In this document: piece by piece, positions 1 through 64,000 of the stretch
Layout: every line of letters starts with the position of its first letter
How positions within the stretch are numbered: position 1 is the first letter of the stretch
Source of the DNA: Bartonella sp. F02
GTDB taxonomy: Bacteria > Pseudomonadota > Alphaproteobacteria > Rhizobiales > Rhizobiaceae
Assembly: GCF_026929975.1 (NCBI RefSeq)
Contig: NZ_JANHOK010000003.1
Location: 205,621-269,620 of the forward strand
DNA length: 64,000 nt
Reading direction: 5' to 3'
Notes under the pieces: model-generated
What the model saw: the letters and a program-made list of their open reading frames with translations, nothing else
What the model was told of the DNA's origin: nothing
The model's database searches: none
Made by a program: the position numbers and the translations under genes

Positions 1-1
1 C

Positions 2-109
2 TGTGCAAAAGCAGGCGATATAAATGATGTCTTTATAGAAAGACCACTTATACTTAATAGGGTAATACAAAATAAAGTGAGAGAATTATTTTTAAGTCCG
101 TTCATGTAA
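2..109 (+). CDS. C-terminal end of an unidentified protein, cut by the window edge
   Basis: This reading frame is open from the left edge and ends at a TAA at 107-109, giving 35 residues of a possible C-terminus (ending in LFLSPFM). The composition is coding-like, but I do not recognise the family. It converges on lptD. In many proteobacteria surA follows lptD on the lptD strand, and this frame lies on the opposite strand, so it is not surA. A short inverted repeat (GTTCAT/ATGAAC, 100-115) spans the stop codon. It could also be a chance open frame. Confidence 0.35.
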   Translation, partial: CAKAGDINDVFIERPLILNRVIQNKVRELFLSPFM

Positions 110-126
110 ATGAACCTTTACATCTG

Positions 127-146
127 TTTATCGATTTTTATCGATT
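127..146. repeat. Tandem 10-bp repeat, two copies
   Basis: Two perfect copies of TTTATCGATT lie head to tail, so two ATCGAT palindromes sit one helical turn apart in the spacer downstream of lptD. A role as a protein-binding site is only a guess. Confidence 0.4.
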
Positions 147-221
147 GTTAAAAATATATGGTTTTCTTCGTAAAAACAATAATAAGTTAAAAGCTTTATA
201 CATTATTGCTATAATTTTTAC

Positions 222-2585
222 TTAAATTTTTTGATTTGTATGTGTTAATGTTCGAAGCGAAAAGGAAAAGTTAAAGTTCTGTAAGGGTGTGTTTTTTCCT
301 GGGCTGGAGATTTGTTGATATCCAAATTTCATTTTGAAGCACTCATCCATATAATTTAAACTTATTCCCCGTTTGACGAATGTTCTAGAAACTAAATCAT
401 AACTAGCATTATTATCAAAAGACCAATAATCAGATAATTGAAGACTTGTTTGAAAAGAAATTTCTTGGCGATTTTTCTCATATCCATAATTGGGTTGGTT
501 TTTAATATAGGCATATTGCATAGCAACCCAAAAATTTGACCACTTTTGTGACGTTTCTATTTCACCACGATGAATTTTTCCTGTGTTTTTATCAAAACGT
601 CCTCGAGATGCTAGCGAAAAACCACTATCGTGATTTGCTCCAAACATTGCAACATAATCTGATCGTGTTGTTTCAAGGCCTGAATCGAATCCTACATTAA
701 TAGAATCTTTTTCTGCAAAAGAATTTTTTCCTGCAATATGAAAGGATTGTCCAATGAGACCATAAAGCGACCAATTATTGTTAAAACTTCCAAAATATCT
801 TAACCCTACATTTGCTCTGCTTCCTCCTTCTACGCGATCATATCCAGAGAATTTATCGCGTTGAAATAAAGTTGTTGCGTCAAATATAAAGCTTCGTGCG
901 TCCTCATTGGGTAGTCGTCCAATGTAGCGCTCATTATTGCGTATAAAAATTTGTGCTGTTGGTTCTAAAATTTGTGTGGAACCTTTAGTCGTAATAAGAA
1001 GAGGATAACGGACCTCTAAACCTGCGGTTGCCATATTACGGATTGCTGATGAAGCAATATTAAAATTCGTTCTAGAGTTATTGATTGTATTGATATTATA
1101 GTTTTCATGAGTATTTGTTACGATTGTATCGGTGCGTAAAGCGAAGATAGGGGTTAGTATTAACCCACTTTTTGTTTTAAGGCGTTTTTTCCATTCTATT
1201 TCTCCTGTTAAACGAAAGCTATTGCCAGCGATATCATAGAAACGAGAAGAATTAAGAAGATAATGTTGCTGGTTAATTTTATCAAACTCAGTATGATCGC
1301 GATAAATTGATTGTATATTGCTGTGAAAGCTAAGTTCTCCAGTATAAATTGATTTATCGAAGATATAAGAATAATCGATGCGAGGAAGAGCCCATGCTTG
1401 CCGGGAATAATGTTTATTCAGAGAATTGTTACGGATTAGATCTTGAACAGTGAAGTGATAAAAACGCATATCAAAATGATTTTGACCCGCAAGACCATTT
1501 AAATAAAGCTGAGAAAGTTGCACAGGATTATTATAATTTTCGAGGTTATATGCTCGACCAAAATGTTGATCTGATTGTGTAAAAATATCCCAGCCGTAGA
1601 TCCAGCGAGCATTAATACGAAAATCACCTTTAGTGGCCAGCATGTAACGGTTAATGTTTTCTTTATCAATCGTGTTATTATCAAATTTATGAGGATTGAT
1701 TTGGTGTATATGAGCAAAACGAATATTATACTGTCCTGTTTTAAATTGTTGACGCCATTCACCTTCTGTGAGCAGTCCTTGTTGCGTGTATAGAGTAGTG
1801 GAAAGAGTAAAATCGTAATGAGGTGATAAATTCCAAAAATAAGAATTTTTTAGACCAATACCAAGATAATCAGCATATAAAAAATGGGGTGAAAGAAGAC
1901 CACTTATGCGTTTTACAGTTGGATCAGGGAGTTCAAAAACTGGAAAGCGTATAATTGGCATACCAAAAATTTCAAAGTAGCCATCTTCAAAACGGACTGT
2001 TTTTAAGACACTATTCCATATAATTTTTTTTGCTTTGATTTGCCATAAAACTTCGTGATCTACTCGACAATAATTCGGTGCACATGCTGTGTATATAGCA
2101 TTATTGAAGATTGTTATTTCATTATTTATACGTTGAGCATTTGCAGCAGCAAAATGTGTGTTATTCGTTGTTTCAACCCGTAAAAAATTTATAAATCCTT
2201 CACTAAAATCTTGAGTGATATCAATTTGATTGGAATAGATTTTGTTGCCATCTTTTTGAACAATTTCAACATTTCCTTGTGCGATGACACGTTTTGTTTT
2301 TTGATTGTAAGTGATTTTTTGAGCGACAACTTTATTGCCATTATATTCTATTTGCACATTTCCTTGTGCTAAAATGGCATTTTTATACCGATCGTAAATG
2401 AGTTTGTCAGCAGAAAGTAAAAGAGGGTTTGTCGGCTTTTGAAGATTGCTTGTAGAAAAAGAAAGAGGATCTTTTTCTTTAGCAATCGAAGGTGTAACAA
2501 CTCCTAAAACAAAAATTATAGCACTATTTTTGATGATTTTTTTTAATTGTATCAAGATTATTCTCTTACGTATTAACGATTTCAT
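222..2585 (-). CDS. lptD: LPS-assembly outer membrane protein LptD
   Basis: LptD (OstA/Imp) is the outer membrane beta-barrel that, with lipoprotein LptE, inserts lipopolysaccharide into the outer leaflet. At 787 residues it has the usual family length. Residues 1-35 form a signal peptide with a likely cut after SIA. Residues about 55-130 are the periplasmic OstA/LptA-like beta-jellyroll (LSADKLIYD, AQGNVEI). The rest is the barrel, rich in aromatic strands. Cys168 and Cys173 plus a Cys near 747 could form the disulfides known to be needed in E. coli LptD. The ATG abuts the lptG stop codon with no spacer, so lptF-lptG-lptD read as one minus-strand operon of LPS export. surA, which often follows, is not visible before the window edge. 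Confidence 0.95.
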   Translation of the reverse strand: MKSLIRKRIILIQLKKIIKNSAIIFVLGVVTPSIAKEKDPLSFSTSNLQKPTNPLLLSADKLIYDRYKNAILAQGNVQIEYNGNKVVAQKITYNQKTKRVIAQGNVEIVQKDGNKIYSNQIDITQDFSEGFINFLRVETTNNTHFAAANAQRINNEITIFNNAIYTACAPNYCRVDHEVLWQIKAKKIIWNSVLKTVRFEDGYFEIFGMPIIRFPVFELPDPTVKRISGLLSPHFLYADYLGIGLKNSYFWNLSPHYDFTLSTTLYTQQGLLTEGEWRQQFKTGQYNIRFAHIHQINPHKFDNNTIDKENINRYMLATKGDFRINARWIYGWDIFTQSDQHFGRAYNLENYNNPVQLSQLYLNGLAGQNHFDMRFYHFTVQDLIRNNSLNKHYSRQAWALPRIDYSYIFDKSIYTGELSFHSNIQSIYRDHTEFDKINQQHYLLNSSRFYDIAGNSFRLTGEIEWKKRLKTKSGLILTPIFALRTDTIVTNTHENYNINTINNSRTNFNIASSAIRNMATAGLEVRYPLLITTKGSTQILEPTAQIFIRNNERYIGRLPNEDARSFIFDATTLFQRDKFSGYDRVEGGSRANVGLRYFGSFNNNWSLYGLIGQSFHIAGKNSFAEKDSINVGFDSGLETTRSDYVAMFGANHDSGFSLASRGRFDKNTGKIHRGEIETSQKWSNFWVAMQYAYIKNQPNYGYEKNRQEISFQTSLQLSDYWSFDNNASYDLVSRTFVKRGISLNYMDECFKMKFGYQQISSPGKNTPLQNFNFSFSLRTLTHTNQKI

Positions 2586-3680
2586 TTAACCATCTTCTTT
2601 GTAAAGCAAAAAAGAGATACCAAAAAACAATGCAATAACAACTGGTACCCAAGCAGCAATAATTGGTGGAACATATCCAGCATTTCCAAAAGCTTGAACA
2701 AGCACTGAAATAACATAAAGTATAAATCCAGCAATTACACCACCAAAAATGAATATTCCAGACTGTCCAAAGCGTGTAAATTTGAGTGACACAGTTGCCG
2801 CAATAAGAGTCATTGCAACAAGTAATGCAGGCAAAGCAATCAATGATTGTAGATACATATCAAATTTATTAGCAGAATAACCCAATGAGTGTGCAGCTGC
2901 AATTTTTTTGGGTAATTTATAAAACGGGATGGTTGCAGGATCAGCTAAATATTCAGTTAAAAACTCAGGTTTTAAATTTGTTTTTATTAAAAGTTTTGTA
3001 AATTTTTCAGGAGTATGACCTGTTTTATAGATTGTTCCATTTGTTAATAGCCAGGCTCCATTTATTAGTGTTGCTTTATTTGTATTAATCCAATTTTTTA
3101 TTGTTGCATTGTTATTGTATTGTACAAAAGTTGCGTCGATAAGAGAAAGTCCCTGATCTATGATCGATCTAGCTCCGATGGTGGTTGTTCCTAAGTTTGT
3201 GTGTTGTGTTAACCATGGGATGCGTGTGTTGTTCATTGATGTTTTGATATTATTACCTCGCCATTCAGCCATCATTTTTTCTGCTTGAGCAGATCCCCAT
3301 GCTGCAAATGGATTAACAAAAAGAATCGCAAATAATCCGAGAAGCAAGGCTCCAACACAAGCAGGTGTTAAAAATTGCCATGCAGAAATACCGATGGAGC
3401 GAGCAATGACAAGTTCAAATTTTCGGTTCAGTGAAAGAAGCACTGTCATGGCAGAAAATAATGCAATAAAAGGAAAGAGCTGTTGCATAATAAAAGGAAT
3501 ACGCAACATAGAGATAAGAATTGCTCCTTTCGTCGTATAATGAGGAAGAGAAGCTAGTCGATTAGAATTTTCCGTAAAGTCAATTAAAAAAGCAAGAGTA
3601 AAAATACCTAACACAAAATAGCTAGTTATTTTGAGGTAATACACGAAAAAATACCGTCCGAGCGTCCGTCCAATCATCAT
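2586..3680 (-). CDS. lptG: LPS export permease LptG
   Basis: LptG is an inner-membrane subunit of the LptB2FG ABC transporter that extracts LPS from the inner membrane and passes it to the LptC-LptA bridge. The 364-residue protein shows the YjgP/YjgQ layout: N-terminal membrane segments (about 15-125), a periplasmic beta-jellyroll domain (about 130-265), then three C-terminal membrane segments (about 275-360). The start is one of two adjacent ATGs (3680 or 3677). It lies between lptF (32 bp upstream) and lptD (no gap), consistent with co-transcription. LptF and LptG are paralogues; order and the short N-terminus favour LptG here. Confidence 0.93.
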   Translation of the reverse strand: MMIGRTLGRYFFVYYLKITSYFVLGIFTLAFLIDFTENSNRLASLPHYTTKGAILISMLRIPFIMQQLFPFIALFSAMTVLLSLNRKFELVIARSIGISAWQFLTPACVGALLLGLFAILFVNPFAAWGSAQAEKMMAEWRGNNIKTSMNNTRIPWLTQHTNLGTTTIGARSIIDQGLSLIDATFVQYNNNATIKNWINTNKATLINGAWLLTNGTIYKTGHTPEKFTKLLIKTNLKPEFLTEYLADPATIPFYKLPKKIAAAHSLGYSANKFDMYLQSLIALPALLVAMTLIAATVSLKFTRFGQSGIFIFGGVIAGFILYVISVLVQAFGNAGYVPPIIAAWVPVVIALFFGISFLLYKEDG

Positions 3681-3712
3681 ATTTTGTCCGAAAATAGTGA
3701 AAGCTTTGATAT

Positions 3713-4861
3713 TTAAATTTGTTTATTCATTTTAAAAAAATATTTAAATGATATTATTAGATTTTGCAAAACGTCAATTTTATAGTTTTTAAAAAGTATA
3801 AAAAAGAGAAGAATGCTTATTCCTATTGGTAGGATATAGAGTATAGGGATATAAAAAAGGTTATTTTTTGCTTTTTCAGCAAAGAAGTATGCTATCCAGT
3901 AAATGAGAAAAGAGAAAGCAATAGCAAAAAAATTTATAGATATGTGTGTTTGTCTATAGGGACGTGCATTTCCTGCTGTTACTAATGCAATTAACGCAAA
4001 CACAATAGAATAGAACCATTCTGTGAGTCGACGGTGAAATTCAGCTTGATACTGGAGTGGGTTCTGTTGATAATAGGGATCATTTGGATCAGGATGAGAT
4101 AAATATGAAAGGGGTCTATCTTTAGGGTAAATAATAGGAGTTCCATTATTAGGTATAAATTCACTTAGATTAAAAGTATAAGAACTGAACTTAATAATTG
4201 AAACACTATCATTTTGGTGATTGACTCTTTCTATTTCTCCATCATTGAGAACGAGAAAGCTGCCATTTTTATTATTAATAACCGCTCCTTTCGTGGCATA
4301 ATAAAAAAGATCAACTTGAGGGTCGCGTTGATCTGCAATGAAAAGACGCTCAATATTCCCGTCGGGGGTTCGTTCACCAATTTCTATATAGAGATTTTTT
4401 GTTAACTCTTGAAAACTGCCTTCGTTAATAAAGAGGCTAATGAGATCGGAGTGAGCACTTGCCAGCATATGCCGCATATTAAGACGCGCTTGAGGAGTAA
4501 CAAAATTGGCGATGGAAAATGATACAAGTGAAGCAAGGATAGCTAAAAGAAAAATTGGTTTCCAGACAACATTTTGGGGCATGCCAGAAGCGTTGATAAT
4601 CGTTAACTCTGAATCTTGATTCATAATTGAAAGAATGGTTATAATAGCAATCGCTAGTGAAAATGGAATAACGAGAGAGATAACCGAAGGAAGCAAGAGA
4701 GACGAAAAATACAAAGCTGTTAAAAAGGTTTGACCACTTGTTGTGAGAAAGTTAATGCGTGCAAGGATTTGTACTATCCAGCTAATACTGATTGCAGCAA
4801 TTACAACAGCACTGAAAAGAGTGAAAATGCGCTTTAAAATGTATAATTCAGTAATCCGCAT
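3713..4861 (-). CDS. lptF: LPS export permease LptF
   Basis: LptF is the partner of LptG in the inner-membrane LPS exporter. I place the start at the ATG at 4861 (MRITELYILKRIF), giving 382 residues. An upstream in-frame start at 4918 would add a 19-residue tail that the family does not have. Hydrophobic segments lie near residues 10-35, 45-70 and 80-105. A periplasmic domain follows, then C-terminal membrane segments starting with the WFYSIVFALIALVTAG stretch. First gene of the lptF-lptG-lptD operon. It is divergent from holC, as lptFG is from pepA-holC in E. coli, but pepA itself is absent here. Confidence 0.93.
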   Translation of the reverse strand: MRITELYILKRIFTLFSAVVIAAISISWIVQILARINFLTTSGQTFLTALYFSSLLLPSVISLVIPFSLAIAIITILSIMNQDSELTIINASGMPQNVVWKPIFLLAILASLVSFSIANFVTPQARLNMRHMLASAHSDLISLFINEGSFQELTKNLYIEIGERTPDGNIERLFIADQRDPQVDLFYYATKGAVINNKNGSFLVLNDGEIERVNHQNDSVSIIKFSSYTFNLSEFIPNNGTPIIYPKDRPLSYLSHPDPNDPYYQQNPLQYQAEFHRRLTEWFYSIVFALIALVTAGNARPYRQTHISINFFAIAFSFLIYWIAYFFAEKAKNNLFYIPILYILPIGISILLFFILFKNYKIDVLQNLIISFKYFFKMNKQI

Positions 4862-5166
4862 GGATGAGAAAGCACCTTTAAGTTTAAATTTTGATGCATT
4901 GTACTTTAATATAAGCAAAATTCAGAAATTATTTTGATGTATATTATGTGTTTCTATTAGAATGATAAAAGATCACTAACCCATTCTAATTTAATTTATT
5001 CCAGATTACATTCTTTTTTGATAATGATGCACAGAGAAATATTTTAAAAAGAGCAGAAGATATATTTTTTATTTATCTTAAATAAGAGAGATTTTGTCTC
5101 TCATTTTATTTATTTTGAAAAGATATGATATGCAAAGTTGATAAGGAATGATGAAAGATAGAATTA

Positions 5167-5610
5167 ATGGATATTATTTTTTATCATTTGATGCATTCAA
5201 GATTTGAAGATGTTTTGCCGACACTTGTGGAGCGCGCTTTGGCTCGTTTTGGAAGAGTGACCATACAGTGTACCAGTAACGAGCAACGTGACGTTATAGA
5301 TACTCGTTTGTGGGTTTATTCTGATGAATCTTTCATTGGGCATGGAACGGAATGTGATAAATATTCAAGTCTTCAGCCAGTATTTTTGACAACAGGATGT
5401 GAAAATCCGAATGATTCAAAGGTGCGTTTTCTCCTAGAGGGAGCTATTTGTTCGGATATTAGTTGTTATCAACGACTTGTTATTCTGTTTGATGATTGTG
5501 ATGAAGAGCAATTAAATCTCGCTCGTTCTCAATGGAAGGAATATAAAGCACAAAATTATGATCTCACTTATTGGCAGCAAACTAAAGATCGCTCTTGGAA
5601 AAAACTTTGA
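5167..5610 (+). CDS. holC: DNA polymerase III chi subunit
   Basis: The chi subunit bridges the clamp loader to single-strand DNA-binding protein during replication. The 147-residue protein matches HolC: the N-terminal DIIFYHL strand, the region VLPTLVERALARFGRV, a WVYSDESFIGHG motif typical of alphaproteobacterial chi, and a C-terminal helix ending WKKL. The family is about 140-150 residues. The gene is normally coupled to pepA; here only an AT-rich 248-bp spacer without pepA lies upstream. The ATG at 5167 has only a weak purine-rich ribosome-binding site. Confidence 0.9.
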   Translation: MDIIFYHLMHSRFEDVLPTLVERALARFGRVTIQCTSNEQRDVIDTRLWVYSDESFIGHGTECDKYSSLQPVFLTTGCENPNDSKVRFLLEGAICSDISCYQRLVILFDDCDEEQLNLARSQWKEYKAQNYDLTYWQQTKDRSWKKL

Positions 5611-5771
5611 TGTAGATAGCGTCTTTTTTTCGATTTTCATCAGGACAGTGACAATAATTAAGTCAGATTTTTTTTATTTTGGAAAGCTCAGAAGAAAACT
5701 GGTAGGTATTTGTTGTGATTTTTAAAACTGATAAGAATATGCTTTACGATCAAAATATAAAAACGGAATAA

Positions 5772-6041
5772 ATGATGGTCTTTGATAGAATTTTGCTTAT
5801 TTTGTGGGCAGTTATGTTGTCTTTTTTTTGTGTTTCATGGTTGGGGACGACACATATCTTATCTCAAATGTTCTCTGTTATTTATATTAATACCATTGTA
5901 GATATTTTGTTTTTTTTACTTTGTGTGCTGTTTGCTGGAATATTATGGTGGAATATTCCTCAACCTATGCCTTTAAAAATGAAACTGGCGGCATCTCTAC
6001 CGCCAGCACTTGTTATTTTTTTTTCTTTATTGGTTAGTTAG
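5772..6041 (+). CDS. Small hydrophobic membrane protein of unknown function
   Basis: The 89-residue product is almost entirely hydrophobic, with about three membrane helices (roughly 5-23, 35-57 and 70-88) and a short charged loop near residues 62-71. Two ATGs (5772, 5775) are possible starts, after a weak purine-rich stretch. Its last 8 bases overlap the tail of the MFS gene on the other strand. I do not recognise a named family and infer no function. The length and helix pattern favour a real gene over chance. Confidence 0.6.
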   Translation: MMVFDRILLILWAVMLSFFCVSWLGTTHILSQMFSVIYINTIVDILFFLLCVLFAGILWWNIPQPMPLKMKLAASLPPALVIFFSLLVS

Positions 6042-7323
6042 ATATTTCTTGATCTGTAAAACCAACAAAACAAATCAAAGAAATGATAGAAGAAAACAGA
6101 AGATAATAACCAACATAAGCAATGCCGAAATTTTGCACCAAATATTCGGCGACATAAGGTGCAACAGATGCGCCTGCAATTCCCGCCAAATTAAAGACTA
6201 CGGATGAGCCGGTGTATCGAATTTCTGTTGGAAATGGTGAAGCAAGAACAGCACCGAGCGGACTATATGTGATACCCATAAGCGATAAACCAATGACAGA
6301 CATCATAAAGATACCCGTAATTCCAGAAGCAAGGAAATAAGGAATTGCAAAAGAATAAACACCCGTGATGATAGTCACCCAAATCATTAACGTTCTTCGT
6401 GAAATACGATCAGAGATTTTTCCAGTCAAAAGGGTGAAAATACCACAAAAAACAGCACCGATCATTTCTACTTCGAGAGCTTGATTGAATGATAACTTAA
6501 GATGATTTGTTGCATAACTTAATAAATAAGCGGTGACCAAATAAAACAAAGCAAATGTTAACATTCCTGCAAATGTGCCAAGAAATAAAACGCGTGAGTA
6601 TTTAGAAAACACGTGTACAATGGGTATTTTAACGCGCTCTTCGCGTTTAAGCGTTTTTTTGAATTCAGATGTTTCATTAATTGACATACGAACCCATAAT
6701 CCTACAATCATGAGAACAGCAGAGAAAATAAATGGAACACGCCACCCCCATGCAAAAAGTTGATCTTGGTCAAAGAAGTTCACTATACCTAGATAGGCAG
6801 CAATAGATAAAAATAATCCAATTGGAACGCCTAATTGTGGAAACATTGCATACCAACCACGCTTTTCTGGTGGTGCATTTTCAGTTGCAAGCAAAACAGC
6901 TCCACCCCACTCACCACCTAATCCAATTCCCTGACCAATACGGCATATGGTTAAGAGAAGCGGTGCTAAGAAACCAATTGTTTCATAAGTAGGAAGAATA
7001 CCAATAATAACTGTTGAAAGACCCATTGTCAAAAGAGCTGCTATAAGCGTCGCTTTTCGTCCAATTTTATCACCAAAGTGTCCGAAAATAATTGAACCGA
7101 AGGGACGAGAAAAAAAAGCAGCACCAAAAACAAGAAAAGATTGCAAAATAGCAAGCTGCTCGTTTTGAGCTGGAAAAAATAAATAAGGAAATATGAGAGC
7201 TGCGGCCGTTCCAAAAACATAAAAATCGAAATATTCAATTGTTGTTCCAATAAGGCTTGCAAATAAAATTCTACCAGGAGAGTTTCCTTTATTTGCGTTT
7301 TGTTCTTTTACGCTTATAGACAT
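6034..7323 (-). CDS. MFS transporter, metabolite:H+ symporter (ProP/KgtP-like) family
   Basis: The 429-residue protein has twelve membrane segments and features of the MHS subfamily of the major facilitator superfamily. These include the N-terminal IGTTIEYFDFYVFGTAAAL signature, the loop 2-3 motif GHFGDKIGRK, and the RIGQGIGLGGEWGGAVLL segment. Members import small organic acids or osmolytes (shikimate, alpha-ketoglutarate, citrate, proline/betaine) with protons; the substrate cannot be read from sequence. It is a single-gene unit on the minus strand, tail to tail with the small membrane protein. A purine-rich stretch precedes the ATG at 7323. The 1-kb spacer upstream is shared with the divergent first autotransporter. 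Confidence 0.85.
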   Translation of the reverse strand: MSISVKEQNANKGNSPGRILFASLIGTTIEYFDFYVFGTAAALIFPYLFFPAQNEQLAILQSFLVFGAAFFSRPFGSIIFGHFGDKIGRKATLIAALLTMGLSTVIIGILPTYETIGFLAPLLLTICRIGQGIGLGGEWGGAVLLATENAPPEKRGWYAMFPQLGVPIGLFLSIAAYLGIVNFFDQDQLFAWGWRVPFIFSAVLMIVGLWVRMSINETSEFKKTLKREERVKIPIVHVFSKYSRVLFLGTFAGMLTFALFYLVTAYLLSYATNHLKLSFNQALEVEMIGAVFCGIFTLLTGKISDRISRRTLMIWVTIITGVYSFAIPYFLASGITGIFMMSVIGLSLMGITYSPLGAVLASPFPTEIRYTGSSVVFNLAGIAGASVAPYVAEYLVQNFGIAYVGYYLLFSSIISLICFVGFTDQEISN

Positions 7324-8349
7324 GAATGAGTTTCCCTCTGTATTATTTATAAAATGAGCGAATTATGATTATAAAAATTTAAAACTAATGTCGAGTCAGT
7401 ATTGCTATGATTTAAATGTAATTAAAATAATATTCACAGAGTGTGATCAACGTAGAAGATTATTCTACCAATAAATGATGTCCTTTTGATAAAATTGGGT
7501 CAAGAATTGTTAATATTGACATCAAATTGACAATTTTTTGCAAAGTTATGATTGTATTACAACGTTCAATCTTTTTTAGATGTTAATTCGTATGTTTACT
7601 GTGTTCTTCTAGATTAGTTTGATGAAAAAGCTCGTTCTATCGATGGTAGAGCTAATAGAAATATGATTTATGTTGAAAATGGATAAAGTAAAATAATCTT
7701 GGTACTTGTCTCTTGAAATTGCTTACAGATTAGATGTTTTATTGCTTATGAATGTTATTTAAATTTGTTTTGAAGCATATGATTTGTTTTTAGGCATACG
7801 AAAAGAGAAATTATCGATAAAGAATTAAGAACATATTCAGTATCTGTGCGTGTACTTTGAAAGAAAAATACAGAGTGCTGCGATGGAATCTGTTGAAAGC
7901 TAATCAAGTTGAGATTATGGATAACGCTGACCTCTTAATGATTTGTTCAATAGAAGTTTTTTAGAAAGTGACCAAAATTATCTTGCAGTCAAGCAGAGAT
8001 AGCGTTGACAGTGTAGATATATTCTGTGTGTTCTTTCATAATTTCTTATGATGATTTATTCCCTAGATGATTGGAGAATAATTGGGAAGGTGCTAGAGAG
8101 GTATTATTTTAAATAGATTGTATGTATTGTTATATTTTGTATCTTTTTATTTTTGGGAAGATATCATTAAAATGGTATACGCATTATTCTTTTCTCTCCT
8201 TTAAGATAAATAATTGAATAAAAAATAAAGAAAAAAACCTTTATTTTTATCAAATCGTGGAAAAAAATACATCTTGCAGTTGAAATATTGCATTGCACAA
8301 CTAATTACGTTCAATGTCTTTTCAGGCATGAAATAGTAAGGATATGGTT
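7324..8349. other. One-kilobase intergenic region
   Basis: This AT-rich region separates the MFS gene from the divergent autotransporter. It holds no intact reading frame of credible coding quality. One stretch (7795-7964) may be a gene remnant and is listed separately. The promoter of the autotransporter should lie in the last few hundred bases, but I could not pick a convincing -35/-10 pair. Confidence 0.6.
7795..7964 (+). pseudogene. Possible remnant of a nitroreductase-like gene
   Basis: Two short frames in different phases resemble consecutive parts of an oxygen-insensitive nitroreductase. The first, 7795-7857, reads KREIIDKELRT, like the K-x-I-x-D-x-E-L start of the family. The second, 7857-7964, reads LKEKYRVLRWNLLKANQ and then ADLLMICS, like the L-R-E-K-x-R ... 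A-N-x-Q ... A-S-H segment. A frameshift and stops separate them and no other part of the gene is recognisable. The match is by eye and weak. Confidence 0.25.
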
Positions 8350-11115
8350 ATGCAATATAAATGGAAATTAAGTTGTTGGGCGCTTCTGATTAGTAGCTCT
8401 TTTGTGCAAAATGCAAATGCAGATGTGGGTGGAGAAAGTAATTTTTGCCGAAATTTCATCTTAGATGAGAATAAGAAAACGGGCACAAAAATTCGTACGA
8501 GCATGTTTTATAATGAAAATCTTGAGAGCACAGAAGCAGAGGTCGAAAAACCGAAACAATGTATAAGAATTAAAGCGTTTGGTAAAGATGGAACAGTAAG
8601 TACTCCACATGAAACAGTGACAATAGAATCTTCTAGTTTAAATCTATTGGGTAATATAGGTTATCATATTGAGAGTTATCAACATAAAGATGGCAATGAA
8701 CTTAAGATAGTGCGGAAATATACTGAAGAAATTCCTGCTGACAGCGAAAATAGTGATAGAGTTTCCTATAAGAATGGTATTTTGACAATTTCTGGAAAAG
8801 ATCCTGTAATTGCACAGCTGACAAATAACTCAACAGTGTATTTTAATGAGGTCAGGAATAATGATAGATTTTATGTTTATGATAAACTAGATAAAAATAG
8901 TAAACCTGAGGGGAAACCAGGAGTGATAGGGTATACAAAAGTTGGGCAGGGTGGAAAAATCTATATTTTCGGGGGAGGTATTAGCAAAGAAAATATCATT
9001 GAAAAAGGGGGCACAGAAGTTGTTCAAGCTTTCAATGGGACAAAAAGTATTTCCACAGGTTCTACTATTAAAGCAGGAGGAGAGCAGTCAGTTCAATATG
9101 GAGGGGCTGCCACCGATGCTATCATTGAGGGTGGTCAGCAAATTGTTTTTGGACAAGATGAAACAAAAATCATAAAAAGTTCAGCTATAGGCACGAAAGT
9201 TTATGGTGAAGGTGATGTATTCGGACAACAAAGTATATATGATTATGGAACAGCTATTGATACAATAATTGGAAAAGGAGGCATACAAGTTATTAGCAAG
9301 GAGGATGAGAAGGCAGAAGTTGGTGGGACTGCAATAAGAACCACAGTTTCTGATGATGGAAGACAGTATATTGTCGCAGGTGGAACAGCTATAGAGACTA
9401 CTTTAAAGGACAATGCTGTTCAAGCAGTATTTTCTGGAGGGCGTGTGAGCCAACTCGTCATTAATGATAATGCTCAATCATGGATACATTCTGGGGTAGA
9501 CTCGAAAGAAGGAATAACAGTTAACAATTCGGGAAAGTTATATCTTTATGCTGGTATTAATTCTGATGAGAGTGAAAATAACACCGAAGTTGATAAACTG
9601 GTGTTAAATGGAACAAATACAAAATTGTATCTTGTTTCTAGTGAATTTGATGGGAAAAGTTCTGTAATTAGGAATTTAAGTGGGGATGGTAGCGTCATTT
9701 TTATTTCTACTGATACTAATCCAGATTTAATTTCTAATGATGCCGATTCAAATCAGCCTCGCGTCTATGTTAGAGATTCGCAAGAAGTTGATAATTCAAA
9801 TAGCGACGAGAGTATTATTTCTACGAGTGCTCCTTTCCATTACTCACGTCTTTACGTAGGGAGTCTTTCAGGTCGTCTAAATTTTCTCATGAATACTTCT
9901 ATTGCAGAGGGTCGTGGTGATAGTATTTATATAAGGGATGGAAGCGGCAATCATACTATCAGTTTTTCTGATACTGGAGCTGAAATTACAGACCCTCGGT
10001 CACAGACTCTTAATCTAATTTATGATAAAAGCGGCGGGGCGCACTTTTCTTTGGTGGGATCATCTGGGGAAAAAGTGAGTGCTATTGATGGTGGAACCTA
10101 TATGTACGATTTGCATAAAAAGACGAATGCAGGTGAAACAACGTGGTATTTAGGTGTAGAAACAGAGTATAAAGAAGGTGTTGCGTATCCTGATTTTGTA
10201 ACTAGTCCTTCAACAGATGCTATTTTATCTATGGTTGTGGCTCCTGAACTTGTTTTTCATAATGAATTGCAACATGTGCGTTCTGGAAGAAAAATTGCAA
10301 ATAGAGATAAGAAGAAAAATACTGCTCTATGGACATATGCAATTGGAAGTAAGGAACATATTGCTACGGGACGTACCAATTTCAAACTTGATCAGACAGG
10401 TGTAATGCTGGGTATTGATTGGCTAGGTGAATTTACCAGTGGCAATTTTTATATTGGTGGTTTTGGAGGTTACGACCAGGCTCGTATTGCCCATGATCGA
10501 GGTGGCATCAGTAAGATGAATATCTATAGTATAGGAGCTTATGCGAGCTATTGGCATAATAGTGGGTGGTATGTAGATGGCGTTTTGAAATATAATCATT
10601 ATCAAAATAATCTTAGAGCCGTTTCAACAAATGGTTTGGCTATTCAGGGAGATTATAAGCAATGGGCGGTGGGTACATCAGTTGAAGCAGGTTATCGTTT
10701 TAAGACTGAGCAAGATCTTTGGGTACAGCCTTATGCTCAATTAACTTGGTTACGTGTTGAAGGTAAAAAAATAAAGCTTGAAAATAATATGATTGGAGAG
10801 ACTAATCCATCAATTTCATTACGAAGTGAAGTTGGGGTATCTATAGGTCATGAGCTTAACTTGAATACTGATGTTGCATTAACAGCTTATGCAACAGCGG
10901 CTTGGTTACGTGAAAATGTAAATAACAATCATACAACAATCAATGAAAAAAATCGGTTTGTTACTGATTTGTCTGGCAATGCTGGTAAATTGGGAGTTGG
11001 TCTGAATAGTTTAGTCAATGAAAATTTAACACTTTATGCGGAAGCTAATTATCTCAGAGGACAAAAGAGAAAACAGTCTCTGCAAGGAGTTTTAGGTGTA
11101 CGCTATAGTTTTTAA
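8350..11115 (+). CDS. Autotransporter (type Va) with AIDA/Ag43-like passenger repeats, paralogue 1
   Basis: Classical autotransporter of 921 residues from the preferred start. The ATG at 8350 lies 8 bases after TAAGGA; the ATG at 8344 is too close to it. A signal peptide is cut after NANA (about residue 24). The passenger has an N-terminal region with two cysteines (near 33 and 71), then about residues 198-380 of short repeats of the G-G-x-Q-x-V-x-x-G-G-x-A type forming a beta-helix. An Asn/Ser-rich region and a pertactin-like stretch follow. The translocator begins near residue 620 (STDAILSM) and ends in YSF, as outer membrane barrels do. Bartonella use such proteins in adhesion and include BafA, a secreted mitogen for endothelial cells; whether this gene is its counterpart cannot be told by eye. 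A terminator follows at 11246. Confidence 0.9.
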   Translation: MQYKWKLSCWALLISSSFVQNANADVGGESNFCRNFILDENKKTGTKIRTSMFYNENLESTEAEVEKPKQCIRIKAFGKDGTVSTPHETVTIESSSLNLLGNIGYHIESYQHKDGNELKIVRKYTEEIPADSENSDRVSYKNGILTISGKDPVIAQLTNNSTVYFNEVRNNDRFYVYDKLDKNSKPEGKPGVIGYTKVGQGGKIYIFGGGISKENIIEKGGTEVVQAFNGTKSISTGSTIKAGGEQSVQYGGAATDAIIEGGQQIVFGQDETKIIKSSAIGTKVYGEGDVFGQQSIYDYGTAIDTIIGKGGIQVISKEDEKAEVGGTAIRTTVSDDGRQYIVAGGTAIETTLKDNAVQAVFSGGRVSQLVINDNAQSWIHSGVDSKEGITVNNSGKLYLYAGINSDESENNTEVDKLVLNGTNTKLYLVSSEFDGKSSVIRNLSGDGSVIFISTDTNPDLISNDADSNQPRVYVRDSQEVDNSNSDESIISTSAPFHYSRLYVGSLSGRLNFLMNTSIAEGRGDSIYIRDGSGNHTISFSDTGAEITDPRSQTLNLIYDKSGGAHFSLVGSSGEKVSAIDGGTYMYDLHKKTNAGETTWYLGVETEYKEGVAYPDFVTSPSTDAILSMVVAPELVFHNELQHVRSGRKIANRDKKKNTALWTYAIGSKEHIATGRTNFKLDQTGVMLGIDWLGEFTSGNFYIGGFGGYDQARIAHDRGGISKMNIYSIGAYASYWHNSGWYVDGVLKYNHYQNNLRAVSTNGLAIQGDYKQWAVGTSVEAGYRFKTEQDLWVQPYAQLTWLRVEGKKIKLENNMIGETNPSISLRSEVGVSIGHELNLNTDVALTAYATAAWLRENVNNNHTTINEKNRFVTDLSGNAGKLGVGLNSLVNENLTLYAEANYLRGQKRKQSLQGVLGVRYSF

Positions 11116-11245
11116 GTAGAATAACTGATTAAGAAGATTTCATCCTCTGAATTATTGAATGACTGAGAAGATGGCAATGTAATTTAAATTGATCAGAGAT
11201 TCATTTTTTACGAATATATAAAAAATAGAAAATAAATTGCATATG

Positions 11246-11287
11246 AACAGTACTGTTTTTCAGAGAATCAGTGCTGTTTTTTTTATA
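11246..11287 (+). terminator. Rho-independent terminator after autotransporter 1
   Basis: AACAGTACTG (11246-11255) pairs with CAGTGCTGTT (11269-11278), with one G-U pair and a 13-base loop, followed by a run of T. It lies 130 bases after the first autotransporter, so the two paralogues appear to be separate transcription units. Confidence 0.75.
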
Positions 11288-11432
11288 TATGTATTTTACA
11301 TTATGTATTTTAATTTTGAATAGATGATATGCTATTTTGAATGCTTATTATTGTCTATTTCCACTGAAAATATTGTCATTATTCAGATCGTTATAGAGAG
11401 TTAAGCGAGATTATTATATCGTAAAGCAGAAC

Positions 11433-11485
11433 ACATTATGACATAAATAAAACATATTACGATATATAAAAATACATTATGATAC
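11433..11485. promoter_or_regulatory. Three degenerate direct repeats upstream of autotransporter 2
   Basis: The stretches at 11433 (ACATTATGACAT), 11452 (ACATATTACGATAT) and 11474 (ACATTATGATAC) share an ACATTATGA-like core and start 19 and 22 bases apart. They lie 60-115 bases before the start codon, where a regulator or the promoter would act. In such AT-rich DNA, chance similarity is a real alternative. Confidence 0.35.
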
Positions 11486-11546
11486 AAAAAGGTTATTTAG
11501 GAGTAGCGGGATATTTGTTTAATTATTAATGCATGGAGTAAAGATC

Positions 11547-14500
11547 ATGCGGTACAAATACAAATTAAGCTGCTCTATAATAACGATTAGTGCTCTTCTT
11601 ATACAAGCTACAAATGCAGATCAGAATGCAGATAGGCAGTTACAAATTGTAACAGTTAATGATAATGGAACAGTGGGGAGTAATACTGCACTGATTACAC
11701 GTATTGATAGTCATAATGGTGGAATAACAGCTATAAAAAGAAACATCACGATTCGAGATGGTGGAGTGGAAATTGTTGAGAATGGTGGAACTTCAATGCA
11801 CGCTCATATTGAAAGAGGTGGGATGCAAATCGTTACACGTGGAGGAAGAGCAATTTCAACTAACATTAGGGGTGGTGTTCAATTTGTTTTCGAGGAAGAG
11901 ACTGCAGATCTTACAAATACAAGTAAACTCAGTACTGCTTATAACGCTGTAGTTAATGGTTCAGATGGAATAACAGGGCAGCAGAATGTGTACGATGGTG
12001 CTCATGTTTGGCATACAATAGTTCAGAAAGGAGGAGAGCAAAATCTTTATAAAGTGCGTAGAACAAAAGGGGGTGAAGCAACAGGAACTAGAGTTGGTAA
12101 AGGGGGTAAACAGCATGTTTTAGCAGGAGGAATAGCCACTAATGTTACTTTGGAAAATGGAAGTAAACAAATAATATATCCTGATGGGATGGTTATAAAT
12201 TTAACGATTGAGAGTAATGCCAATTCATGGGTGTATGGTGGTACAAAATTAGGAGAAACTGTAAACGTCAAGAGTGGAGGAAATCTCTTTTTATACGCTG
12301 GTGATGCTGCCAGCTCTATTGTAAGAGAAAAAATTCTTTTTAATAATCGTTCTGTTGAAGAATTATTTTCTGTTGGTGTGCAAAACAATGAAAATCTCTC
12401 TAAAATTTATATTGGGAATTTAACGGGGAATGGAGGAACTGTTAGTTTTTTTACTATTCCGTATGATCCTCGTCATTTGACAGTTTATATTAAAGATCTT
12501 TCAGGTCAGGTAAATTTTCGTTTTAATATTAGCAATGTGGGAAATCGCAGCGATCATTTGTTAATTGATCAGAGTTCAGGTGAGCATACAATCAGCGTTA
12601 TGGATAGTGGTGTTGAGTTTTCAAAAAATCTTTCACAAAGACCTAATCTTATTGCAGATATTCTTTTAATAACTGATAAAAGTAATAGTGAAGGAGCTAC
12701 TTTTACTTTAGTTGATCAATTGAGTAGAAAAATTAATACTGTAGATGGAGGAGTCTATACGTATGGTTTGAAAAAAGTGAAAAAAGTACAACAAACTACA
12801 AAAATCACTTCTCCAAAAATGGAAAAAGTTCCAGCCAATAGAAATACTACACAGTGGTATTTGAGTTTAATTTCTGATAAGTCACATAATTCGGATTTAT
12901 CTTCACGAATACGGATTACGGAATCACAGCCCCCCATACTCGTAAGGACTGAATCTGTTGGTACAAATTCTCGATCATCACAAGATAGAGGGACATCATC
13001 TTCTCGTCCAAGAAGAAGAACTCCAAGGCATTTAACAGAAAACTCTCAAAATTCACCTTTTTTAACAATTTCACCTTCAGATAGTCAAACGAGTGAAACG
13101 CAAAGTCGGAGTCGTCGTCCCCGGGATGTTAATAATGATGGAGCATTATTTCCTTTTCTTGCTACTTCTTCAGAGAAGCCTCCCGTTGACATTCGAGAAA
13201 CTCAAACTGCTGAAACAAATCAAGAGCAATCTAATCCATCACAGCGTCGGAAGCGTTCTCCTCGGCATGCAACAATGAATCTCGAACCATCCATTCCTAT
13301 CTCTTCAACTTCTGTTTCGTTGGAAGGTAATACACCAGAACCTCAAAGAAATCAGCCTTCTGAAGCCAATCAAGAACAATTGGTTGCTGTTGCTTCAGTT
13401 GATACATCTTTTGAAAAACAAGATTCGAATCCGAGTCGTGGTCGAAGACGGTCACGTCGAGGCATAAGTCATACGCCGTCAAATTCTTCTCTTCCAGCTG
13501 ATATACCTACAGATGATGATTCTTCTGAAGTCTATCAGGATCAATCTCAAACTGATGTTTCTTCAACAAAGTTACATTCAGAATATCAGGCAAATGAAGG
13601 AAACCAGAGTGATCGGGAGGAGGATTCATATGCAATTATTCCACATCCAGAAAGTGAAGTTAATCATGTAACATCTCAGCAGCGAAGTCGTCGGCATTTA
13701 GAGTCGAATGATGATGGTTCAAGATCTTCAGATTCTGCATTTGCAGAGATGCAATCCGATGAACCAAAAAAAGATGTTGAAGGAGGATCGGCTAAACTTT
13801 CTCTTAGGGCATATCGAAGAAATTATACAAAGAGTCGAGATTCTCAGAGACGTAGTCAGCAACGTTCAGAACCGAGTGATCATGCTTCTGTTTCTTCAGA
13901 TGCTCAGTCTCCACAAGATCATGTTTGGGAGGATAAAGATCAAAATCAGTTTTTTCACTATGGAGATCAAAGTTTAGAAAATCTTAATTTTTTAACCACT
14001 CCTTCGACAGATGCTATTCTCTCTATGGCTGTAGCTCCTAGCCTTGTTTTGCATAATGAATTGCAGCATGTGCGCTCTGGAAGAGGAATTGTAAACAGAA
14101 ATAAAAGAAATGCTTCTCTATGGGTATATACTCTCAAGAGTACGGAAAAAGTTGCTACAGGACGCACACATTTTAAACTCGAACAGACAGGTATAATGTT
14201 AGGTGTTGATCGAATAAGTGAACTGACAAATGGAGGAGAGTTTTATATTGGTGGTTTTGGAGGATATGATCAAGCACATATTGTTCATGAACGCGGTGGT
14301 GTCAGTAATATGGGCATTTATAGTCTTGGAGCGTATGTGAGTTATTTTGATAATAATGGGTGGTATTTAGATAGTGTTTTGAAATATAATTATTATCAAA
14401 ATAATCTTAAAGCTGTTTCGACAAATGGTATAGATATTCAAGGAAATTACGAGCAACGAGCAGTAGGAACATCGTTTGAAGCAGGCTATCGTTTTACAAC

Positions 14501-14909
14501 AGAACAAGGAACTTGGGTGCAACCTTATGCTCAAGTAGCTTTATTAAAGGCTGAAGGTAAAAATATCAAGCTTTCAAATGACATGGTTGGAGATATCAGT
14601 CCAGCGACTTCATTACGCAATGAAGTTGGATTGTCTATAGGACATGAATTTAGTTTGAGCATGAATAATTTGTTAACAGCTTACGCGACGGTAGCGTGGT
14701 TGCGTGAGAACGTTAATGATAATTATGCGGTACTTAATAAAGGATATAAGTTTGTGACTGATTTATCAGATAATGCAGGAAAATTAGGTGTTGGTCTAAG
14801 AAGTTCTGTGAATGAAAAGTTAGTATTTTATATGGAAGCTAATTATGTCAAAGGACAGAAGAGAAAACAATCTTTTCAAGGTGTTTTAGGTCTACGTTAT
14901 AGTTTTTAA
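11547..14909 (+). CDS. Autotransporter (type Va) with arginine-cluster linker, paralogue 2
   Basis: 1120-residue autotransporter. The ATG at 11547 lies 8 bases after GGAG and gives MRYKYKLSC, matching MQYKWKLSC of paralogue 1; an ATG at 11529 is in frame but has no ribosome-binding site. The signal peptide ends at ATNA (about residue 24). Residues about 60-240 carry G-G-x-Q/E-x-V repeats of the AIDA/Ag43 type, followed by a beta-helix end. Between WYLSL and STDAILSM, where paralogue 1 has about 20 residues, there is a hydrophilic insertion of about 365 residues (12882-13988). It is rich in Ser, Gln, Glu and Asn with six Arg clusters. The barrel (from about 14112, ending RYSF) is closely similar to that of paralogue 1, pointing to tandem duplication. 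A surface adhesin or secreted effector role is inferred from the class. Confidence 0.9.
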   Translation: MRYKYKLSCSIITISALLIQATNADQNADRQLQIVTVNDNGTVGSNTALITRIDSHNGGITAIKRNITIRDGGVEIVENGGTSMHAHIERGGMQIVTRGGRAISTNIRGGVQFVFEEETADLTNTSKLSTAYNAVVNGSDGITGQQNVYDGAHVWHTIVQKGGEQNLYKVRRTKGGEATGTRVGKGGKQHVLAGGIATNVTLENGSKQIIYPDGMVINLTIESNANSWVYGGTKLGETVNVKSGGNLFLYAGDAASSIVREKILFNNRSVEELFSVGVQNNENLSKIYIGNLTGNGGTVSFFTIPYDPRHLTVYIKDLSGQVNFRFNISNVGNRSDHLLIDQSSGEHTISVMDSGVEFSKNLSQRPNLIADILLITDKSNSEGATFTLVDQLSRKINTVDGGVYTYGLKKVKKVQQTTKITSPKMEKVPANRNTTQWYLSLISDKSHNSDLSSRIRITESQPPILVRTESVGTNSRSSQDRGTSSSRPRRRTPRHLTENSQNSPFLTISPSDSQTSETQSRSRRPRDVNNDGALFPFLATSSEKPPVDIRETQTAETNQEQSNPSQRRKRSPRHATMNLEPSIPISSTSVSLEGNTPEPQRNQPSEANQEQLVAVASVDTSFEKQDSNPSRGRRRSRRGISHTPSNSSLPADIPTDDDSSEVYQDQSQTDVSSTKLHSEYQANEGNQSDREEDSYAIIPHPESEVNHVTSQQRSRRHLESNDDGSRSSDSAFAEMQSDEPKKDVEGGSAKLSLRAYRRNYTKSRDSQRRSQQRSEPSDHASVSSDAQSPQDHVWEDKDQNQFFHYGDQSLENLNFLTTPSTDAILSMAVAPSLVLHNELQHVRSGRGIVNRNKRNASLWVYTLKSTEKVATGRTHFKLEQTGIMLGVDRISELTNGGEFYIGGFGGYDQAHIVHERGGVSNMGIYSLGAYVSYFDNNGWYLDSVLKYNYYQNNLKAVSTNGIDIQGNYEQRAVGTSFEAGYRFTTEQGTWVQPYAQVALLKAEGKNIKLSNDMVGDISPATSLRNEVGLSIGHEFSLSMNNLLTAYATVAWLRENVNDNYAVLNKGYKFVTDLSDNAGKLGVGLRSSVNEKLVFYMEANYVKGQKRKQSFQGVLGLRYSF

Positions 14910-15318
14910 ATATCCATATATGTTTTAAGGAAATGATGATCGGAAAAAGGTTGACGAAATTCTTCCGTTAAAGTGATTCAATGTGGAAAATTATTGTAGA
15001 AATTAGATATATAAAGAAGTTTATTGTTATATCAGTTTTTTTGTTTAAGACCATTATGGTCAAGAAACGCACCAATGTTGAATCTTTTAGATTGTATTAT
15101 CAGAAATGTATAAAAATTTGTTTACAGTGAATGATGAAAAAGAATTTAACACAATCAGTAATATCTCTTTATTTACTGAGGTATGTGATATTAAAAAAAA
15201 ATACGTGATTTTGAAAAATGATGCAGATTTTTTTGCCTTCACTTGATAAAAGGTGTTTTTTATTATTAATAAGAATAGAGTCAATATATAATTCTGTGAA
15301 TAAAACAAAGGTTTTAAC
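14910..15318 (+). other. Intergenic region before ndk
   Basis: About 400 AT-rich bases between the second autotransporter and ndk. No coding frame is convincing and no strong terminator is visible. A possible promoter for ndk is TTGATA at 15243 with TTAATA 17 bases later (15266), which is a weak match. Confidence 0.4.
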
Positions 15319-15741
15319 ATGGCTGTAGAACGTACTTTTTCAATGATTAAACCGGATGCAACGCGTCGTAATTTAACAGGTGCAATTACAAAAATGCTTG
15401 AAGATGCAGGTTTGCGCATTGTCGCATCTAAGCGTGTGTGGATGAGTCAGCACGAAGCTGAAGGGTTTTATGCTGTTCATAAAGAGCGTCCATTTTTTGA
15501 AGAGTTGGTTCAATTTATGTCTTCTGGACCAGTTGTTGTACAAGTCTTAGAAGGTGAAAATGCAATTGCTAAAAACCGTGAAATTATGGGTGCTACGAAT
15601 CCTGTTGATGCACAGGAAGGAACGATTCGTAAGGTACATGCTTTATCAATTGGTGAAAATTCTGTTCATGGTTCAGATAGCGCTGAAACTGCAAAAACAG
15701 AAATAGCTTATTGGTTTTCTGATATTGAAATTGTTGGTTAA
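15319..15741 (+). CDS. ndk: Nucleoside diphosphate kinase
   Basis: Ndk transfers the terminal phosphate from ATP to other nucleoside diphosphates through a phosphohistidine and balances the NTP pools. At 140 residues it has full length. Family marks are the N-terminal [15 protein letters not shown] and the active-site segment NSVHGSDS, whose His (near 117) is the phosphate carrier. Single-gene unit with a clear terminator just downstream and a convergent pgsA. The ATG at 15319 is the family's usual start. Confidence 0.97.
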
Positions 15742-15757
15742 TTAAGCGTGTATAAAT

Positions 15758-15792
15758 AAAAAATTCCGGAAACAGTATTTCGGAATTTTTTA
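15758..15792 (+). terminator. Rho-independent terminator after ndk
   Basis: AAAAATTCCG pairs with CGGAATTTTT around a 12-base loop, with T-rich sequence in both directions. It can serve ndk and possibly the convergent pgsA. Confidence 0.75.
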
Positions 15793-15892
15793 TAAATCTG
15801 CATTTAAAGTAAATGATAACACTTTTAAAATGTATTTTTCTGTTATCTTGTATACATTATGCATTTATCTGTCTTAATATATTCCTGATTTT

Positions 15893-16474
15893 TCATGTAA
15901 TGACGTGTTTTAATCCTGCGCGAAAATAATCCCACCCTGTCCACAATGTAAGAAGTGCTGCAATCCATAGCATAGTAATGCCAAATTCCATTGTGTAAGG
16001 GATGATTTTGTTACCCGCTGGACCTGCTAAAAGAAAGATAATTGCTACCATTTGCACAGATGTTTTCCATTTTGCAAGACGAGACACAGGAACGCTAACT
16101 TTTAATTCAGCTAAATATTCACGTAATCCTGATACGAGAATTTCACGACAAAGAATAATGATAGCTGCCCAAAGCGTCCACCCAGCGATCGTGTTATTTG
16201 CAGCAAGTAAAAGTAAACAGGCCGATACTAACAGTTTATCTGCAATTGGATCGAGCATGCGACCAATATTAGATGTTTGTTTCCAAATACGAGCAAGATA
16301 GCCATCAAAGAAATCAGTAATGGATGCAATGACAAAAATGGAAACAGCAGCCCAGCGAGCGATATCACTTGATTGCAGCCGCCCTTCTAAAAAGAAGCAT
16401 GCCACAACCAATGGAACTGCAATGATTCGTGCGTAAGTTAGTATATTTGGAAAAGAAAAAGTATGTTTTTTCAT
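15893..16474 (-). CDS. pgsA: CDP-diacylglycerol--glycerol-3-phosphate 3-phosphatidyltransferase
   Basis: PgsA makes phosphatidylglycerol phosphate from CDP-diacylglycerol and glycerol 3-phosphate in the inner membrane, the committed step to phosphatidylglycerol and cardiolipin. The 193-residue protein has the CDP-alcohol phosphotransferase signature D-G-x2-A-R-x8-G-x3-D-x3-D, read here as DGYLAR ... GRMLDPIADK (about residues 59-81). Several membrane helices surround it. Upstream lies uvrC on the same strand, 74 bases away, so the two may be co-transcribed, an arrangement seen in other bacteria. Confidence 0.95.
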   Translation of the reverse strand: MKKHTFSFPNILTYARIIAVPLVVACFFLEGRLQSSDIARWAAVSIFVIASITDFFDGYLARIWKQTSNIGRMLDPIADKLLVSACLLLLAANNTIAGWTLWAAIIILCREILVSGLREYLAELKVSVPVSRLAKWKTSVQMVAIIFLLAGPAGNKIIPYTMEFGITMLWIAALLTLWTGWDYFRAGLKHVIT

Positions 16475-16548
16475 AGGGTTATTTTTGGTTTTTGATGCAG
16501 TACAAGATATATTATAGAAATAACAATATAAAAATTATGAAATATCCC

Positions 16549-18522
16549 TTATTTTTCATTAAAATGATTATAAATTTTTTGCGCAATTGCAGTGGATATG
16601 CCTGAAACCTTTGTTAAATCTTCAACAGAAGCATTAGAAATAGCCTTTGTGCTTCCAAAATGGTTAAGTAAAGAACGCTTTCTTGTTGGACCTATATTTG
16701 TGATTTCATCCAGTGGGTTTGTAAATGCTGTTTTTTTGCGTTTTATTCTGTGGGTTCCAATTGCAAAGCGATGCGCTTCATCGCGCAAACGTTGTAAAAA
16801 ATAAAGAATAGGATCGCGTGGCGAAAGTGTAAAGGGTGGTTTATTTTTCATAAAAAATCGCTCGCGTCCTGCATCACGATCAATTCCTTTAGCAATACCG
16901 ATTGTTGTGATGAATTGATCTAATCCTAGCTGGGATAATATTTTACGTACAACACCTACTTGTCCTTCACCACCATCAATGAATATAAGATCAGGCCAGA
17001 TAGGAAAAGAATCTTCATCATCATTTTGTGTTTTTGAGTTTTGATGAGGTAGGCCATATGTTTTAATCAGGCGTGAGAATCTTCGCTCGATAACCTCTTT
17101 CATCATGCCTAAATCATCACCGGGTGTAATATCGGTTGAGCGAATGTTAAATGTGCGATATTGATTTTTAATAAATCCCATTTGACCAACAACTATCATA
17201 GCGCCTACTGCATTTGTACCCATAATATGCGAATTATCATAAATTTCTATGCGATGTGGAGTATGCGATAATTGAAATGTTTCAGCAATACCTTGAAAAA
17301 GCTTTGTATGGGTTTCTGTTTCAGAAAGTTTGCGTTCAAGTGCTTCGTGGGCATTAGTATAAGCGTAATTTACAAGAGTTTTGCGTTCACCTTGTTTTGG
17401 TGAAGAGAGAGATATTTTGTGGTTTGCTTTTAAACTTAATGCTTCTTTCAGTAATAATTCTTCTTTAATTGTTTCAGAAAGAAGAATTAGTTTTGGAATT
17501 GGTTTATTATCGTAAAATTGCGCAAGAAAACTGGCTAAAATTTCCGCACTGGAAAAAGATGAATCTGCTTTTGGAAAATAAGCTTTATTCCCCCAGTTTT
17601 GTCCTATGCGAAAAAAGAATACTTGAATACACGTTATTCCTCCTTTCTGTGCAATTGCAAATACATCTGCTTCTTGTATCGTTTGGGGATTAATACCTTG
17701 ATGACTTTGTATGTGAGAAAGAGCTGATAAACGATTACGATAGGCTATAGCCTGCTCAAAATCAAGATTTTCGGCTGCTTTATGCATAGCTTGAACCATC
17801 TCTTTTTTTACTGATTGAGTTTTTCCAGAAAGAAAATCTTTTGCTTTTTGAACAAGATTTATATAATTGCTGTCGCTAATTTCATGTGTACAAGGGGCTG
17901 AGCATCGCTTGATTTGGTATAGCAAGCAAGGTCGTGTACGATTTTCAAGAATTGAATCCGTACAAGTTCGTAATAGAAATGCGCGCTGTAAAGTGTTGAT
18001 TGTTTGTGTAACGGCTTCAGATGAAGCAAAAGGGCCGAAATAATGAGCTTTTCGTGTTCGTGCTCCGCGATGTTTATAAAGGGCAGGTGCTCTGTGATCA
18101 TCAGTAATAATAATATAAGGAAAGCTTTTATCATCACGTAATAAAATATTAAAGCGTGGACGCAACTTTTTGATTAGATTGGCTTCTAAAAGAAGTGCTT
18201 CTGTTTCAGTAGGGGTAACAACAAATTCCATATGATATGTTAAACGAATCATCCGGATAATTCGATTGTTTTGTCCTTGTTCACGCGTGTAATTTGCGAC
18301 ACGTTTTTTTAAATTTCTCGCTTTCCCAACATAAAGAATATCACCATTTTCATCAAACATTCGATAAACTCCTGGTTTTTGAGGGAGATGTTTGACAAAT
18401 TCTTGTATAAGTGGAGCTCCTTTAAATTTATTATTATTGCTATCGTGGTAGGTTTTGTCCCATGTAATGTTAGATAGAAAAGATAAAGCTTGTTTTGGAG
18501 GGAAGTGAGGATTATTTTTCAT
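16549..18522 (-). CDS. uvrC: Excinuclease ABC subunit C
   Basis: UvrC makes both incisions in nucleotide excision repair after UvrA/UvrB load it at damage. The 657-residue protein shows a GIY-YIG nuclease domain ([11 protein letters not shown] ... [10 protein letters not shown], about residues 50-130), a Cys-rich segment near 205-215, and a UVR motif ([15 protein letters not shown], about 252-266). The RNase H-like nuclease half ([18 protein letters not shown] and FIDGGEGQV) follows, with tandem helix-hairpin-helix motifs at the C-terminus ([15 protein letters not shown]). The first 40 or so residues precede the conserved domain, as in other Rhizobiales. I saw no obvious SOS box upstream. Confidence 0.96.
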
Positions 18523-18847
18523 GAGTATACAGGTTGTCCAACAAGATTTCGTATTTGTTGCATGAAATGCAACTTCCTATAATATTTTTCTCTCTATTTA
18601 TTATCAGTCATTATTTTATAAATAATGCATTATAATACTAGATTCTACGGTGTTGGGATTGTTTCTTTGTTTTACAAACAAGGCTAAAATAGATCATCTT
18701 ATAAGATAACTTTTAAAGCTACCAATTGATTTATGTATATTAGATTATAATGATAAATAAATGGATTAGAGTCTTTTCTTAAGAAGAAATAAAATCTATG
18801 TTTCTGCTTTATTCTGTATATTTCTATACCTTCAAATTAACAATAAT
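18523..18847. other. Intergenic region between rlmJ and uvrC
   Basis: About 325 AT-rich bases between two minus-strand genes. I see no coding frame, tRNA or clear terminator in it. Confidence 0.5.
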
Positions 18848-19711
18848 CTAAGGGAATAGTTTCTCTTGCTGAAGCCATTTTTGAGTAATTCGTGCACTTT
18901 TATCTTGTCCAAGATGAGTGATAAGAAAAGGACTGAGTTTTTTCATTTCTTCTTCAAGAGTATATGGAGGATTGATAAGAATCATACCGCTTCCATTCAT
19001 TGTAGGTGATAGTGAGTTTTTTCGAATTCGCATTTCGAGCTGTAAAATTTTAGGAATGTCTGTTTGTTGAAGTGCAGAAAGAAAGTGTTCAATTTCTTTA
19101 TCGTGTTTAACAGGATACCATAAAGCATATGTGCCTCCTGAAAAACGTCGATGTGCTTTTATTATTCCATCAATGAGACGAGAAAACTCACCAGGTTTTT
19201 CAAAAGAAGGATCAACGAGAATAAGTCCACGTTTTTCTTTTGGTGGCAGATGAGAATTCAGCGATAACCAACCATTTAAATGTAAAACTTTTGTTTGATA
19301 ATCACCGACAAAATTTTTTGCTAAAGTCTGATAATCTTCATAGTGTAATTCAATTGCAGTTAGCCGATCTTGTTTGCGCAATAATTGGCGGATCAGAATA
19401 GGGGACCCGGGATAAAGTATAATTTCTTTATGTTCTTTATTGGTATTATAGATAGCATTGTACCACGGGGAAAGAAGTTCTTTCAAATGTTCTGGGATAG
19501 AAACAGATAAAAGTCGTCCAACACCTTCACGCCATTCACCTGTTTTTTGAGCTTCCAAAGAAGAAAGATCATAAAGTCCGATTCCTGCGTGTGTATCTAT
19601 AACGCGAAAAGCTTTCTCTTTGCGTTTGAGGTATTCTACAATGCGAGTGACAATAATGTGTTTAAAAACATCAGCAAAATTGCCAGCATGATAAATATGC
19701 CGATAATTCAT
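18848..19711 (-). CDS. rlmJ: 23S rRNA (adenine(2030)-N6)-methyltransferase
   Basis: RlmJ (YhiR/ComJ family) methylates A2030 of 23S rRNA using S-adenosylmethionine. From the ATG at 19711 the protein has 287 residues and begins MNYRHIYHAGNFADVFKH, the family signature. Further marks are DTHAGIGLYDL (SAM binding, about 40-50) and the catalytic-type loop LVDPSFEKPGEF (about 164-175, D-P-[PS]-[FY/F/E] type). A TTG two codons earlier is the less likely start. The gene is divergent from serS across a 486-base spacer. Confidence 0.92.
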   Translation of the reverse strand: MNYRHIYHAGNFADVFKHIIVTRIVEYLKRKEKAFRVIDTHAGIGLYDLSSLEAQKTGEWREGVGRLLSVSIPEHLKELLSPWYNAIYNTNKEHKEIILYPGSPILIRQLLRKQDRLTAIELHYEDYQTLAKNFVGDYQTKVLHLNGWLSLNSHLPPKEKRGLILVDPSFEKPGEFSRLIDGIIKAHRRFSGGTYALWYPVKHDKEIEHFLSALQQTDIPKILQLEMRIRKNSLSPTMNGSGMILINPPYTLEEEMKKLSPFLITHLGQDKSARITQKWLQQEKLFP

Positions 19712-19987
19712 AAGCAAACTTTAATTATATCTATGATTATTCCTAAATGTTCTTAACAATGAAAAATATATTGAAAATCTAAAAATTGAAATTTATTCTG
19801 ATATGGTATTACTTTTAATGCATGAAATTAAATTTAGCCAGCGCATTATTTCTATTTTTCTTGATGGATGATATAGAAAGATATCAAAGGGTGATTTAAT
19901 AAAGATCAATTATTTTAACTTTTTATTTGATTTTTCAATTATCTCTTGTCACTAGTCTATTAACGAAAATTGAATTATTAACATCTT

Positions 19988-20011
19988 CTCCATTAAGATT
20001 TTAAAATGGAG
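19988..20011 (+). other. Hairpin in the spacer upstream of serS
   Basis: CTCCATT pairs with AATGGAG around a 10-base loop and is followed by a T-rich stretch, so it could act as a terminator or leader structure 187 bases before serS. In related genomes tatC often precedes serS; here the spacer (19712-20197) holds no gene, and the hairpin could be the surviving end of a lost unit. Confidence 0.3.
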
Positions 20012-20197
20012 GTTCTTATTTTTTGTTGTAATAATAGTGATATGGTATGTTTTTTTGATTTATGTTGTTAATAGTTTTGCTAACAATTTCCTTATATGAA
20101 AGATTTTTATTAAATTGGTGGGTTAAAAAGAAAACTCTTAAAAGAAATTTATATTGTATATAAATACAGATAGAAACAATACAAATGAGGCGTTCTA

Positions 20198-21472
20198 ATG
20201 CTTGATATTAAATGGATTCGTGAATATCCTGAAAAATTAGATGAAGCACTGGCAAATAGAGGTATTGAACCACAAGCACAAAAATTGATTGAACTTGATC
20301 ATGAACGCCGCATGCATATCTCTAAAGTTCAAGATGCGCGAGAGCGTCGTAATTTTGCTTCAAAAGAAATAGGGCAAGCTTTAGCTGAAAATGATCATAA
20401 AACTGCCGAACGTATTAAAGCTGAAGTTGAAGAACTGAAAGTTTTTCTTTCTTCTGCTGTTGCTGAAGAAAAGAGATTGACTGAGAATTTAGAAAAGGCT
20501 CTTTCAGCTATTCCGAATATTCCATTAGATGATGTCCCAAAAGGAAAAGATGAACGTGATAATGTAATTGTTCGTCATTTTGGTACACCTAAGGTATTTG
20601 ATTTTCCACCGAAAGAACATTTTGATCTTGGTCAAAATCTTAAGCAAATGGATTTTGAGAAAGCTAGTCGTTTATCTGGTGCGCGTTTTACAGTTCTTTC
20701 TGGAGAGTTGGCGCGGCTTGAACGCGCATTGGGTCAGTTTATGCTTGATATGCATGTTGACGAACACGGTTATAAAGAAGTTTCTGTTCCTTTTTTAGTT
20801 CGAGATGAGGCTGTCTATGGAGCAGCTCAGTTGCCGAAATTTGCTGATGATCTTTTTCGAACAACAGATGGTCGGTGGCTTATTTCTACAGCGGAAGTTC
20901 CATTAACCAATTTGGTAAATGATGAAATTCTTGAAGAATTAGATTTACCTCTGCGATTTTCTGCTCTTACTCCTTGCTTTCGTTCAGAAGCAGGAGCTGC
21001 AGGCCGTGATACACGTGGTATGTTGCGCCAGCATCAGTTTTGGAAGGTAGAAATGGTATCGATTACTACTGAGGAGCAATCCTTAGCTGAATTAGAGCGT
21101 ATGACCGAATGTGCAGAAAATGTATTAAAACGACTTCAATTACCTTTTCGTACTTTGGTTCTTTCTACTGGAGATATGGGATTTGCAGCACGTAAAACTT
21201 ACGATATTGAGGTTTGGCTTCCAGGTCAGGGATGTTATCGTGAGATTTCAAGTTGTTCAGTGTGTGGCGATTTTCAAGGACGTCGCATGAATGCTCGATA
21301 TCGTAAAACAGGCGAAAAAATATTGCAGTATGTTCACAGTTTGAATGGATCTGGTGTCGCTATTGGACGTTGTCTTGTCGCTATTCTTGAAAATTATCAA
21401 CAAGCAGACGGTTCAATTATTATTCCAGATGCTTTGCAACCCTATATGAAAGTAAATTATATTACCCTTTAA
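20198..21472 (+). CDS. serS: Seryl-tRNA synthetase
   Basis: SerRS charges tRNA-Ser (and tRNA-Sec where present). The 424-residue protein starts [18 protein letters not shown] and has the long antiparallel coiled-coil tRNA-binding arm (about 30-100). The class II catalytic core follows, with motif 2 ([23 protein letters not shown], about 265-287 in part) and motif 3 ([19 protein letters not shown], about 385-403). The ATG is preceded by a GAGG-type site. In other Rhizobiales the next gene is surE; here pcm follows after 146 bases. Confidence 0.97.
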
Positions 21473-21618
21473 TGTTGCAAAAAGAGAAACTAATATATTC
21501 TCTGTTGCTGATAAGCTATAGTGGTATTGGATACACAACAAGAGTTTACTATTTTATAAAAAGAAATAGTTTATATATGTGGTAATATTTTCATTCATAT
21601 AGGAGATCGAATAACATC

Positions 21619-22278
21619 ATGGAGAAAAAGGATGTTTTGCGATTTCGTGAAGAACTTGCAGGCCTTGTCTTAAAAATGCGCAGTAAAGGCATTGATGATG
21701 TTCGTTTTTTTTCGGCGCTTGAGAAAATACCACGACAGCAATTTGTTTCTGCTCCTTGGCTGAATAGCGCTTATGATAATAAGGTTATTCCAATTGAATG
21801 CGGTGAATATATTGAACGTTTAGAAGAGCAACTTTTAATTCTTTTTGCATTGTCATTAGAAAAAAAACATCGTGTTTTAGAAATAGGTACGGGGTCTGGT
21901 TTTTGTACTGCTCTTATGGCGTATTTGAGTGGTCGTGTTACAACGATTGATCGTTATAAAACACTTGTTGATTTAGCACAGCAAAAATTTCAAAATTTAG
22001 GAATTGAAAATATTGTTGTGCGGCAAATTGATGGGAGTCGAAGTGTTGCAGGTTTGGGATCATTTGATCGTATTCTTATTTGGCCTTCACGTTTTTGTGA
22101 GCCAAAAGAGTTTTTAGAACTTTTAACTGAAGATGGAATTCTCATTCAGGCTATAGGACCAGATGAAGGGGTGCAAGTGGTTACGCGTTATATAAAAAAT
22201 GGCAGCCAATTTGAGCGTTCAGAAATGTTTCAAGTTCGCTATCAGCCTTTCATTGAAAGTGTTGCAGAAGCGCTTTAA
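21619..22278 (+). CDS. pcm: Protein-L-isoaspartate O-methyltransferase family protein
   Basis: Members methylate isoaspartyl residues in damaged proteins so that they can be repaired. The 219-residue protein has the SAM-binding glycine loop VLEIGTGSG (86-94) and the post-I acidic segment TTIDRY. The usual substrate motif G-Q-x-x-S-Q-P, just before the SAM loop, is not conserved: the aligned stretch reads CGEYIERLEEQ (61-71). Activity on isoaspartate is therefore uncertain, and family membership rests on the fold and position between serS and nlpD. The start has a strong AGGAG about 10 bases upstream. Confidence 0.8.
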   Translation: MEKKDVLRFREELAGLVLKMRSKGIDDVRFFSALEKIPRQQFVSAPWLNSAYDNKVIPIECGEYIERLEEQLLILFALSLEKKHRVLEIGTGSGFCTALMAYLSGRVTTIDRYKTLVDLAQQKFQNLGIENIVVRQIDGSRSVAGLGSFDRILIWPSRFCEPKEFLELLTEDGILIQAIGPDEGVQVVTRYIKNGSQFERSEMFQVRYQPFIESVAEAL

Positions 22279-22440
22279 TTTGTAGAATAAAACTAAAAAA
22301 ATGCTCTATTTTTAGATTTAGTAGTGAGTTTTTTCCGTTTATTATAAGATATTTATGGATACAACCGCTAATCTTAACTTTTAGGTAATATTAGAAAGGT
22401 TTAATTAAAGTTGTGTTGAATATTGGTTAGTGAGCGAACT

Positions 22441-23532
22441 ATGTGTTTAAAAGTTTTTAGTAACATTGCATGGTATAAATTTCAGAGATTATCTTTTGGG
22501 CTGGTAACAATAGTCATAGCAGGATGTAGTTCTGGTACGCAACGTTTCTCTAGTAATGTTTACAATAGTACAGTTCCTATGCAATCAAATATGAACACAA
22601 CGATATCTTACAATACAAGATTGTTATCGCAAGGAGATGTAATTCAAAGTAGTGAATTACCACCTGCGGAATCGAATGATATCGCAGAAGCTAATTATAA
22701 TACTTCTTACCTTTCGTCTAATGGTCGAGTTATGGGTACTCCACCGAGAAACTTGGGAACGCTTTCTCGCTCGCAAGCGAATAATCCTATCGCATCTCGC
22801 CGTAATTCTTATATTGTACAGAGTGGAGATACATTGCTAAGTATCGCGCAGCAAGTAGGAATTAGTGTTGATGCGTTGAAATTAGAAAATGGTATAAATA
22901 ATGATTTTGTCTATATCGGTCAGGTGCTTATAATTCCCAAAAAAGACACAATGATGTCTTCAACGAGAAATAAGAAATTTCCTTCAGCTTCATATAAAGC
23001 ACCTACAACAACTATACCTTTTAAAAATAATGCTCAATCAAAGAGTGAGCAACATTTTTCTCAACAAGTAACCAAGTCAAAATCTGTGATCAATGGGCCG
23101 TCAATGAAAGAGAAGATTCATTCGAATGATTTTATTTCTCCTCAAACAACGGGTATTTCTAAAATGCGGTGGCCAGTACGAGGACGTTTATTGAGTCAAT
23201 TTGGTCAGAAGAAAGATTCAATAATCAATCGAGGAATAGATATTGCAGTACCTGAAGGTTCGTCAGTAAAAGCAGCAGAAAATGGAATTGTTATTTATGC
23301 AAGCGATGGGATAAAAGAATTAGGCGAAGTCGTTATAATTCGACATGAAAATAATATTGTTACTATTTATGGACACAATAGTAAGTTTTTAGTTCATAAA
23401 GGTCAAAGAGTACGGCGAGGTGATGAAATTGCTAAATCTGGTGTTTCTGGAAACGCTAAGACACCACGTGTTTATTTTGAAGTTCGTAAAAATGCTGTAC
23501 CTGTAGATCCTACAGATTACTTAGAAAGATGA
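22441..23532 (+). CDS. nlpD: LysM/M23-domain lipoprotein, NlpD-like amidase activator
   Basis: A 363-residue lipoprotein. The ATG at 22441 starts a signal with the lipobox VIAGC (Cys about 31); a TTG at 22423 is a less likely start. A LysM peptidoglycan-binding domain (YIVQSGDTLLSIAQQVG, about 127-170) and a Ser/Lys-rich linker precede the C-terminal LytM/M23 domain (from RWPVRGRLLSQFG). Two zinc-binding motifs are degenerate: INRGIDIA replaces H-x-G-x-D and RVYFEVR replaces H-x-H, as in E. coli NlpD. It therefore probably activates cell-wall amidases at division and does not cut peptidoglycan itself. It follows pcm, as in many proteobacteria. Confidence 0.88.
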   Translation: MCLKVFSNIAWYKFQRLSFGLVTIVIAGCSSGTQRFSSNVYNSTVPMQSNMNTTISYNTRLLSQGDVIQSSELPPAESNDIAEANYNTSYLSSNGRVMGTPPRNLGTLSRSQANNPIASRRNSYIVQSGDTLLSIAQQVGISVDALKLENGINNDFVYIGQVLIIPKKDTMMSSTRNKKFPSASYKAPTTTIPFKNNAQSKSEQHFSQQVTKSKSVINGPSMKEKIHSNDFISPQTTGISKMRWPVRGRLLSQFGQKKDSIINRGIDIAVPEGSSVKAAENGIVIYASDGIKELGEVVIIRHENNIVTIYGHNSKFLVHKGQRVRRGDEIAKSGVSGNAKTPRVYFEVRKNAVPVDPTDYLER

Positions 23533-24393
23533 TTAATTATGCTTTAATTTCAAAAGTGTAATATATTGAACATGAGAATGTAGATTAATTAATTTTTTCT
23601 GAATTTGATAGGAATAAGTTGCTGCGCAGTTCTTATGAGAGAACGTGTTATAGAGTGTCTTTTGTTTCCCAAAAATATTTAAGCTTATCTAATAAACTGT
23701 ATTGTCAGAAAAAGCTTTTAAAGATTTATTCTTTATTATTGCGTGATGGAAAAGTGTACAGAAAATCATATTGGTTTTTTATGAAATTAATTGAAATAAG
23801 ATAATTAATAATCTCTTTGCGATAGAGTTTTATGAGTTTGGATCATTTTTTATCTGATCTCTGTATCTGCTATGGTGTATTTAGCAGTCATTCATAATGA
23901 TAAGTTTTATATTATTTGTGATTTATAGAATAATCTCTGGTAGAGAATTCTTCTGGAAAAGTCATTTGTGATTCAAGTATAATATTCCTGTTAATATCAA
24001 TATTCCAACCAGATTTGATGTCAGTGTAATTGATGATATTGGTAGATTTCCAGCCTAATTTTTTCAATGTAAAGCAGATTATGTGATTAGCTTAACAAAA
24101 AAATATTATCTCGTTTAGAATAGCGATTAAATAAGTTAAAAATTGTTTTGTGTTCTTTTTTATCTTGATTAAGAAAAAAAATATTTATGATATACAAAAA
24201 AAGAAATAAATTTGTTTTTTAAGAGTTTTTAGCCGTTGCTTTCTGTTTTTGAAGGTTTTATTGCCTTTTAAGAAGATCAAAATTACGTGATGTAATATTA
24301 CTTTTTGTATTTAGAGAAGTTTTCTTTTGCGAAAGTATCGGGTTTTTAAAATTAGAGTAAAAAATACTTCGGTTCAATTGATGGGAGATCAAA
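23533..24393. other. Long non-coding spacer between nlpD and yajC
   Basis: About 860 AT-rich bases with no convincing intact gene. A 61-codon TTG-start frame (23619-23804, plus) has no ribosome-binding site and poor composition. A start-less open stretch on the minus strand is listed separately. The length suggests that at least one ancestral gene has decayed here. Confidence 0.5.
23912..24091 (-). pseudogene. Possible remnant of an unidentified gene
   Basis: A 59-codon stretch without stops, bounded upstream by a TAA and lacking any ATG, GTG or TTG at a sensible place. It reads LKKLGWKSTNIINY ... GWNIDINRNIILES, with coding-like composition. I cannot name a family. Confidence 0.25.
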
Positions 24394-24867
24394 ATGTTTA
24401 TAACCAATGCTTATGCTCAAGCTGCAGGCGCTCAGACTGTAGGTAGTTTTTCAAGTAAAGAATTGCTGACCTCAGTTTTTCCTTTCATTTTAATTTTTGT
24501 AATTATGTATTTTTTAATTATTCGTCCACAGCGCGCTCAAATGAAAAAACGTCAAGAAATGCTTAACGCTGTTCGTCGTGGTGATACAGTTGTAACGGGA
24601 GGCGGTGTTGTTGGTAAAGTTATGAAAGTTAATGATGCAAGTGGTGAATTAGAGGTTGAAATTAGTGAGGGTATCCGGATCCATGTTTTACGCTCCACAT
24701 TGTCGGATGTTCGCGTTAAAGGTGAGCCACTTTCAGAAGAAAAATCGAAATCTGATGTTACGATGAAAACACAAAAAAAGTCTAAAGCTAAAACTGTGAC
24801 AAAAGAAAACGTTGCTATGACTCGAAAGAAAAAAGATGAAACAAAAACAAATGAGTCAGATGCATAA
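24394..24867 (+). CDS. yajC: Preprotein translocase accessory subunit YajC
   Basis: YajC is a small inner-membrane partner of SecDF in the Sec holotranslocon. The 157-residue protein has one membrane helix (about 28-45, FPFILIFVIMYFLIIRPQ), the hallmark RPQRAQMKKRQEML, then the conserved V-x-R-G-D-x-V-V-T-x-G-G segment (about 65-77). A Lys-rich, low-complexity tail of about 45 residues follows. The ATG has GGGAG upstream. secDF normally follows directly; here a terminator and then a different gene follow. Confidence 0.93.
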   Translation: MFITNAYAQAAGAQTVGSFSSKELLTSVFPFILIFVIMYFLIIRPQRAQMKKRQEMLNAVRRGDTVVTGGGVVGKVMKVNDASGELEVEISEGIRIHVLRSTLSDVRVKGEPLSEEKSKSDVTMKTQKKSKAKTVTKENVAMTRKKKDETKTNESDA

Positions 24868-24913
24868 TTAAGGTTTATAAAACATTTTAAAGCTTATTTT
24901 TATGAAAACGAGG

Positions 24914-24945
24914 TGGCTTTTTATATTAAAGCCATTTTGTTCTTT
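24914..24945 (+). terminator. Rho-independent terminator after yajC
   Basis: TGGCTTT (24914-24920) pairs with AAAGCCA (24928-24934) around a 7-base loop, followed by TTTTGTTCTTT. It closes the yajC transcript where secDF would be expected. Confidence 0.65.
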
Positions 24946-25309
24946 CTGCTTAGTTTTATGATTGATAAATGAAAACTTGTTTTCTTTTGGTATTTTATAG
25001 AGCGTTTTATTACTCTTGTCAGTTTGTATGAGAGAACTTTGTTGTTTTTATATATGCAGTTGAGATAAATCTCCCCTTTTTATGTTATGTGTATAATGGT
25101 AGAGCTATATCGTGTTGTTAATTTTTGCTGATATCATTTGCGCGTTATGTTCTGTTATTATTTTAGCAAATATTGATTAAAATTTTGCATCGATATTGTT
25201 TGATGAGTTATGATTAGTAACATTTTGTTTATCAGTGTTTATTTTTAATTTGTTGCAAGTTTTTGAAGATAACACGCAGTCGGATTTTGAAAAATGAGGA
25301 ATATTTGCT
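24946..25309. other. Spacer between yajC and the Mth938-domain gene
   Basis: About 360 AT-rich bases. I see no secD or secF remnant and no other gene. It should hold the promoter of the downstream pair. Confidence 0.5.
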
Positions 25310-25696
25310 ATGTTTCATGCAATTCAGGTTCGCGAAGCACATTTTCCAGGGCGTGCTCCTATTGACTCTTATGGAAATGGTGGCTTTCGTTTTGCTGATA
25401 TGTCACATCGGGGCTCTATTGTTTGTGTTCCTTCAGGTGTTTATGGTATCAATATGAAGGAACCTATACCTTCTCGAGAAGATCTTTTTTATATTTTAGA
25501 AGAATCAGACACTATTGAAGTCTTGTTGGTTGGAACTGGCGTGGAATTATTACGTTTACCTGAAGAACTACGGGTACTTTTATGGGAAAAACGTATTTCA
25601 GCGGACACAATGAGTACAGGAGCAGCGGTGCGTACATTTAATGTTCTGTTGTCTGAAAATCGCGCAGTTGCTGCGTTGTTGTTTGCAGTAGAATGA
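25310..25696 (+). CDS. Mth938-like (DUF498) domain protein, NDUFAF3 homologue
   Basis: The 128-residue protein belongs to the DUF498/Mth938 family. Visible marks are YGNGGFRFADMSHRGSI, the LLVGTGVELLRLP strand-loop, and the C-terminal MSTGAAVRTFNVLLSENR. The mitochondrial member NDUFAF3 is a complex I assembly factor, and the alphaproteobacterial gene usually sits next to secDF. The stop overlaps the start of the next gene (ATGA at 25693), so the two are translationally coupled. The biochemical activity is not known. Confidence 0.88.
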   Translation: MFHAIQVREAHFPGRAPIDSYGNGGFRFADMSHRGSIVCVPSGVYGINMKEPIPSREDLFYILEESDTIEVLLVGTGVELLRLPEELRVLLWEKRISADTMSTGAAVRTFNVLLSENRAVAALLFAVE

Positions 25697-26556
25697 CGAA
25701 TTTTCTTTCACATTGTCTTGAAGTTTTACGCGCTGCAGATCGTGATCGTTATATATCCGTTTTATTTGCTCCTCAAAAAAAACGTGAGGCATTAGCTGCG
25801 CTTTATGCGTTTAATGTAGAAATTTCTCGTATTCGTGAAAGCGTTAGTGATCCGTTTATTGGTGAAATGCGTTTACGTTGGTGGTATGATTCTATTGCGA
25901 ATAATGAAATACAACAGAACGCAAACAATCCAATTATGAACCAATTGTTGACAACAATTACTCTTTATAACTTACCTAGAAAAGTTTTTTTACATTATTG
26001 TGATGCGAGAATTTTTGATCTTTATAGTGATTCAATGGCAACTATTCATGATCTTGAATCTTATTATAATAAGACGGCAAGCGCAATTTTGCATCTTTCT
26101 TGTCAGATATTGGATTCTGATATTTCTCAAAATTTTTCAGATGTGTGTAAACACGGAGGAATTGCTCAAGCATTAAGTGGTTTATTACGTCTTTTACCAT
26201 TGATGCAATCACGCTATCAATCTTATTTCCCTTCTGATATGTTAAAAGCAGTAGGAGTTGAGAGGGAAGAATTGGAGAGAAATTGTGTCAATAATGAACA
26301 AAAAAAACGCATTATTGAAGCTATAATAGCTTTATCACAAGATCATTATCTTAAATTTTATGAACAGTTTATTGCATTGCCTAAAATTCTTAAACCAGCA
26401 TTTCTTCCGTTGGCAATTACACCTGCATCTCTTCAAAAAGCAATACGATTGGGAGCTGCAATTTTTCAAGAAGATGCAAGGTTGTCATTGCTTTATCGTT
26501 ATTGTTTAATAACAAAGGCTGCAATAAGTGGTAAACTTCCTAAATTGTTACAATGA
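25693..26556 (+). CDS. Phytoene/squalene synthase-like protein, NDUFAF6 homologue
   Basis: The 287-residue protein has the trans-isoprenyl diphosphate synthase fold of COG1562 (ALAALYAFNVEISRIRE, MRLRWWYDS, then LESYYNKTASAILHLS). The aspartate-rich D-x-x-x-D motifs of true squalene or phytoene synthases are not visible, as in mitochondrial NDUFAF6, a complex I assembly factor. It is therefore unlikely to make carotenoids. Coupling to the NDUFAF3 homologue upstream supports a shared role in respiratory complex assembly; this is inference. The plus-strand gene converges on ppiD. Confidence 0.85.
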   Translation: MTNFLSHCLEVLRAADRDRYISVLFAPQKKREALAALYAFNVEISRIRESVSDPFIGEMRLRWWYDSIANNEIQQNANNPIMNQLLTTITLYNLPRKVFLHYCDARIFDLYSDSMATIHDLESYYNKTASAILHLSCQILDSDISQNFSDVCKHGGIAQALSGLLRLLPLMQSRYQSYFPSDMLKAVGVEREELERNCVNNEQKKRIIEAIIALSQDHYLKFYEQFIALPKILKPAFLPLAITPASLQKAIRLGAAIFQEDARLSLLYRYCLITKAAISGKLPKLLQ

Positions 26557-26636
26557 GACAATATTTTATTAGTCTAAACATTGTTTATGTTGAGTGTTCT
26601 GCAAGTATAAGCGCAATATTGAGTCCAATATTTATC

Positions 26637-28517
26637 TCATTGAGTAATGTTAAAAAGTTGATCATAATTAGATCGATTGATTTTTAGAGGGTTCTCATTA
26701 TTCGCAATTTGTAACATTTCTAGTTTTAAATCACCTCTGATCATCTGATCCATATTATTTCGGATAGCAGGTAAAATGGTATGAGCAGTGATATTTGTAG
26801 GTATGATTGATGATGTTACTTTATAAATAATGCGATCTGTTCCGGCTGGGCTTTTTATAACACCATAATGATTTTTGGAATCAGAGAATAATGCTTTTAC
26901 ACCATTAAAACCAAAAATTTCGGATGAATCCTGACGCCGCAAAGCCTGTGTTTTTTGTTTGATTATGCCAAGTTCACGAGCAAGTAAATCGAAACTTTTT
27001 CCTTCTTTGAGTTGTTCAAGAGCATCTTGTGCTTTTTTATCAAGAAGACGTTGGATTTCTGCATTTTTCCACTCAATAACAGCATCTTGTTTTACTTCTT
27101 CAAGTGTTTTATTCCGAGTTGGAATAATTGCATCAATTTGATACCAGAGATATCCTTCTTGAAGTGATAATGGATCAAGTTCATCTTCTTTGTCAGCTTT
27201 ATAAATGTTATCTAATAAAATATCTTTTTGAGGTAGATCTGTGAGCGTTATGCCATCAATTGTTTTTCCTGTTTTATCAACAGTGATTTGACGAAGAGGT
27301 AATTTATATTGATCTGCAAGCTCTTTGAGAGAAGCGCCTTCAAAACGGGCATTTTCAATCTCCATGTAATTATTACGCAGATCTGTTGTAGCGTAGTTTT
27401 TAGCTAATGTTTGACGAATATCTTTTTCTGCTTTTTCAAAAGGAATAAGACTTGAGGGTATGATGTGTGTAACGCGGACAATTACAGGCCCTTGTAAATC
27501 ATTAATTACAGAACTAACTTGTCCTTGTTGGAGTTCAAAAATTTCAGACGCTAAATAAGTAGGAAACTCATGCTCTGATAGAGGACCTTCTGTTATGTCG
27601 TTCAGAGTTTTATTTTCTTCTTTAACAAGATCATCAAAACTTAAGCCATTGGCTATTTTTTTTGCTGCATTATCGGCATCTTCGTGTGTGGAAAATTGTA
27701 ATTTTTCAATGATTCGTTTTTCAGGAATCGTAAAACGTGAAGAATTTTGAGTATAATAAGCTTTAGCTTCATCTATTGAGATATTTTTTCTTTTAATCAG
27801 TTCAGAAAGTTCTATAGGGAGTAAGGAGACAGTACGGTATTCGGGTGTTTTAAAATTATCTTGATGAGTATCAAACCATTTTTGCAATGTTTTTGAATCG
27901 GGATCTGCGATTGTTTTTTCTTTGAGATTAAGAACGAGATAATCTGCGGTTCGTGTTTCCTCTTGATACATGGCTAATATTTTATAAAAAAGATTTGGTA
28001 ATTTCATATCGGAGAGTGTGGCTGAAATGAGCAGGTTACGTTTTTCTCTTTTGCTATAATAATCAAGGAAGCTATTTTCATTAACTCGTAATTGTTGAAG
28101 ATAGTTAAGAAGGATGTTTCGGTTGAAAATTCCATTTTGTTGAAAAATACTATCAGTCCCGATGGCACGAGCGAGTGCATCCTTTGAAAGATGAATTTTC
28201 ATTTTTCGTGCTTGTTCATCTAAAAGTACATCTTGTTGTAATTGATTGAAAACGAAAGCAGGAATTCTATACTGCTGCATTTCATCTGGTGTGAACATTC
28301 GTCCAAGAGAATCGAATGCGAGATTTATGCTTTTATCAGCAAATGCGAGTTGGTACATATCAACAGTTATTGTAGATTTTCCAGCAGTAAGAAGATTTTT
28401 GTCATCTTTGACATTTAACTGTGGGATTCCCCATAAAATGGCAAAACATAACAGCAAAATAATAAGAAAAGTTCTAACAATCCAGGAGTTTGTAGTGTTT
28501 CTTATGATGTCAAGCAT
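26637..28517 (-). CDS. ppiD: Membrane-anchored periplasmic foldase PpiD (SurA N-terminal/parvulin type)
   Basis: PpiD is a chaperone tethered at the Sec translocon that helps exported proteins fold. The 626-residue protein starts with a single membrane anchor (about 12-32). A SurA-like N-terminal chaperone domain (about 35-180) and a degenerate parvulin domain (about 225-365) follow, and a long alpha-helical C-terminal region ends the protein. At this size it matches alphaproteobacterial PpiD, often annotated as a SurA N-terminal domain protein. Divergent from tpiA, as in other Rhizobiales. Confidence 0.88.
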   Translation of the reverse strand: MLDIIRNTTNSWIVRTFLIILLLCFAILWGIPQLNVKDDKNLLTAGKSTITVDMYQLAFADKSINLAFDSLGRMFTPDEMQQYRIPAFVFNQLQQDVLLDEQARKMKIHLSKDALARAIGTDSIFQQNGIFNRNILLNYLQQLRVNENSFLDYYSKREKRNLLISATLSDMKLPNLFYKILAMYQEETRTADYLVLNLKEKTIADPDSKTLQKWFDTHQDNFKTPEYRTVSLLPIELSELIKRKNISIDEAKAYYTQNSSRFTIPEKRIIEKLQFSTHEDADNAAKKIANGLSFDDLVKEENKTLNDITEGPLSEHEFPTYLASEIFELQQGQVSSVINDLQGPVIVRVTHIIPSSLIPFEKAEKDIRQTLAKNYATTDLRNNYMEIENARFEGASLKELADQYKLPLRQITVDKTGKTIDGITLTDLPQKDILLDNIYKADKEDELDPLSLQEGYLWYQIDAIIPTRNKTLEEVKQDAVIEWKNAEIQRLLDKKAQDALEQLKEGKSFDLLARELGIIKQKTQALRRQDSSEIFGFNGVKALFSDSKNHYGVIKSPAGTDRIIYKVTSSIIPTNITAHTILPAIRNNMDQMIRGDLKLEMLQIANNENPLKINRSNYDQLFNITQ

Positions 28518-28669
28518 TGTTTAATCCCATCTTTTTTGCACTTATTTTCAAAGTCATGTTAGAACTTGCAATAAAGATGCGTAAGATGCAAGTTTAAAGA
28601 CTTGCTTTCGTTATGTAATTTGATACTTAAAACGGTAAAGTCTTATTATGACAGTCTTTGAGGAAAAAT

Positions 28670-29434
28670 ATGAGCTCAAAAATTCGGCCTTTAGTTGCTG
28701 GGAACTGGAAAATGAATGGGACAGGCGAAACACTTAAAGAATTGTGTGCTATCGCTGCTGGCGTTAATTTTGACCGATGTCATTTATTTGAATCACTTAT
28801 TTGTGTTCCGGCGACACTTTTATCGCGTGCTTTTGATGCATTAAAAGGTGAAAAGCTTTTTTTAGGAGGACAGAATTGTCATTTTAATGATAGTGGTCCT
28901 TATACTGGAGAAATCTCAGCTTTTATGCTTAAGGAAGCAGGAGCGAGTCATGTTATTCTGGGGCATTCAGAACGTCGTACACTTTATCATGAAAGCAATG
29001 AAATTATTTGTGCTAAAATACAAGCAGCATGGCGAGCTGGTCTTGTCGCTCTTGTATGTATTGGTGAGACATTGGAAGAGCGTGAAAATGATAAGATATT
29101 TGATGTGCTTACGCAGCAACTTGATAACTCTTTGCCAGATGGGGCAACGGCACAGAATATAATTATTGCCTATGAGCCTATGTGGGCTATAGGTACAGGG
29201 AAAACACCTCATTCAAAAGATATTGCTCAAGTGCATGATTTTATTCGAAAGAAAATTATTTCTCGTTTTGGTGATAATGGGTATAAAATACGTTTGTTGT
29301 ATGGCGGATCTATAAAACCGTCTAATGCATTTGAATTATTGAGTGTACCTCATGTTAATGGTGCTTTAGTTGGAGGAGCGAGCTTAAAAGCAACAGATTT
29401 TTTAACTGTTTGTGATATTTATCGTAAATTATGA
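28670..29434 (+). CDS. tpiA: Triosephosphate isomerase
   Basis: TpiA interconverts dihydroxyacetone phosphate and glyceraldehyde 3-phosphate. The start is set at the ATG at 28670, 5 bases after GAGGA; a TTG at 28658 overlaps that site. The 254-residue protein shows the catalytic Lys (GNWKMNG, residues 12-18), His (ILGHSERR, about 95-102), and the loop Glu (AYEPMWAIGTG, about 166-176). The phosphate loop YGGSIKPSNA and GALVGGASL follow. It heads a run of plus-strand genes (secG, pyrG, kdsA, eno). Confidence 0.97.
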   Translation: MSSKIRPLVAGNWKMNGTGETLKELCAIAAGVNFDRCHLFESLICVPATLLSRAFDALKGEKLFLGGQNCHFNDSGPYTGEISAFMLKEAGASHVILGHSERRTLYHESNEIICAKIQAAWRAGLVALVCIGETLEERENDKIFDVLTQQLDNSLPDGATAQNIIIAYEPMWAIGTGKTPHSKDIAQVHDFIRKKIISRFGDNGYKIRLLYGGSIKPSNAFELLSVPHVNGALVGGASLKATDFLTVCDIYRKL

Positions 29435-29512
29435 TGAAAGAATCACAGTTCCCTATTGGATTATGTGTAATTTGTGTGTAAAGAGCTAAGAAAATATTGA
29501 AGAGCGGAGTCT

Positions 29513-29974
29513 ATGCAAACAGTACTTCTTGTTATCCATTTTTTAGTTGTTATCGCTTTAATTATCGTTGTGTTGATACAGTCTTCCGACGGTGGTGGGC
29601 TTGGTATTGGTAGTGGTTCAGGTTCTAGCTTTATGAGAGCTCGTGGTAGTAAGAACGCTTTGACGCGTTTAACAGCCATTTTGGCGACTTGTTTTTTCAT
29701 TATATCCATTGGGCTTGTTGTGGTTGGAAATGTGTCAAATTTTGATTCTGATATCCTTAATCGCATTCCAGTTAATTCAAGACAGGGGTCAATGAGTGAG
29801 AATGCATCAGAAGGTATACCGTTATCGAATGGTAAACAGCCGCTTTCCATTTATGAGCAATTAGGTGGTGTTATCACGCCTTCTCAAGAACAAAATGAGG
29901 TGAATGATTCGATTTCAGAAAATCCAGTTCCAATGCCGATTGAGGATCCAACTTCTGATCGTGGTGTTCAATAG
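29513..29974 (+). CDS. secG: Preprotein translocase subunit SecG
   Basis: SecG is the small third subunit of SecYEG that aids the membrane cycling of SecA. The 153-residue protein has two membrane helices (about 3-25 and 55-75) joined by a Gly/Ser-rich loop (SSDGGGLGIGSGSGSSFM), typical of the family. A hydrophilic Ser/Glu/Pro-rich tail of about 70 residues follows, common in Rhizobiales. It stands between tpiA and pyrG, a conserved order in this group. Confidence 0.94.
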   Translation: MQTVLLVIHFLVVIALIIVVLIQSSDGGGLGIGSGSGSSFMRARGSKNALTRLTAILATCFFIISIGLVVVGNVSNFDSDILNRIPVNSRQGSMSENASEGIPLSNGKQPLSIYEQLGGVITPSQEQNEVNDSISENPVPMPIEDPTSDRGVQ

Positions 29975-30053
29975 TTATTGTGTTTTTAGAAAGAACAACT
30001 TTTTATGTATTTTGCTGAAAAAATCATTATAAACTACGTATCATTATAGATCC

Positions 30054-31682
30054 ATGGCACGTTATATTTTTATTACTGGTGGTGTAGTTTCCTCTCTTGG
30101 AAAAGGAATTGCAGCTGCATCTTTAGCTGCATTACTTCAAGCGCGTGGGTATCGTGTGCGTATTCGTAAGCTTGATCCTTACTTGAATGTTGATCCAGGC
30201 ACGATGTCACCTTATCAACATGGTGAGGTTTTTGTGACGGATGATGGAGCAGAAACGGATCTTGATCTTGGTCATTATGAACGTTTTACTGGGCGTTCTG
30301 CTAATAGGCAAGATAACATTACAACAGGGCGTATTTACCGTAATATCATTGAACGAGAACGACGTGGTGATTATTTAGGGGCTACGGTTCAAGTAATTCC
30401 TCATGTGACTGATGAAATAAAAACCTTCATTACTACAGGAAATGAGGAGTTTGATTTTATTTTGTGTGAAATAGGTGGAACAGTTGGCGATATTGAAGCA
30501 ATGCCTTTCCTTGAAGCAATCCGTCAGATTCGTAATGAATTACCAGGAAAAAGCGTTGTTTATGTCCATCTTACATTGATGCCTTATATCTCTTCAGCAG
30601 GAGAACTAAAAACAAAACCAACGCAACATTCTGTTAGAGAATTACAGTCTATTGGTATTGTTCCTGATGTTTTGTTGGTTCGTGCGGATCGATTTATTCC
30701 AGCTTTAGAGCGACAAAAATTATCACTTTTTTGTAATGTTCGTCCCAATGCCGTTATTCAAGCATTAAATGTTCAAACAATTTATGATGTGCCTATGGCA
30801 TATCACAAAGAAGGTTTTGATACAGAAGTTCTTTCTGCTTTTGGTATTGATACAGCTCCTAACCCGAAAATGGATCGTTGGATGGATATTACGCATAGAA
30901 TCCATCATCCTGAAGGGGAAGTTACGATTGCAGTTGTTGGAAAATATACAGGCTTTAAAGATGCTTATAAATCTCTCATTGAAGCGATTGCACATGGAGG
31001 ATTGGCCAATAAAGTGAAGGTTAATATCGAGTGGATTGAAGCAGAGCTTTTTGAAACGAAAGATCCTACATCTTATTTACAAAAAGTTCATGGGATTTTG
31101 GTGCCTGGCGCATTTGGTGCACGTGGTTCAGAAGGAAAAATTAAGGCAATACAATTTGCTCGTGAACGTAAAGTTCCTTTTTTTGGTATTTGTTTTGGAA
31201 TGCAATTGGCTTGTATCGAGGTTGCGCGTAATGTTGCGAATATTAAAGATGCTTCATCAAGTGAATTTTGTGAAACAAAGAATGCCGTTGTTGGTTTGAT
31301 GAAAGAATGGCTTAAGGGAGATATGCTTGAAAAGCGATCAGCATTGGGAGATCTCGGTGGAACAATGCGTCTTGGTGCTTTTGCTGCTGAATTAAAAGAA
31401 GAGAGTCATATCTCTAAAATTTATGGAACAACAAAAATTTATGAACGGCATCGTCACCGTTATGAAGTGAATATTCATTATAAAGATAAGTTGGAAGAGT
31501 GTGGATTGATATTTTCTGGTTTGTCTCCGGATAGAGTTTTACCGGAGGTTGTTGAATATAAAGATCATCCATGGTTTATTGGTGTTCAGTATCATCCTGA
31601 ATTGAAGTCGCGTCCATTTGATCCTCACCCGCTTTTTTCTTCTTTTATTGAAGCCGCTGTGGAGCAGAGCAGGCTGGTTTAG
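30054..31682 (+). CDS. pyrG: CTP synthase
   Basis: PyrG converts UTP to CTP using glutamine or ammonia and ATP. The 542-residue protein has the N-terminal amidoligase domain ([20 protein letters not shown]-loop, residues 7-25; [26 protein letters not shown]) and the C-terminal class I glutaminase with the nucleophile Cys in [10 protein letters not shown] (about 381-390). The catalytic His-Glu pair is in [10 protein letters not shown] (about 518-527). Full length, ATG with conserved [10 protein letters not shown] start. Confidence 0.98.
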
Positions 31683-31717
31683 CTTGGTAGTTTTGTGTAT
31701 ATTTTTTGAAGGATAAA

Positions 31718-32554
31718 ATGTCTAAGCCAAATGCTATAGTTAACGTTGGGAATGTTGTCTTCTCAAATGAATCTCCTTTGTCTCTTATTGCGGGGCCTTG
31801 TCAAATGGAAAGCCGAGATCATGCTTTTGAAATGGCAGGTCGACTTAAAGAGATTACTGATCAAGTTGGTATTCGTTTCATTTATAAATCAAGTTATGAT
31901 AAAGCGAACAGAACATCTCTTAAGGCAGCACGTGGTGTTGGTCTTGAAAAAGCGATGGTTATTTTTGATGATCTTAAGAAAGAGTTTGGTCTTCCTATTT
32001 TAACGGACGTTCATACAGAAGAACAATGTGCAATTATTTCCTCAGTTGTGGATGTTTTGCAAATACCAGCTTTTTTATGTCGCCAAACAGATCTTTTGGT
32101 TGCTGCGGCTAAAACAGGGTGTGTTATCAATGTTAAAAAAGGTCAATTTTTAGCTCCTTGGGATATGGAAAATGTTTTAAAAAAGATAACTCATAGTGGT
32201 AATTCTAATGTTATGCTTTGTGAGCGAGGCACTTCATTTGGGTATAATTCTCTTGTCTCTGATATGCGGTCATTACCAATTATGCGCTCATTTGGAGCAC
32301 CTGTTATTTTTGATGCAACGCATTCTGTTCAAGAACCAGGAGGAAAAGGCGATTCATCTGGAGGACAACGGCAATTTGTTGAAGTTTTGGCACGAGCTGC
32401 TGTTTCGGTTGGTGTGGCGGGTATTTTTTTGGAAACGCATCAAGATCCAGATAATGCACCATCCGATGGCCCTAATATGATTAAAATTGATCATTTGCAA
32501 AGATTGTTAGAAAATTTGATGAGTTTTGATCTTTTAGCAAAAAAGAAGAATTGA
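31718..32554 (+). CDS. kdsA: 3-deoxy-8-phosphooctulonate synthase (KDO-8-phosphate synthase)
   Basis: KdsA condenses phosphoenolpyruvate with arabinose 5-phosphate, the first committed step to KDO in the LPS inner core. The ATG at 31718 lies 4 bases after GAAGGA and is preferred over a TTG at 31706; this gives 278 residues. Visible marks are SLIAGPCQMESRDHAFEMA, FIYKSSYDKANRTS, TDVHTEEQC, and FDATHSVQEPGGKG with SSGGQR. The product feeds the same envelope pathway that lptDFG export completes. It lies 35 bases after pyrG. Confidence 0.96.
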   Translation: MSKPNAIVNVGNVVFSNESPLSLIAGPCQMESRDHAFEMAGRLKEITDQVGIRFIYKSSYDKANRTSLKAARGVGLEKAMVIFDDLKKEFGLPILTDVHTEEQCAIISSVVDVLQIPAFLCRQTDLLVAAAKTGCVINVKKGQFLAPWDMENVLKKITHSGNSNVMLCERGTSFGYNSLVSDMRSLPIMRSFGAPVIFDATHSVQEPGGKGDSSGGQRQFVEVLARAAVSVGVAGIFLETHQDPDNAPSDGPNMIKIDHLQRLLENLMSFDLLAKKKN

Positions 32555-32590
32555 AGACACAAATATAGAAAATATTTATTAATATAATAA

Positions 32591-33886
<1,296 letters not shown>

Positions 33887-33990
33887 GAGTTATTGAAGAA
33901 AAATATTATATTCTGACTGATTGTAACAAGATCATCACATTTTATTCTTTCGTCGGTGATATGCGAATAACGATTTTATAGGTGGTAAAA

Positions 33991-34395
33991 ATGAGAGGTA
34001 TAATTATTGGTCAAGATCAAGGCAAATATCTTGTTTCAGGAGATGATGGTCAGCGTTATCAATTTGCGAGTTGGGATTGGCTAGGAAAAAGTTCACCGAA
34101 AATTGGAGATTGTGTTGACTTTCTGTGTGAAGGCGGTGTTGTTAATTCCGTTTTTCCTCTTATCAAACAGCAATCAGAACAGTTAAAATTGATGCTTGCT
34201 CTTATTTGTTGGTTTGCTGGTATATTTGGAATTCATCGTTTTATCGTTGGTAAAATGTGGACGGGTATTTTGATGCTTGTTTTGTCTTTATCGGTGGTAG
34301 GTCTAGTTATTACTGGAATTTGGGCTATTATTGATTTTATCTTCATTGTAGCAGGAAGATTTACTGATAAAAAGGGTAATAGAATTACAACTTAG
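33991..34395 (+). CDS. TM2-domain membrane protein
   Basis: The 134-residue protein has an N-terminal soluble beta-rich part (about 1-60, GQDQGKYLVSGDDGQRYQF) and a C-terminal TM2 domain: two membrane helices with the GIFGIHRFIVGKMWTGILM motif (about 72-90) and a second helix ending IDFIFIVAGRF. TM2 proteins are widespread and their role in bacteria is unknown. The start at 33991 (ATG, 5 bases after AGGTGG) is preferred over a GTG at 33982, which overlaps the site. Confidence 0.82.
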   Translation: MRGIIIGQDQGKYLVSGDDGQRYQFASWDWLGKSSPKIGDCVDFLCEGGVVNSVFPLIKQQSEQLKLMLALICWFAGIFGIHRFIVGKMWTGILMLVLSLSVVGLVITGIWAIIDFIFIVAGRFTDKKGNRITT

Positions 34396-34556
34396 CAGAT
34401 ATGTGCTACTGCATAGGTGATAGATGTGAAAGTGGATTGTGTGATTCACTGTTAAAGTCTTAAAGAATAATTTATTCAGATATTATTGTTTTGGTAATGA
34501 GGTATTAATTAAAATTATGCATAATAGAATAATTTTTTTAAAAAGATTTTTCTATT

Positions 34557-34889
34557 ATGTGGACAAAGCAAAAACGTAGATCGATCAAAACGCGTTTCAT
34601 TCTGCCGCTTATGACGATTGGTGTTCTGAGTTATTTCAGTTATCATATGTATCACGGTGAATATGGGCTTTACGCGCGCAGTAAAATTAATCATCAGATT
34701 ACAGCACTGAAAAAAGAGCTTCATACAGTGGAAGCTGAGCGGGTATTTATTGAAAAACGTATTTCTCTTTTACGTGATGGGCATATTGAGAAAGATATGC
34801 TGGATGAGTATGTGCGGAAAAATTTAAATTTTTCAAAACCAAATGAATTAACAATTTTAATGCCTGCCGACGATCTTAAAAATCAATAA
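34557..34889 (+). CDS. ftsB: FtsB/DivIC-type septum formation initiator protein
   Basis: The 110-residue protein has a short basic cytoplasmic N-terminus, one membrane helix (about 15-32) and a coiled coil (about 40-80: INHQITALKKELHTVEAER). It then has the L-x-x-x-x-I-E-x-D-M-L-D-E-Y-x-R segment typical of alphaproteobacterial FtsB-like proteins. FtsB links FtsL and FtsQ in the divisome. The gene lies between the eno region and pdhA, its usual place in this order. The ribosome-binding site is weak. Confidence 0.85.
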   Translation: MWTKQKRRSIKTRFILPLMTIGVLSYFSYHMYHGEYGLYARSKINHQITALKKELHTVEAERVFIEKRISLLRDGHIEKDMLDEYVRKNLNFSKPNELTILMPADDLKNQ

Positions 34890-35029
34890 GAATTAATTGA
34901 TCAAAAAGCCTTTTAAAACAATTATCTTTGAAAGAAATACCGATAATATCGGTTTAAATACAATTTATAATACTTGTAACTTTTGTTCGTAAAGGCTATT
35001 CCTAAAATAATGATTAAAGGGAGTTTAAT

Positions 35030-36070
35030 ATGGCAGAACAGGCTAAAAAGAAATCTGCGTCTGTAATGCATACTGCATTATCAAATACCATCAAGACAGC
35101 GCAAATAGCTAATTTTACAAAAGAAGAAGAAATTGACTCTTATCGCGAAATGCTTTTGATCCGTCGTTTTGAGGAAAAAGCAGGTCAGCTTTATGGAATG
35201 GGTTTTATTGGTGGGTTTTGTCATCTTTATATCGGGCAAGAAGCCGTTGTTACTGGTACATTAAAAGCAACCAAAGAAGGAGATCAGATTATCACATCTT
35301 ATCGTGATCATGGTCATATGTTGGCGGCTGGGATGAGCCCGCGTGGCGTCATGGCGGAATTAACAGGACGTCAAGGAGGATTCTCCAAAGGGAAGGGAGG
35401 ATCGATGCATATGTTTTCTAAAGAAAAACACTTTTATGGTGGGCATGGCATTGTTGGAGCACAAGTTCCGATTGGTTCAGGTTTGGCATTTTCGAATCTG
35501 TATCTTGGTAAAGATAACGTGACCTTAGTTTATTTTGGCGATGGTGCAGCCAATCAGGGACAGGTTTATGAAAGCTTCAATATGGCCTCTCTTTGGAAGC
35601 TTCCTGTTGTGTATATTATTGAGAATAATCAATATGCAATGGGGACATCAGTTTCACGTGCATCTGCAGAAACTGATTTCTCTCGCCGTGGTCTTTCTTT
35701 TGATGTTCCAGGTATTGTTGTTGATGGTATGGATGTTCGTGCAGTAAAAGGAGCTTCTGATGAAGCTATTGCTTGGGCACGTTCGGGTAAAGGGCCGATC
35801 ATTCTTGATATGCAAACTTACCGTTATCGTGGTCACTCGATGTCTGATCCAGCAAAGTATAGATCAAAAGAAGAAGTACAGAAAATTAAGGAAGATCATG
35901 ATCCGATTGATCAGGTGAAGAATCGCATTCTTAAGCAAGGCTGGGCAAGCGAAAGTGATTTAAAGTCTATTGATAAAGAAGTTCGCGCAATTGTTGCTGA
36001 TGCAGCAGATTTTGCACAAAATGATCAAGAGCCAGATGCTTCTGAGCTCTACACGGATATTCTAGTTTGA
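35030..36070 (+). CDS. pdhA: Pyruvate dehydrogenase E1 component, alpha subunit
   Basis: E1 alpha binds thiamine diphosphate and, with E1 beta, decarboxylates pyruvate. The 346-residue protein has the TPP motif [17 protein letters not shown] ending in NN (about 170-200), the phosphorylation-loop-like [15 protein letters not shown], and the conserved [12 protein letters not shown] good GGGAG precedes the ATG. pdhB follows one base after its stop codon, so the E1 subunits are tightly coupled. This is the alpha2beta2-type PDH of alphaproteobacteria and mitochondria. Confidence 0.97.
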
Positions 36071-36086
36071 TGTGAGGGAAGCAAGT

Positions 36087-37454
36087 ATGCCTATTGATAT
36101 TTTAATGCCAGCGCTTTCGCCAACAATGGAAGAAGGTAAATTGTCCAAGTGGATCAAAAGAGAAGGCGATAAAGTTAGCTCTGGTGATGTGATTGCTGAA
36201 ATTGAGACAGATAAAGCAACAATGGAAGTAGAAGCCGTTGATGAAGGGACTATTGGTAAAATTTTAGTTTCTGAAGGCACTGAAGGTGTAAAAGTCAATA
36301 CTGTGATTGCTGTTTTGCTGGAAGAAGGAGAATCTACAGCAAATATTTCGCAAGTTACGACTTCTTTGAAGTTTGAAGAAAAAGTACAGGAAGAATCTTC
36401 GTCGTCGTCGATACCAGCATCTCCTATTTTGAATGTTCCTAATGATCCTGATATTCCTGCCGGAACCGAAATGGTTATGATGACGGTTCGTGAAGCTCTT
36501 AATCAAGCTATGGCGGAAGAGATGCGCCGTGATGAGACTGTTTTCTTGATGGGAGAGGAAGTAGCAGAATATCAAGGAGCTTATAAAATTAGCCAAGGCT
36601 TGTTGGAAGAATTTGGTGAACGTCGCGTTATTGATACGCCTATTACAGAGCATGGTTTTGCAGGGTTAGGTGTTGGTGCTGCATTTGGAGGTTTGCGTCC
36701 TGTTGTTGAATTTATGACATTTAATTTTGCTATGCAGGCGATTGATCAAATTATTAATTCAGCGGCAAAAACGCGTTATATGTCTGGTGGGCAAATGTCT
36801 GTCCCTATTGTTTTCCGTGGTCCCAATGGCGCTGCTGCGCGTGTTGCTGCCCAGCACTCTCAATGTTATGCTGCATGGTATAGTCATGTGCCTGGGCTTA
36901 AGGTTGTTATGCCTTATAGCGCTGCGGATGCAAAAGGTCTTCTAAAATCAGCTATTCGCGATGAGAATCCGATCATTTTCCTTGAAAATGAGATTCTTTA
37001 TGGACACCAATTTGAAGTTCCTAAAATGGATGATTTTGTTTTACCTATTGGTAAGGCACGGATTCACAAATCTGGTCAAGATGTGACAATTGTAGCTTGC
37101 GGAATTGGAATGCATTATGCGGTTCAAGCATTGCCAGAAATTGAGAAACTGGGGATTGATGTTGAGCTGATTGATTTACGGACTGTTCGTCCAATGGATT
37201 TGCCGACGATCCTCACATCGGTCAAAAAAACGGGTCGTTTGGTCACAATTGAAGAAGGCTATCCTCAATCATCGGTTGGAACTGAAATAGCAACACGGGT
37301 AATGCAACAGGCTTTTGATTATCTTGATGCGCCGGTAGCAACGATTGCTGGTAAAGATGTGCCTATGCCTTATGCTGCTAATCTTGAGAAATTGGCTTTG
37401 CCAAGTATTGCTGAAATTGTCGAAGCTGTTAAAGCAGTGACTTATAAAGCATAA
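36087..37454 (+). CDS. pdhB: Pyruvate dehydrogenase E1 component, beta subunit, with lipoyl domain
   Basis: From the ATG at 36087 (a GTG at 36072 overlaps the GAGGG site) the protein has 455 residues. Residues 1-78 form a biotinyl/lipoyl domain with the lipoylated Lys43 in [11 protein letters not shown], an unusual N-terminal addition known for PdhB of Rhizobiales. A Ser/Pro linker leads to the transketolase-like E1 beta domain (from about 130: [32 protein letters not shown]). Lipoylation would need LipA, encoded 3 kb downstream. Confidence 0.97.
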
Positions 37455-37468
37455 CGGAGGGACGCATT

Positions 37469-38788
37469 ATGCCTATTAAAATTACAATGCCTGCGCTTTC
37501 TCCTACGATGGAAGAAGGAAATTTGTCAAAATGGAATATTAAAGAGGGTGATAAAGTTTCTTCTGGTGAAGTTATTGCTGAAATTGAAACAGATAAAGCT
37601 ACAATGGAAGTAGAGGCTGTTGATGAAGGAATCGTTGCTAAAATTGTTGTTCCTGCTGGAACACAAGGAGTTAAGGTCAATGCTTTAATTGCAGTTTTAG
37701 CAGAAGAGGGTGAAGACGTATCAGAAGTTGCGAAAGTTGCAGAAGGAGATGTTTCTTCTTCAGTGAAAGTATCTTCAGCAGAAACACAAACAAAATCTGA
37801 ACAGATTTTTGCAGCGCCATCCGCTCAAAAATTATTACAGAACGATAAAAATAAAAAGCGTCTTTTTGCATCTCCTTTAGCGAAGCGTTTAGCGGCTCAA
37901 GCAGGTCTTGATTTATCATTGATTACAGGGACCGGTCCTCATGGTCGTATCATTAAGTATGATGTGGAGAAAGTGTTAAGTAGTGGTGTTTTTGGCGCTG
38001 CTCATGCTTCGAAATCTGGGCAATCAATGGCTCAGGGTGCTTCTGATCAGCAGATCATGAAACTCTTTAAAGAGAATGAGTATACTTTTTCACCGCACCA
38101 TAATATGCGTAAAACTATTGCTAAGCGTTTGGTTGAGTCAAAACAAACAGTTCCGCATTTTTATCTGACTGTGGATTGTGAATTAGATGAATTATTAAAT
38201 CTACGGACACAACTGAATGCTGCGGCTCCAATGATTAAGGAGCAAGAAGATTTTCGACCTGCTTATAAATTATCTGTCAATGATATGATTATACGAGCTG
38301 TGGCACTTTCTTTAAAAGCTGTTCCTGCAGCTAATGTATCTTGGCTTGAAGGTGGCATGCTCCACCATAAGCATTGTGATGTTGGTGTTGCTGTTTCTGT
38401 TCCAAATGGGTTAATTACGCCGATTGTTCGTCATGCAGAAGAGAAATCTTTGTCGATTATTTCCAATGAAATGAAAGACTTTACAAAACGCGCGCGTGAA
38501 CAAAAGCTTAAAATGGAAGAATATCAAGGAGGAACAACAGCAGTATCAAATATGGGGATGTATGGTATAAAAGACTTCTCTGCTATTATTAATCCGCCAC
38601 ATGCGACAATTTTTGCAATTGGTGCAGGTGAACGGCGTGCAGTTGTGAAAAATGATTCCTTAGCGATTGCAACAGTTATGTCAGTAACACTTTCTGTTGA
38701 TCATCGTGCTGTTGATGGTGCTTTGGCAGCAGAACTTATTCAAACTTTTAAAAAGTTCATTGAAAATCCATTGACGATGTTAATTTAA
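37469..38788 (+). CDS. pdhC: Dihydrolipoamide acetyltransferase (E2) of pyruvate dehydrogenase
   Basis: E2 forms the PDH core and moves the acetyl group to CoA. The 439-residue protein has a single lipoyl domain (1-78; Lys43 in [11 protein letters not shown]), whose sequence is nearly the same as that of PdhB. An E1/E3-binding peripheral domain (about 130-165: SPLAKRLAAQAGLDLS, TGTGPHGRI) and the catalytic domain (from about 205) follow, with the active-site SVDHRAVDGA near the C-terminus. It follows pdhB by 14 bases. The lipoyl modules of PdhB and PdhC look like an ancient duplication. Confidence 0.97.
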   Translation: MPIKITMPALSPTMEEGNLSKWNIKEGDKVSSGEVIAEIETDKATMEVEAVDEGIVAKIVVPAGTQGVKVNALIAVLAEEGEDVSEVAKVAEGDVSSSVKVSSAETQTKSEQIFAAPSAQKLLQNDKNKKRLFASPLAKRLAAQAGLDLSLITGTGPHGRIIKYDVEKVLSSGVFGAAHASKSGQSMAQGASDQQIMKLFKENEYTFSPHHNMRKTIAKRLVESKQTVPHFYLTVDCELDELLNLRTQLNAAAPMIKEQEDFRPAYKLSVNDMIIRAVALSLKAVPAANVSWLEGGMLHHKHCDVGVAVSVPNGLITPIVRHAEEKSLSIISNEMKDFTKRAREQKLKMEEYQGGTTAVSNMGMYGIKDFSAIINPPHATIFAIGAGERRAVVKNDSLAIATVMSVTLSVDHRAVDGALAAELIQTFKKFIENPLTMLI

Positions 38789-39025
38789 GCGATTTTATTT
38801 GTTTCACATCTGTTGTACGACAATTTTTGTCATTGTGTGTGGCAATAGTGATTGGCGATTAAGAAAGCAGGTGTGAGCAGTTTTAATGGTAGTGTTGTAG
38901 CTTGTTTTGATTTAATGAAGGCATTCGTACAATATTAGAATAATAATGAAGAGTCTCGATGATTCTTTCATTTTAGTGCGGATAAATACATAATCCGTTT
39001 TGCGTATATCCATGGAGGGATTACT
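38789..39025 (+). other. Spacer between pdhC and lpdA
   Basis: This 237-base spacer holds no gene. In other Rhizobiales a short gene sometimes occupies this gap; I see no trace of one here. Confidence 0.35.
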
Positions 39026-40486
39026 GTGAAAAATCTTTATGATGTAATTGTAATTGGCTCGGGACCAGGCGGGTATGTGACCGCGATTCGTGCAGCTCAA
39101 TGTGGTTTTAAAACTGCAATTGTTGAACGTGAGCATTTAGGTGGGATTTGTTTAAATTGGGGCTGTATTCCGACAAAAGCACTCTTACGTTCGGCAGAAA
39201 TAAAGCATTTTTCAGAGCACGCAAAAGATTATGGATTAAAACTTAATGGTTCAATTGAAGCAGATATTAAAGATGTTGTTGCACGTTCACGTGGGGTTTC
39301 AGCGCGTTTAAATTCTGGTGTTGGTTTTTTAATGAAAAAAAACAAAATCGATGTCATTTGGGGTGAAGCTAAATTAACAAAAGGCGCTAAAAATAACCAA
39401 CCTGCAGAGATTGTGGTTTCTCCATCATCTAAAAAGATTATGCAGCCGCAAAATCCAATTCCTAAAGGAACATTAGGTGAGGGCACTTATCATGCAAAGC
39501 ATATAATTATTGCAACGGGTGCTCGTCCACGTTCTCTTCCTGGTATTGAACCGGATGGAAAGCTTATTTGGACTTATTTTGAATCTATGGTTCCGCAAGT
39601 TATGCCAAAGTCACTTTTGGTGATGGGATCTGGGGCAATTGGTATAGAATTTGCTTCCTTTTATCATGATATGGGTGCTGAAGTTACTGTTGTTGAGATG
39701 ATGCCTCAAATTATGCCCGTTGAAGATGCAGAAATTTCAACATTTGCACGTAAAGAATTAGAGAAAAAAGGTATACGCATTCTTACCGAAGCAAAAGTAA
39801 CAAAAGTTGAAAAAACTGCTGATTTTGTTACGGCATATATTGATATCAAAGGAAAAATAGAAAAAATAACAACCGATCGATTAATTTCAGCTGTTGGAGT
39901 TCAAGGTAATATTGAACATCTTGGATTAGAAGTATTAGGGATCAAAACTGATCGTGGATGTATTGTCACTGATGAATGGAGTCGGACAAATGTGGACGGT
40001 ATTTATGCCATTGGTGATGTTGCTGGTCCTCCTATGTTGGCTCACAAGGCAGAGGAAGAGGGTGTGATCTGTATTGAACATATCGCTGGTTTGAAGAATG
40101 TCCATCCGCTTGATAAAAGCAAAATTCCGGGATGTACGTACTGTACACCACAGGTTGCTTCTGTAGGATTGTCAGAATCTGCAGCAAAAGAAGCTGGTTA
40201 TGATATACGTGTTGGTCGTTATTCTTTTGCAGCGAATGGTAAGGCAATTGCTTTAGGTGAAGATCGAGGGTTAGTTAAAACCATTTTTGATAAAAAAACT
40301 GGGCAGCTTCTTGGTGCACATATGGTAGGCGCAGAAGTAACAGAGCTTATTCAAGGTTTTGTTATTGCTATGAATCTTGAAACAACAGAAGAAGAATTGA
40401 TGCACACTGTTTTCCCACATCCAACATTATCGGAAATGATGAAAGAAAGTGTCCTAGATTCTTTTGGCCAGGTTTTAAATGCGTGA
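39026..40486 (+). CDS. lpdA: Dihydrolipoamide dehydrogenase (E3)
   Basis: E3 reoxidises the lipoyl groups of PDH and passes electrons to NAD. The 486-residue flavoprotein uses a GTG start at 39026, 5 bases after GGAGGGA; the nearby ATG at 39011 runs into a stop after five codons. Visible: FAD motif IGSGPGGYVTAIRA, redox disulfide GICLNWGCIPTKA, NAD motif MGSGAIGIEFASF, and the C-terminal His-Glu pair in HPHPTLSE. It lies with the PDH genes, so it probably serves PDH; a second lpd for 2-oxoglutarate dehydrogenase may exist elsewhere. Confidence 0.96.
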   Translation: MKNLYDVIVIGSGPGGYVTAIRAAQCGFKTAIVEREHLGGICLNWGCIPTKALLRSAEIKHFSEHAKDYGLKLNGSIEADIKDVVARSRGVSARLNSGVGFLMKKNKIDVIWGEAKLTKGAKNNQPAEIVVSPSSKKIMQPQNPIPKGTLGEGTYHAKHIIIATGARPRSLPGIEPDGKLIWTYFESMVPQVMPKSLLVMGSGAIGIEFASFYHDMGAEVTVVEMMPQIMPVEDAEISTFARKELEKKGIRILTEAKVTKVEKTADFVTAYIDIKGKIEKITTDRLISAVGVQGNIEHLGLEVLGIKTDRGCIVTDEWSRTNVDGIYAIGDVAGPPMLAHKAEEEGVICIEHIAGLKNVHPLDKSKIPGCTYCTPQVASVGLSESAAKEAGYDIRVGRYSFAANGKAIALGEDRGLVKTIFDKKTGQLLGAHMVGAEVTELIQGFVIAMNLETTEEELMHTVFPHPTLSEMMKESVLDSFGQVLNA

Positions 40487-40562
40487 TGACTTGATTGTAT
40501 AAAAAGTTTTTAACTTTATAGATTTTTATTGGTGTTTCATGTCTAAAAGGCAGAGGTCTTAG

Positions 40563-41519
40563 ATGGTTACAGTTGTTGATAAGGTTACGAATAGACGTGT
40601 GCGTCATCCTGAGAAGGCGCATCGTCCAGATACCAGTATTCAGAAAAAACCAGATTGGATTCGTGTAAAAGCACCAACATCACAAACATATAAAGAAACT
40701 CATGGTATTGTTCGTACTCATAAGTTGGTAACAGTGTGTGAAGAAGCAGGTTGTCCAAATGTTGGTGAATGTTGGAGCCAACGGCATGCTAGTTTCATGA
40801 TTCTAGGTGAAATATGTACACGAGCTTGCGCTTTTTGCAATGTTACGACAGGTATTCCTCTTGCAGTTGATGATAATGAGCCAGAACGAGTGGCCGATGC
40901 TGTTGCGCAGATGGGGTTAAATCATGTTGTGATTACGTCTGTTGACCGTGATGATCTTCCTGATGGTGGTGCACAACATTTTGCGGAGGTGATTCATGCC
41001 ATTCGTCGAAAGACTTCTACAACGACAATTGAAGTGTTGACACCAGATTTTCGTAATAAAGATAAGGCTTTAGAAATTGTCGTTGCTGCTAAACCTGATG
41101 TTTTTAATCATAATTTGGAAACGGTTCCGTCTAAATATTTAACGGTTCGTCCAGGAGCACGTTATTTTCATTCAATCCGGTTATTGCAACGTGTTAAAGA
41201 GATTGATCCAACGATTTTTACAAAATCAGGAATTATGGTTGGTCTGGGAGAAGAGCGCAATGAAGTCCTACAATTGATGGATGATTTACGTTCTGCTGAT
41301 GTAGATTTCATGACAATTGGGCAATATTTACAACCCACGCGAAAACATCATCCTGTTATTCGTTTTGTGCCTCCTGATGAATTTGAGTCTTTTGCTAAAA
41401 TAGGTAAAGTAAAGGGATTCTTACATATGGCGTCCAATCCTTTGACGCGCTCTTCTCATCATGCAGGAGATGATTTTAAAGCTTTACAAAAGGCTCGTGC
41501 TGAAAAATTGGCTCGGTAG
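40563..41519 (+). CDS. lipA: Lipoyl synthase
   Basis: LipA inserts two sulfur atoms into protein-bound octanoyl groups and so completes the lipoyl arms of PdhB and PdhC. The 318-residue radical-SAM enzyme has the auxiliary cluster cysteines C59, C64 and C70 ([12 protein letters not shown]) and the SAM cluster C85, C89, C92 (CTRACAFC). The conserved C-terminal [16 protein letters not shown] supplies the Ser ligand. Position directly after pdhABC-lpd links cofactor synthesis to its user. Confidence 0.97.
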
Positions 41520-41527
41520 GAATAGCT

Positions 41528-41989
41528 ATGCCAACTTTTACAACACAGAAAAAAATTGCTCATACAGCTCCTGAAATGTTTGATCTAGTTTCAGATATTG
41601 AATGCTATCCTGAATTTTTACCAATGTGTGAGGCTTTGACGATTCGTTCTCGAAAAAAAAATGAAGAAAAAACACTTATCATTGCTGACATGACAGTTGG
41701 CTATAAAATGATCCAAGAAACTTTTACAACTCAGGTTTTTCTTCAACCGAAAGAAAGTATTATTGAAGTTCAATATATTGATGGTCCATTTAAATATCTT
41801 GAAAACCGTTGGAGATTTCACTCTCTTGAAAACTCGAATGCGTGTAATGTAGAGTTTTTTATTGATTATGAATTTAAAAATAAAATATTTGGGCTTGTAA
41901 TGAGCTCAGTATTTGATATCGCTTTTCATAAATTTACAGATGCTTTTGAGATGCGAGCTCATCAAGTTTATGGTTTCCCAGAAACGTAA
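41528..41989 (+). CDS. COQ10/RatA-type START-domain protein
   Basis: The 153-residue protein belongs to the polyketide cyclase/START family that includes mitochondrial Coq10 and E. coli RatA. Marks are APEMFDLVSDIECYPEFLP, the FTTQVFLQPKESIIEV strand pair, and the C-terminal amphipathic helix (FDIAFHKFTDAFEMRAHQVYG). Coq10 binds ubiquinone and supports its use in respiration; that is the likely role here. It starts 8 bases after lipA and is probably co-transcribed with it. The RatA toxin function described in E. coli is a less likely alternative. Confidence 0.88.
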   Translation: MPTFTTQKKIAHTAPEMFDLVSDIECYPEFLPMCEALTIRSRKKNEEKTLIIADMTVGYKMIQETFTTQVFLQPKESIIEVQYIDGPFKYLENRWRFHSLENSNACNVEFFIDYEFKNKIFGLVMSSVFDIAFHKFTDAFEMRAHQVYGFPET

Positions 41990-42054
41990 TGGATTTAGTT
42001 TTTGATGTAATGGGAATGTGATACTCTAGAGATATTTTATAATAAGAGAAAAAC

Positions 42055-42543
42055 TCACTTGAGTGATGCAAGAGTTAGTTGCAAAGCATTTTCAACAGTT
42101 GCATGACGAATAGAATGACGATTCATTTTATCGAACCGCATTTCTTTATGTACAGTTTCATGATTTTTACGAGCAATTGCAAAATGCACGAGTCCAATTG
42201 GTTTTTCTGAACACGCTCCTCCTGGTCCAGCAATTCCTGTTACTGCGATTGAGATAGCTGCAAGTGAGTATTTTAATCCACCTTCAGCCATTGCAATGGC
42301 TACTTCTTTTGAGACTGCCCCATGTGTTTTTATAAGTTCAGCGGATACACCAACAAGACGTGTTTTGGATTCGTTTGAATAGACAACAAACCCGCAATCT
42401 AAGATATCTGATGATCCTGCAATGTTCGTAAGGCTTGCTGCAATAAGTCCTCCGGTACAGGATTCGACCGTCGTTAGTAACAGGCCTTTTTGACGACAAG
42501 CTGTAAGAACTGCCTCTGCTTGTTTTTCACAAATATGTGTCAT
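42055..42543 (-). CDS. cinA: CinA family protein (nicotinamide-nucleotide amidohydrolase domain)
   Basis: The 162-residue protein is the stand-alone C-terminal domain of CinA (PncC): TTVESCTGGLIAASLTN (about 21-37), GFVVYSNESK, and the signature AVTGIAGPGGA (about 100-110). PncC deamidates nicotinamide mononucleotide in the pyridine nucleotide cycle. Its ATG overlaps the ispDF stop codon by four bases, so it is translationally coupled to ispDF. The full-length CinA N-terminal domain is absent, as is usual for this lineage. Confidence 0.9.
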   Translation of the reverse strand: MTHICEKQAEAVLTACRQKGLLLTTVESCTGGLIAASLTNIAGSSDILDCGFVVYSNESKTRLVGVSAELIKTHGAVSKEVAIAMAEGGLKYSLAAISIAVTGIAGPGGACSEKPIGLVHFAIARKNHETVHKEMRFDKMNRHSIRHATVENALQLTLASLK

Positions 42544-43733
42544 TTTGGAACTTCTCCTGGATAGACAACAGTAGCAGTCGCGAGAGCAGCAATTCCTTCG
42601 CCACGACCAATAAATCCTAGTTTTTCATTCGTGGTTGCTTTGATAGAAATGCGATCAATAGAGATGGTGAGTATATTCATAAGATTTGTTACCATCATAT
42701 GACGATAAGGACCAATTTTAGGCTCTTCAACAATCAATGTAATATCAATGTTTGCAATACGGCCATCTGCTTGTTTAATAATTTTAAGAGCGTGGCGTAG
42801 AAAAATATGCGATGGAGCATTTTTCCATTGAGGATCAGAAGGAGGAAAATGAGTCCCAATATCTCCGGCACTTTGTGTAGCGAGAAGAGCGTCCGTTAAT
42901 GCATGAAGTGCAACATCAGCATCTGAATGTCCTTTTAATTTCTTTTTAAAAGGGATTTTTATGCCACAGAGTGTGATATAATCTCCTTCTTCAAAAGAAT
43001 GAACGTCATAACCATTACCGGTGCGAATATCAGGAAACATTTGTACTCTTTTCTGAAGATGTAGATATGCAGTGTCAAAATCTTCTGGCCACGTAATTTT
43101 TATATTATCAGGATTTCCATGAATAGCACGCATGGGAATGCCAAACCATTCTGCGATTGCAGAATCGTCTGTAAATTCATGTTTGCATGATTGTATTGCT
43201 TGTTCGTGAGCAGCTAAGATTCGATCGAATGGAAAACATTGTGGAGTTTGTGCATTATAAAGATCAGCGCGTGGAACTGTTTCTGAAATATACAGTGTAT
43301 CGTTGACACGTTTAAGAGTATCAGAAATGGGTAAAACAGGAAGAACACCTTCACGCTTATTGACAGTAATATGGATTTTTTCAAGAAGTTTATTATCAAC
43401 GAAGGGGCGTGCACCATCGTGGATATGAACATATTGTGGTTGAATATTTTTGAGTGCACGTAATCCACATAGGGTAGATATTTGACGTGTAGCACCTCCT
43501 TCAACAATGATAATGTGCTTTTTAAAATCAGCTATAGCATTTTCGCATATTTGGCGATCTTCTGGATGGATAACCAAAACGATAGTTGTGATCGCTGTAT
43601 TTTGCAAAAAGCAGTGTACAGTATGATAAATAACCGGTTTTTTCCCTAAAAGCAGATATTGTTTTGGATTGTTGGGAGGTGATCCTGCTCTTTTTCCACG
43701 CCCAGCGGCTAATATTACAGCTGCAATAGAAAT
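42540..43733 (-). CDS. ispDF: Bifunctional IspD/IspF of the MEP isoprenoid pathway, apparent ATT start
   Basis: The fusion joins IspD (CDP-ME synthesis) and IspF (MEcPP synthesis) in the route to isopentenyl diphosphate. Residues about 1-220 are IspD (AAVILAAGRGKRAGS nucleotide loop, IVEGGATRQISTL) and 235-397 IspF (GYDVHSFEEGD metal site, HSDADVALHALTDALL). No ATG, GTG, TTG or CTG lies in frame between the upstream stop and the conserved nucleotide loop; a start at the TTG at 43607 would remove that loop. The ATT at 43733-43731 lies 7 bases after AGGAG and gives the expected N-terminus. The gene is therefore probably translated from ATT, or an ATG has been mutated. Confidence 0.9.
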   Translation of the reverse strand: MSIAAVILAAGRGKRAGSPPNNPKQYLLLGKKPVIYHTVHCFLQNTAITTIVLVIHPEDRQICENAIADFKKHIIIVEGGATRQISTLCGLRALKNIQPQYVHIHDGARPFVDNKLLEKIHITVNKREGVLPVLPISDTLKRVNDTLYISETVPRADLYNAQTPQCFPFDRILAAHEQAIQSCKHEFTDDSAIAEWFGIPMRAIHGNPDNIKITWPEDFDTAYLHLQKRVQMFPDIRTGNGYDVHSFEEGDYITLCGIKIPFKKKLKGHSDADVALHALTDALLATQSAGDIGTHFPPSDPQWKNAPSHIFLRHALKIIKQADGRIANIDITLIVEEPKIGPYRHMMVTNLMNILTISIDRISIKATTNEKLGFIGRGEGIAALATATVVYPGEVPK

Positions 43734-43746
43734 GCTTAGTCTCCTT

Positions 43747-44203
43747 TTAATGTTCTTTCAACGGATTATTATTTGTTATTATGTCGTCTACTTTCAGCTG
43801 ATGCTGAAAAGATGAGTTTTGCAGATTAGTAATAGGTATCATTGATAATATATTGAAAAAAGAATTTAATGTGTTTTTGAGTACCATATTTAAATTATAA
43901 AAATGAACTAACAAGCCATTAAAAATTGTATTGTCAAAACATTCTACCATAGAAAAATTACCGTCAGTTTTTTTACAATATCAGTAACTGAAATTTCTGT
44001 TGCGGATTTTGCTAATTTTACATCACCATTGCGTCTACGTACTGTTTTCATAAAATCAGCTTCAATTATAAGTTGAAAAATTTTAAATAAAAAAGTTCTA
44101 ATATAACATGTACTTTGGCAATATCAGGAATACAACTTAGAGTTTTTTGACGTGTTGTACTGTACATACGCATTCGAAGTGCGTAACTTGTTTCGTTAAT
44201 CAC
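43747..44203 (-). pseudogene. Rrf2-family transcriptional regulator, broken by two frameshifts
   Basis: Joined across two shifts the frame reads like NsrR/RirA-type Rrf2 regulators. It has a GTG start at 44203 with AGGAAG upstream, TSYALRMRMY (helix 1), DIAKVH, FMKTVRRRNGDVKLAKS (wing; family form G-R-x-G-G-x-x-L-A-[RK]), EISVTDIV and DGNFSMVECFD. One base is missing in a T run (44080-44076) and one in an A run (43974-43968). The later Fe-S ligand cysteines of the family are also gone, so decay is not only the two shifts. The intact ancestor was probably an Fe-S sensing repressor of iron or nitric-oxide responses. Confidence 0.75.
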
Positions 44204-44376
44204 ATCTCACTTCCTATGGAAAGGATTATAAAAAGCAAACGATTTTAAAGTCAATTTAAAAAATGTGAAAGCTCTTTCTTAATTTTTTGGATTGGCTATA
44301 TTTAAGGTAACGTTATTAGCTTTTGTCACGAAAGATTATGTGAGAGCAATAAGATGTAAGTGATGTATCAATAATT

Positions 44377-46644
44377 ATGAGTATAATATCTTTAACAAAT
44401 TTTCATAACATAAATAATGAAGAGAATTATCATGATGAAGCACATCGTTTGAGGTATGTGTATACCTTTTTGGGTGTTGCTGTCATTGTATTAGCTTTGT
44501 TGACGGCTGCTATTTCGTTTATCATTCTTGTGGGGTTAACACCTATTATTCCTGATAGGTCTGTGACATTAATTCTTATAGGAATTAATGGCATTTGGGT
44601 TTTTGGTCTTGTCGTTATTGTTGTTTACGAGATGATTCCCATTGTTCGTGCATGGCGCTTAAGGCATGCTGCTTCACGTCTCCATGTGCGTCTAATTTCG
44701 TTGTTTGTTCTTGTTGCAACATTACCCGCTGTTTCTGTTGCTCTTGTATCGGGTCCTGCTCTTAATTTAGGACTTGATCGATGGTTTGATACAACGACTC
44801 GACAAATTGTAGGCTCCTCAATCGATTTAGCTAATGCTTATGCAGATGAGATGCTACAAAATTTAAAAAATGTATCTTATGCTATGGCATTAGCACTTGA
44901 TAATAAAAGGTTTTTAGAGCGTAATCCAGCTGAATATCGAATACAATTAACTCATCATGCGGCAGGCCGTAATCTTCGTGGTGCATTTTTATTAAGTCCA
45001 AGTGGTGCTGTTTTTGTATCAAGTAATCTCGGTGATGAAGATCAATTACCTATTCCATCTCCTGATCTTATTAATCAAGCAACCAATATGAGACCTTTTG
45101 TTTTTCAGCCAGGCGTTCATGATTATTTCGGGATTATTTTAAAGTTTACTAATATTTCAAATACATTTTTGTATTTGGTTCGTGATGTTGATAAAAATGT
45201 TTTATCTGCTTTACGTTTGACAGAAATTAATACAGATCGTTATCGTGATTTAAATGAAAATCGTCTACCAACACAAATTGCATTTGGTATGCTTTATTTA
45301 TGCCTATTTTTAAGTTTATTTCTTTCTGCAGTTTGGGCTGGCATTGCTGTTGCTGATCGTTTAGTTCGTCCTATTCGGCGTCTTATTAGCGCGGCTGATG
45401 ATGTTGCCTCTGGAAATATGGATGTTTTTGTTCCTGTTCGAGTGAGGGATGGAGATATTGGACAGTTATCAAAAACGTTCAATTATATGGTTAGTGAATT
45501 GAAAAGTCGACGGAATGAGTTGATTGCGGTTCGTGATCAAATTGATGAAAGACGACGTTTTTCTGAAGCTGTTTTGTCAGGAGTAACAGCAGGTATTGCT
45601 GGAATTGATGATAATGGCGATATAACAATTATTAATAGGTCTATTGAATCTATGTTTGGTATTTGTTCTGAACAAGTTATCGGGCACAGTCTTTTATCTT
45701 TAAGTGCTGAAATAGGGCATGTTTTTAAGCTTGCTTGTTCATTAGGTCGCAGAAATCACCGAGAACAGGTAACTTTAAACGTTTCTGGGCAAGAGCGTGT
45801 TTGTAATGTACAAATTACAATGGAAGAAGACGATGGGCAAGGGCAGTCTTGGGTATTAACGATTGATGATATTACAGATCTTGTAGAAGCACAACGTTCG
45901 TCAGCGTGGGCAGATATTGCGCGTCGAATTGCGCATGAGATTAAAAATCCACTTACGCCTATTCAATTATCGGCTGAGCGTATTCGTAGACGATACGAAA
46001 AAGTTATTACACAAGATAAAGAAGTCTTTGATCGGTGTATTGATACAATTATTCGACAGGTTGGAGATATCGGAAGGATGGTTGATGAGTTTTCTTCTTT
46101 TGCTCGTATGCCTAAACCAAAAATGTGCATTGCGGATGTGCGTGGGTTTTTGCGAGAGGCGTGTTTTTTGATAGAAGTTGCACGGCATGATATTCACTTT
46201 GAGCAAGATTTAGGAGATGTCCCTCTTGTTGGTGCGTTTGATAATCGTCTTATTGTACAAGCTTTCAGTAATGTTATCAAAAATGCAAGTGAGGCAATTG
46301 ATGCGGTCTCGCGAGATGAAGGTATTCATGGCCATATTCTGATACGTTCTTATTGTCAAAAAAGGCATTTGGTTGTGGATATAATAGATAACGGAAAAGG
46401 ACTTCCTAAAGGACAAAGACAGAAATTACTAGAACCTTATATAACAACACGAGAAAAAGGTACAGGACTAGGGTTAGCTATTGTGCGTAAGATTATTGAA
46501 GATCATGGTGGTTATATGGAACTGCGTGATGCACCAGAGAGTTTTTATGAAGGTCGTGGAGCGATGATTCGTATGGTATTTCCAGTCAATAACGGCAAAC
46601 AGGAGAGTGTTGTGCAAGCGATTAGTCATCAAAAAGGGGAATAA
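44377..46644 (+). CDS. ntrY: Sensor histidine kinase NtrY
   Basis: NtrY is the membrane kinase for NtrX, tied to nitrogen and redox/oxygen control in alphaproteobacteria. The 755-residue protein has N-terminal membrane segments (about 30-110) and a further one (about 300-325) around an extracytoplasmic region. A HAMP domain (VRPIRRLISAADDVASGNM), a PAS domain (about 400-490) and the phospho-acceptor box IAHEIKNPLTPIQLSAERI follow. The ATPase boxes (NVIKNASEAI, DNGKGLP, GTGLGLAIV) end it. ntrX follows 5 bases later. ntrB-ntrC, which precede ntrY in many relatives, are absent; an Rrf2 pseudogene lies there instead. Confidence 0.95.
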   Translation: MSIISLTNFHNINNEENYHDEAHRLRYVYTFLGVAVIVLALLTAAISFIILVGLTPIIPDRSVTLILIGINGIWVFGLVVIVVYEMIPIVRAWRLRHAASRLHVRLISLFVLVATLPAVSVALVSGPALNLGLDRWFDTTTRQIVGSSIDLANAYADEMLQNLKNVSYAMALALDNKRFLERNPAEYRIQLTHHAAGRNLRGAFLLSPSGAVFVSSNLGDEDQLPIPSPDLINQATNMRPFVFQPGVHDYFGIILKFTNISNTFLYLVRDVDKNVLSALRLTEINTDRYRDLNENRLPTQIAFGMLYLCLFLSLFLSAVWAGIAVADRLVRPIRRLISAADDVASGNMDVFVPVRVRDGDIGQLSKTFNYMVSELKSRRNELIAVRDQIDERRRFSEAVLSGVTAGIAGIDDNGDITIINRSIESMFGICSEQVIGHSLLSLSAEIGHVFKLACSLGRRNHREQVTLNVSGQERVCNVQITMEEDDGQGQSWVLTIDDITDLVEAQRSSAWADIARRIAHEIKNPLTPIQLSAERIRRRYEKVITQDKEVFDRCIDTIIRQVGDIGRMVDEFSSFARMPKPKMCIADVRGFLREACFLIEVARHDIHFEQDLGDVPLVGAFDNRLIVQAFSNVIKNASEAIDAVSRDEGIHGHILIRSYCQKRHLVVDIIDNGKGLPKGQRQKLLEPYITTREKGTGLGLAIVRKIIEDHGGYMELRDAPESFYEGRGAMIRMVFPVNNGKQESVVQAISHQKGE

Positions 46645-46649
46645 AATCA

Positions 46650-48011
46650 ATGGTGTCAGATATCTTAATTGTTGATGATGAAGCAGATATTCGTGAGCTT
46701 ATTGCTGGTATTTTGGAAGATGAAGGTTATGAAACGCGTGTTGCGAGTAATTCTGATGAAGCTTTAATACAAATTAGTGATCGTGTTCCAAAACTTATTT
46801 TTCTAGATATTTGGTTACATGGAAGTCATCTCGATGGATTGATGCTTCTCGATGAAATCAAAACGCGTTATCCATCTCTTCCAGTTGTTATGATTTCTGG
46901 TCATGGTAATATTGAAACGGCGGTTTCTGCAATAAAACGAGGTGCATATGATTTTATTGAAAAGCCTTTTAAAGCAGATCGGCTTGTATTAGTTGCTGAG
47001 CGAACTCTTGAAAATTCAAAACTGAAGCGTGAGCTTTTAGAGTTACAAAAACGATCCAGTGAACCACCAGAATTGCTTGGAAAATCAATGGCTATGAAAC
47101 ATTTACGCCAGGTTATAGAAAAGGTAGCGCCAACCAATAGTCGTGTGATGATTACAGGGCCTTCAGGTGCAGGAAAAGAAATGGTCGCTCGTGCTATTCA
47201 TGCACTTTCATCGCGTTCCAAAGGACCATTTGTTGCAATAAATGCTGCAACGATTACTCCGGAAAAAATGGAAATAGAATTATTTGGGAACGAAATGGAA
47301 GGAGGAGAACGTAAGATTGGTGCGCTAGAAGAAGCTCACGGTGGAATATTATATCTTAATGAAATTGCAGATATGCCGCATGAAACGCAAAATAAAATTC
47401 TTCAAGTATTGACGAGTCAAACATTTAGGAGAGTTGGTGGTGTAAAACGTGTAAAAGTCGATGTTCGTATCATTTCTTCAACAGCACAAAATCTTGAAAA
47501 TTTAATTGCTGATGGGCGGTTTAAAGAAGATCTTTTTCATCGTCTTTCAGTTGTTCCTATAACTGTTGCTCCACTTTCTGAACGACGTGAAGATATTCCA
47601 GAGCTTGTTCATCATTTTGTTAAAGCAATATCACAGCAAGTTGGTATTAAACCGCGTACAATAAGTGATGATGTTATTTCTATTTTACAAACGCATGCGT
47701 GGCCAGGCAATGTACGGCAGTTGCGTAATAATATTGAACGCCTTCTTATTCTTGTTCGTGATGGTGATGGCCCCATAACAGCAGAGCTTCTTCCTGTTGA
47801 AGTAAGTAATTCCTTGCCGCTTGTCAAAATAGATCCAGAGGAGAGCAATATAATGGATTTGCCGTTGCGTGAAGCGCGTGAATTGTTTGAAAGGAAATAT
47901 TTAACAGCACAAATTGGGCGTTTGGGTGGAAATATATCACGTACTGCTGAATTTATTGGTATGGAGCGTTCAGCTTTACATCGTAAACTCAAAGCTCTTG
48001 GAGTTTCATAA
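46650..48011 (+). CDS. ntrX: NtrC-family response regulator NtrX with altered AAA+ domain
   Basis: NtrX is the partner of NtrY. The 453-residue protein has a receiver domain (1-120, phospho-Asp53 in FLDIWLHG), an AAA+ domain (about 140-375) and a Fis-type helix-turn-helix (from about 405: GNISRTAEFIGMERSALHRKLKAL). Walker A is GPSGAGKE (170-177), and the arginine-finger segment GRFKEDLFHRLS and sensor II WPGNVRQL are present. The GAFTGA loop that contacts sigma-54 is missing (FGNEMEGGERKIGALEE), and Walker B reads ILYLNEIAD with Asn237 in place of the usual Asp. It is likely to bind DNA as a phosphorylation-controlled regulator without sigma-54 activation. GGGGA lies upstream of the ATG. Confidence 0.94.
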   Translation: MVSDILIVDDEADIRELIAGILEDEGYETRVASNSDEALIQISDRVPKLIFLDIWLHGSHLDGLMLLDEIKTRYPSLPVVMISGHGNIETAVSAIKRGAYDFIEKPFKADRLVLVAERTLENSKLKRELLELQKRSSEPPELLGKSMAMKHLRQVIEKVAPTNSRVMITGPSGAGKEMVARAIHALSSRSKGPFVAINAATITPEKMEIELFGNEMEGGERKIGALEEAHGGILYLNEIADMPHETQNKILQVLTSQTFRRVGGVKRVKVDVRIISSTAQNLENLIADGRFKEDLFHRLSVVPITVAPLSERREDIPELVHHFVKAISQQVGIKPRTISDDVISILQTHAWPGNVRQLRNNIERLLILVRDGDGPITAELLPVEVSNSLPLVKIDPEESNIMDLPLREARELFERKYLTAQIGRLGGNISRTAEFIGMERSALHRKLKALGVS

Positions 48012-48014
48012 AAT

Positions 48015-49391
48015 ATGCGTGTTATTATTTGTGGAGCGGGACAGGTTGGTTATGGAATAGCAGAGCGTCTTTCTGCTGAGAATCATGATGTTACTGTTAT
48101 TGATATTGAAGCACGATTAGTTGAAAAAATTCGTGATACACTGGATGTTAGAGGTTTTGTTGGTCATGGTTCGCGTCCTGAAGTCCTTTTGGCGGCGGGT
48201 GCTGATGAAGCAGATATGCTGATTGCCGTGACTTTATTTGATGAAGTTAATATGGTTGCTTGTCAAGTAGCGCATTCATTATTTAATATCCCAACTAAGA
48301 TAGCGCGTATTCGTTCACAATCATATCTGGAACCATTCTATAAAACTCTTTTTGCAAGAGAAAATATTCCTATTGATGTTGTTATTTCGCCAGAAGTTGA
48401 AGTTGGAGAAATGGTTTTACGCCGTATTGCTTTGCCTGGTGCGATAGATGTTCTTTATTTTTGTAATGATGATATTGTGGCATTAGCTTTAGAATGTATG
48501 GAGGATTGTCCGGTTATTAATACACCTTTGCGTCAATTAACAGAGCTTTTTCCTGATCTTCAGACAACAGTTACAGCCATTAAGCGTGGTTCAGAGTTAT
48601 TAATTGCCCATTCAGATACACAATTATGTGTTGGAGATGTTATTTATCTTGTTGCAGCACGTGATCAAGTGCGCCGTGCACTTGTCATTTTTGGCCATAA
48701 AGATCAAAATGCGCACCGCATAATCATTGCAGGAGGTGGTCATATTGGTCTTTATGTTGCTCAGGCTATTGAAAAACGTTTACATAAATTAAGACTAAAA
48801 ATTATTGAGTCATCAAGAGAAAGAGCGTCAGTAATCGCTGATCAGCTTGAAAAGACGACAGTTTTATATGGTAATGTTTTGGATCCTATCATTTTACAGG
48901 AATCTGGAATTGATCAGGCTGATTTAATGATTACATTGACTAATCAGGATCAGGTAAATCTTTTAAGTGCTATTATAGCTAAAAGATTAGGGTGTAAAGC
49001 CAATATGGTGTTGATTAATAATGTTGCATACCAAGAGTTTAGTCGTGCAGTTGGTGTGGATGCTTATCTTAATCCTCGTAGTGTTACTGTGTCAAAGATT
49101 TTGCAACAGATGCGTCGTGGCCGTATCCGTGCTGTTCATTCTGTTTTTAATGGTAATGCAGAAATTATTGAAGCCGAAGTGATGCAAACTTCCTCATTGG
49201 TTGGAAAATCATTATCAGAGTTGAATTTATCAAATGGATTAAGAATTGGTGCTCTTTATCGTAATAAAAAGATTATACCACTTTTAGCAGATATACGTAT
49301 TTTACCTGGTGATCGTGTAGTGATTTTTGCTTTAGCCGATAGTGTTCGTGAAGTTGAGCAATTATTCCGCGTCAGTTTAGAATATTTTTAA
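48015..49391 (+). CDS. trkA: Trk potassium uptake regulator TrkA
   Basis: TrkA is the cytoplasmic NAD(H)-binding gate of the Trk/Ktr K+ uptake system. The 458-residue protein has two TrkA-N Rossmann domains (MRVIICGAGQVGYGIAERL at the start; IIIAGGGHIGLYVAQAIE near 235) and two TrkA-C domains. That gives the duplicated layout of full-length TrkA. It follows ntrX by 3 bases, so the three genes form one unit. The transporter gene itself (trkH) is not in the window. Confidence 0.95.
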   Translation: MRVIICGAGQVGYGIAERLSAENHDVTVIDIEARLVEKIRDTLDVRGFVGHGSRPEVLLAAGADEADMLIAVTLFDEVNMVACQVAHSLFNIPTKIARIRSQSYLEPFYKTLFARENIPIDVVISPEVEVGEMVLRRIALPGAIDVLYFCNDDIVALALECMEDCPVINTPLRQLTELFPDLQTTVTAIKRGSELLIAHSDTQLCVGDVIYLVAARDQVRRALVIFGHKDQNAHRIIIAGGGHIGLYVAQAIEKRLHKLRLKIIESSRERASVIADQLEKTTVLYGNVLDPIILQESGIDQADLMITLTNQDQVNLLSAIIAKRLGCKANMVLINNVAYQEFSRAVGVDAYLNPRSVTVSKILQQMRRGRIRAVHSVFNGNAEIIEAEVMQTSSLVGKSLSELNLSNGLRIGALYRNKKIIPLLADIRILPGDRVVIFALADSVREVEQLFRVSLEYF

Positions 49392-49896
49392 TTGAGAGTT
49401 TGTGTGAGGGGATGTAATAAATAACTGAGTGTTTTAATTTTACCCTTTTAAATGTATAAATTAGGTGTGAGATAGATTATATAGCGTTAAAATTTTGCGT
49501 TATTATGAGGCCAATATAATTTGTTAAAATGTAGATATTTATTTTTAAAATGTTTTTTAGAAAAATAAAGTTAGTGTGATGATAATTTGGTTAGAAAAAA
49601 CTGTGTAATCTTAAAGTTTAAGCTTTGATGTTTCAGTGATGGTATAAAAATTTCTATAGAAGCTCATATATATTAAAGTGAAAACTGTATAAACAAGAAG
49701 TCAATTGTTGAGTTACATTATAGGTTCTGTTATTCGAGGTCGTTTGAGCTGCATTATTATAGTTATTTTAATCGTTAAAGTTTTTATTCTGTTTGAGCAT
49801 AATTGATTGTAGCTTGTGTACGAAAATATTGTTAGCCTATAGATAATGCAATTGAATGCGTAAAGATAACAATTCTTAATTAATGAAAGTGAAAAT
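49392..49896 (+). other. Spacer between trkA and clpP, without hfq
   Basis: About 505 AT-rich bases with no gene I can support. In Brucella and relatives hfq and hflX follow trkA; no Hfq-like frame, intact or broken, is visible here. The clpP promoter should be near the right end. A CTTG (49813) and CCTAT (49836) pair resembles an RpoH promoter but the spacing is one or two bases too long. Confidence 0.5.
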
Positions 49897-50529
49897 ATGA
49901 GCGATCCAATAAAAACAGCGTTAAGTCTGGTGCCTATGGTTGTTGAACAGACTAACCGTGGCGAGCGAGCTTATGATATTTTTTCTCGTCTTTTGAAAGA
50001 ACGAATCATTTTTATTAATGGTCCTGTTGAAGATGGTATGGCAATGCTCGTTTGCGCGCAGTTGCTTTTTTTGGAAGCTGAAAATCCTAAAAAAGAAATT
50101 AGCCTTTATATTAATTCACCAGGTGGTGTTGTGACGTCTGGGATGGCGATTTATGATACGATGCAATTTATTCGCCCTCCTGTTTCTACATTGTGCATGG
50201 GGCAAGCGGCATCTATGGGGTCATTACTTTTAGCTGCGGGAGCAAAAGATCACCGTTTTACATTACCAAATGCACGCATTATGGTGCATCAACCTTCAGG
50301 TGGCTTTCAAGGACAAGCTTCAGATATTGAACGACATGCACAAGATATTATAAAGATGAAGCAACGCTTGAATGAGATTTATGTCCAGCATACTGGTCAA
50401 GATTATGAAATTATTGAAAGGACTCTTGATCGCGATCATTTTATGACAGCAGAGGAGGCTAAGCAATTTGGTTTGGTTGATGATGTTATTCAATACCGTG
50501 CAGAGACAGAAAAAGAAGAACAGGATTAA
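49897..50529 (+). CDS. clpP: ATP-dependent Clp protease proteolytic subunit
   Basis: ClpP forms the two-ring serine protease chamber used by ClpX and ClpA. The 210-residue protein has the catalytic triad at the expected spacing: Ser106 (GQAASMGS), His131 (MVHQPSGG) and Asp180 (LDRDHF). The start [19 protein letters not shown] is the normal alphaproteobacterial propeptide. clpX follows after 210 bases and lon after it, the standard protease cluster. Confidence 0.98.
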
Positions 50530-50739
50530 GAGTTTTTATAAAGAAAGTCGTTATTTATAAAAAGTGTAAAAATTGTTTCTAAAATAGTTATTTTAAAATA
50601 TAAAGTTTTGTAAAATAGAAGAAGAAATACCTAAAAAAGTTGCAGCATTTATAATTTTTATATGTCTTTTAAATAATTATTATTAAAAAATCTTTGTAAA
50701 AGACAAATTCTGTGTATGTTGCGGTGAAAGGAAAATACA

Positions 50740-52014
50740 ATGAGCAAAATCAGCAATAGTGGGAGCGAGTCAAAAAATACTCTCTATTGCTCGTTCTGCG
50801 GCAAAAGTCAGCATGAAGTTCGTAAGCTTATTGCGGGTCCTACTGTATTCATCTGCGATGAATGTGTAGAACTTTGCATGGATATTATTCGTGAAGAAAA
50901 TAAATCTTCTGGTGTAAAAGCGCGAGATGGTGTTCCTACTCCACAGGAAATTATTACAGTTCTTGATGATTATGTTATTGGCCAAGATCATGCAAAGCGT
51001 GTTCTTTCTGTTGCTGTTCATAATCATTATAAACGACTTGCACACCAATCAAAAGGCAATGATATTGAGTTAGCTAAGTCGAATATTCTTCTTGTCGGGC
51101 CAACAGGATGCGGCAAAACTTATCTTGCGCAGACTTTGGCGCGTATTATTGATGTTCCTTTTACTATGGCAGATGCAACTACTTTAACTGAAGCGGGTTA
51201 TGTGGGTGAAGATGTTGAGAATATTATTTTAAAGCTTCTTCAAGCAGCTGACTATAATGTTGAGCGTGCACAACGTGGTATTGTGTATATTGATGAGGTT
51301 GATAAAATTTCTCGTAAAGCTGATAACCCTTCTATTACAAGAGATGTTTCTGGTGAAGGCGTCCAGCAAGCTTTATTAAAAATTATGGAAGGAACGATCG
51401 CATCTGTTCCTCCACAAGGTGGACGAAAACATCCTCAGCAGGAATTTCTGCAAGTTGATACAACAAATATTTTGTTTATTTGTGGAGGAGCGTTTGCTGG
51501 TCTGGAACGAATTATTTCAGGGCGTGGTGAAAAAACATCGATTGGCTTTTCTGCTACTGTTAAGGCACCTGATGAGCGTTGTGTTGGTGAGATTTTTCGC
51601 GACTTAGAACCTGAAGATTTGATTAAATTTGGTTTAATCCCTGAATTTATTGGCCGTCTTCCTATTATTGCTACTTTGGAAGATTTAGATACTAGTGCGC
51701 TTGTTCAAATTTTGTCTCAACCTAAAAATGCGTTAGTTAAGCAATATCAGCGTCTTTTTGAAATGGAAAATGTTGAATTAGCATTTCATGAAGATGCTTT
51801 GCGTGTAATTGCTAGAAAGGCTATTGAACGTAAGACTGGTGCGCGTGGTTTGCGTTCTATTATGGAAAAGATTTTACTTGAAACCATGTTTGAATTACCA
51901 GCTTTAGAAGGGGTTCAAAAAGTAGTAATTTCAAGTGATGTCGTTGAAGGAAAAGCTCGACCTCTTTATATTTATTTGGAACGTGCGGGAGATAAAGAAA
52001 ACGTATCAGCGTGA
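50740..52014 (+). CDS. clpX: ATP-dependent Clp protease ATP-binding subunit ClpX
   Basis: ClpX unfolds tagged substrates and feeds them to ClpP. The 424-residue protein has the N-terminal zinc-binding domain (C17, C20, C39, C42), Walker A GPTGCGKT, Walker [11 protein letters not shown], the GYVGEDVE pore loop and the [13 protein letters not shown] sensor II region. GGTGAAAGGA precedes the ATG. Full length and no unusual features. Confidence 0.98.
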
Positions 52015-52189
52015 TACTTGGTGGTATGAAAAATATATGAACGCTATTTGATGGTAAGTGTTTCTGGGTATTATATGCATAATCCTTGATTTGTGTGTCC
52101 ATAGTTACCACTTCATTCACTGTAGGAAATGAAAGACTTTTTAGAGAAGTTTATGTGTGGATGAATTGTCAGTTCCAGAAAGGAAAAAT

Positions 52190-54613
52190 ATGCAATACAT
52201 TGATGAAAAAACAGACGAAGTAAGAGAGGAGCTTTACGCTGTTTTACCTCTTCGTGATATTGTTGTCTTCCCTCATATGATTGTTTCACTTTTTGTAGGG
52301 CGGGATAAGTCGATTCGTGCTCTTGAAGAAACAATGGCTGTTGATAAGCAAATACTATTAGTTACTCAGAAAAATGCTTCTGATGATGATCCAAAATCGG
52401 AAGATATTTACGATATTGGTACTTTTGCAAATGTTTTGCAGCTTTTAAAGCTTCCTGATGGAACTGTAAAAGTTTTGGTTGAAGGGACTGCACGTGCAAA
52501 AATTAGTAAGTTTACTGATAATGAAGATTATCATCAAGCTCATGCTTCTATTACAGAGGAACTTAGGGAAGATGGTGTTGAGATCGAAGCTCTTTCTCGA
52601 TCAGTTATTTCTTATTTTGAAAATTATGTAAAATTAAATAAGAAAATTTCTCCTGAAGTTGTGAATGCTATTGGTCAAATTGATGATCCTTCTAAACTTG
52701 CTGATACGATTGCTTCACATTTGGTTATTAAACTTTCAGAAAAACAAGACATGTTAGCACTTTTGCCTATTCGTGATCGTCTTGAACGTATTCTTTCTTT
52801 TATGGAAGGAGAAATTTCTGTTTTGCAGGTTGAGAAGCGTATTCGTTCACATGTCAAACGTCAGATGGAGAAAACGCAACGAGAATATTATCTTAATGAG
52901 CAGTTGAAAGCTATTCAGAAAGAGTTAGGAACGGGTGATGATAGCCGTGATGAGCTTTCTGAATTAGAGGAACGTGTTAAAAAAATAAAACTTTCAAAAG
53001 AAGCACGTGAAAAAGCTGGAGCAGAGTTAAGAAAATTACGTAATATGTCTCCTATGTCTGCAGAAGCAACAGTTGTTCGTAATTATCTTGATTGGCTTTT
53101 AGCGATACCTTGGGGCAAAAAGTCAAAAATTAAGAATGATTTAAACTTTGCTGAAAAAATTATGAACAATGAGCATTTTGGTCTTGAAAAAGTCAAAGAG
53201 CGAATCATTGAATATCTAGCAGTGCAAAGCCGTGCATCAAAAATAAAAGGTCCTATTATTTGTCTTTTGGGTCCTCCTGGTGTTGGAAAAACATCACTTG
53301 CTCGTTCTATTGCGAAAGCAACAGGTCGCGAGTATGTGCGGGTTGCGCTAGGAGGTGTTCGAGATGAAGCTGAAATTCGTGGACATCGTAGAACTTATAT
53401 TGGTTCTATGCCGGGTAAAATTGTTCAATCTATGAAAAAAGCTAAAAAATCTAATCCTCTTTTTTTGCTTGATGAGATTGATAAAATGGGACAAGATTTT
53501 CGTGGAGATCCTTCATCAGCTTTATTAGAAGTGCTTGATCCTGAACAAAATAGCACATTTGTTGATCATTATTTAGAAGTAGAATACGATCTTTCTGATG
53601 TGATGTTTGTTACAACTGCAAATACTCTTAATATCCCTGGACCATTAATGGATCGAATGGAAATTATTCGTATTGCTGGTTACACTGAATATGAAAAAAT
53701 GGAGATTGTTAAGCGTCATCTTTTACCGAAAGCGTTGAAAGATCATGCTTTATCTAAAAAAGAATTCAGTGTTTCTGATAATGCGATCAGATCCATAATT
53801 CAATTTTACACCCGTGAAGCGGGGGTTCGTAATCTTGAGCGTGAATTAATGAAAATAGCGCGTAAATCGGTCACAAAAATTCTTAAAACAGATCAAAAGT
53901 CTATTGAAATTACAGAAGATAACATCAGTGATTTTCTAGGTGTGAAGCGTTATCGTTTTGGTCAGGCTGATGGTGAAAATCAAATTGGTGTTGTCACTGG
54001 ACTTGCATGGACTGAGGTTGGTGGAGAACTTTTGACCATCGAGGGAGTGATGATGTCAGGTAAGGGCAAAATGACTGTGACTGGAAATTTGCGTGATATT
54101 ATGAAAGAGTCAATTTCTGCTGCAGCGTCTTATGTTCGTTCTCGTGCCGTTGATTTTGGTATAGAGCCACCGCTTTTTGATAAAAGTGATATTCATGTTC
54201 ATGTTCCAGAAGGGGCTACGCCCAAAGATGGTCCTTCTGCTGGTATAGCTATGGTTACAGCGATTGTTTCAGTGTTGACGGGGATTGCTGTTCATAAAGA
54301 TATTGCTATGACTGGTGAAATTACCTTACGGGGTCGTGTTTTGCCAATTGGAGGACTAAAAGAAAAGCTGCTTGCGGCTCTTCGAGGTGGGATCAAAAGA
54401 GTATTGATTCCTGAAGAAAATGCAAAAGATTTAATTGATATCCCTGATGATGTTAAAAATAACATGGAAATTATTCCAGTTAGCCATGTTAGTGAAGTTC
54501 TCAGACATGCTTTGATTCGTTTCCCTGAGCCTATTGAATGGACGGAACCTTCTACGGTGTCTACAGCTGTTAAAAGCGAGAGTGAGAATGAAGGAATATT
54601 AACTGCTCATTGA
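52190..54613 (+). CDS. lon: ATP-dependent protease La (Lon)
   Basis: Lon degrades misfolded and regulatory proteins. AGGA at 52181 points to the ATG at 52190, giving 807 residues; a GTG at 52157 would add 11 residues unlike the family. It has an N-terminal substrate domain ([17 protein letters not shown]), a coiled coil, an AAA+ domain with [15 protein letters not shown] and [10 protein letters not shown], and a C-terminal serine-lysine protease domain with [15 protein letters not shown] terminator follows. In many bacteria lon is heat-inducible; I saw no clear RpoH promoter. Confidence 0.98.
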
Positions 54614-54649
54614 TACTGATTCATTATTTTGAATTATAATTACATTTTT

Positions 54650-54676
54650 AAAAGCGGTAAATACCGCTTTTTTTAT
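54650..54676 (+). terminator. Rho-independent terminator after lon
   Basis: AAAAGCGGT (54650-54658) pairs with ACCGCTTTT (54663-54671) around AAAT, followed by a T run. Confidence 0.85.
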
Positions 54677-54854
54677 TGTTTGTTTTGGTTATTTATGCAA
54701 AAAAAAATAAAAAAACCGTGAATAACTATGATTTTTGCTAAAAAAACAATATGTTGAAAAAAATAAGGCTTCTGTTTGCCGTACTTTTCAATAAAATTAT
54801 AGATGGTAGCTGGCTCATTTTGTAGCACGGCGATATAGGGAAAGGAAATCTTTA

Positions 54855-55133
54855 ATGAATAAAAGTGAATTAGTTAGTTCTGTTGCTGAAAGAGCAGGTG
54901 TATCAAAAATGCAGGCTGGTAATGTTATAGATGCTTTTATTGCTACTGTAACTCATGAGCTTGCTTCAGGTGGTGATGTTCGCCTTCCAGGTTTTGGCTC
55001 TTTTGAGGTTTCTCATCGTGCTGCAACAAAAGGGCGTAATCCTTCAACTGGTGCTGAGATTAATATTCCAGCGCGTTCCGTACCGAAGTTTTCTGCAGGT
55101 AAAAACCTAAAAGAAGCCGTTAATAATAAGTAA
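54855..55133 (+). CDS. hupB: HU-family DNA-binding protein
   Basis: HU is a small dimeric histone-like protein that bends and compacts DNA. The 92-residue protein matches the family throughout: MNKSELVSSVAERAGVSK, the body GDVRLPGFGSFEVSHRAA, the DNA-binding arm GRNPSTGAEINIPA, and the C-terminal PKFSAGKNLKEAVN. The Pro in INIPA that intercalates into DNA is present. It lies directly after lon, its usual place in this group, with its own terminator. Confidence 0.97.
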   Translation: MNKSELVSSVAERAGVSKMQAGNVIDAFIATVTHELASGGDVRLPGFGSFEVSHRAATKGRNPSTGAEINIPARSVPKFSAGKNLKEAVNNK

Positions 55134-55165
55134 TTTAAGTTATTTACTTATCAGTGGGTTTTCAG

Positions 55166-55188
55166 AAAGCCTCTGGGGAGGCTTTTTG
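55166..55188 (+). terminator. Rho-independent terminator after the HU gene
   Basis: AAAGCCTC (55166-55173) pairs with GAGGCTTT (55178-55185) around TGGG, followed by T-rich sequence. Confidence 0.88.
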
Positions 55189-55708
55189 TAAAAAGATCTA
55201 AAGTGTTATTATAAATGATTTCTAATACTATAGAAATTACAAAAGTGTTTCTGATATCTTTTAAAAATAAAAATAGTAATGAACATACATAAGATGTATT
55301 CATCTAATATCTTAAATAAAGTATTTTACTCTAAAAACTGTTGCCACTTATAAAAAGTAGCATAGATTTTAAGCTATAAGGATAAGACGTTTAATTTGTA
55401 TGAGGAGTGGTGCTATTATCACCGGTTAATTTTTCTATTTAATTGTTCCTAATCGTGACAATATATTAGATATTGTAATCATTTTTTGCTGAAAGATGAT
55501 GTGTTTTAGTTGTTTCTAAGAATGAAAATTACTTTTGTATCGTAATTGAGGCAGTATTTATTAATCGCATTTTTATATTATCTCTTATTTGAAGAATGAA
55601 CGAACGTTCAAGTTTGTTTTTTAGGAGATGTTGAAAGTTTTTTGTTCAAGAGAGCATTTAATGAATGAGTCATGTTTCTTTTAAAGGACAATAACAATTT
55701 ATTTTAGA
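55189..55708. other. Spacer between the HU gene and trmFO
   Basis: About 520 AT-rich bases between convergent genes. I see no coding frame or tRNA. A GAACGTTC palindrome near 55602 has no obvious partner. Confidence 0.5.
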
Positions 55709-57106
55709 TTATTTATTTTTCTCTTCTAACCATTGAGCACAATCATTTAACGCTCGAGCAGTAATAGCTTGTTTTTTTGCTAGCTTTTTTTCTTTACTTG
55801 ATAAGCGTTTTTTTAGATTCTCGTTAGAATCAATAGGAGGGAAAAGACCAAAATTAATGTTCATTGGTTGAAAGGATTGTTTTCCTATATCCTCGCTGGC
55901 AATATGTCCGCCAGTAATATGATTTAGGAGAGCCCCAAAAGCTGTTGTTTCTGGAGGCAAAGAAGGAGAGATCTGGTTATATTCAGCAACAGCAAAACGT
56001 CCAGCAAGAAGTCCTATAGCGGATGATTCTACATATCCTTCACAACCTGTGATTTGCCCAGCAAAACGCAATTGTGTTTTTTGTTTTAAGCGAAGAGTTT
56101 TATCAAGCATAATTGGCGAATTGAGATAGGTATTGCGGTGAATGCCGCCAAGACGTGCAAATTCAGCTTTTTCAAGACCGGGAATTGTTCTGAAAATGCG
56201 TATTTGTTCACCATATTTCAGTTTTGTTTGAAAGCCTACCATGTTGTAAAGTGTGCCAAGCTTATTGTCTTGTCTCAGTTGCACAACAGCGTAAGCTTTA
56301 ATAGTTGGATTATGCGCATTGGTAAGTCCCATAGGTTTCATAGGACCATGCCTTAAAGTTTCAATCCCGCGTTCAGCCATAACTTCAATGGGTAGACAAC
56401 CATCAAAATAAGGAACATTTTCAAATTCGCGAAATTCTGTTTTTTCTCCGGTTTTGAGAGCTTGAATAAATGTTTCATATTGCTCTTTATTAAGAGGACA
56501 ATTAATATAATCTTTTCCTGTTCCTTCAGGTCCGATTTTATCGTAACGAGATTGATACCAACAGATGTCCATATTAATACTGTCAGTATAAACAATGGGT
56601 GCAATCGCATCGAAAAAAGAAAGCGATTCTGTTCCTGTTATTTTTTGTATTGTTTTGGTTAGTGTTGGTGAGGTTAAAGGACCTGTTGCAATAATAACAT
56701 TTTGCCAACTTTCAGGAAGATTATAAATTTCTTCACGTTCTATAGTGATTAGAGGGTGATTTTTAAGTGCTTCTGTTACTGTTTGAGAAAATCCATCACG
56801 ATCAACAGCGAGTGCACTTCCGGCTGGTACTTTATTTTCATCTGCTGCTTGCATAATTAAAGATTTAGCTAATCGCATTTCGGCATGCAAAAGTCCTACA
56901 GCATTTACTGATGAATCATCGGAGCGAAATGAATTCGAACAAACAAGCTCTGCGAGTTTATCTGTTTTATGAGCATCGGATTTTATTTTTGGTCGCATTT
57001 CATGTAAAATGACAGGGATGCCTGATTGGGCAATCTGCCAGCTTGCTTCACTGCCAGCAAGGCCACCACCGATAACATGGATTGGAGTATTTGATTTATT
57101 GAACAT
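55709..57106 (-). CDS. trmFO: Methylenetetrahydrofolate--tRNA-(uracil-5-)-methyltransferase TrmFO
   Basis: TrmFO makes ribothymidine at position 54 of tRNAs, using methylenetetrahydrofolate and FAD. The 465-residue protein begins with the FAD-binding loop [18 protein letters not shown] (residues 9-26). It also has [17 protein letters not shown] with the catalytic Cys, the [10 protein letters not shown] segment and the C-terminal GHIASED. Single minus-strand unit, divergent from the tRNA-Leu gene. Earlier known as gid. Confidence 0.96.
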
Positions 57107-57285
57107 ATTCTCCTTTTAACTGAAGTATTGCTTTCTGAAAAGTGCGGATTTTATTTCTATATTTTGTAAAAAAGATATGTCTTGGAATGAAAAAATGTAT
57201 TTGTTTGCTTTTTTACTTTAATTGATTGGAATTGAATGATATACAGACGCCGCTTACGTGCTAGTTGTGAGCTCAATAAATTTGA

Positions 57286-57368
57286 GCGGATGTGGCGAAA
57301 TTGGTAGACGCACCAGATTTAGGTTCTGGCGAGAGATCGTGGGGGTTCGAGTCCCTCCATCCGCACCA
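57286..57368 (+). tRNA. tRNA-Leu (anticodon TAG)
   Basis: The acceptor arms GCGGATG (57286) and CATCCGC pair fully, the D-loop has AATTGGTAGAC, and the anticodon stem CCAGA/TCTGG encloses the loop TTTAGGT with TAG, reading CUN codons. A variable arm and a GTTCGAGTC T-loop follow, and CCA is encoded at 57366-57368. It lies upstream of tig, as in relatives. Confidence 0.95.
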
Positions 57369-57502
57369 AAATAATGGCCTTGAATGTTAGAGATTTCTGT
57401 ATATCAGAAATTAGTGTCATGGTATTTTAGCACGTAAGTACGAGAATATGATTGTTATCGGAGAGGGTTTATTCTCCTCCTAAAAGAAATGAAGGTTTTT
57501 CA

Positions 57503-58930
57503 ATGCAGGTTACCGAGACGCTTAATGAAGGATTGAAACGCGAAATTAAGATTGTGGTTCCGGCGCAAGATTTGGAAGCAAAATTAAATGAGCGCTTAGA
57601 TAGTGCTAAGGGTAAAATTAAGCTTAATGGCTTCCGTCCTGGTAAGGTTCCTTCTGGCTATTTACGAAAAATGTACGGTAAATCTTTTATGGCTGAGATT
57701 CTTAATGAGATCATTAGTGATGCTCCTCATTCTATTTTGACTGAGCGTAATGAACGTTCAGCAGTGCAGCCGCAGATTGACGTTGAGGAAAACGAAAAAA
57801 TTTTAGATGGAAAAGAAGATTTTGTTTTTAGTCTGAAATATGAAGTTTTACCGAAATTTGAAGTTAAAGATTTTAAAGATATTCAGATTATTCGTGAAAT
57901 TGCGGATGTGTCTGAGCAGGAGATTGATGAACAAGTAAAGCGCGTGCTTTCATCTACGCGTAATTATTCAGAAAAAAATGGTTCTGCTGCAGAAGATGAT
58001 CGCGTTACAATTGATTATGTTGGTAAAATTGATGGGATTCCATTCGATGGTGGGTCAGCAAATGATGCGCAATTAGTTCTTGGTTCAAAACAGTTCATTC
58101 CTGGTTTTGAAGAGCAATTGATTGGTGTAAAAAATGGCGATACACTGACAATTTCTGTTAAATTTCCTGATGATTATAATGCTGCGCATTTAGCGGGTAA
58201 AGATGCAACGTTTGATGTTGTTGTTAAAGCTGTATATCAACCAGATGAATTAAAAATTGATGATGAATCCGCTAAAAAACTTGGTTTGGAATCTCTTGAA
58301 CGTTTACGTGAAGTTGTTCGTGGGCAAATTGAGAGCCAATATGGTTCTATGACACGCCAAAAAATTAAGCGTCAAATTCTTGATTCTTTAGATAATGATT
58401 ATAATTTTGAGGTGCCTGAACGTCTTTTAGAAATTGAGTTTGATAATATATGGACTCAAGTCAAAGACGATTTCAAAAAAGCTGGAAAAAGTTTTGAAGA
58501 TGAAGGTCTTACAGAAGAAGAAGCTAGAGAGGAATATCGTATGCTTTCGCAGCGTCGTGTTCGTCTTGGTTTAGTTCTTTCTGAGATTGGAATGAAGGCT
58601 GGTGTTAACGTTAGTGAAGATGAGTTGAAGACAGCAGTTTTTGAGCAAGTTCGCCAATATCCAGGACAAGAAAAAGAAATAATGGATTTTTTCCGCCGTA
58701 CACCAGAGGCGGTTGCTAATTTGCGTGCTCCGATTTTTGAAGAAAAAGTTATTGATTATTTACTGTCTCAAATTAAAATTACGGATAAGAAAGTGACAGT
58801 TGAAGAATTAATGAAGGAGTATGACGAATCAGATTCAATCGAGAATGCTTCAGCTGAAAAGAAAAATACAACAAAAGAAAAAAGTGTAAAAAAATCTCCA
58901 TCTAACAAGAAACAACCTAAAAAAAATTAG
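57503..58930 (+). CDS. tig: Trigger factor
   Basis: Trigger factor is the ribosome-bound chaperone that meets nascent chains. The start at 57503 ([19 protein letters not shown]) follows GAAGG by 7 bases; an upstream frame extension to 57452 is not part of the family. The 475-residue protein has the ribosome-docking domain with the GFRPGKVP signature (about 44-51) and an FKBP-type isomerase domain (about 160-245: [14 protein letters not shown]). A helical C-terminal domain and a Lys/Ser-rich tail of about 40 residues complete it. A strong terminator follows. Confidence 0.96.
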
Positions 58931-58947
58931 TTTTGAGTAAACAAGGC

Positions 58948-58974
58948 AAGCCCAGTATAGCTGGGCTTTTTTTT
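58948..58974 (+). terminator. Rho-independent terminator after tig
   Basis: AAGCCCAG (58948-58955) pairs with CTGGGCTT (58961-58968) around TATAG, followed by eight T. A strong, textbook structure. Confidence 0.92.
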
Positions 58975-59054
58975 GTTGTATTCTAGACTTGCACTGATCA
59001 TCGTTTTAGATTAGCCATTAAGCGTGTTTTTTTAATCTTGATAATGGACTCGCC

Positions 59055-60554
59055 ATGAAAATTATTGATACCCGCATTCCTGATCCTAAACATTTTATTT
59101 CTGGAGTTACAGGCGATTGGGAAGTTGTTATTGGTATGGAGGTTCATGCGCAAATTATCTCAAATTCAAAACTTTTTTCAGGAGCTTCGGCTAAATTTGG
59201 AGCTGAGCCGAATAATCATGTATCACTCATAGATGTTGCAATGCCAGGTATGCTGCCTGTTATTAACCAAGAATGTGTTTGCCAAGCTATTCGAACTGGT
59301 TTGGGGTTAAATGCTAAAATTAATTTGAAGTCTATTTTTGATCGTAAAAATTATTTTTATCCAGATTTACCACAAGGATATCAAATTTCACAGTTTCGAT
59401 ATCCAATTGTTGGTGAAGGGAAGATTGTTATATCTATTGGACCAGATTCCAATGGTCATTTTGAAGATGTTGAAATTGGGATTGAACGGTTACATCTTGA
59501 ACAGGACGCAGGAAAATCTATGCATGATCAGCATCCAACAATGTCGTTTGTAGATTTTAATCGTTCTGGTGTGGCTCTCATGGAAATTGTTTCCAAACCA
59601 GATATGCGTTCATCGGATGAAGCCAAAGCTTATATGTCAAAATTACGAACGATTGTACGTTATTTAGGAACTTGTGATGGCAATATGGATGAGGGTTCTA
59701 TGCGTGCGGATGTTAATATATCAGTCCGTCATCCAGGGGAGGATTTTGGAACTCGCTGTGAAATTAAAAATGTTAATTCTATTCGTTTTATTGGTCAGGC
59801 AATTGAATATGAAGCGCGTCGTCAAATCGCTATTTTAGAAGATGGTGGTGTGATTGCTCAAGAAACTCGTCTTTTTGATGCCTCTAAAGGTGAAACACGA
59901 TCTATGCGTTCAAAAGAAGAGGCATATGATTATCGTTATTTCCCAGATCCGGATCTTTTACCATTGGAATTTGATCAGGCATTTGTGGATGCTTTAGCTG
60001 CAGAACTACCTGAGTTGCCAGATGATATAAAAGCCCGTTTTATCAATGAGATGGGATTAACTGCATATGATGCTTCTATTCTTGTGACAGAAAAAGCCAT
60101 TGCTCATTATTTTGAAGAAGTGGCTCGTGGGCGTGATGGAAAGATAGCTGCTAATTGGGTTATCAATGATCTTTTAGGTGCTTTAAACAAAAATAATCTT
60201 GAAATTGAGAATACACCCGTTTCACCAGATCAGTTGGGAGAAATTCTTGATCTCATTAAAGAAGGAACTATTTCTGGAAAAATTGCTAAAGATTTGTTCG
60301 AGATTATTTGGAATGAAGGTGGAAATCCGCGTCAGATTGTCGAAGAACGTAATATGAAGCAAGTAACGGATATGAGAACTATTGAAAAAGCAGTTGATGA
60401 AATTATCTCCAATAATCCGGATAAAGTTATACAAGTAAAAGAAAAGCCTGCTTTGGTTGGGTGGTTCGTTGGGCAAGTCATGAAGGCAACAGGAGGAAAA
60501 GCAAATCCTCAAACTGTTAATGAATTTGTTAAAATGAAACTTGAGCTAAATTAA
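59055..60554 (+). CDS. gatB: Aspartyl/glutamyl-tRNA amidotransferase subunit B
   Basis: GatB is the kinase-like subunit of GatCAB, which converts Glu-tRNA(Gln) (and Asp-tRNA(Asn)) to the amide form. The 499-residue protein has [11 protein letters not shown] (about 25-35), the [18 protein letters not shown] signature, [21 protein letters not shown] and the C-terminal YqeY-like tail domain ending in VKMKLELN. Full length. gatC and gatA are not in the window. Confidence 0.97.
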
Positions 60555-60737
60555 TATTATAGAAGAAAAGAAGCCTAATAAATATCTGATTTTTATTGTG
60601 TAAAACATATAAGACTTAAAGGTTTTTTATCTGAGTGAAGTTTTAGTTGAGCTTTTTGATAAAGTGCTTGCCTTTAATTAATGAAAATATCATAATAAAT
60701 TCATTCCAATGGTTGATCTTGTGAGTGTCTAAAAAAT

Positions 60738-61145
60738 ATGGGAAAAATAGCTGGTTTTTTAAAACAGACTTTTACGTGGTGGAGTGGTAATACTCTCAAT
60801 ACGCGCGTTTTTACATGGCTTAAAGGTAAGCGTATCGGAGAAGATCAATTTGGTAATGTTTATTATGAAGGGAGCCGCCATAAGGATGGTTATCCGCGCC
60901 GTTGGGTGATTTATAAAGATTACTCTGAAGCTTCTACTATTCCTCCAGGTTGGCACGGTTGGATTCATCATCGTTGTAATACGCCGCCTACAGAGGATAA
61001 TTATCAATCGTATGAATGGGAAAAGCCTCATATTGCAAATATGACGGGAACAAGTAAAGCGTATAGACCGAAAGGATCTATTTCTCATAATAGCGAGTTT
61101 TTTCACATTCATAAAGATTATGATGCATGGTCTCCTGAAAAGTAA
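60738..61145 (+). CDS. NADH:ubiquinone oxidoreductase NDUFA12-family subunit
   Basis: The 135-residue protein matches the NDUFA12 (B17.2) family: TFTWWSGNTLNTRVFTW, RIGEDQFGNVYYEG, RRWVIYKDYSEASTIPPGWHGWIHH (in part) and the C-terminal Y-x-A-W-x-P segment. It is an accessory subunit of complex I conserved in alphaproteobacteria and mitochondria, bound on the matrix/cytoplasmic arm. With the NDUFAF3- and NDUFAF6-like genes at 25310-26556 it is the third complex I accessory gene in the window. Confidence 0.92.
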   Translation: MGKIAGFLKQTFTWWSGNTLNTRVFTWLKGKRIGEDQFGNVYYEGSRHKDGYPRRWVIYKDYSEASTIPPGWHGWIHHRCNTPPTEDNYQSYEWEKPHIANMTGTSKAYRPKGSISHNSEFFHIHKDYDAWSPEK

Positions 61146-61226
61146 AAAAATAATTTCTATAGGTTTTTACCTGATATTATTACTTTAATGAGTTAAGTTG
61201 TTTTTTTATACAATTGATTTGGTATT

Positions 61227-61625
61227 ATGAAAATTGTTTTGCTGTCAAAATCGAAGTATTTTTTTTATGTGTGTTTAATAGGAAGTGTGGTAGTTTTATC
61301 TTCTGTTTTAGGTGTGAGAGCTGAACGTATTAGTAATGGAATTGCTGTTTTTGCTGGTCTTGATAAAATAACTGGCCGAACTACTCGCTTCGAAGTTTAT
61401 ATTGGTGAAGTTTATCAATATGGTGCTTTGCAAATTACACCGCGAGTGTGCTACACAAGCTCTAAGGATGAACCTACCCGTACGAGTGGGTTCCTTGAGG
61501 TTGATGAAGTGACATTAGATAAAAAAACACGACGTATTTTTACAGGATGGATGTTTGCAGATAGTCCTGGTTTAAATGCTATAGAACATTCTGTTTATGA
61601 TGTGTGGTTAAAGGATTGCAAATAG
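61227..61625 (+). CDS. DUF2155 domain periplasmic protein
   Basis: The 132-residue protein has a signal peptide (about 1-32, cut near VRA) and a DUF2155 domain: AVFAGLDKITGRTTRFEV, PRVCYTSSKDEPTRTSGFLEV and IFTGWMFADSPGLNAIEH, ending in DCK. Two cysteines (about 84 and 131) may form a disulfide. The family is found next to the NDUFA12 gene in alphaproteobacteria; its function is unknown. Confidence 0.88.
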   Translation: MKIVLLSKSKYFFYVCLIGSVVVLSSVLGVRAERISNGIAVFAGLDKITGRTTRFEVYIGEVYQYGALQITPRVCYTSSKDEPTRTSGFLEVDEVTLDKKTRRIFTGWMFADSPGLNAIEHSVYDVWLKDCK

Positions 61626-61928
61626 AGTTCTTGGCATTGTGCAATTTTGGTAATTTGCGTAATTTTTCAGCTATTAAAAGTTGTGTTGTGAAAAGTAGCT
61701 TTTAGGATATGACAATAAATCATTGAAAACAAAGATATATTAACGATTTGAGTTTTGTATTTTTGTATTTAGTGAATAGTTTTTAAGTGCTATGTTTATT
61801 GGTGGTGCTTGTGAGAAGTTCGTTGCTAAATGAGATTAATGATAATTATATGAAACGCTTTTTACAAAATTTAATTGTAATATGCAAAAAGTTGTTAATT
61901 TTATCAATGGAATACAATTATAGATAAA
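61626..61928 (+). other. Spacer before the rhomboid gene
   Basis: About 300 AT-rich bases with nothing I can identify. In relatives an aat gene can follow the DUF2155 gene; no trace is visible here. Confidence 0.4.
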
Positions 61929-62663
61929 ATGAGAAACGCTAATCTCAAACATAAGAGCGCTCCATTATCGCCAATACGATTTAAAGAACCTCTTTTCAAT
62001 GTTCCATTAATTATAGTTGTTTTGATACTATTTTGTTTTTTTATTTATTTTATTTCTCAATATTTTTTTTCTGATCAATCATATGTTAAGAGCCTTACAT
62101 TTTTTTCGTTTGTGCCAGTTTTTTTTAAAACTGAACCTTTAGTGTTTTCTTACACTACTGTTAGTTACTCATTTATGCATGGTAGTTTGGAACATGTTGC
62201 CATTAATATGGCTTGGCTTTTGGTTTTTGGATCACCATTAGCACAGCGTTGTGGTGGTTTGCGTTTTGTGTTTTTTTGGATCTTTACAGCTGTTATTTCC
62301 GCATTAACATATTATATGTTCCACCAGAATAGTGCCGTACCTCTTGTGGGAGCTTCGGGTGCAATTTCTGGAATGATGGGCGCTATTGCGCGTTATGGTT
62401 TTAATCCAGTTTTTCTAAATTCTAATACACAGAATAAAGAAAAATTTATTCCTTTGTGGTCTCTTAAGAAAGTATTTTCTTCAAAAACTACACTTACTTA
62501 TATTGGTTTATGGTTCATCATTAATTTTATCACAGGATTATTTCCATTTCTGTTTAAAGGAGAGAGTGTTTCAATAGCATGGGAAGCCCATGTTGGTGGT
62601 CTTGTATCTGGTCTTTTATTTATTGGCTTTTTTGACACTTTGTGGCGTCAATCGAAGTTATGA
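61929..62663 (+). CDS. Rhomboid-family intramembrane serine protease
   Basis: The 244-residue protein has six or seven membrane helices. The catalytic serine lies in VGASGAISGMMGAIARYG (about 140-157) and the catalytic His in AHVGGLVSGLLFI (about 220-232). The second-helix motif SFMHGSLEHVAINMAWLLVFG is intact, so an active protease is expected. Substrates are unknown. Its end overlaps the end of rlmB on the other strand by 6 bases. Confidence 0.9.
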   Translation: MRNANLKHKSAPLSPIRFKEPLFNVPLIIVVLILFCFFIYFISQYFFSDQSYVKSLTFFSFVPVFFKTEPLVFSYTTVSYSFMHGSLEHVAINMAWLLVFGSPLAQRCGGLRFVFFWIFTAVISALTYYMFHQNSAVPLVGASGAISGMMGAIARYGFNPVFLNSNTQNKEKFIPLWSLKKVFSSKTTLTYIGLWFIINFITGLFPFLFKGESVSIAWEAHVGGLVSGLLFIGFFDTLWRQSKL

Positions 62664-63488
62664 TCTCAGATATTTATGAGTCGCGTAAAGTGAAATTGTT
62701 GCAGCATTTGAAACATTTAGAGATTTAATTTCTCCAGGCATGTCAAGACATGCTAACGTGCAGACTGTTTCGCGTGTTTTTTGGCGCAGACCTTTTCCTT
62801 CTGCTCCTAAAACCAAAGCAATTTTTTTGCCTGTTAATGCTTTTTCTAGAGGTGATGTACATTCTGAATCAAGTCCAAAACTAGTAAAGCCTATTTTATG
62901 AAGTTCTCTGAGTGTTTCAGAAAGGTTTCGTACGGTTATATAATCGATAAGCTCTAGAGCCCCAGATGCTGCTTTAGCAAGTACTCCGCTTTCTTGTGGA
63001 GAGTGGCGATTCGTTGTGATCAGTGCTCCAGCTTTAAAAGCAACTGCAGAACGCATAATTGCTCCAACATTATGAGGATCCGTAATTTGATCCATTACAA
63101 TAACAAGATCAGTATTTGTGAGTTCCGTTAAATGACGAGGTTTGAGAGGTTCAGTTTCTAAAACAATACCTTGGTGAACTGCATCCTTCCCAACAAGTGC
63201 ATCAAGTTGTTTTGGTAAGCACAATTTTACAGGACATGGCAAATCTGATTCGATTATATTTAGCCGTTTTAAAGCATTTTGCGTTATATGGAGAGATTTA
63301 AGAATTCTTTTTGGATTTTGTAAAGCTGCGTTAACTGAATGGATTCCATAAAGATGGATGACTTCTTGGTTGAATGAAGTATATTTTTGTTTCAGACGAG
63401 CTGGAGATAGTGAAGTAATGCCCTTTGCATCACGATATTGACGGCGAAGGCGAGCGTGATAAGAATTTTTAGATATTTTTTGTTGCAT
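62658..63488 (-). CDS. rlmB: 23S rRNA (guanosine(2251)-2'-O)-methyltransferase RlmB (TrmH/SpoU family)
   Basis: RlmB methylates the ribose of G2251 in the peptidyl-transferase P loop. The 276-residue protein has the substrate-binding N-terminal domain (LYGIHSVNAALQNPKR, about 47-62) and the knotted SPOUT domain: MDQITDPHNVGAIMRSA, ALVLGAEGKGLR and SLNVSNAATISLY, the three SpoU motifs. The first 40 residues are a basic extension common in Rhizobiales. Divergent from the downstream tRNA genes. Confidence 0.93.
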   Translation of the reverse strand: MQQKISKNSYHARLRRQYRDAKGITSLSPARLKQKYTSFNQEVIHLYGIHSVNAALQNPKRILKSLHITQNALKRLNIIESDLPCPVKLCLPKQLDALVGKDAVHQGIVLETEPLKPRHLTELTNTDLVIVMDQITDPHNVGAIMRSAVAFKAGALITTNRHSPQESGVLAKAASGALELIDYITVRNLSETLRELHKIGFTSFGLDSECTSPLEKALTGKKIALVLGAEGKGLRQKTRETVCTLACLDMPGEIKSLNVSNAATISLYATHKYLRS

Positions 63489-63684
63489 ATGCTCTTTATA
63501 GCGTTTTCATTACAAATGTAGACACAAAAAACATAAAATTTAAAATTATTCGCAAAAAAAATTGCATAGAAATGTATTTATTTGGTTGACAGATACGATA
63601 CTAATCGTCATAACCGCCTCGCGATTACTTTTTAAGTCGATAATATACAGTATGATTTTGATCATATAACTCTGTTGAGTGAAT

Positions 63685-63768
63685 GGAGGGGTGCCCGAGT
63701 GGTTAAAGGGGGCGGACTGTAAATCCGTTGCGTATGCTACGTTGGTTCGAATCCAACCCCCTCCACCA
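63685..63768 (+). tRNA. tRNA-Tyr (anticodon GTA)
   Basis: The acceptor arms GGAGGGG and CCCCTCC pair fully. The anticodon stem GGACT...AATCC region encloses GTA, and the long variable arm (GCGTATGCTACG) and T-loop GGTTCGAATCC are typical of bacterial tRNA-Tyr. CCA is encoded at 63766-63768. It precedes tRNA-Gly; tuf often follows this pair in Rhizobiales. Confidence 0.96.
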
Positions 63769-63792
63769 TTTTTATAGCAGAGTTATCAGTAG

Positions 63793-63866
63793 GCGGGTAT
63801 AGCTCAATGGTAGAGCAGCAGCCTTCCAAGCTGAATATGCGGGTTCGATTCCCGCTACCCGCTCCA
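63793..63866 (+). tRNA. tRNA-Gly (anticodon TCC)
   Basis: The acceptor arms GCGGGTA and TACCCGC pair fully. The D-loop has AGCTCAATGGTAGAGC, the anticodon loop CTTCCAA gives TCC (GGA/GGG codons), and the T-arm GCGGGTTCGATTCCCGC is perfect. CCA is encoded at 63864-63866. It lies 24 bases after tRNA-Tyr and is likely co-transcribed. Confidence 0.95.
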
Positions 63867-63916
63867 GATAGTTGTTTATAATTGGATGAGTATCTGTAAT
63901 AGGATTTATTCTTTTG

Positions 63917-63941
63917 AAAACGGAAATTTCCGTTTTATAGT
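63917..63941 (+). terminator. Palindromic hairpin after the tRNA pair
   Basis: A perfect 20-base palindrome, AAAACGGA-AATT-TCCGTTTT (63917-63936), is followed by TATAGTTTTT. It is probably the terminator of the tRNA-Tyr/tRNA-Gly transcript. Confidence 0.6.
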
Positions 63942-64000
63942 TTTTGAGTTCAGTTCTGTAGGCCTATTTAGGTGCATGTTTAAGACAAGAGATTGATAGC

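What the first reader, a model, noticed from the sequence alone, without database searches (positions are those of the whole stretch)
12882..13988. Arginine-cluster insertion in the second autotransporter, with furin-like motifs
Paralogue 2 carries about 365 extra residues between the beta-helix and the barrel, at a point where paralogue 1 has about 20. The insertion is Ser/Gln/Glu/Asn-rich and holds six arginine clusters, at about 13005, 13104, 13242, 13434, 13680 and 13815-13868. The first five match R-x-[RK]-R: RPRR, RSRR, RRKR, RGRR/RSRR and RSRR. Some flanks repeat (N-Q-E-Q, N-P-S, S/T-P-R-H), so it looks grown by degenerate repeats of about 35-80 residues. Two hypotheses are host furin-type cleavage that frees passenger pieces, and heparan-sulfate binding on endothelial cells. 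I know of no described autotransporter of this design, but could not search.
Basis: partly seen in the sequence, partly recalled or inferred. Interest (0 to 1): 0.72.

Follow-up and report, generated by a model that had tools for sequence, protein, structure and literature searches.

The report
Repeated arginine release-linker in Bartonella BafA
This gene is the BafA-family autotransporter of a Bartonella species, and the segment between its secreted part and its membrane anchor, predicted to be disordered, holds at least three copies of an arginine motif (RxxRH) found in most of its long-linker relatives, which is likely where a protease cuts the blood-vessel-growth factor free.

Summary
In detail: gene 2 (11529-14909) has a 377-residue linker with six R-x-[RK]-R motifs, far above chance, where gene 1 has 16 residues. 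The framing changes. Gene 2 is the BafA orthologue (Bartonella angiogenic factor A, a VEGF-like secreted passenger) by family model, passenger tree and locus. Its linker is no private insertion: an R-x-x-R-H-[LVAMI] core occurs in 111 of 125 long Bartonella linkers, 0 of 35 short ones and 0 of 22 outgroup ones. The window has three strict copies plus a weaker fourth match to a profile trained without it, and the longest linker seen; ruminant-type Bartonella, Bartonella sp. A05 and B. clarridgeiae also have extra copies. Net charge is higher before the motif than after in 79 of 79 linkers of proteins under 1030 aa. In B. henselae a cut at the motif predicts 50.8 kDa; about 51 kDa is published, and I found no mapped cut site in the papers seen. 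I infer an Arg-directed release site. Furin specifically is doubtful: the commonest core is RPPRHL, B. henselae released passenger with serum but no host cells named, and a BafA2-like variant keeps the motif although BafA2 strains are not processed.

The parts
11529..14909 (+). gene 2: BafA-family autotransporter, 1126 aa (probable start M7 at 11547)
   Evidence: NF040482 831 bits against a cut-off of 700; 46-row BafA clade, SH-aLRT 99; ndk-pgsA-uvrC follow the array in 7 of 7 relatives compared
11547..11618 (+). likely signal peptide (aa 7-30)
   Evidence: sequence MRYKYKLSCSIITISALLIQATNA; 24 residues, as implied for B. henselae BafA, whose passenger construct starts at residue 25; no signal predictor run
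11619..12863 (+). passenger: AIDA/pertactin-like, predicted beta strands
   Evidence: PF16168 and PF03212 over cut-off; AlphaFold model
12864..13994 (+). Arg-cluster linker, aa 446-822, predicted disordered; longest of 182 distinct linkers compared
   Evidence: pLDDT under 50 for aa 450-820
13005..13055 (+). motif copy RPRRRTPRHLTENSQNS (strict): best match to the family profile, primary predicted cut after R500
   Evidence: 31.0 bits, 0 of 2000 shuffles; predicted passenger about 51 kDa
13101..13151 (+). Arg cluster QSRSRRPRDV: R-x-R-R but no match to the family profile
   Evidence: 1.1 bits, about half of shuffles as high
13242..13292 (+). motif copy QRRKRSPRHATMN (strict)
   Evidence: 14.2 bits, 1 of 2000 shuffles
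13437..13487 (+). RGRRRSRRGISH: weaker profile match without the RH
   Evidence: 8.9 bits, 44 of 2000 shuffles
13671..13721 (+). motif copy TSQQRSRRHLESN (strict)
   Evidence: 15.0 bits, 0 of 2000 shuffles
13794..13895 (+). sixth Arg cluster (AYRR..SRDSQRRSQQR): not the family motif; low-confidence helix aa 757-775
   Evidence: -4.9 and -3.6 bits
14001..14081 (+). predicted alpha-helix leading into the barrel, aa 825-851
14115..14906 (+). autotransporter beta-barrel; best solved fold match BrkA
   Evidence: PF03797; 3qq2_B E 7.4e-17, TM 0.91 over the target
8344..11115 (+). gene 1: paralogue with a 16-residue linker and no Arg motif; outside the BafA clade

Best explanation
Gene 2 is the BafA-family autotransporter of this Bartonella, and most of its Arg clusters match a family-wide linker motif that is likely the site where an Arg-directed protease releases the VEGF-like passenger. 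Shown: the orthology, the motif's conservation, its repetition here, and the drop in charge across it in relatives. Predicted: disorder of the linker. Inferred: after translocation the linker lies outside the barrel; a trypsin-like host or serum protease (plasma kallikrein, plasmin or factor XIIa, which cut the comparable Neisseria alpha-peptide) or an unknown Bartonella protease cuts after the R-x-x-R; the freed passenger keeps a basic tail while the acidic stalk stays on the barrel. Several copies would give several cut points, raising the chance of release or yielding passengers of graded length (about 51 to 76 kDa). The protease is not identified.
For: BafA family model, passenger tree, downstream gene order. 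R..RH[LVAMI] in 111 of 125 long linkers, 0 of 35 short Bartonella linkers, 0 of 22 outgroup linkers; shuffling predicts 0.69 of 127. A profile trained without the window matches four places in it above shuffles, the fourth weakly. In B. henselae residues 25-494, ending RPPR, weigh 50.8 kDa, against a reported supernatant band of about 51 kDa, which the authors ascribe to proteolytic processing (PMC11705867 section 7). Four of four BafA-sized B. henselae proteins looked at (P0101, P0102, P0127, P0134) keep RPPRHLR[DE] at 54-99% identity to BafA1 residues 1-500. Net charge is higher before than after the motif in 79 of 79 linkers of proteins under 1030 aa. Where first- and last-gene barrels have been homogenised, the shared tract starts 5-78 aa after the last gene's motif, never before it (14 informative of 18 pairs). 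Serum proteases cut the IgA-protease alpha-peptide (PMC8677018 section 20).
Against: P0127, the variant that best fits BafA2 (54% to BafA1; the paper gives 53%), keeps the motif although BafA2 strains showed no ~50 kDa band: the motif alone is not enough, or something else differs. Native B. bacilliformis passenger ran at about 60 and 37 kDa (PMC9044958 passages), whereas a cut at its Arg cluster predicts 47 kDa. 14 of 125 long linkers lack the strict core, and both B. bacilliformis BafA linkers have an Arg cluster without it. The charge drop is not clear in the long paralogues (17 of 31). Gel sizes cannot separate a cut at 494 from one some 20 residues away. Proline before the scissile Arg is, from recall, not ideal for furin or plasmin. 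I saw no mapped cut for any BafA. Related rows are not independent.
Confidence: 0.5

Rival explanations
1. The Arg clusters are binding elements (heparan sulfate, extracellular DNA or matrix), like the Arg-rich region of NHBA and the IgA-protease alpha-peptide of Neisseria; release happens elsewhere.
For: The segment up to the motif is net positive in 79 of 79 linkers of proteins under 1030 aa; NHBA binds heparin through an Arg-rich region (start of abstract PMC5079597, listing).
Against: The window linker as a whole is net -9; what is kept is a string (RPPRHL in 60, R..RH[LVAMI] in 111 of 127), not just charge; the long paralogues have the motif without a clearly basic segment.
Confidence: 0.25
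2. Passenger is released by Asn self-cleavage inside the barrel, as in EspP/BrkA, and the Arg clusters are secondary or irrelevant to release.
For: Barrel closest to BrkA and Vag8 among solved structures; N843 is conserved in 35 of 40 rows and E844 in 40 of 40; the 60 kDa B. bacilliformis band (such a cut predicts 53 kDa there).
Against: In the EspP alignment the Asn pair that I recall as the cut site falls three residues further, where this family has Q in 36 of 40 rows; such a cut predicts 61.3 kDa in B. henselae against about 51 reported.
Confidence: 0.12
3. The clusters are nuclear-localisation-type signals carried with the passenger, as in the alpha-peptide of some meningococcal IgA proteases.
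For: NLS clusters in a length-variable alpha-peptide drive nuclear entry (PMC4524725 passages).
Against: BafA is reported to act through VEGFR2 at the cell surface (PMC7366657 passages); no NLS predictor was run here.
Confidence: 0.05
4. The window's extra length is neutral expansion of an unconstrained disordered linker; only the first motif copy matters.
For: Copies fade in match (31, 15, 14, 9 bits); the linker alone finds no relative but itself at E <= 0.1; two clusters are not the motif.
Against: Extra copies also occur in the ruminant-type clade, Bartonella sp. A05 and B. clarridgeiae.
Confidence: 0.25

Closest known systems
BafA of B. henselae, B. quintana and B. bacilliformis (PMC7366657, PMC9044958, PMC11705867)
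   Same: Family model, passenger domains, barrel, locus, Arg cluster between passenger and barrel
   Different: Their linkers measure 149, 148 and 56 aa with one such cluster; here 377 aa with three strict copies, a weaker fourth match and two other Arg clusters; function untested here
BafA-family proteins of Bartonella sp. A05, B. bovis, B. chomelii, B. schoenbuchensis
   Same: Two to three copies of the same motif in the linker
   Different: Linkers of 122-254 aa; the window is longer and has more R-x-[RK]-R than any other compared (6 against at most 3)
Neisseria IgA1-protease alpha-peptide (PMC4524725 passages, PMC8677018 abstract and section 20)
   Same: Arg-rich, length-variable segment between passenger and barrel that surface and serum proteases cut
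   Different: Protease passenger; NLS and autocleavage sites; no sequence relation found; no S8 (NalP-type) protease found in this genome
NHBA Arg-rich region (abstract starts of PMC5079597 and PMC5868813)
   Same: Arg-rich stretch that binds heparin and is a target of bacterial and host proteases
   Different: Lipoprotein, not an autotransporter

Membership tests
BafA-family autotransporter | NCBIfam NF040482 over its cut-off | tested here: met
   831 bits against 700; gene 1 passes too (851)
BafA-family autotransporter | Passenger groups with BafA proteins of species where BafA was tested | tested here: met
   46-row clade with B. quintana, B. bacilliformis and presumed B. henselae BafA, SH-aLRT 99; quick tree without bootstrap, long end branch flagged
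BafA-family autotransporter | Locus: array followed by ndk-pgsA-uvrC, BafA gene last | tested here: met
   ndk, pgsA and uvrC follow in 7 of 7 loci compared; the BafA-type gene is the last of the array in 6 of 7 (in L050 a short-linker copy follows)
BafA-family autotransporter | Released passenger activates VEGFR2 | not testable with these tools
   none for this species
Type Va autotransporter | N-terminal signal, passenger, linker helix, C-terminal beta-barrel | tested here: met
   signal by eye only
Furin substrate | R-x-[RK]-R conserved in the family | tested here: not met
   6 in the window, but present in 25 of 127 Arg-bearing linkers
Substrate of a NalP/SphB1-type subtilisin or OmpT-type omptin | Genome encodes an S8 or omptin protease | tested here: not met
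   S8 match in 4 of 71 genomes, not in this one; omptin match in 0 of 71; three frames with trypsin-type domains, HtrA-like by size
EspP/BrkA intrabarrel Asn self-cleavage | Asn at the scissile place of the barrel helix | tested here: inconclusive
   Asn three residues off in the alignment; scissile pair recalled
IgA-protease alpha-peptide homologue | Detectable sequence relation | tested here: not met
   linker search (5942 candidates scored) finds only itself at E <= 0.1

The most novel reading that the evidence does not exclude
BafA is made as a pro-factor: a conserved RxxRHL site in its linker is matured by the host's own Arg-specific proteases, so that a bacterial VEGF mimic with a basic, matrix-binding tail is set free where serum or convertase activity is present; this Bartonella has multiplied the site into a multi-cut release linker.
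Probability: 0.27. Interest if true: 0.78.

Novelty: new variant of a known kind. Interest (0 to 1): 0.55.

Why it matters
How BafA leaves the bacterium is open: the B. bacilliformis paper says the native protein may be processed at other positions than the recombinant, and the B. henselae paper ties failed processing to undetected secretion. In what I saw of the three main BafA papers (sections and passages) no cut site is given. A conserved motif at a charge boundary, at the right mass, names one candidate place to look, and says that the tail length of a construct should be checked when BafA activity is compared between species.

Tried and rejected
Unique insertion: rejected, since Bartonella sp. 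A05 has the same pair (16- and 254-residue linkers) and 125 distinct long linkers exist. Short linker of gene 1 as a loss: not favoured; short linkers are the rule in the outgroups and in the middle paralogue. Omptin and subtilisin as the protease: searched, no match in this genome. Glycosylation by an AIDA-type heptosyltransferase: TIGR04414 gave no match in this genome. First genome-contig scan with the single protein found nothing; an alignment query worked. Linker alone as query found only itself. Strain comparison within the window's species was not possible: its cluster holds one sequence. Not run: disorder, furin, NLS or signal predictors (AlphaFold confidence stands in for disorder), heparin modelling.

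Rows dropped: of 226 frames with a barrel match, 207 had both linker boundaries and lay outside two duplicate loci (L098, L100); 182 distinct ones (differing in length or last 60 residues) were counted. The charge count used the linkers with the strict core, split by protein length (79 under 1030 aa, 31 of 1100 aa or more without the window). The structure job used 40 sequences. In one search, 4 of 18 pairs gave no tract, apparently because of truncated or shifted C-termini. P0127 as BafA2 and genome G023 as B. henselae Houston-1 are inferences (874 aa as published; P0101, 99% identical over 80%, is named B. henselae; the genome length match is recalled). Paper reading: PMC7366657 sections 8 and 23 and passages; PMC11705867 sections 6 and 7 and passages; PMC9044958 passages; PMC8677018 outline with abstract and section 20; PMC4524725 passages; all others search listings only.

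Full report
What is there. Gene 2 (11529-14909, 1126 aa) and gene 1 (8344-11115, 923 aa) are open tandem autotransporter genes, 50% identical in alignment. Pfam finds AIDA, pertactin and autotransporter domains in both. Between passenger and barrel gene 2 has 377 residues and gene 1 has 16. AlphaFold gives pLDDT under 50 for residues 450-820, beta strands before and a barrel after (mean pLDDT 62.5); the barrel's best solved match is BrkA.

What gene 2 is. Both genes pass NCBIfam NF040482, BafA family autotransporter (831 and 851 bits, cut-off 700). BafA is the secreted VEGF-like factor of B. henselae (PMC7366657; sections 8 and 23 and passages read). In a tree of passenger pieces (122 rows, quick IQ-TREE, no bootstrap) gene 2 falls in a 46-row clade (SH-aLRT 99) with the BafA proteins of B. 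quintana, B. bacilliformis and presumed B. henselae, next to Bartonella sp. A05 (91); gene 1 lies outside. Both window genes are flagged for long end branches there. ndk, pgsA and uvrC follow the array in 7 of 7 relatives checked; the BafA-type gene is last in 6 of 7, the exception being L050 (B. rochalimae), where a short-linker copy follows; the MFS gene was matched in 4 of 7. Position was also the argument by which RS02475 was first taken as BafA in B. bacilliformis (PMC9044958 passages).

The linker is a family trait. Among 182 distinct linkers, 125 Bartonella linkers are long (93-377 aa), 35 short (16-56) and 22 come from outgroups (7-50). R..RH[LVAMI] occurs in 111 of 125, 0 of 35 and 0 of 22; any R..R in 125, 2 and 0. 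The two short linkers with Arg clusters are the B. bacilliformis-type BafA orthologues (L065, L099). Shuffling predicts 0.69 of 127 with the strict core; R-x-[RK]-R is in 25 of 127 (shuffled mean 9.9), RPPRHL in 60 of 127 (shuffled 0). By a looser pattern, 43 of the 46 rows of the BafA clade carry the motif (labels; the three without are L065, L099 and L050, which have RQRR, RKSR and RPPR). Around the core, contexts from the other proteins favour [RK] two residues before the first Arg, P or S then P between, then L/V, [RS], [EQ], x, Q (contexts were chosen by the core, so only flanking preferences are independent). A profile trained on 111 contexts without the window scores four window sites above shuffles: aa 493 (31.0 bits), 715 (15.0), 572 (14.2) and, weakly, 637 (8.9; 44 of 2000 shuffles as high); the clusters at 525 and 756-789 do not match. 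By the strict pattern the window has three copies. The window linker is the longest (377; next 276).

How it may work. In the 874-aa BafA of genome G023 (length as published for B. henselae), residues 25-494 through RPPR weigh 50.8 kDa, 25-513 (the published recombinant) 52.9, and 25-592 (barrel-helix Asn) 61.3. A ~51 kDa band is reported in supernatant of BafA1 strains, and 80-90 kDa intact plus ~50 kDa in lysates (PMC11705867 section 7); a Strep-tagged ~53 kDa band and passenger-only peptides were found in the first paper (section 8). That fits a cut near the motif better than one in the barrel. For the window the first copy predicts about 51 kDa and the others up to about 76. Net charge is higher before the motif than after it in 79 of 79 linkers of proteins under 1030 aa (medians +9 and -3; 77 of 79 when the last eight residues of the first part are left out), but in only 17 of 31 long paralogues; the window has +6 and -15. 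Where the barrels of the first and last gene of an array have been homogenised (95-100% identical), the shared tract starts 5-78 aa after the last gene's motif, never before it (14 informative of 18 pairs); divergence of the linkers could by itself explain that.

Who cuts. Omptins had no match in 71 of 71 genus genomes, and subtilisin-type S8 none in 67 of 71, this one and G023 included; three frames with trypsin-type domains, HtrA-like by size, are present here. The ~53 kDa passenger was recovered from bacteria in M199 with 10% serum, no host cells named, so endothelial furin does not seem required there, but serum was present. Plasma kallikrein, FXIIa and plasmin cut the Neisseria alpha-peptide (PMC8677018 section 20). 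Hence a serum-type trypsin-like protease is my first guess and an unknown Bartonella protease the second; neither is shown.

Against. A BafA2-like protein (P0127) keeps RPPRHLRE though BafA2 strains lack the cut band. B. bacilliformis bands of ~60 and 37 kDa do not fit 47 kDa. Fourteen long linkers lack the strict core. Rows are related, so counts overstate independence. I saw no mapped cut.

Known or new. The kind is known (BafA; alpha-peptide-like linkers). New, as far as reach (open-licence papers only; listings, and for the main papers sections and passages), are the family-wide linker motif, its charge boundary and its repetition here. The search for 'Bartonella' with 'furin' showed no paper on BafA among the 20 listed of 26. 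A paper comparing BafA family members of cat and rodent species was not held and could bear on this.

Noticed in passing
L097, L055, L058, L044, L048, L057 and others: First and last autotransporter genes of the array have near-identical barrels within a genome (95-100% in 14 of 18 pairs) while four orthologous barrel pairs between species measured 71-78%: concerted evolution, probably gene conversion.
   Followed up: partly
P0018 and P0042 (Bartonella sp. B35(2025)): The last 477 residues are identical, starting within about 8 residues after the Arg motif.
   Followed up: partly
L034 (Bartonella sp. A05), 4168-6915 and 7237-10212: Same two-gene arrangement as the window: 16-residue linker, then 254-residue Arg-motif linker; barrels 90% identical.
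   Followed up: yes
G000:C18:10657-11403: A third autotransporter barrel in this genome, outside the window.
   Followed up: no
window 8344-11115 and 11529-14909: O-heptosylation-type strand-loop-strand repeats (TIGR04415) in both proteins, but no TIGR04414 heptosyltransferase match in the genome.
   Followed up: partly
G036:C4:101506-102201 and G064:C1:19249-19971: Two Bartonella genomes carry a 710-aa frame with a subtilisin-type S8 domain, matched in only 4 of 71 genus genomes.
   Followed up: no
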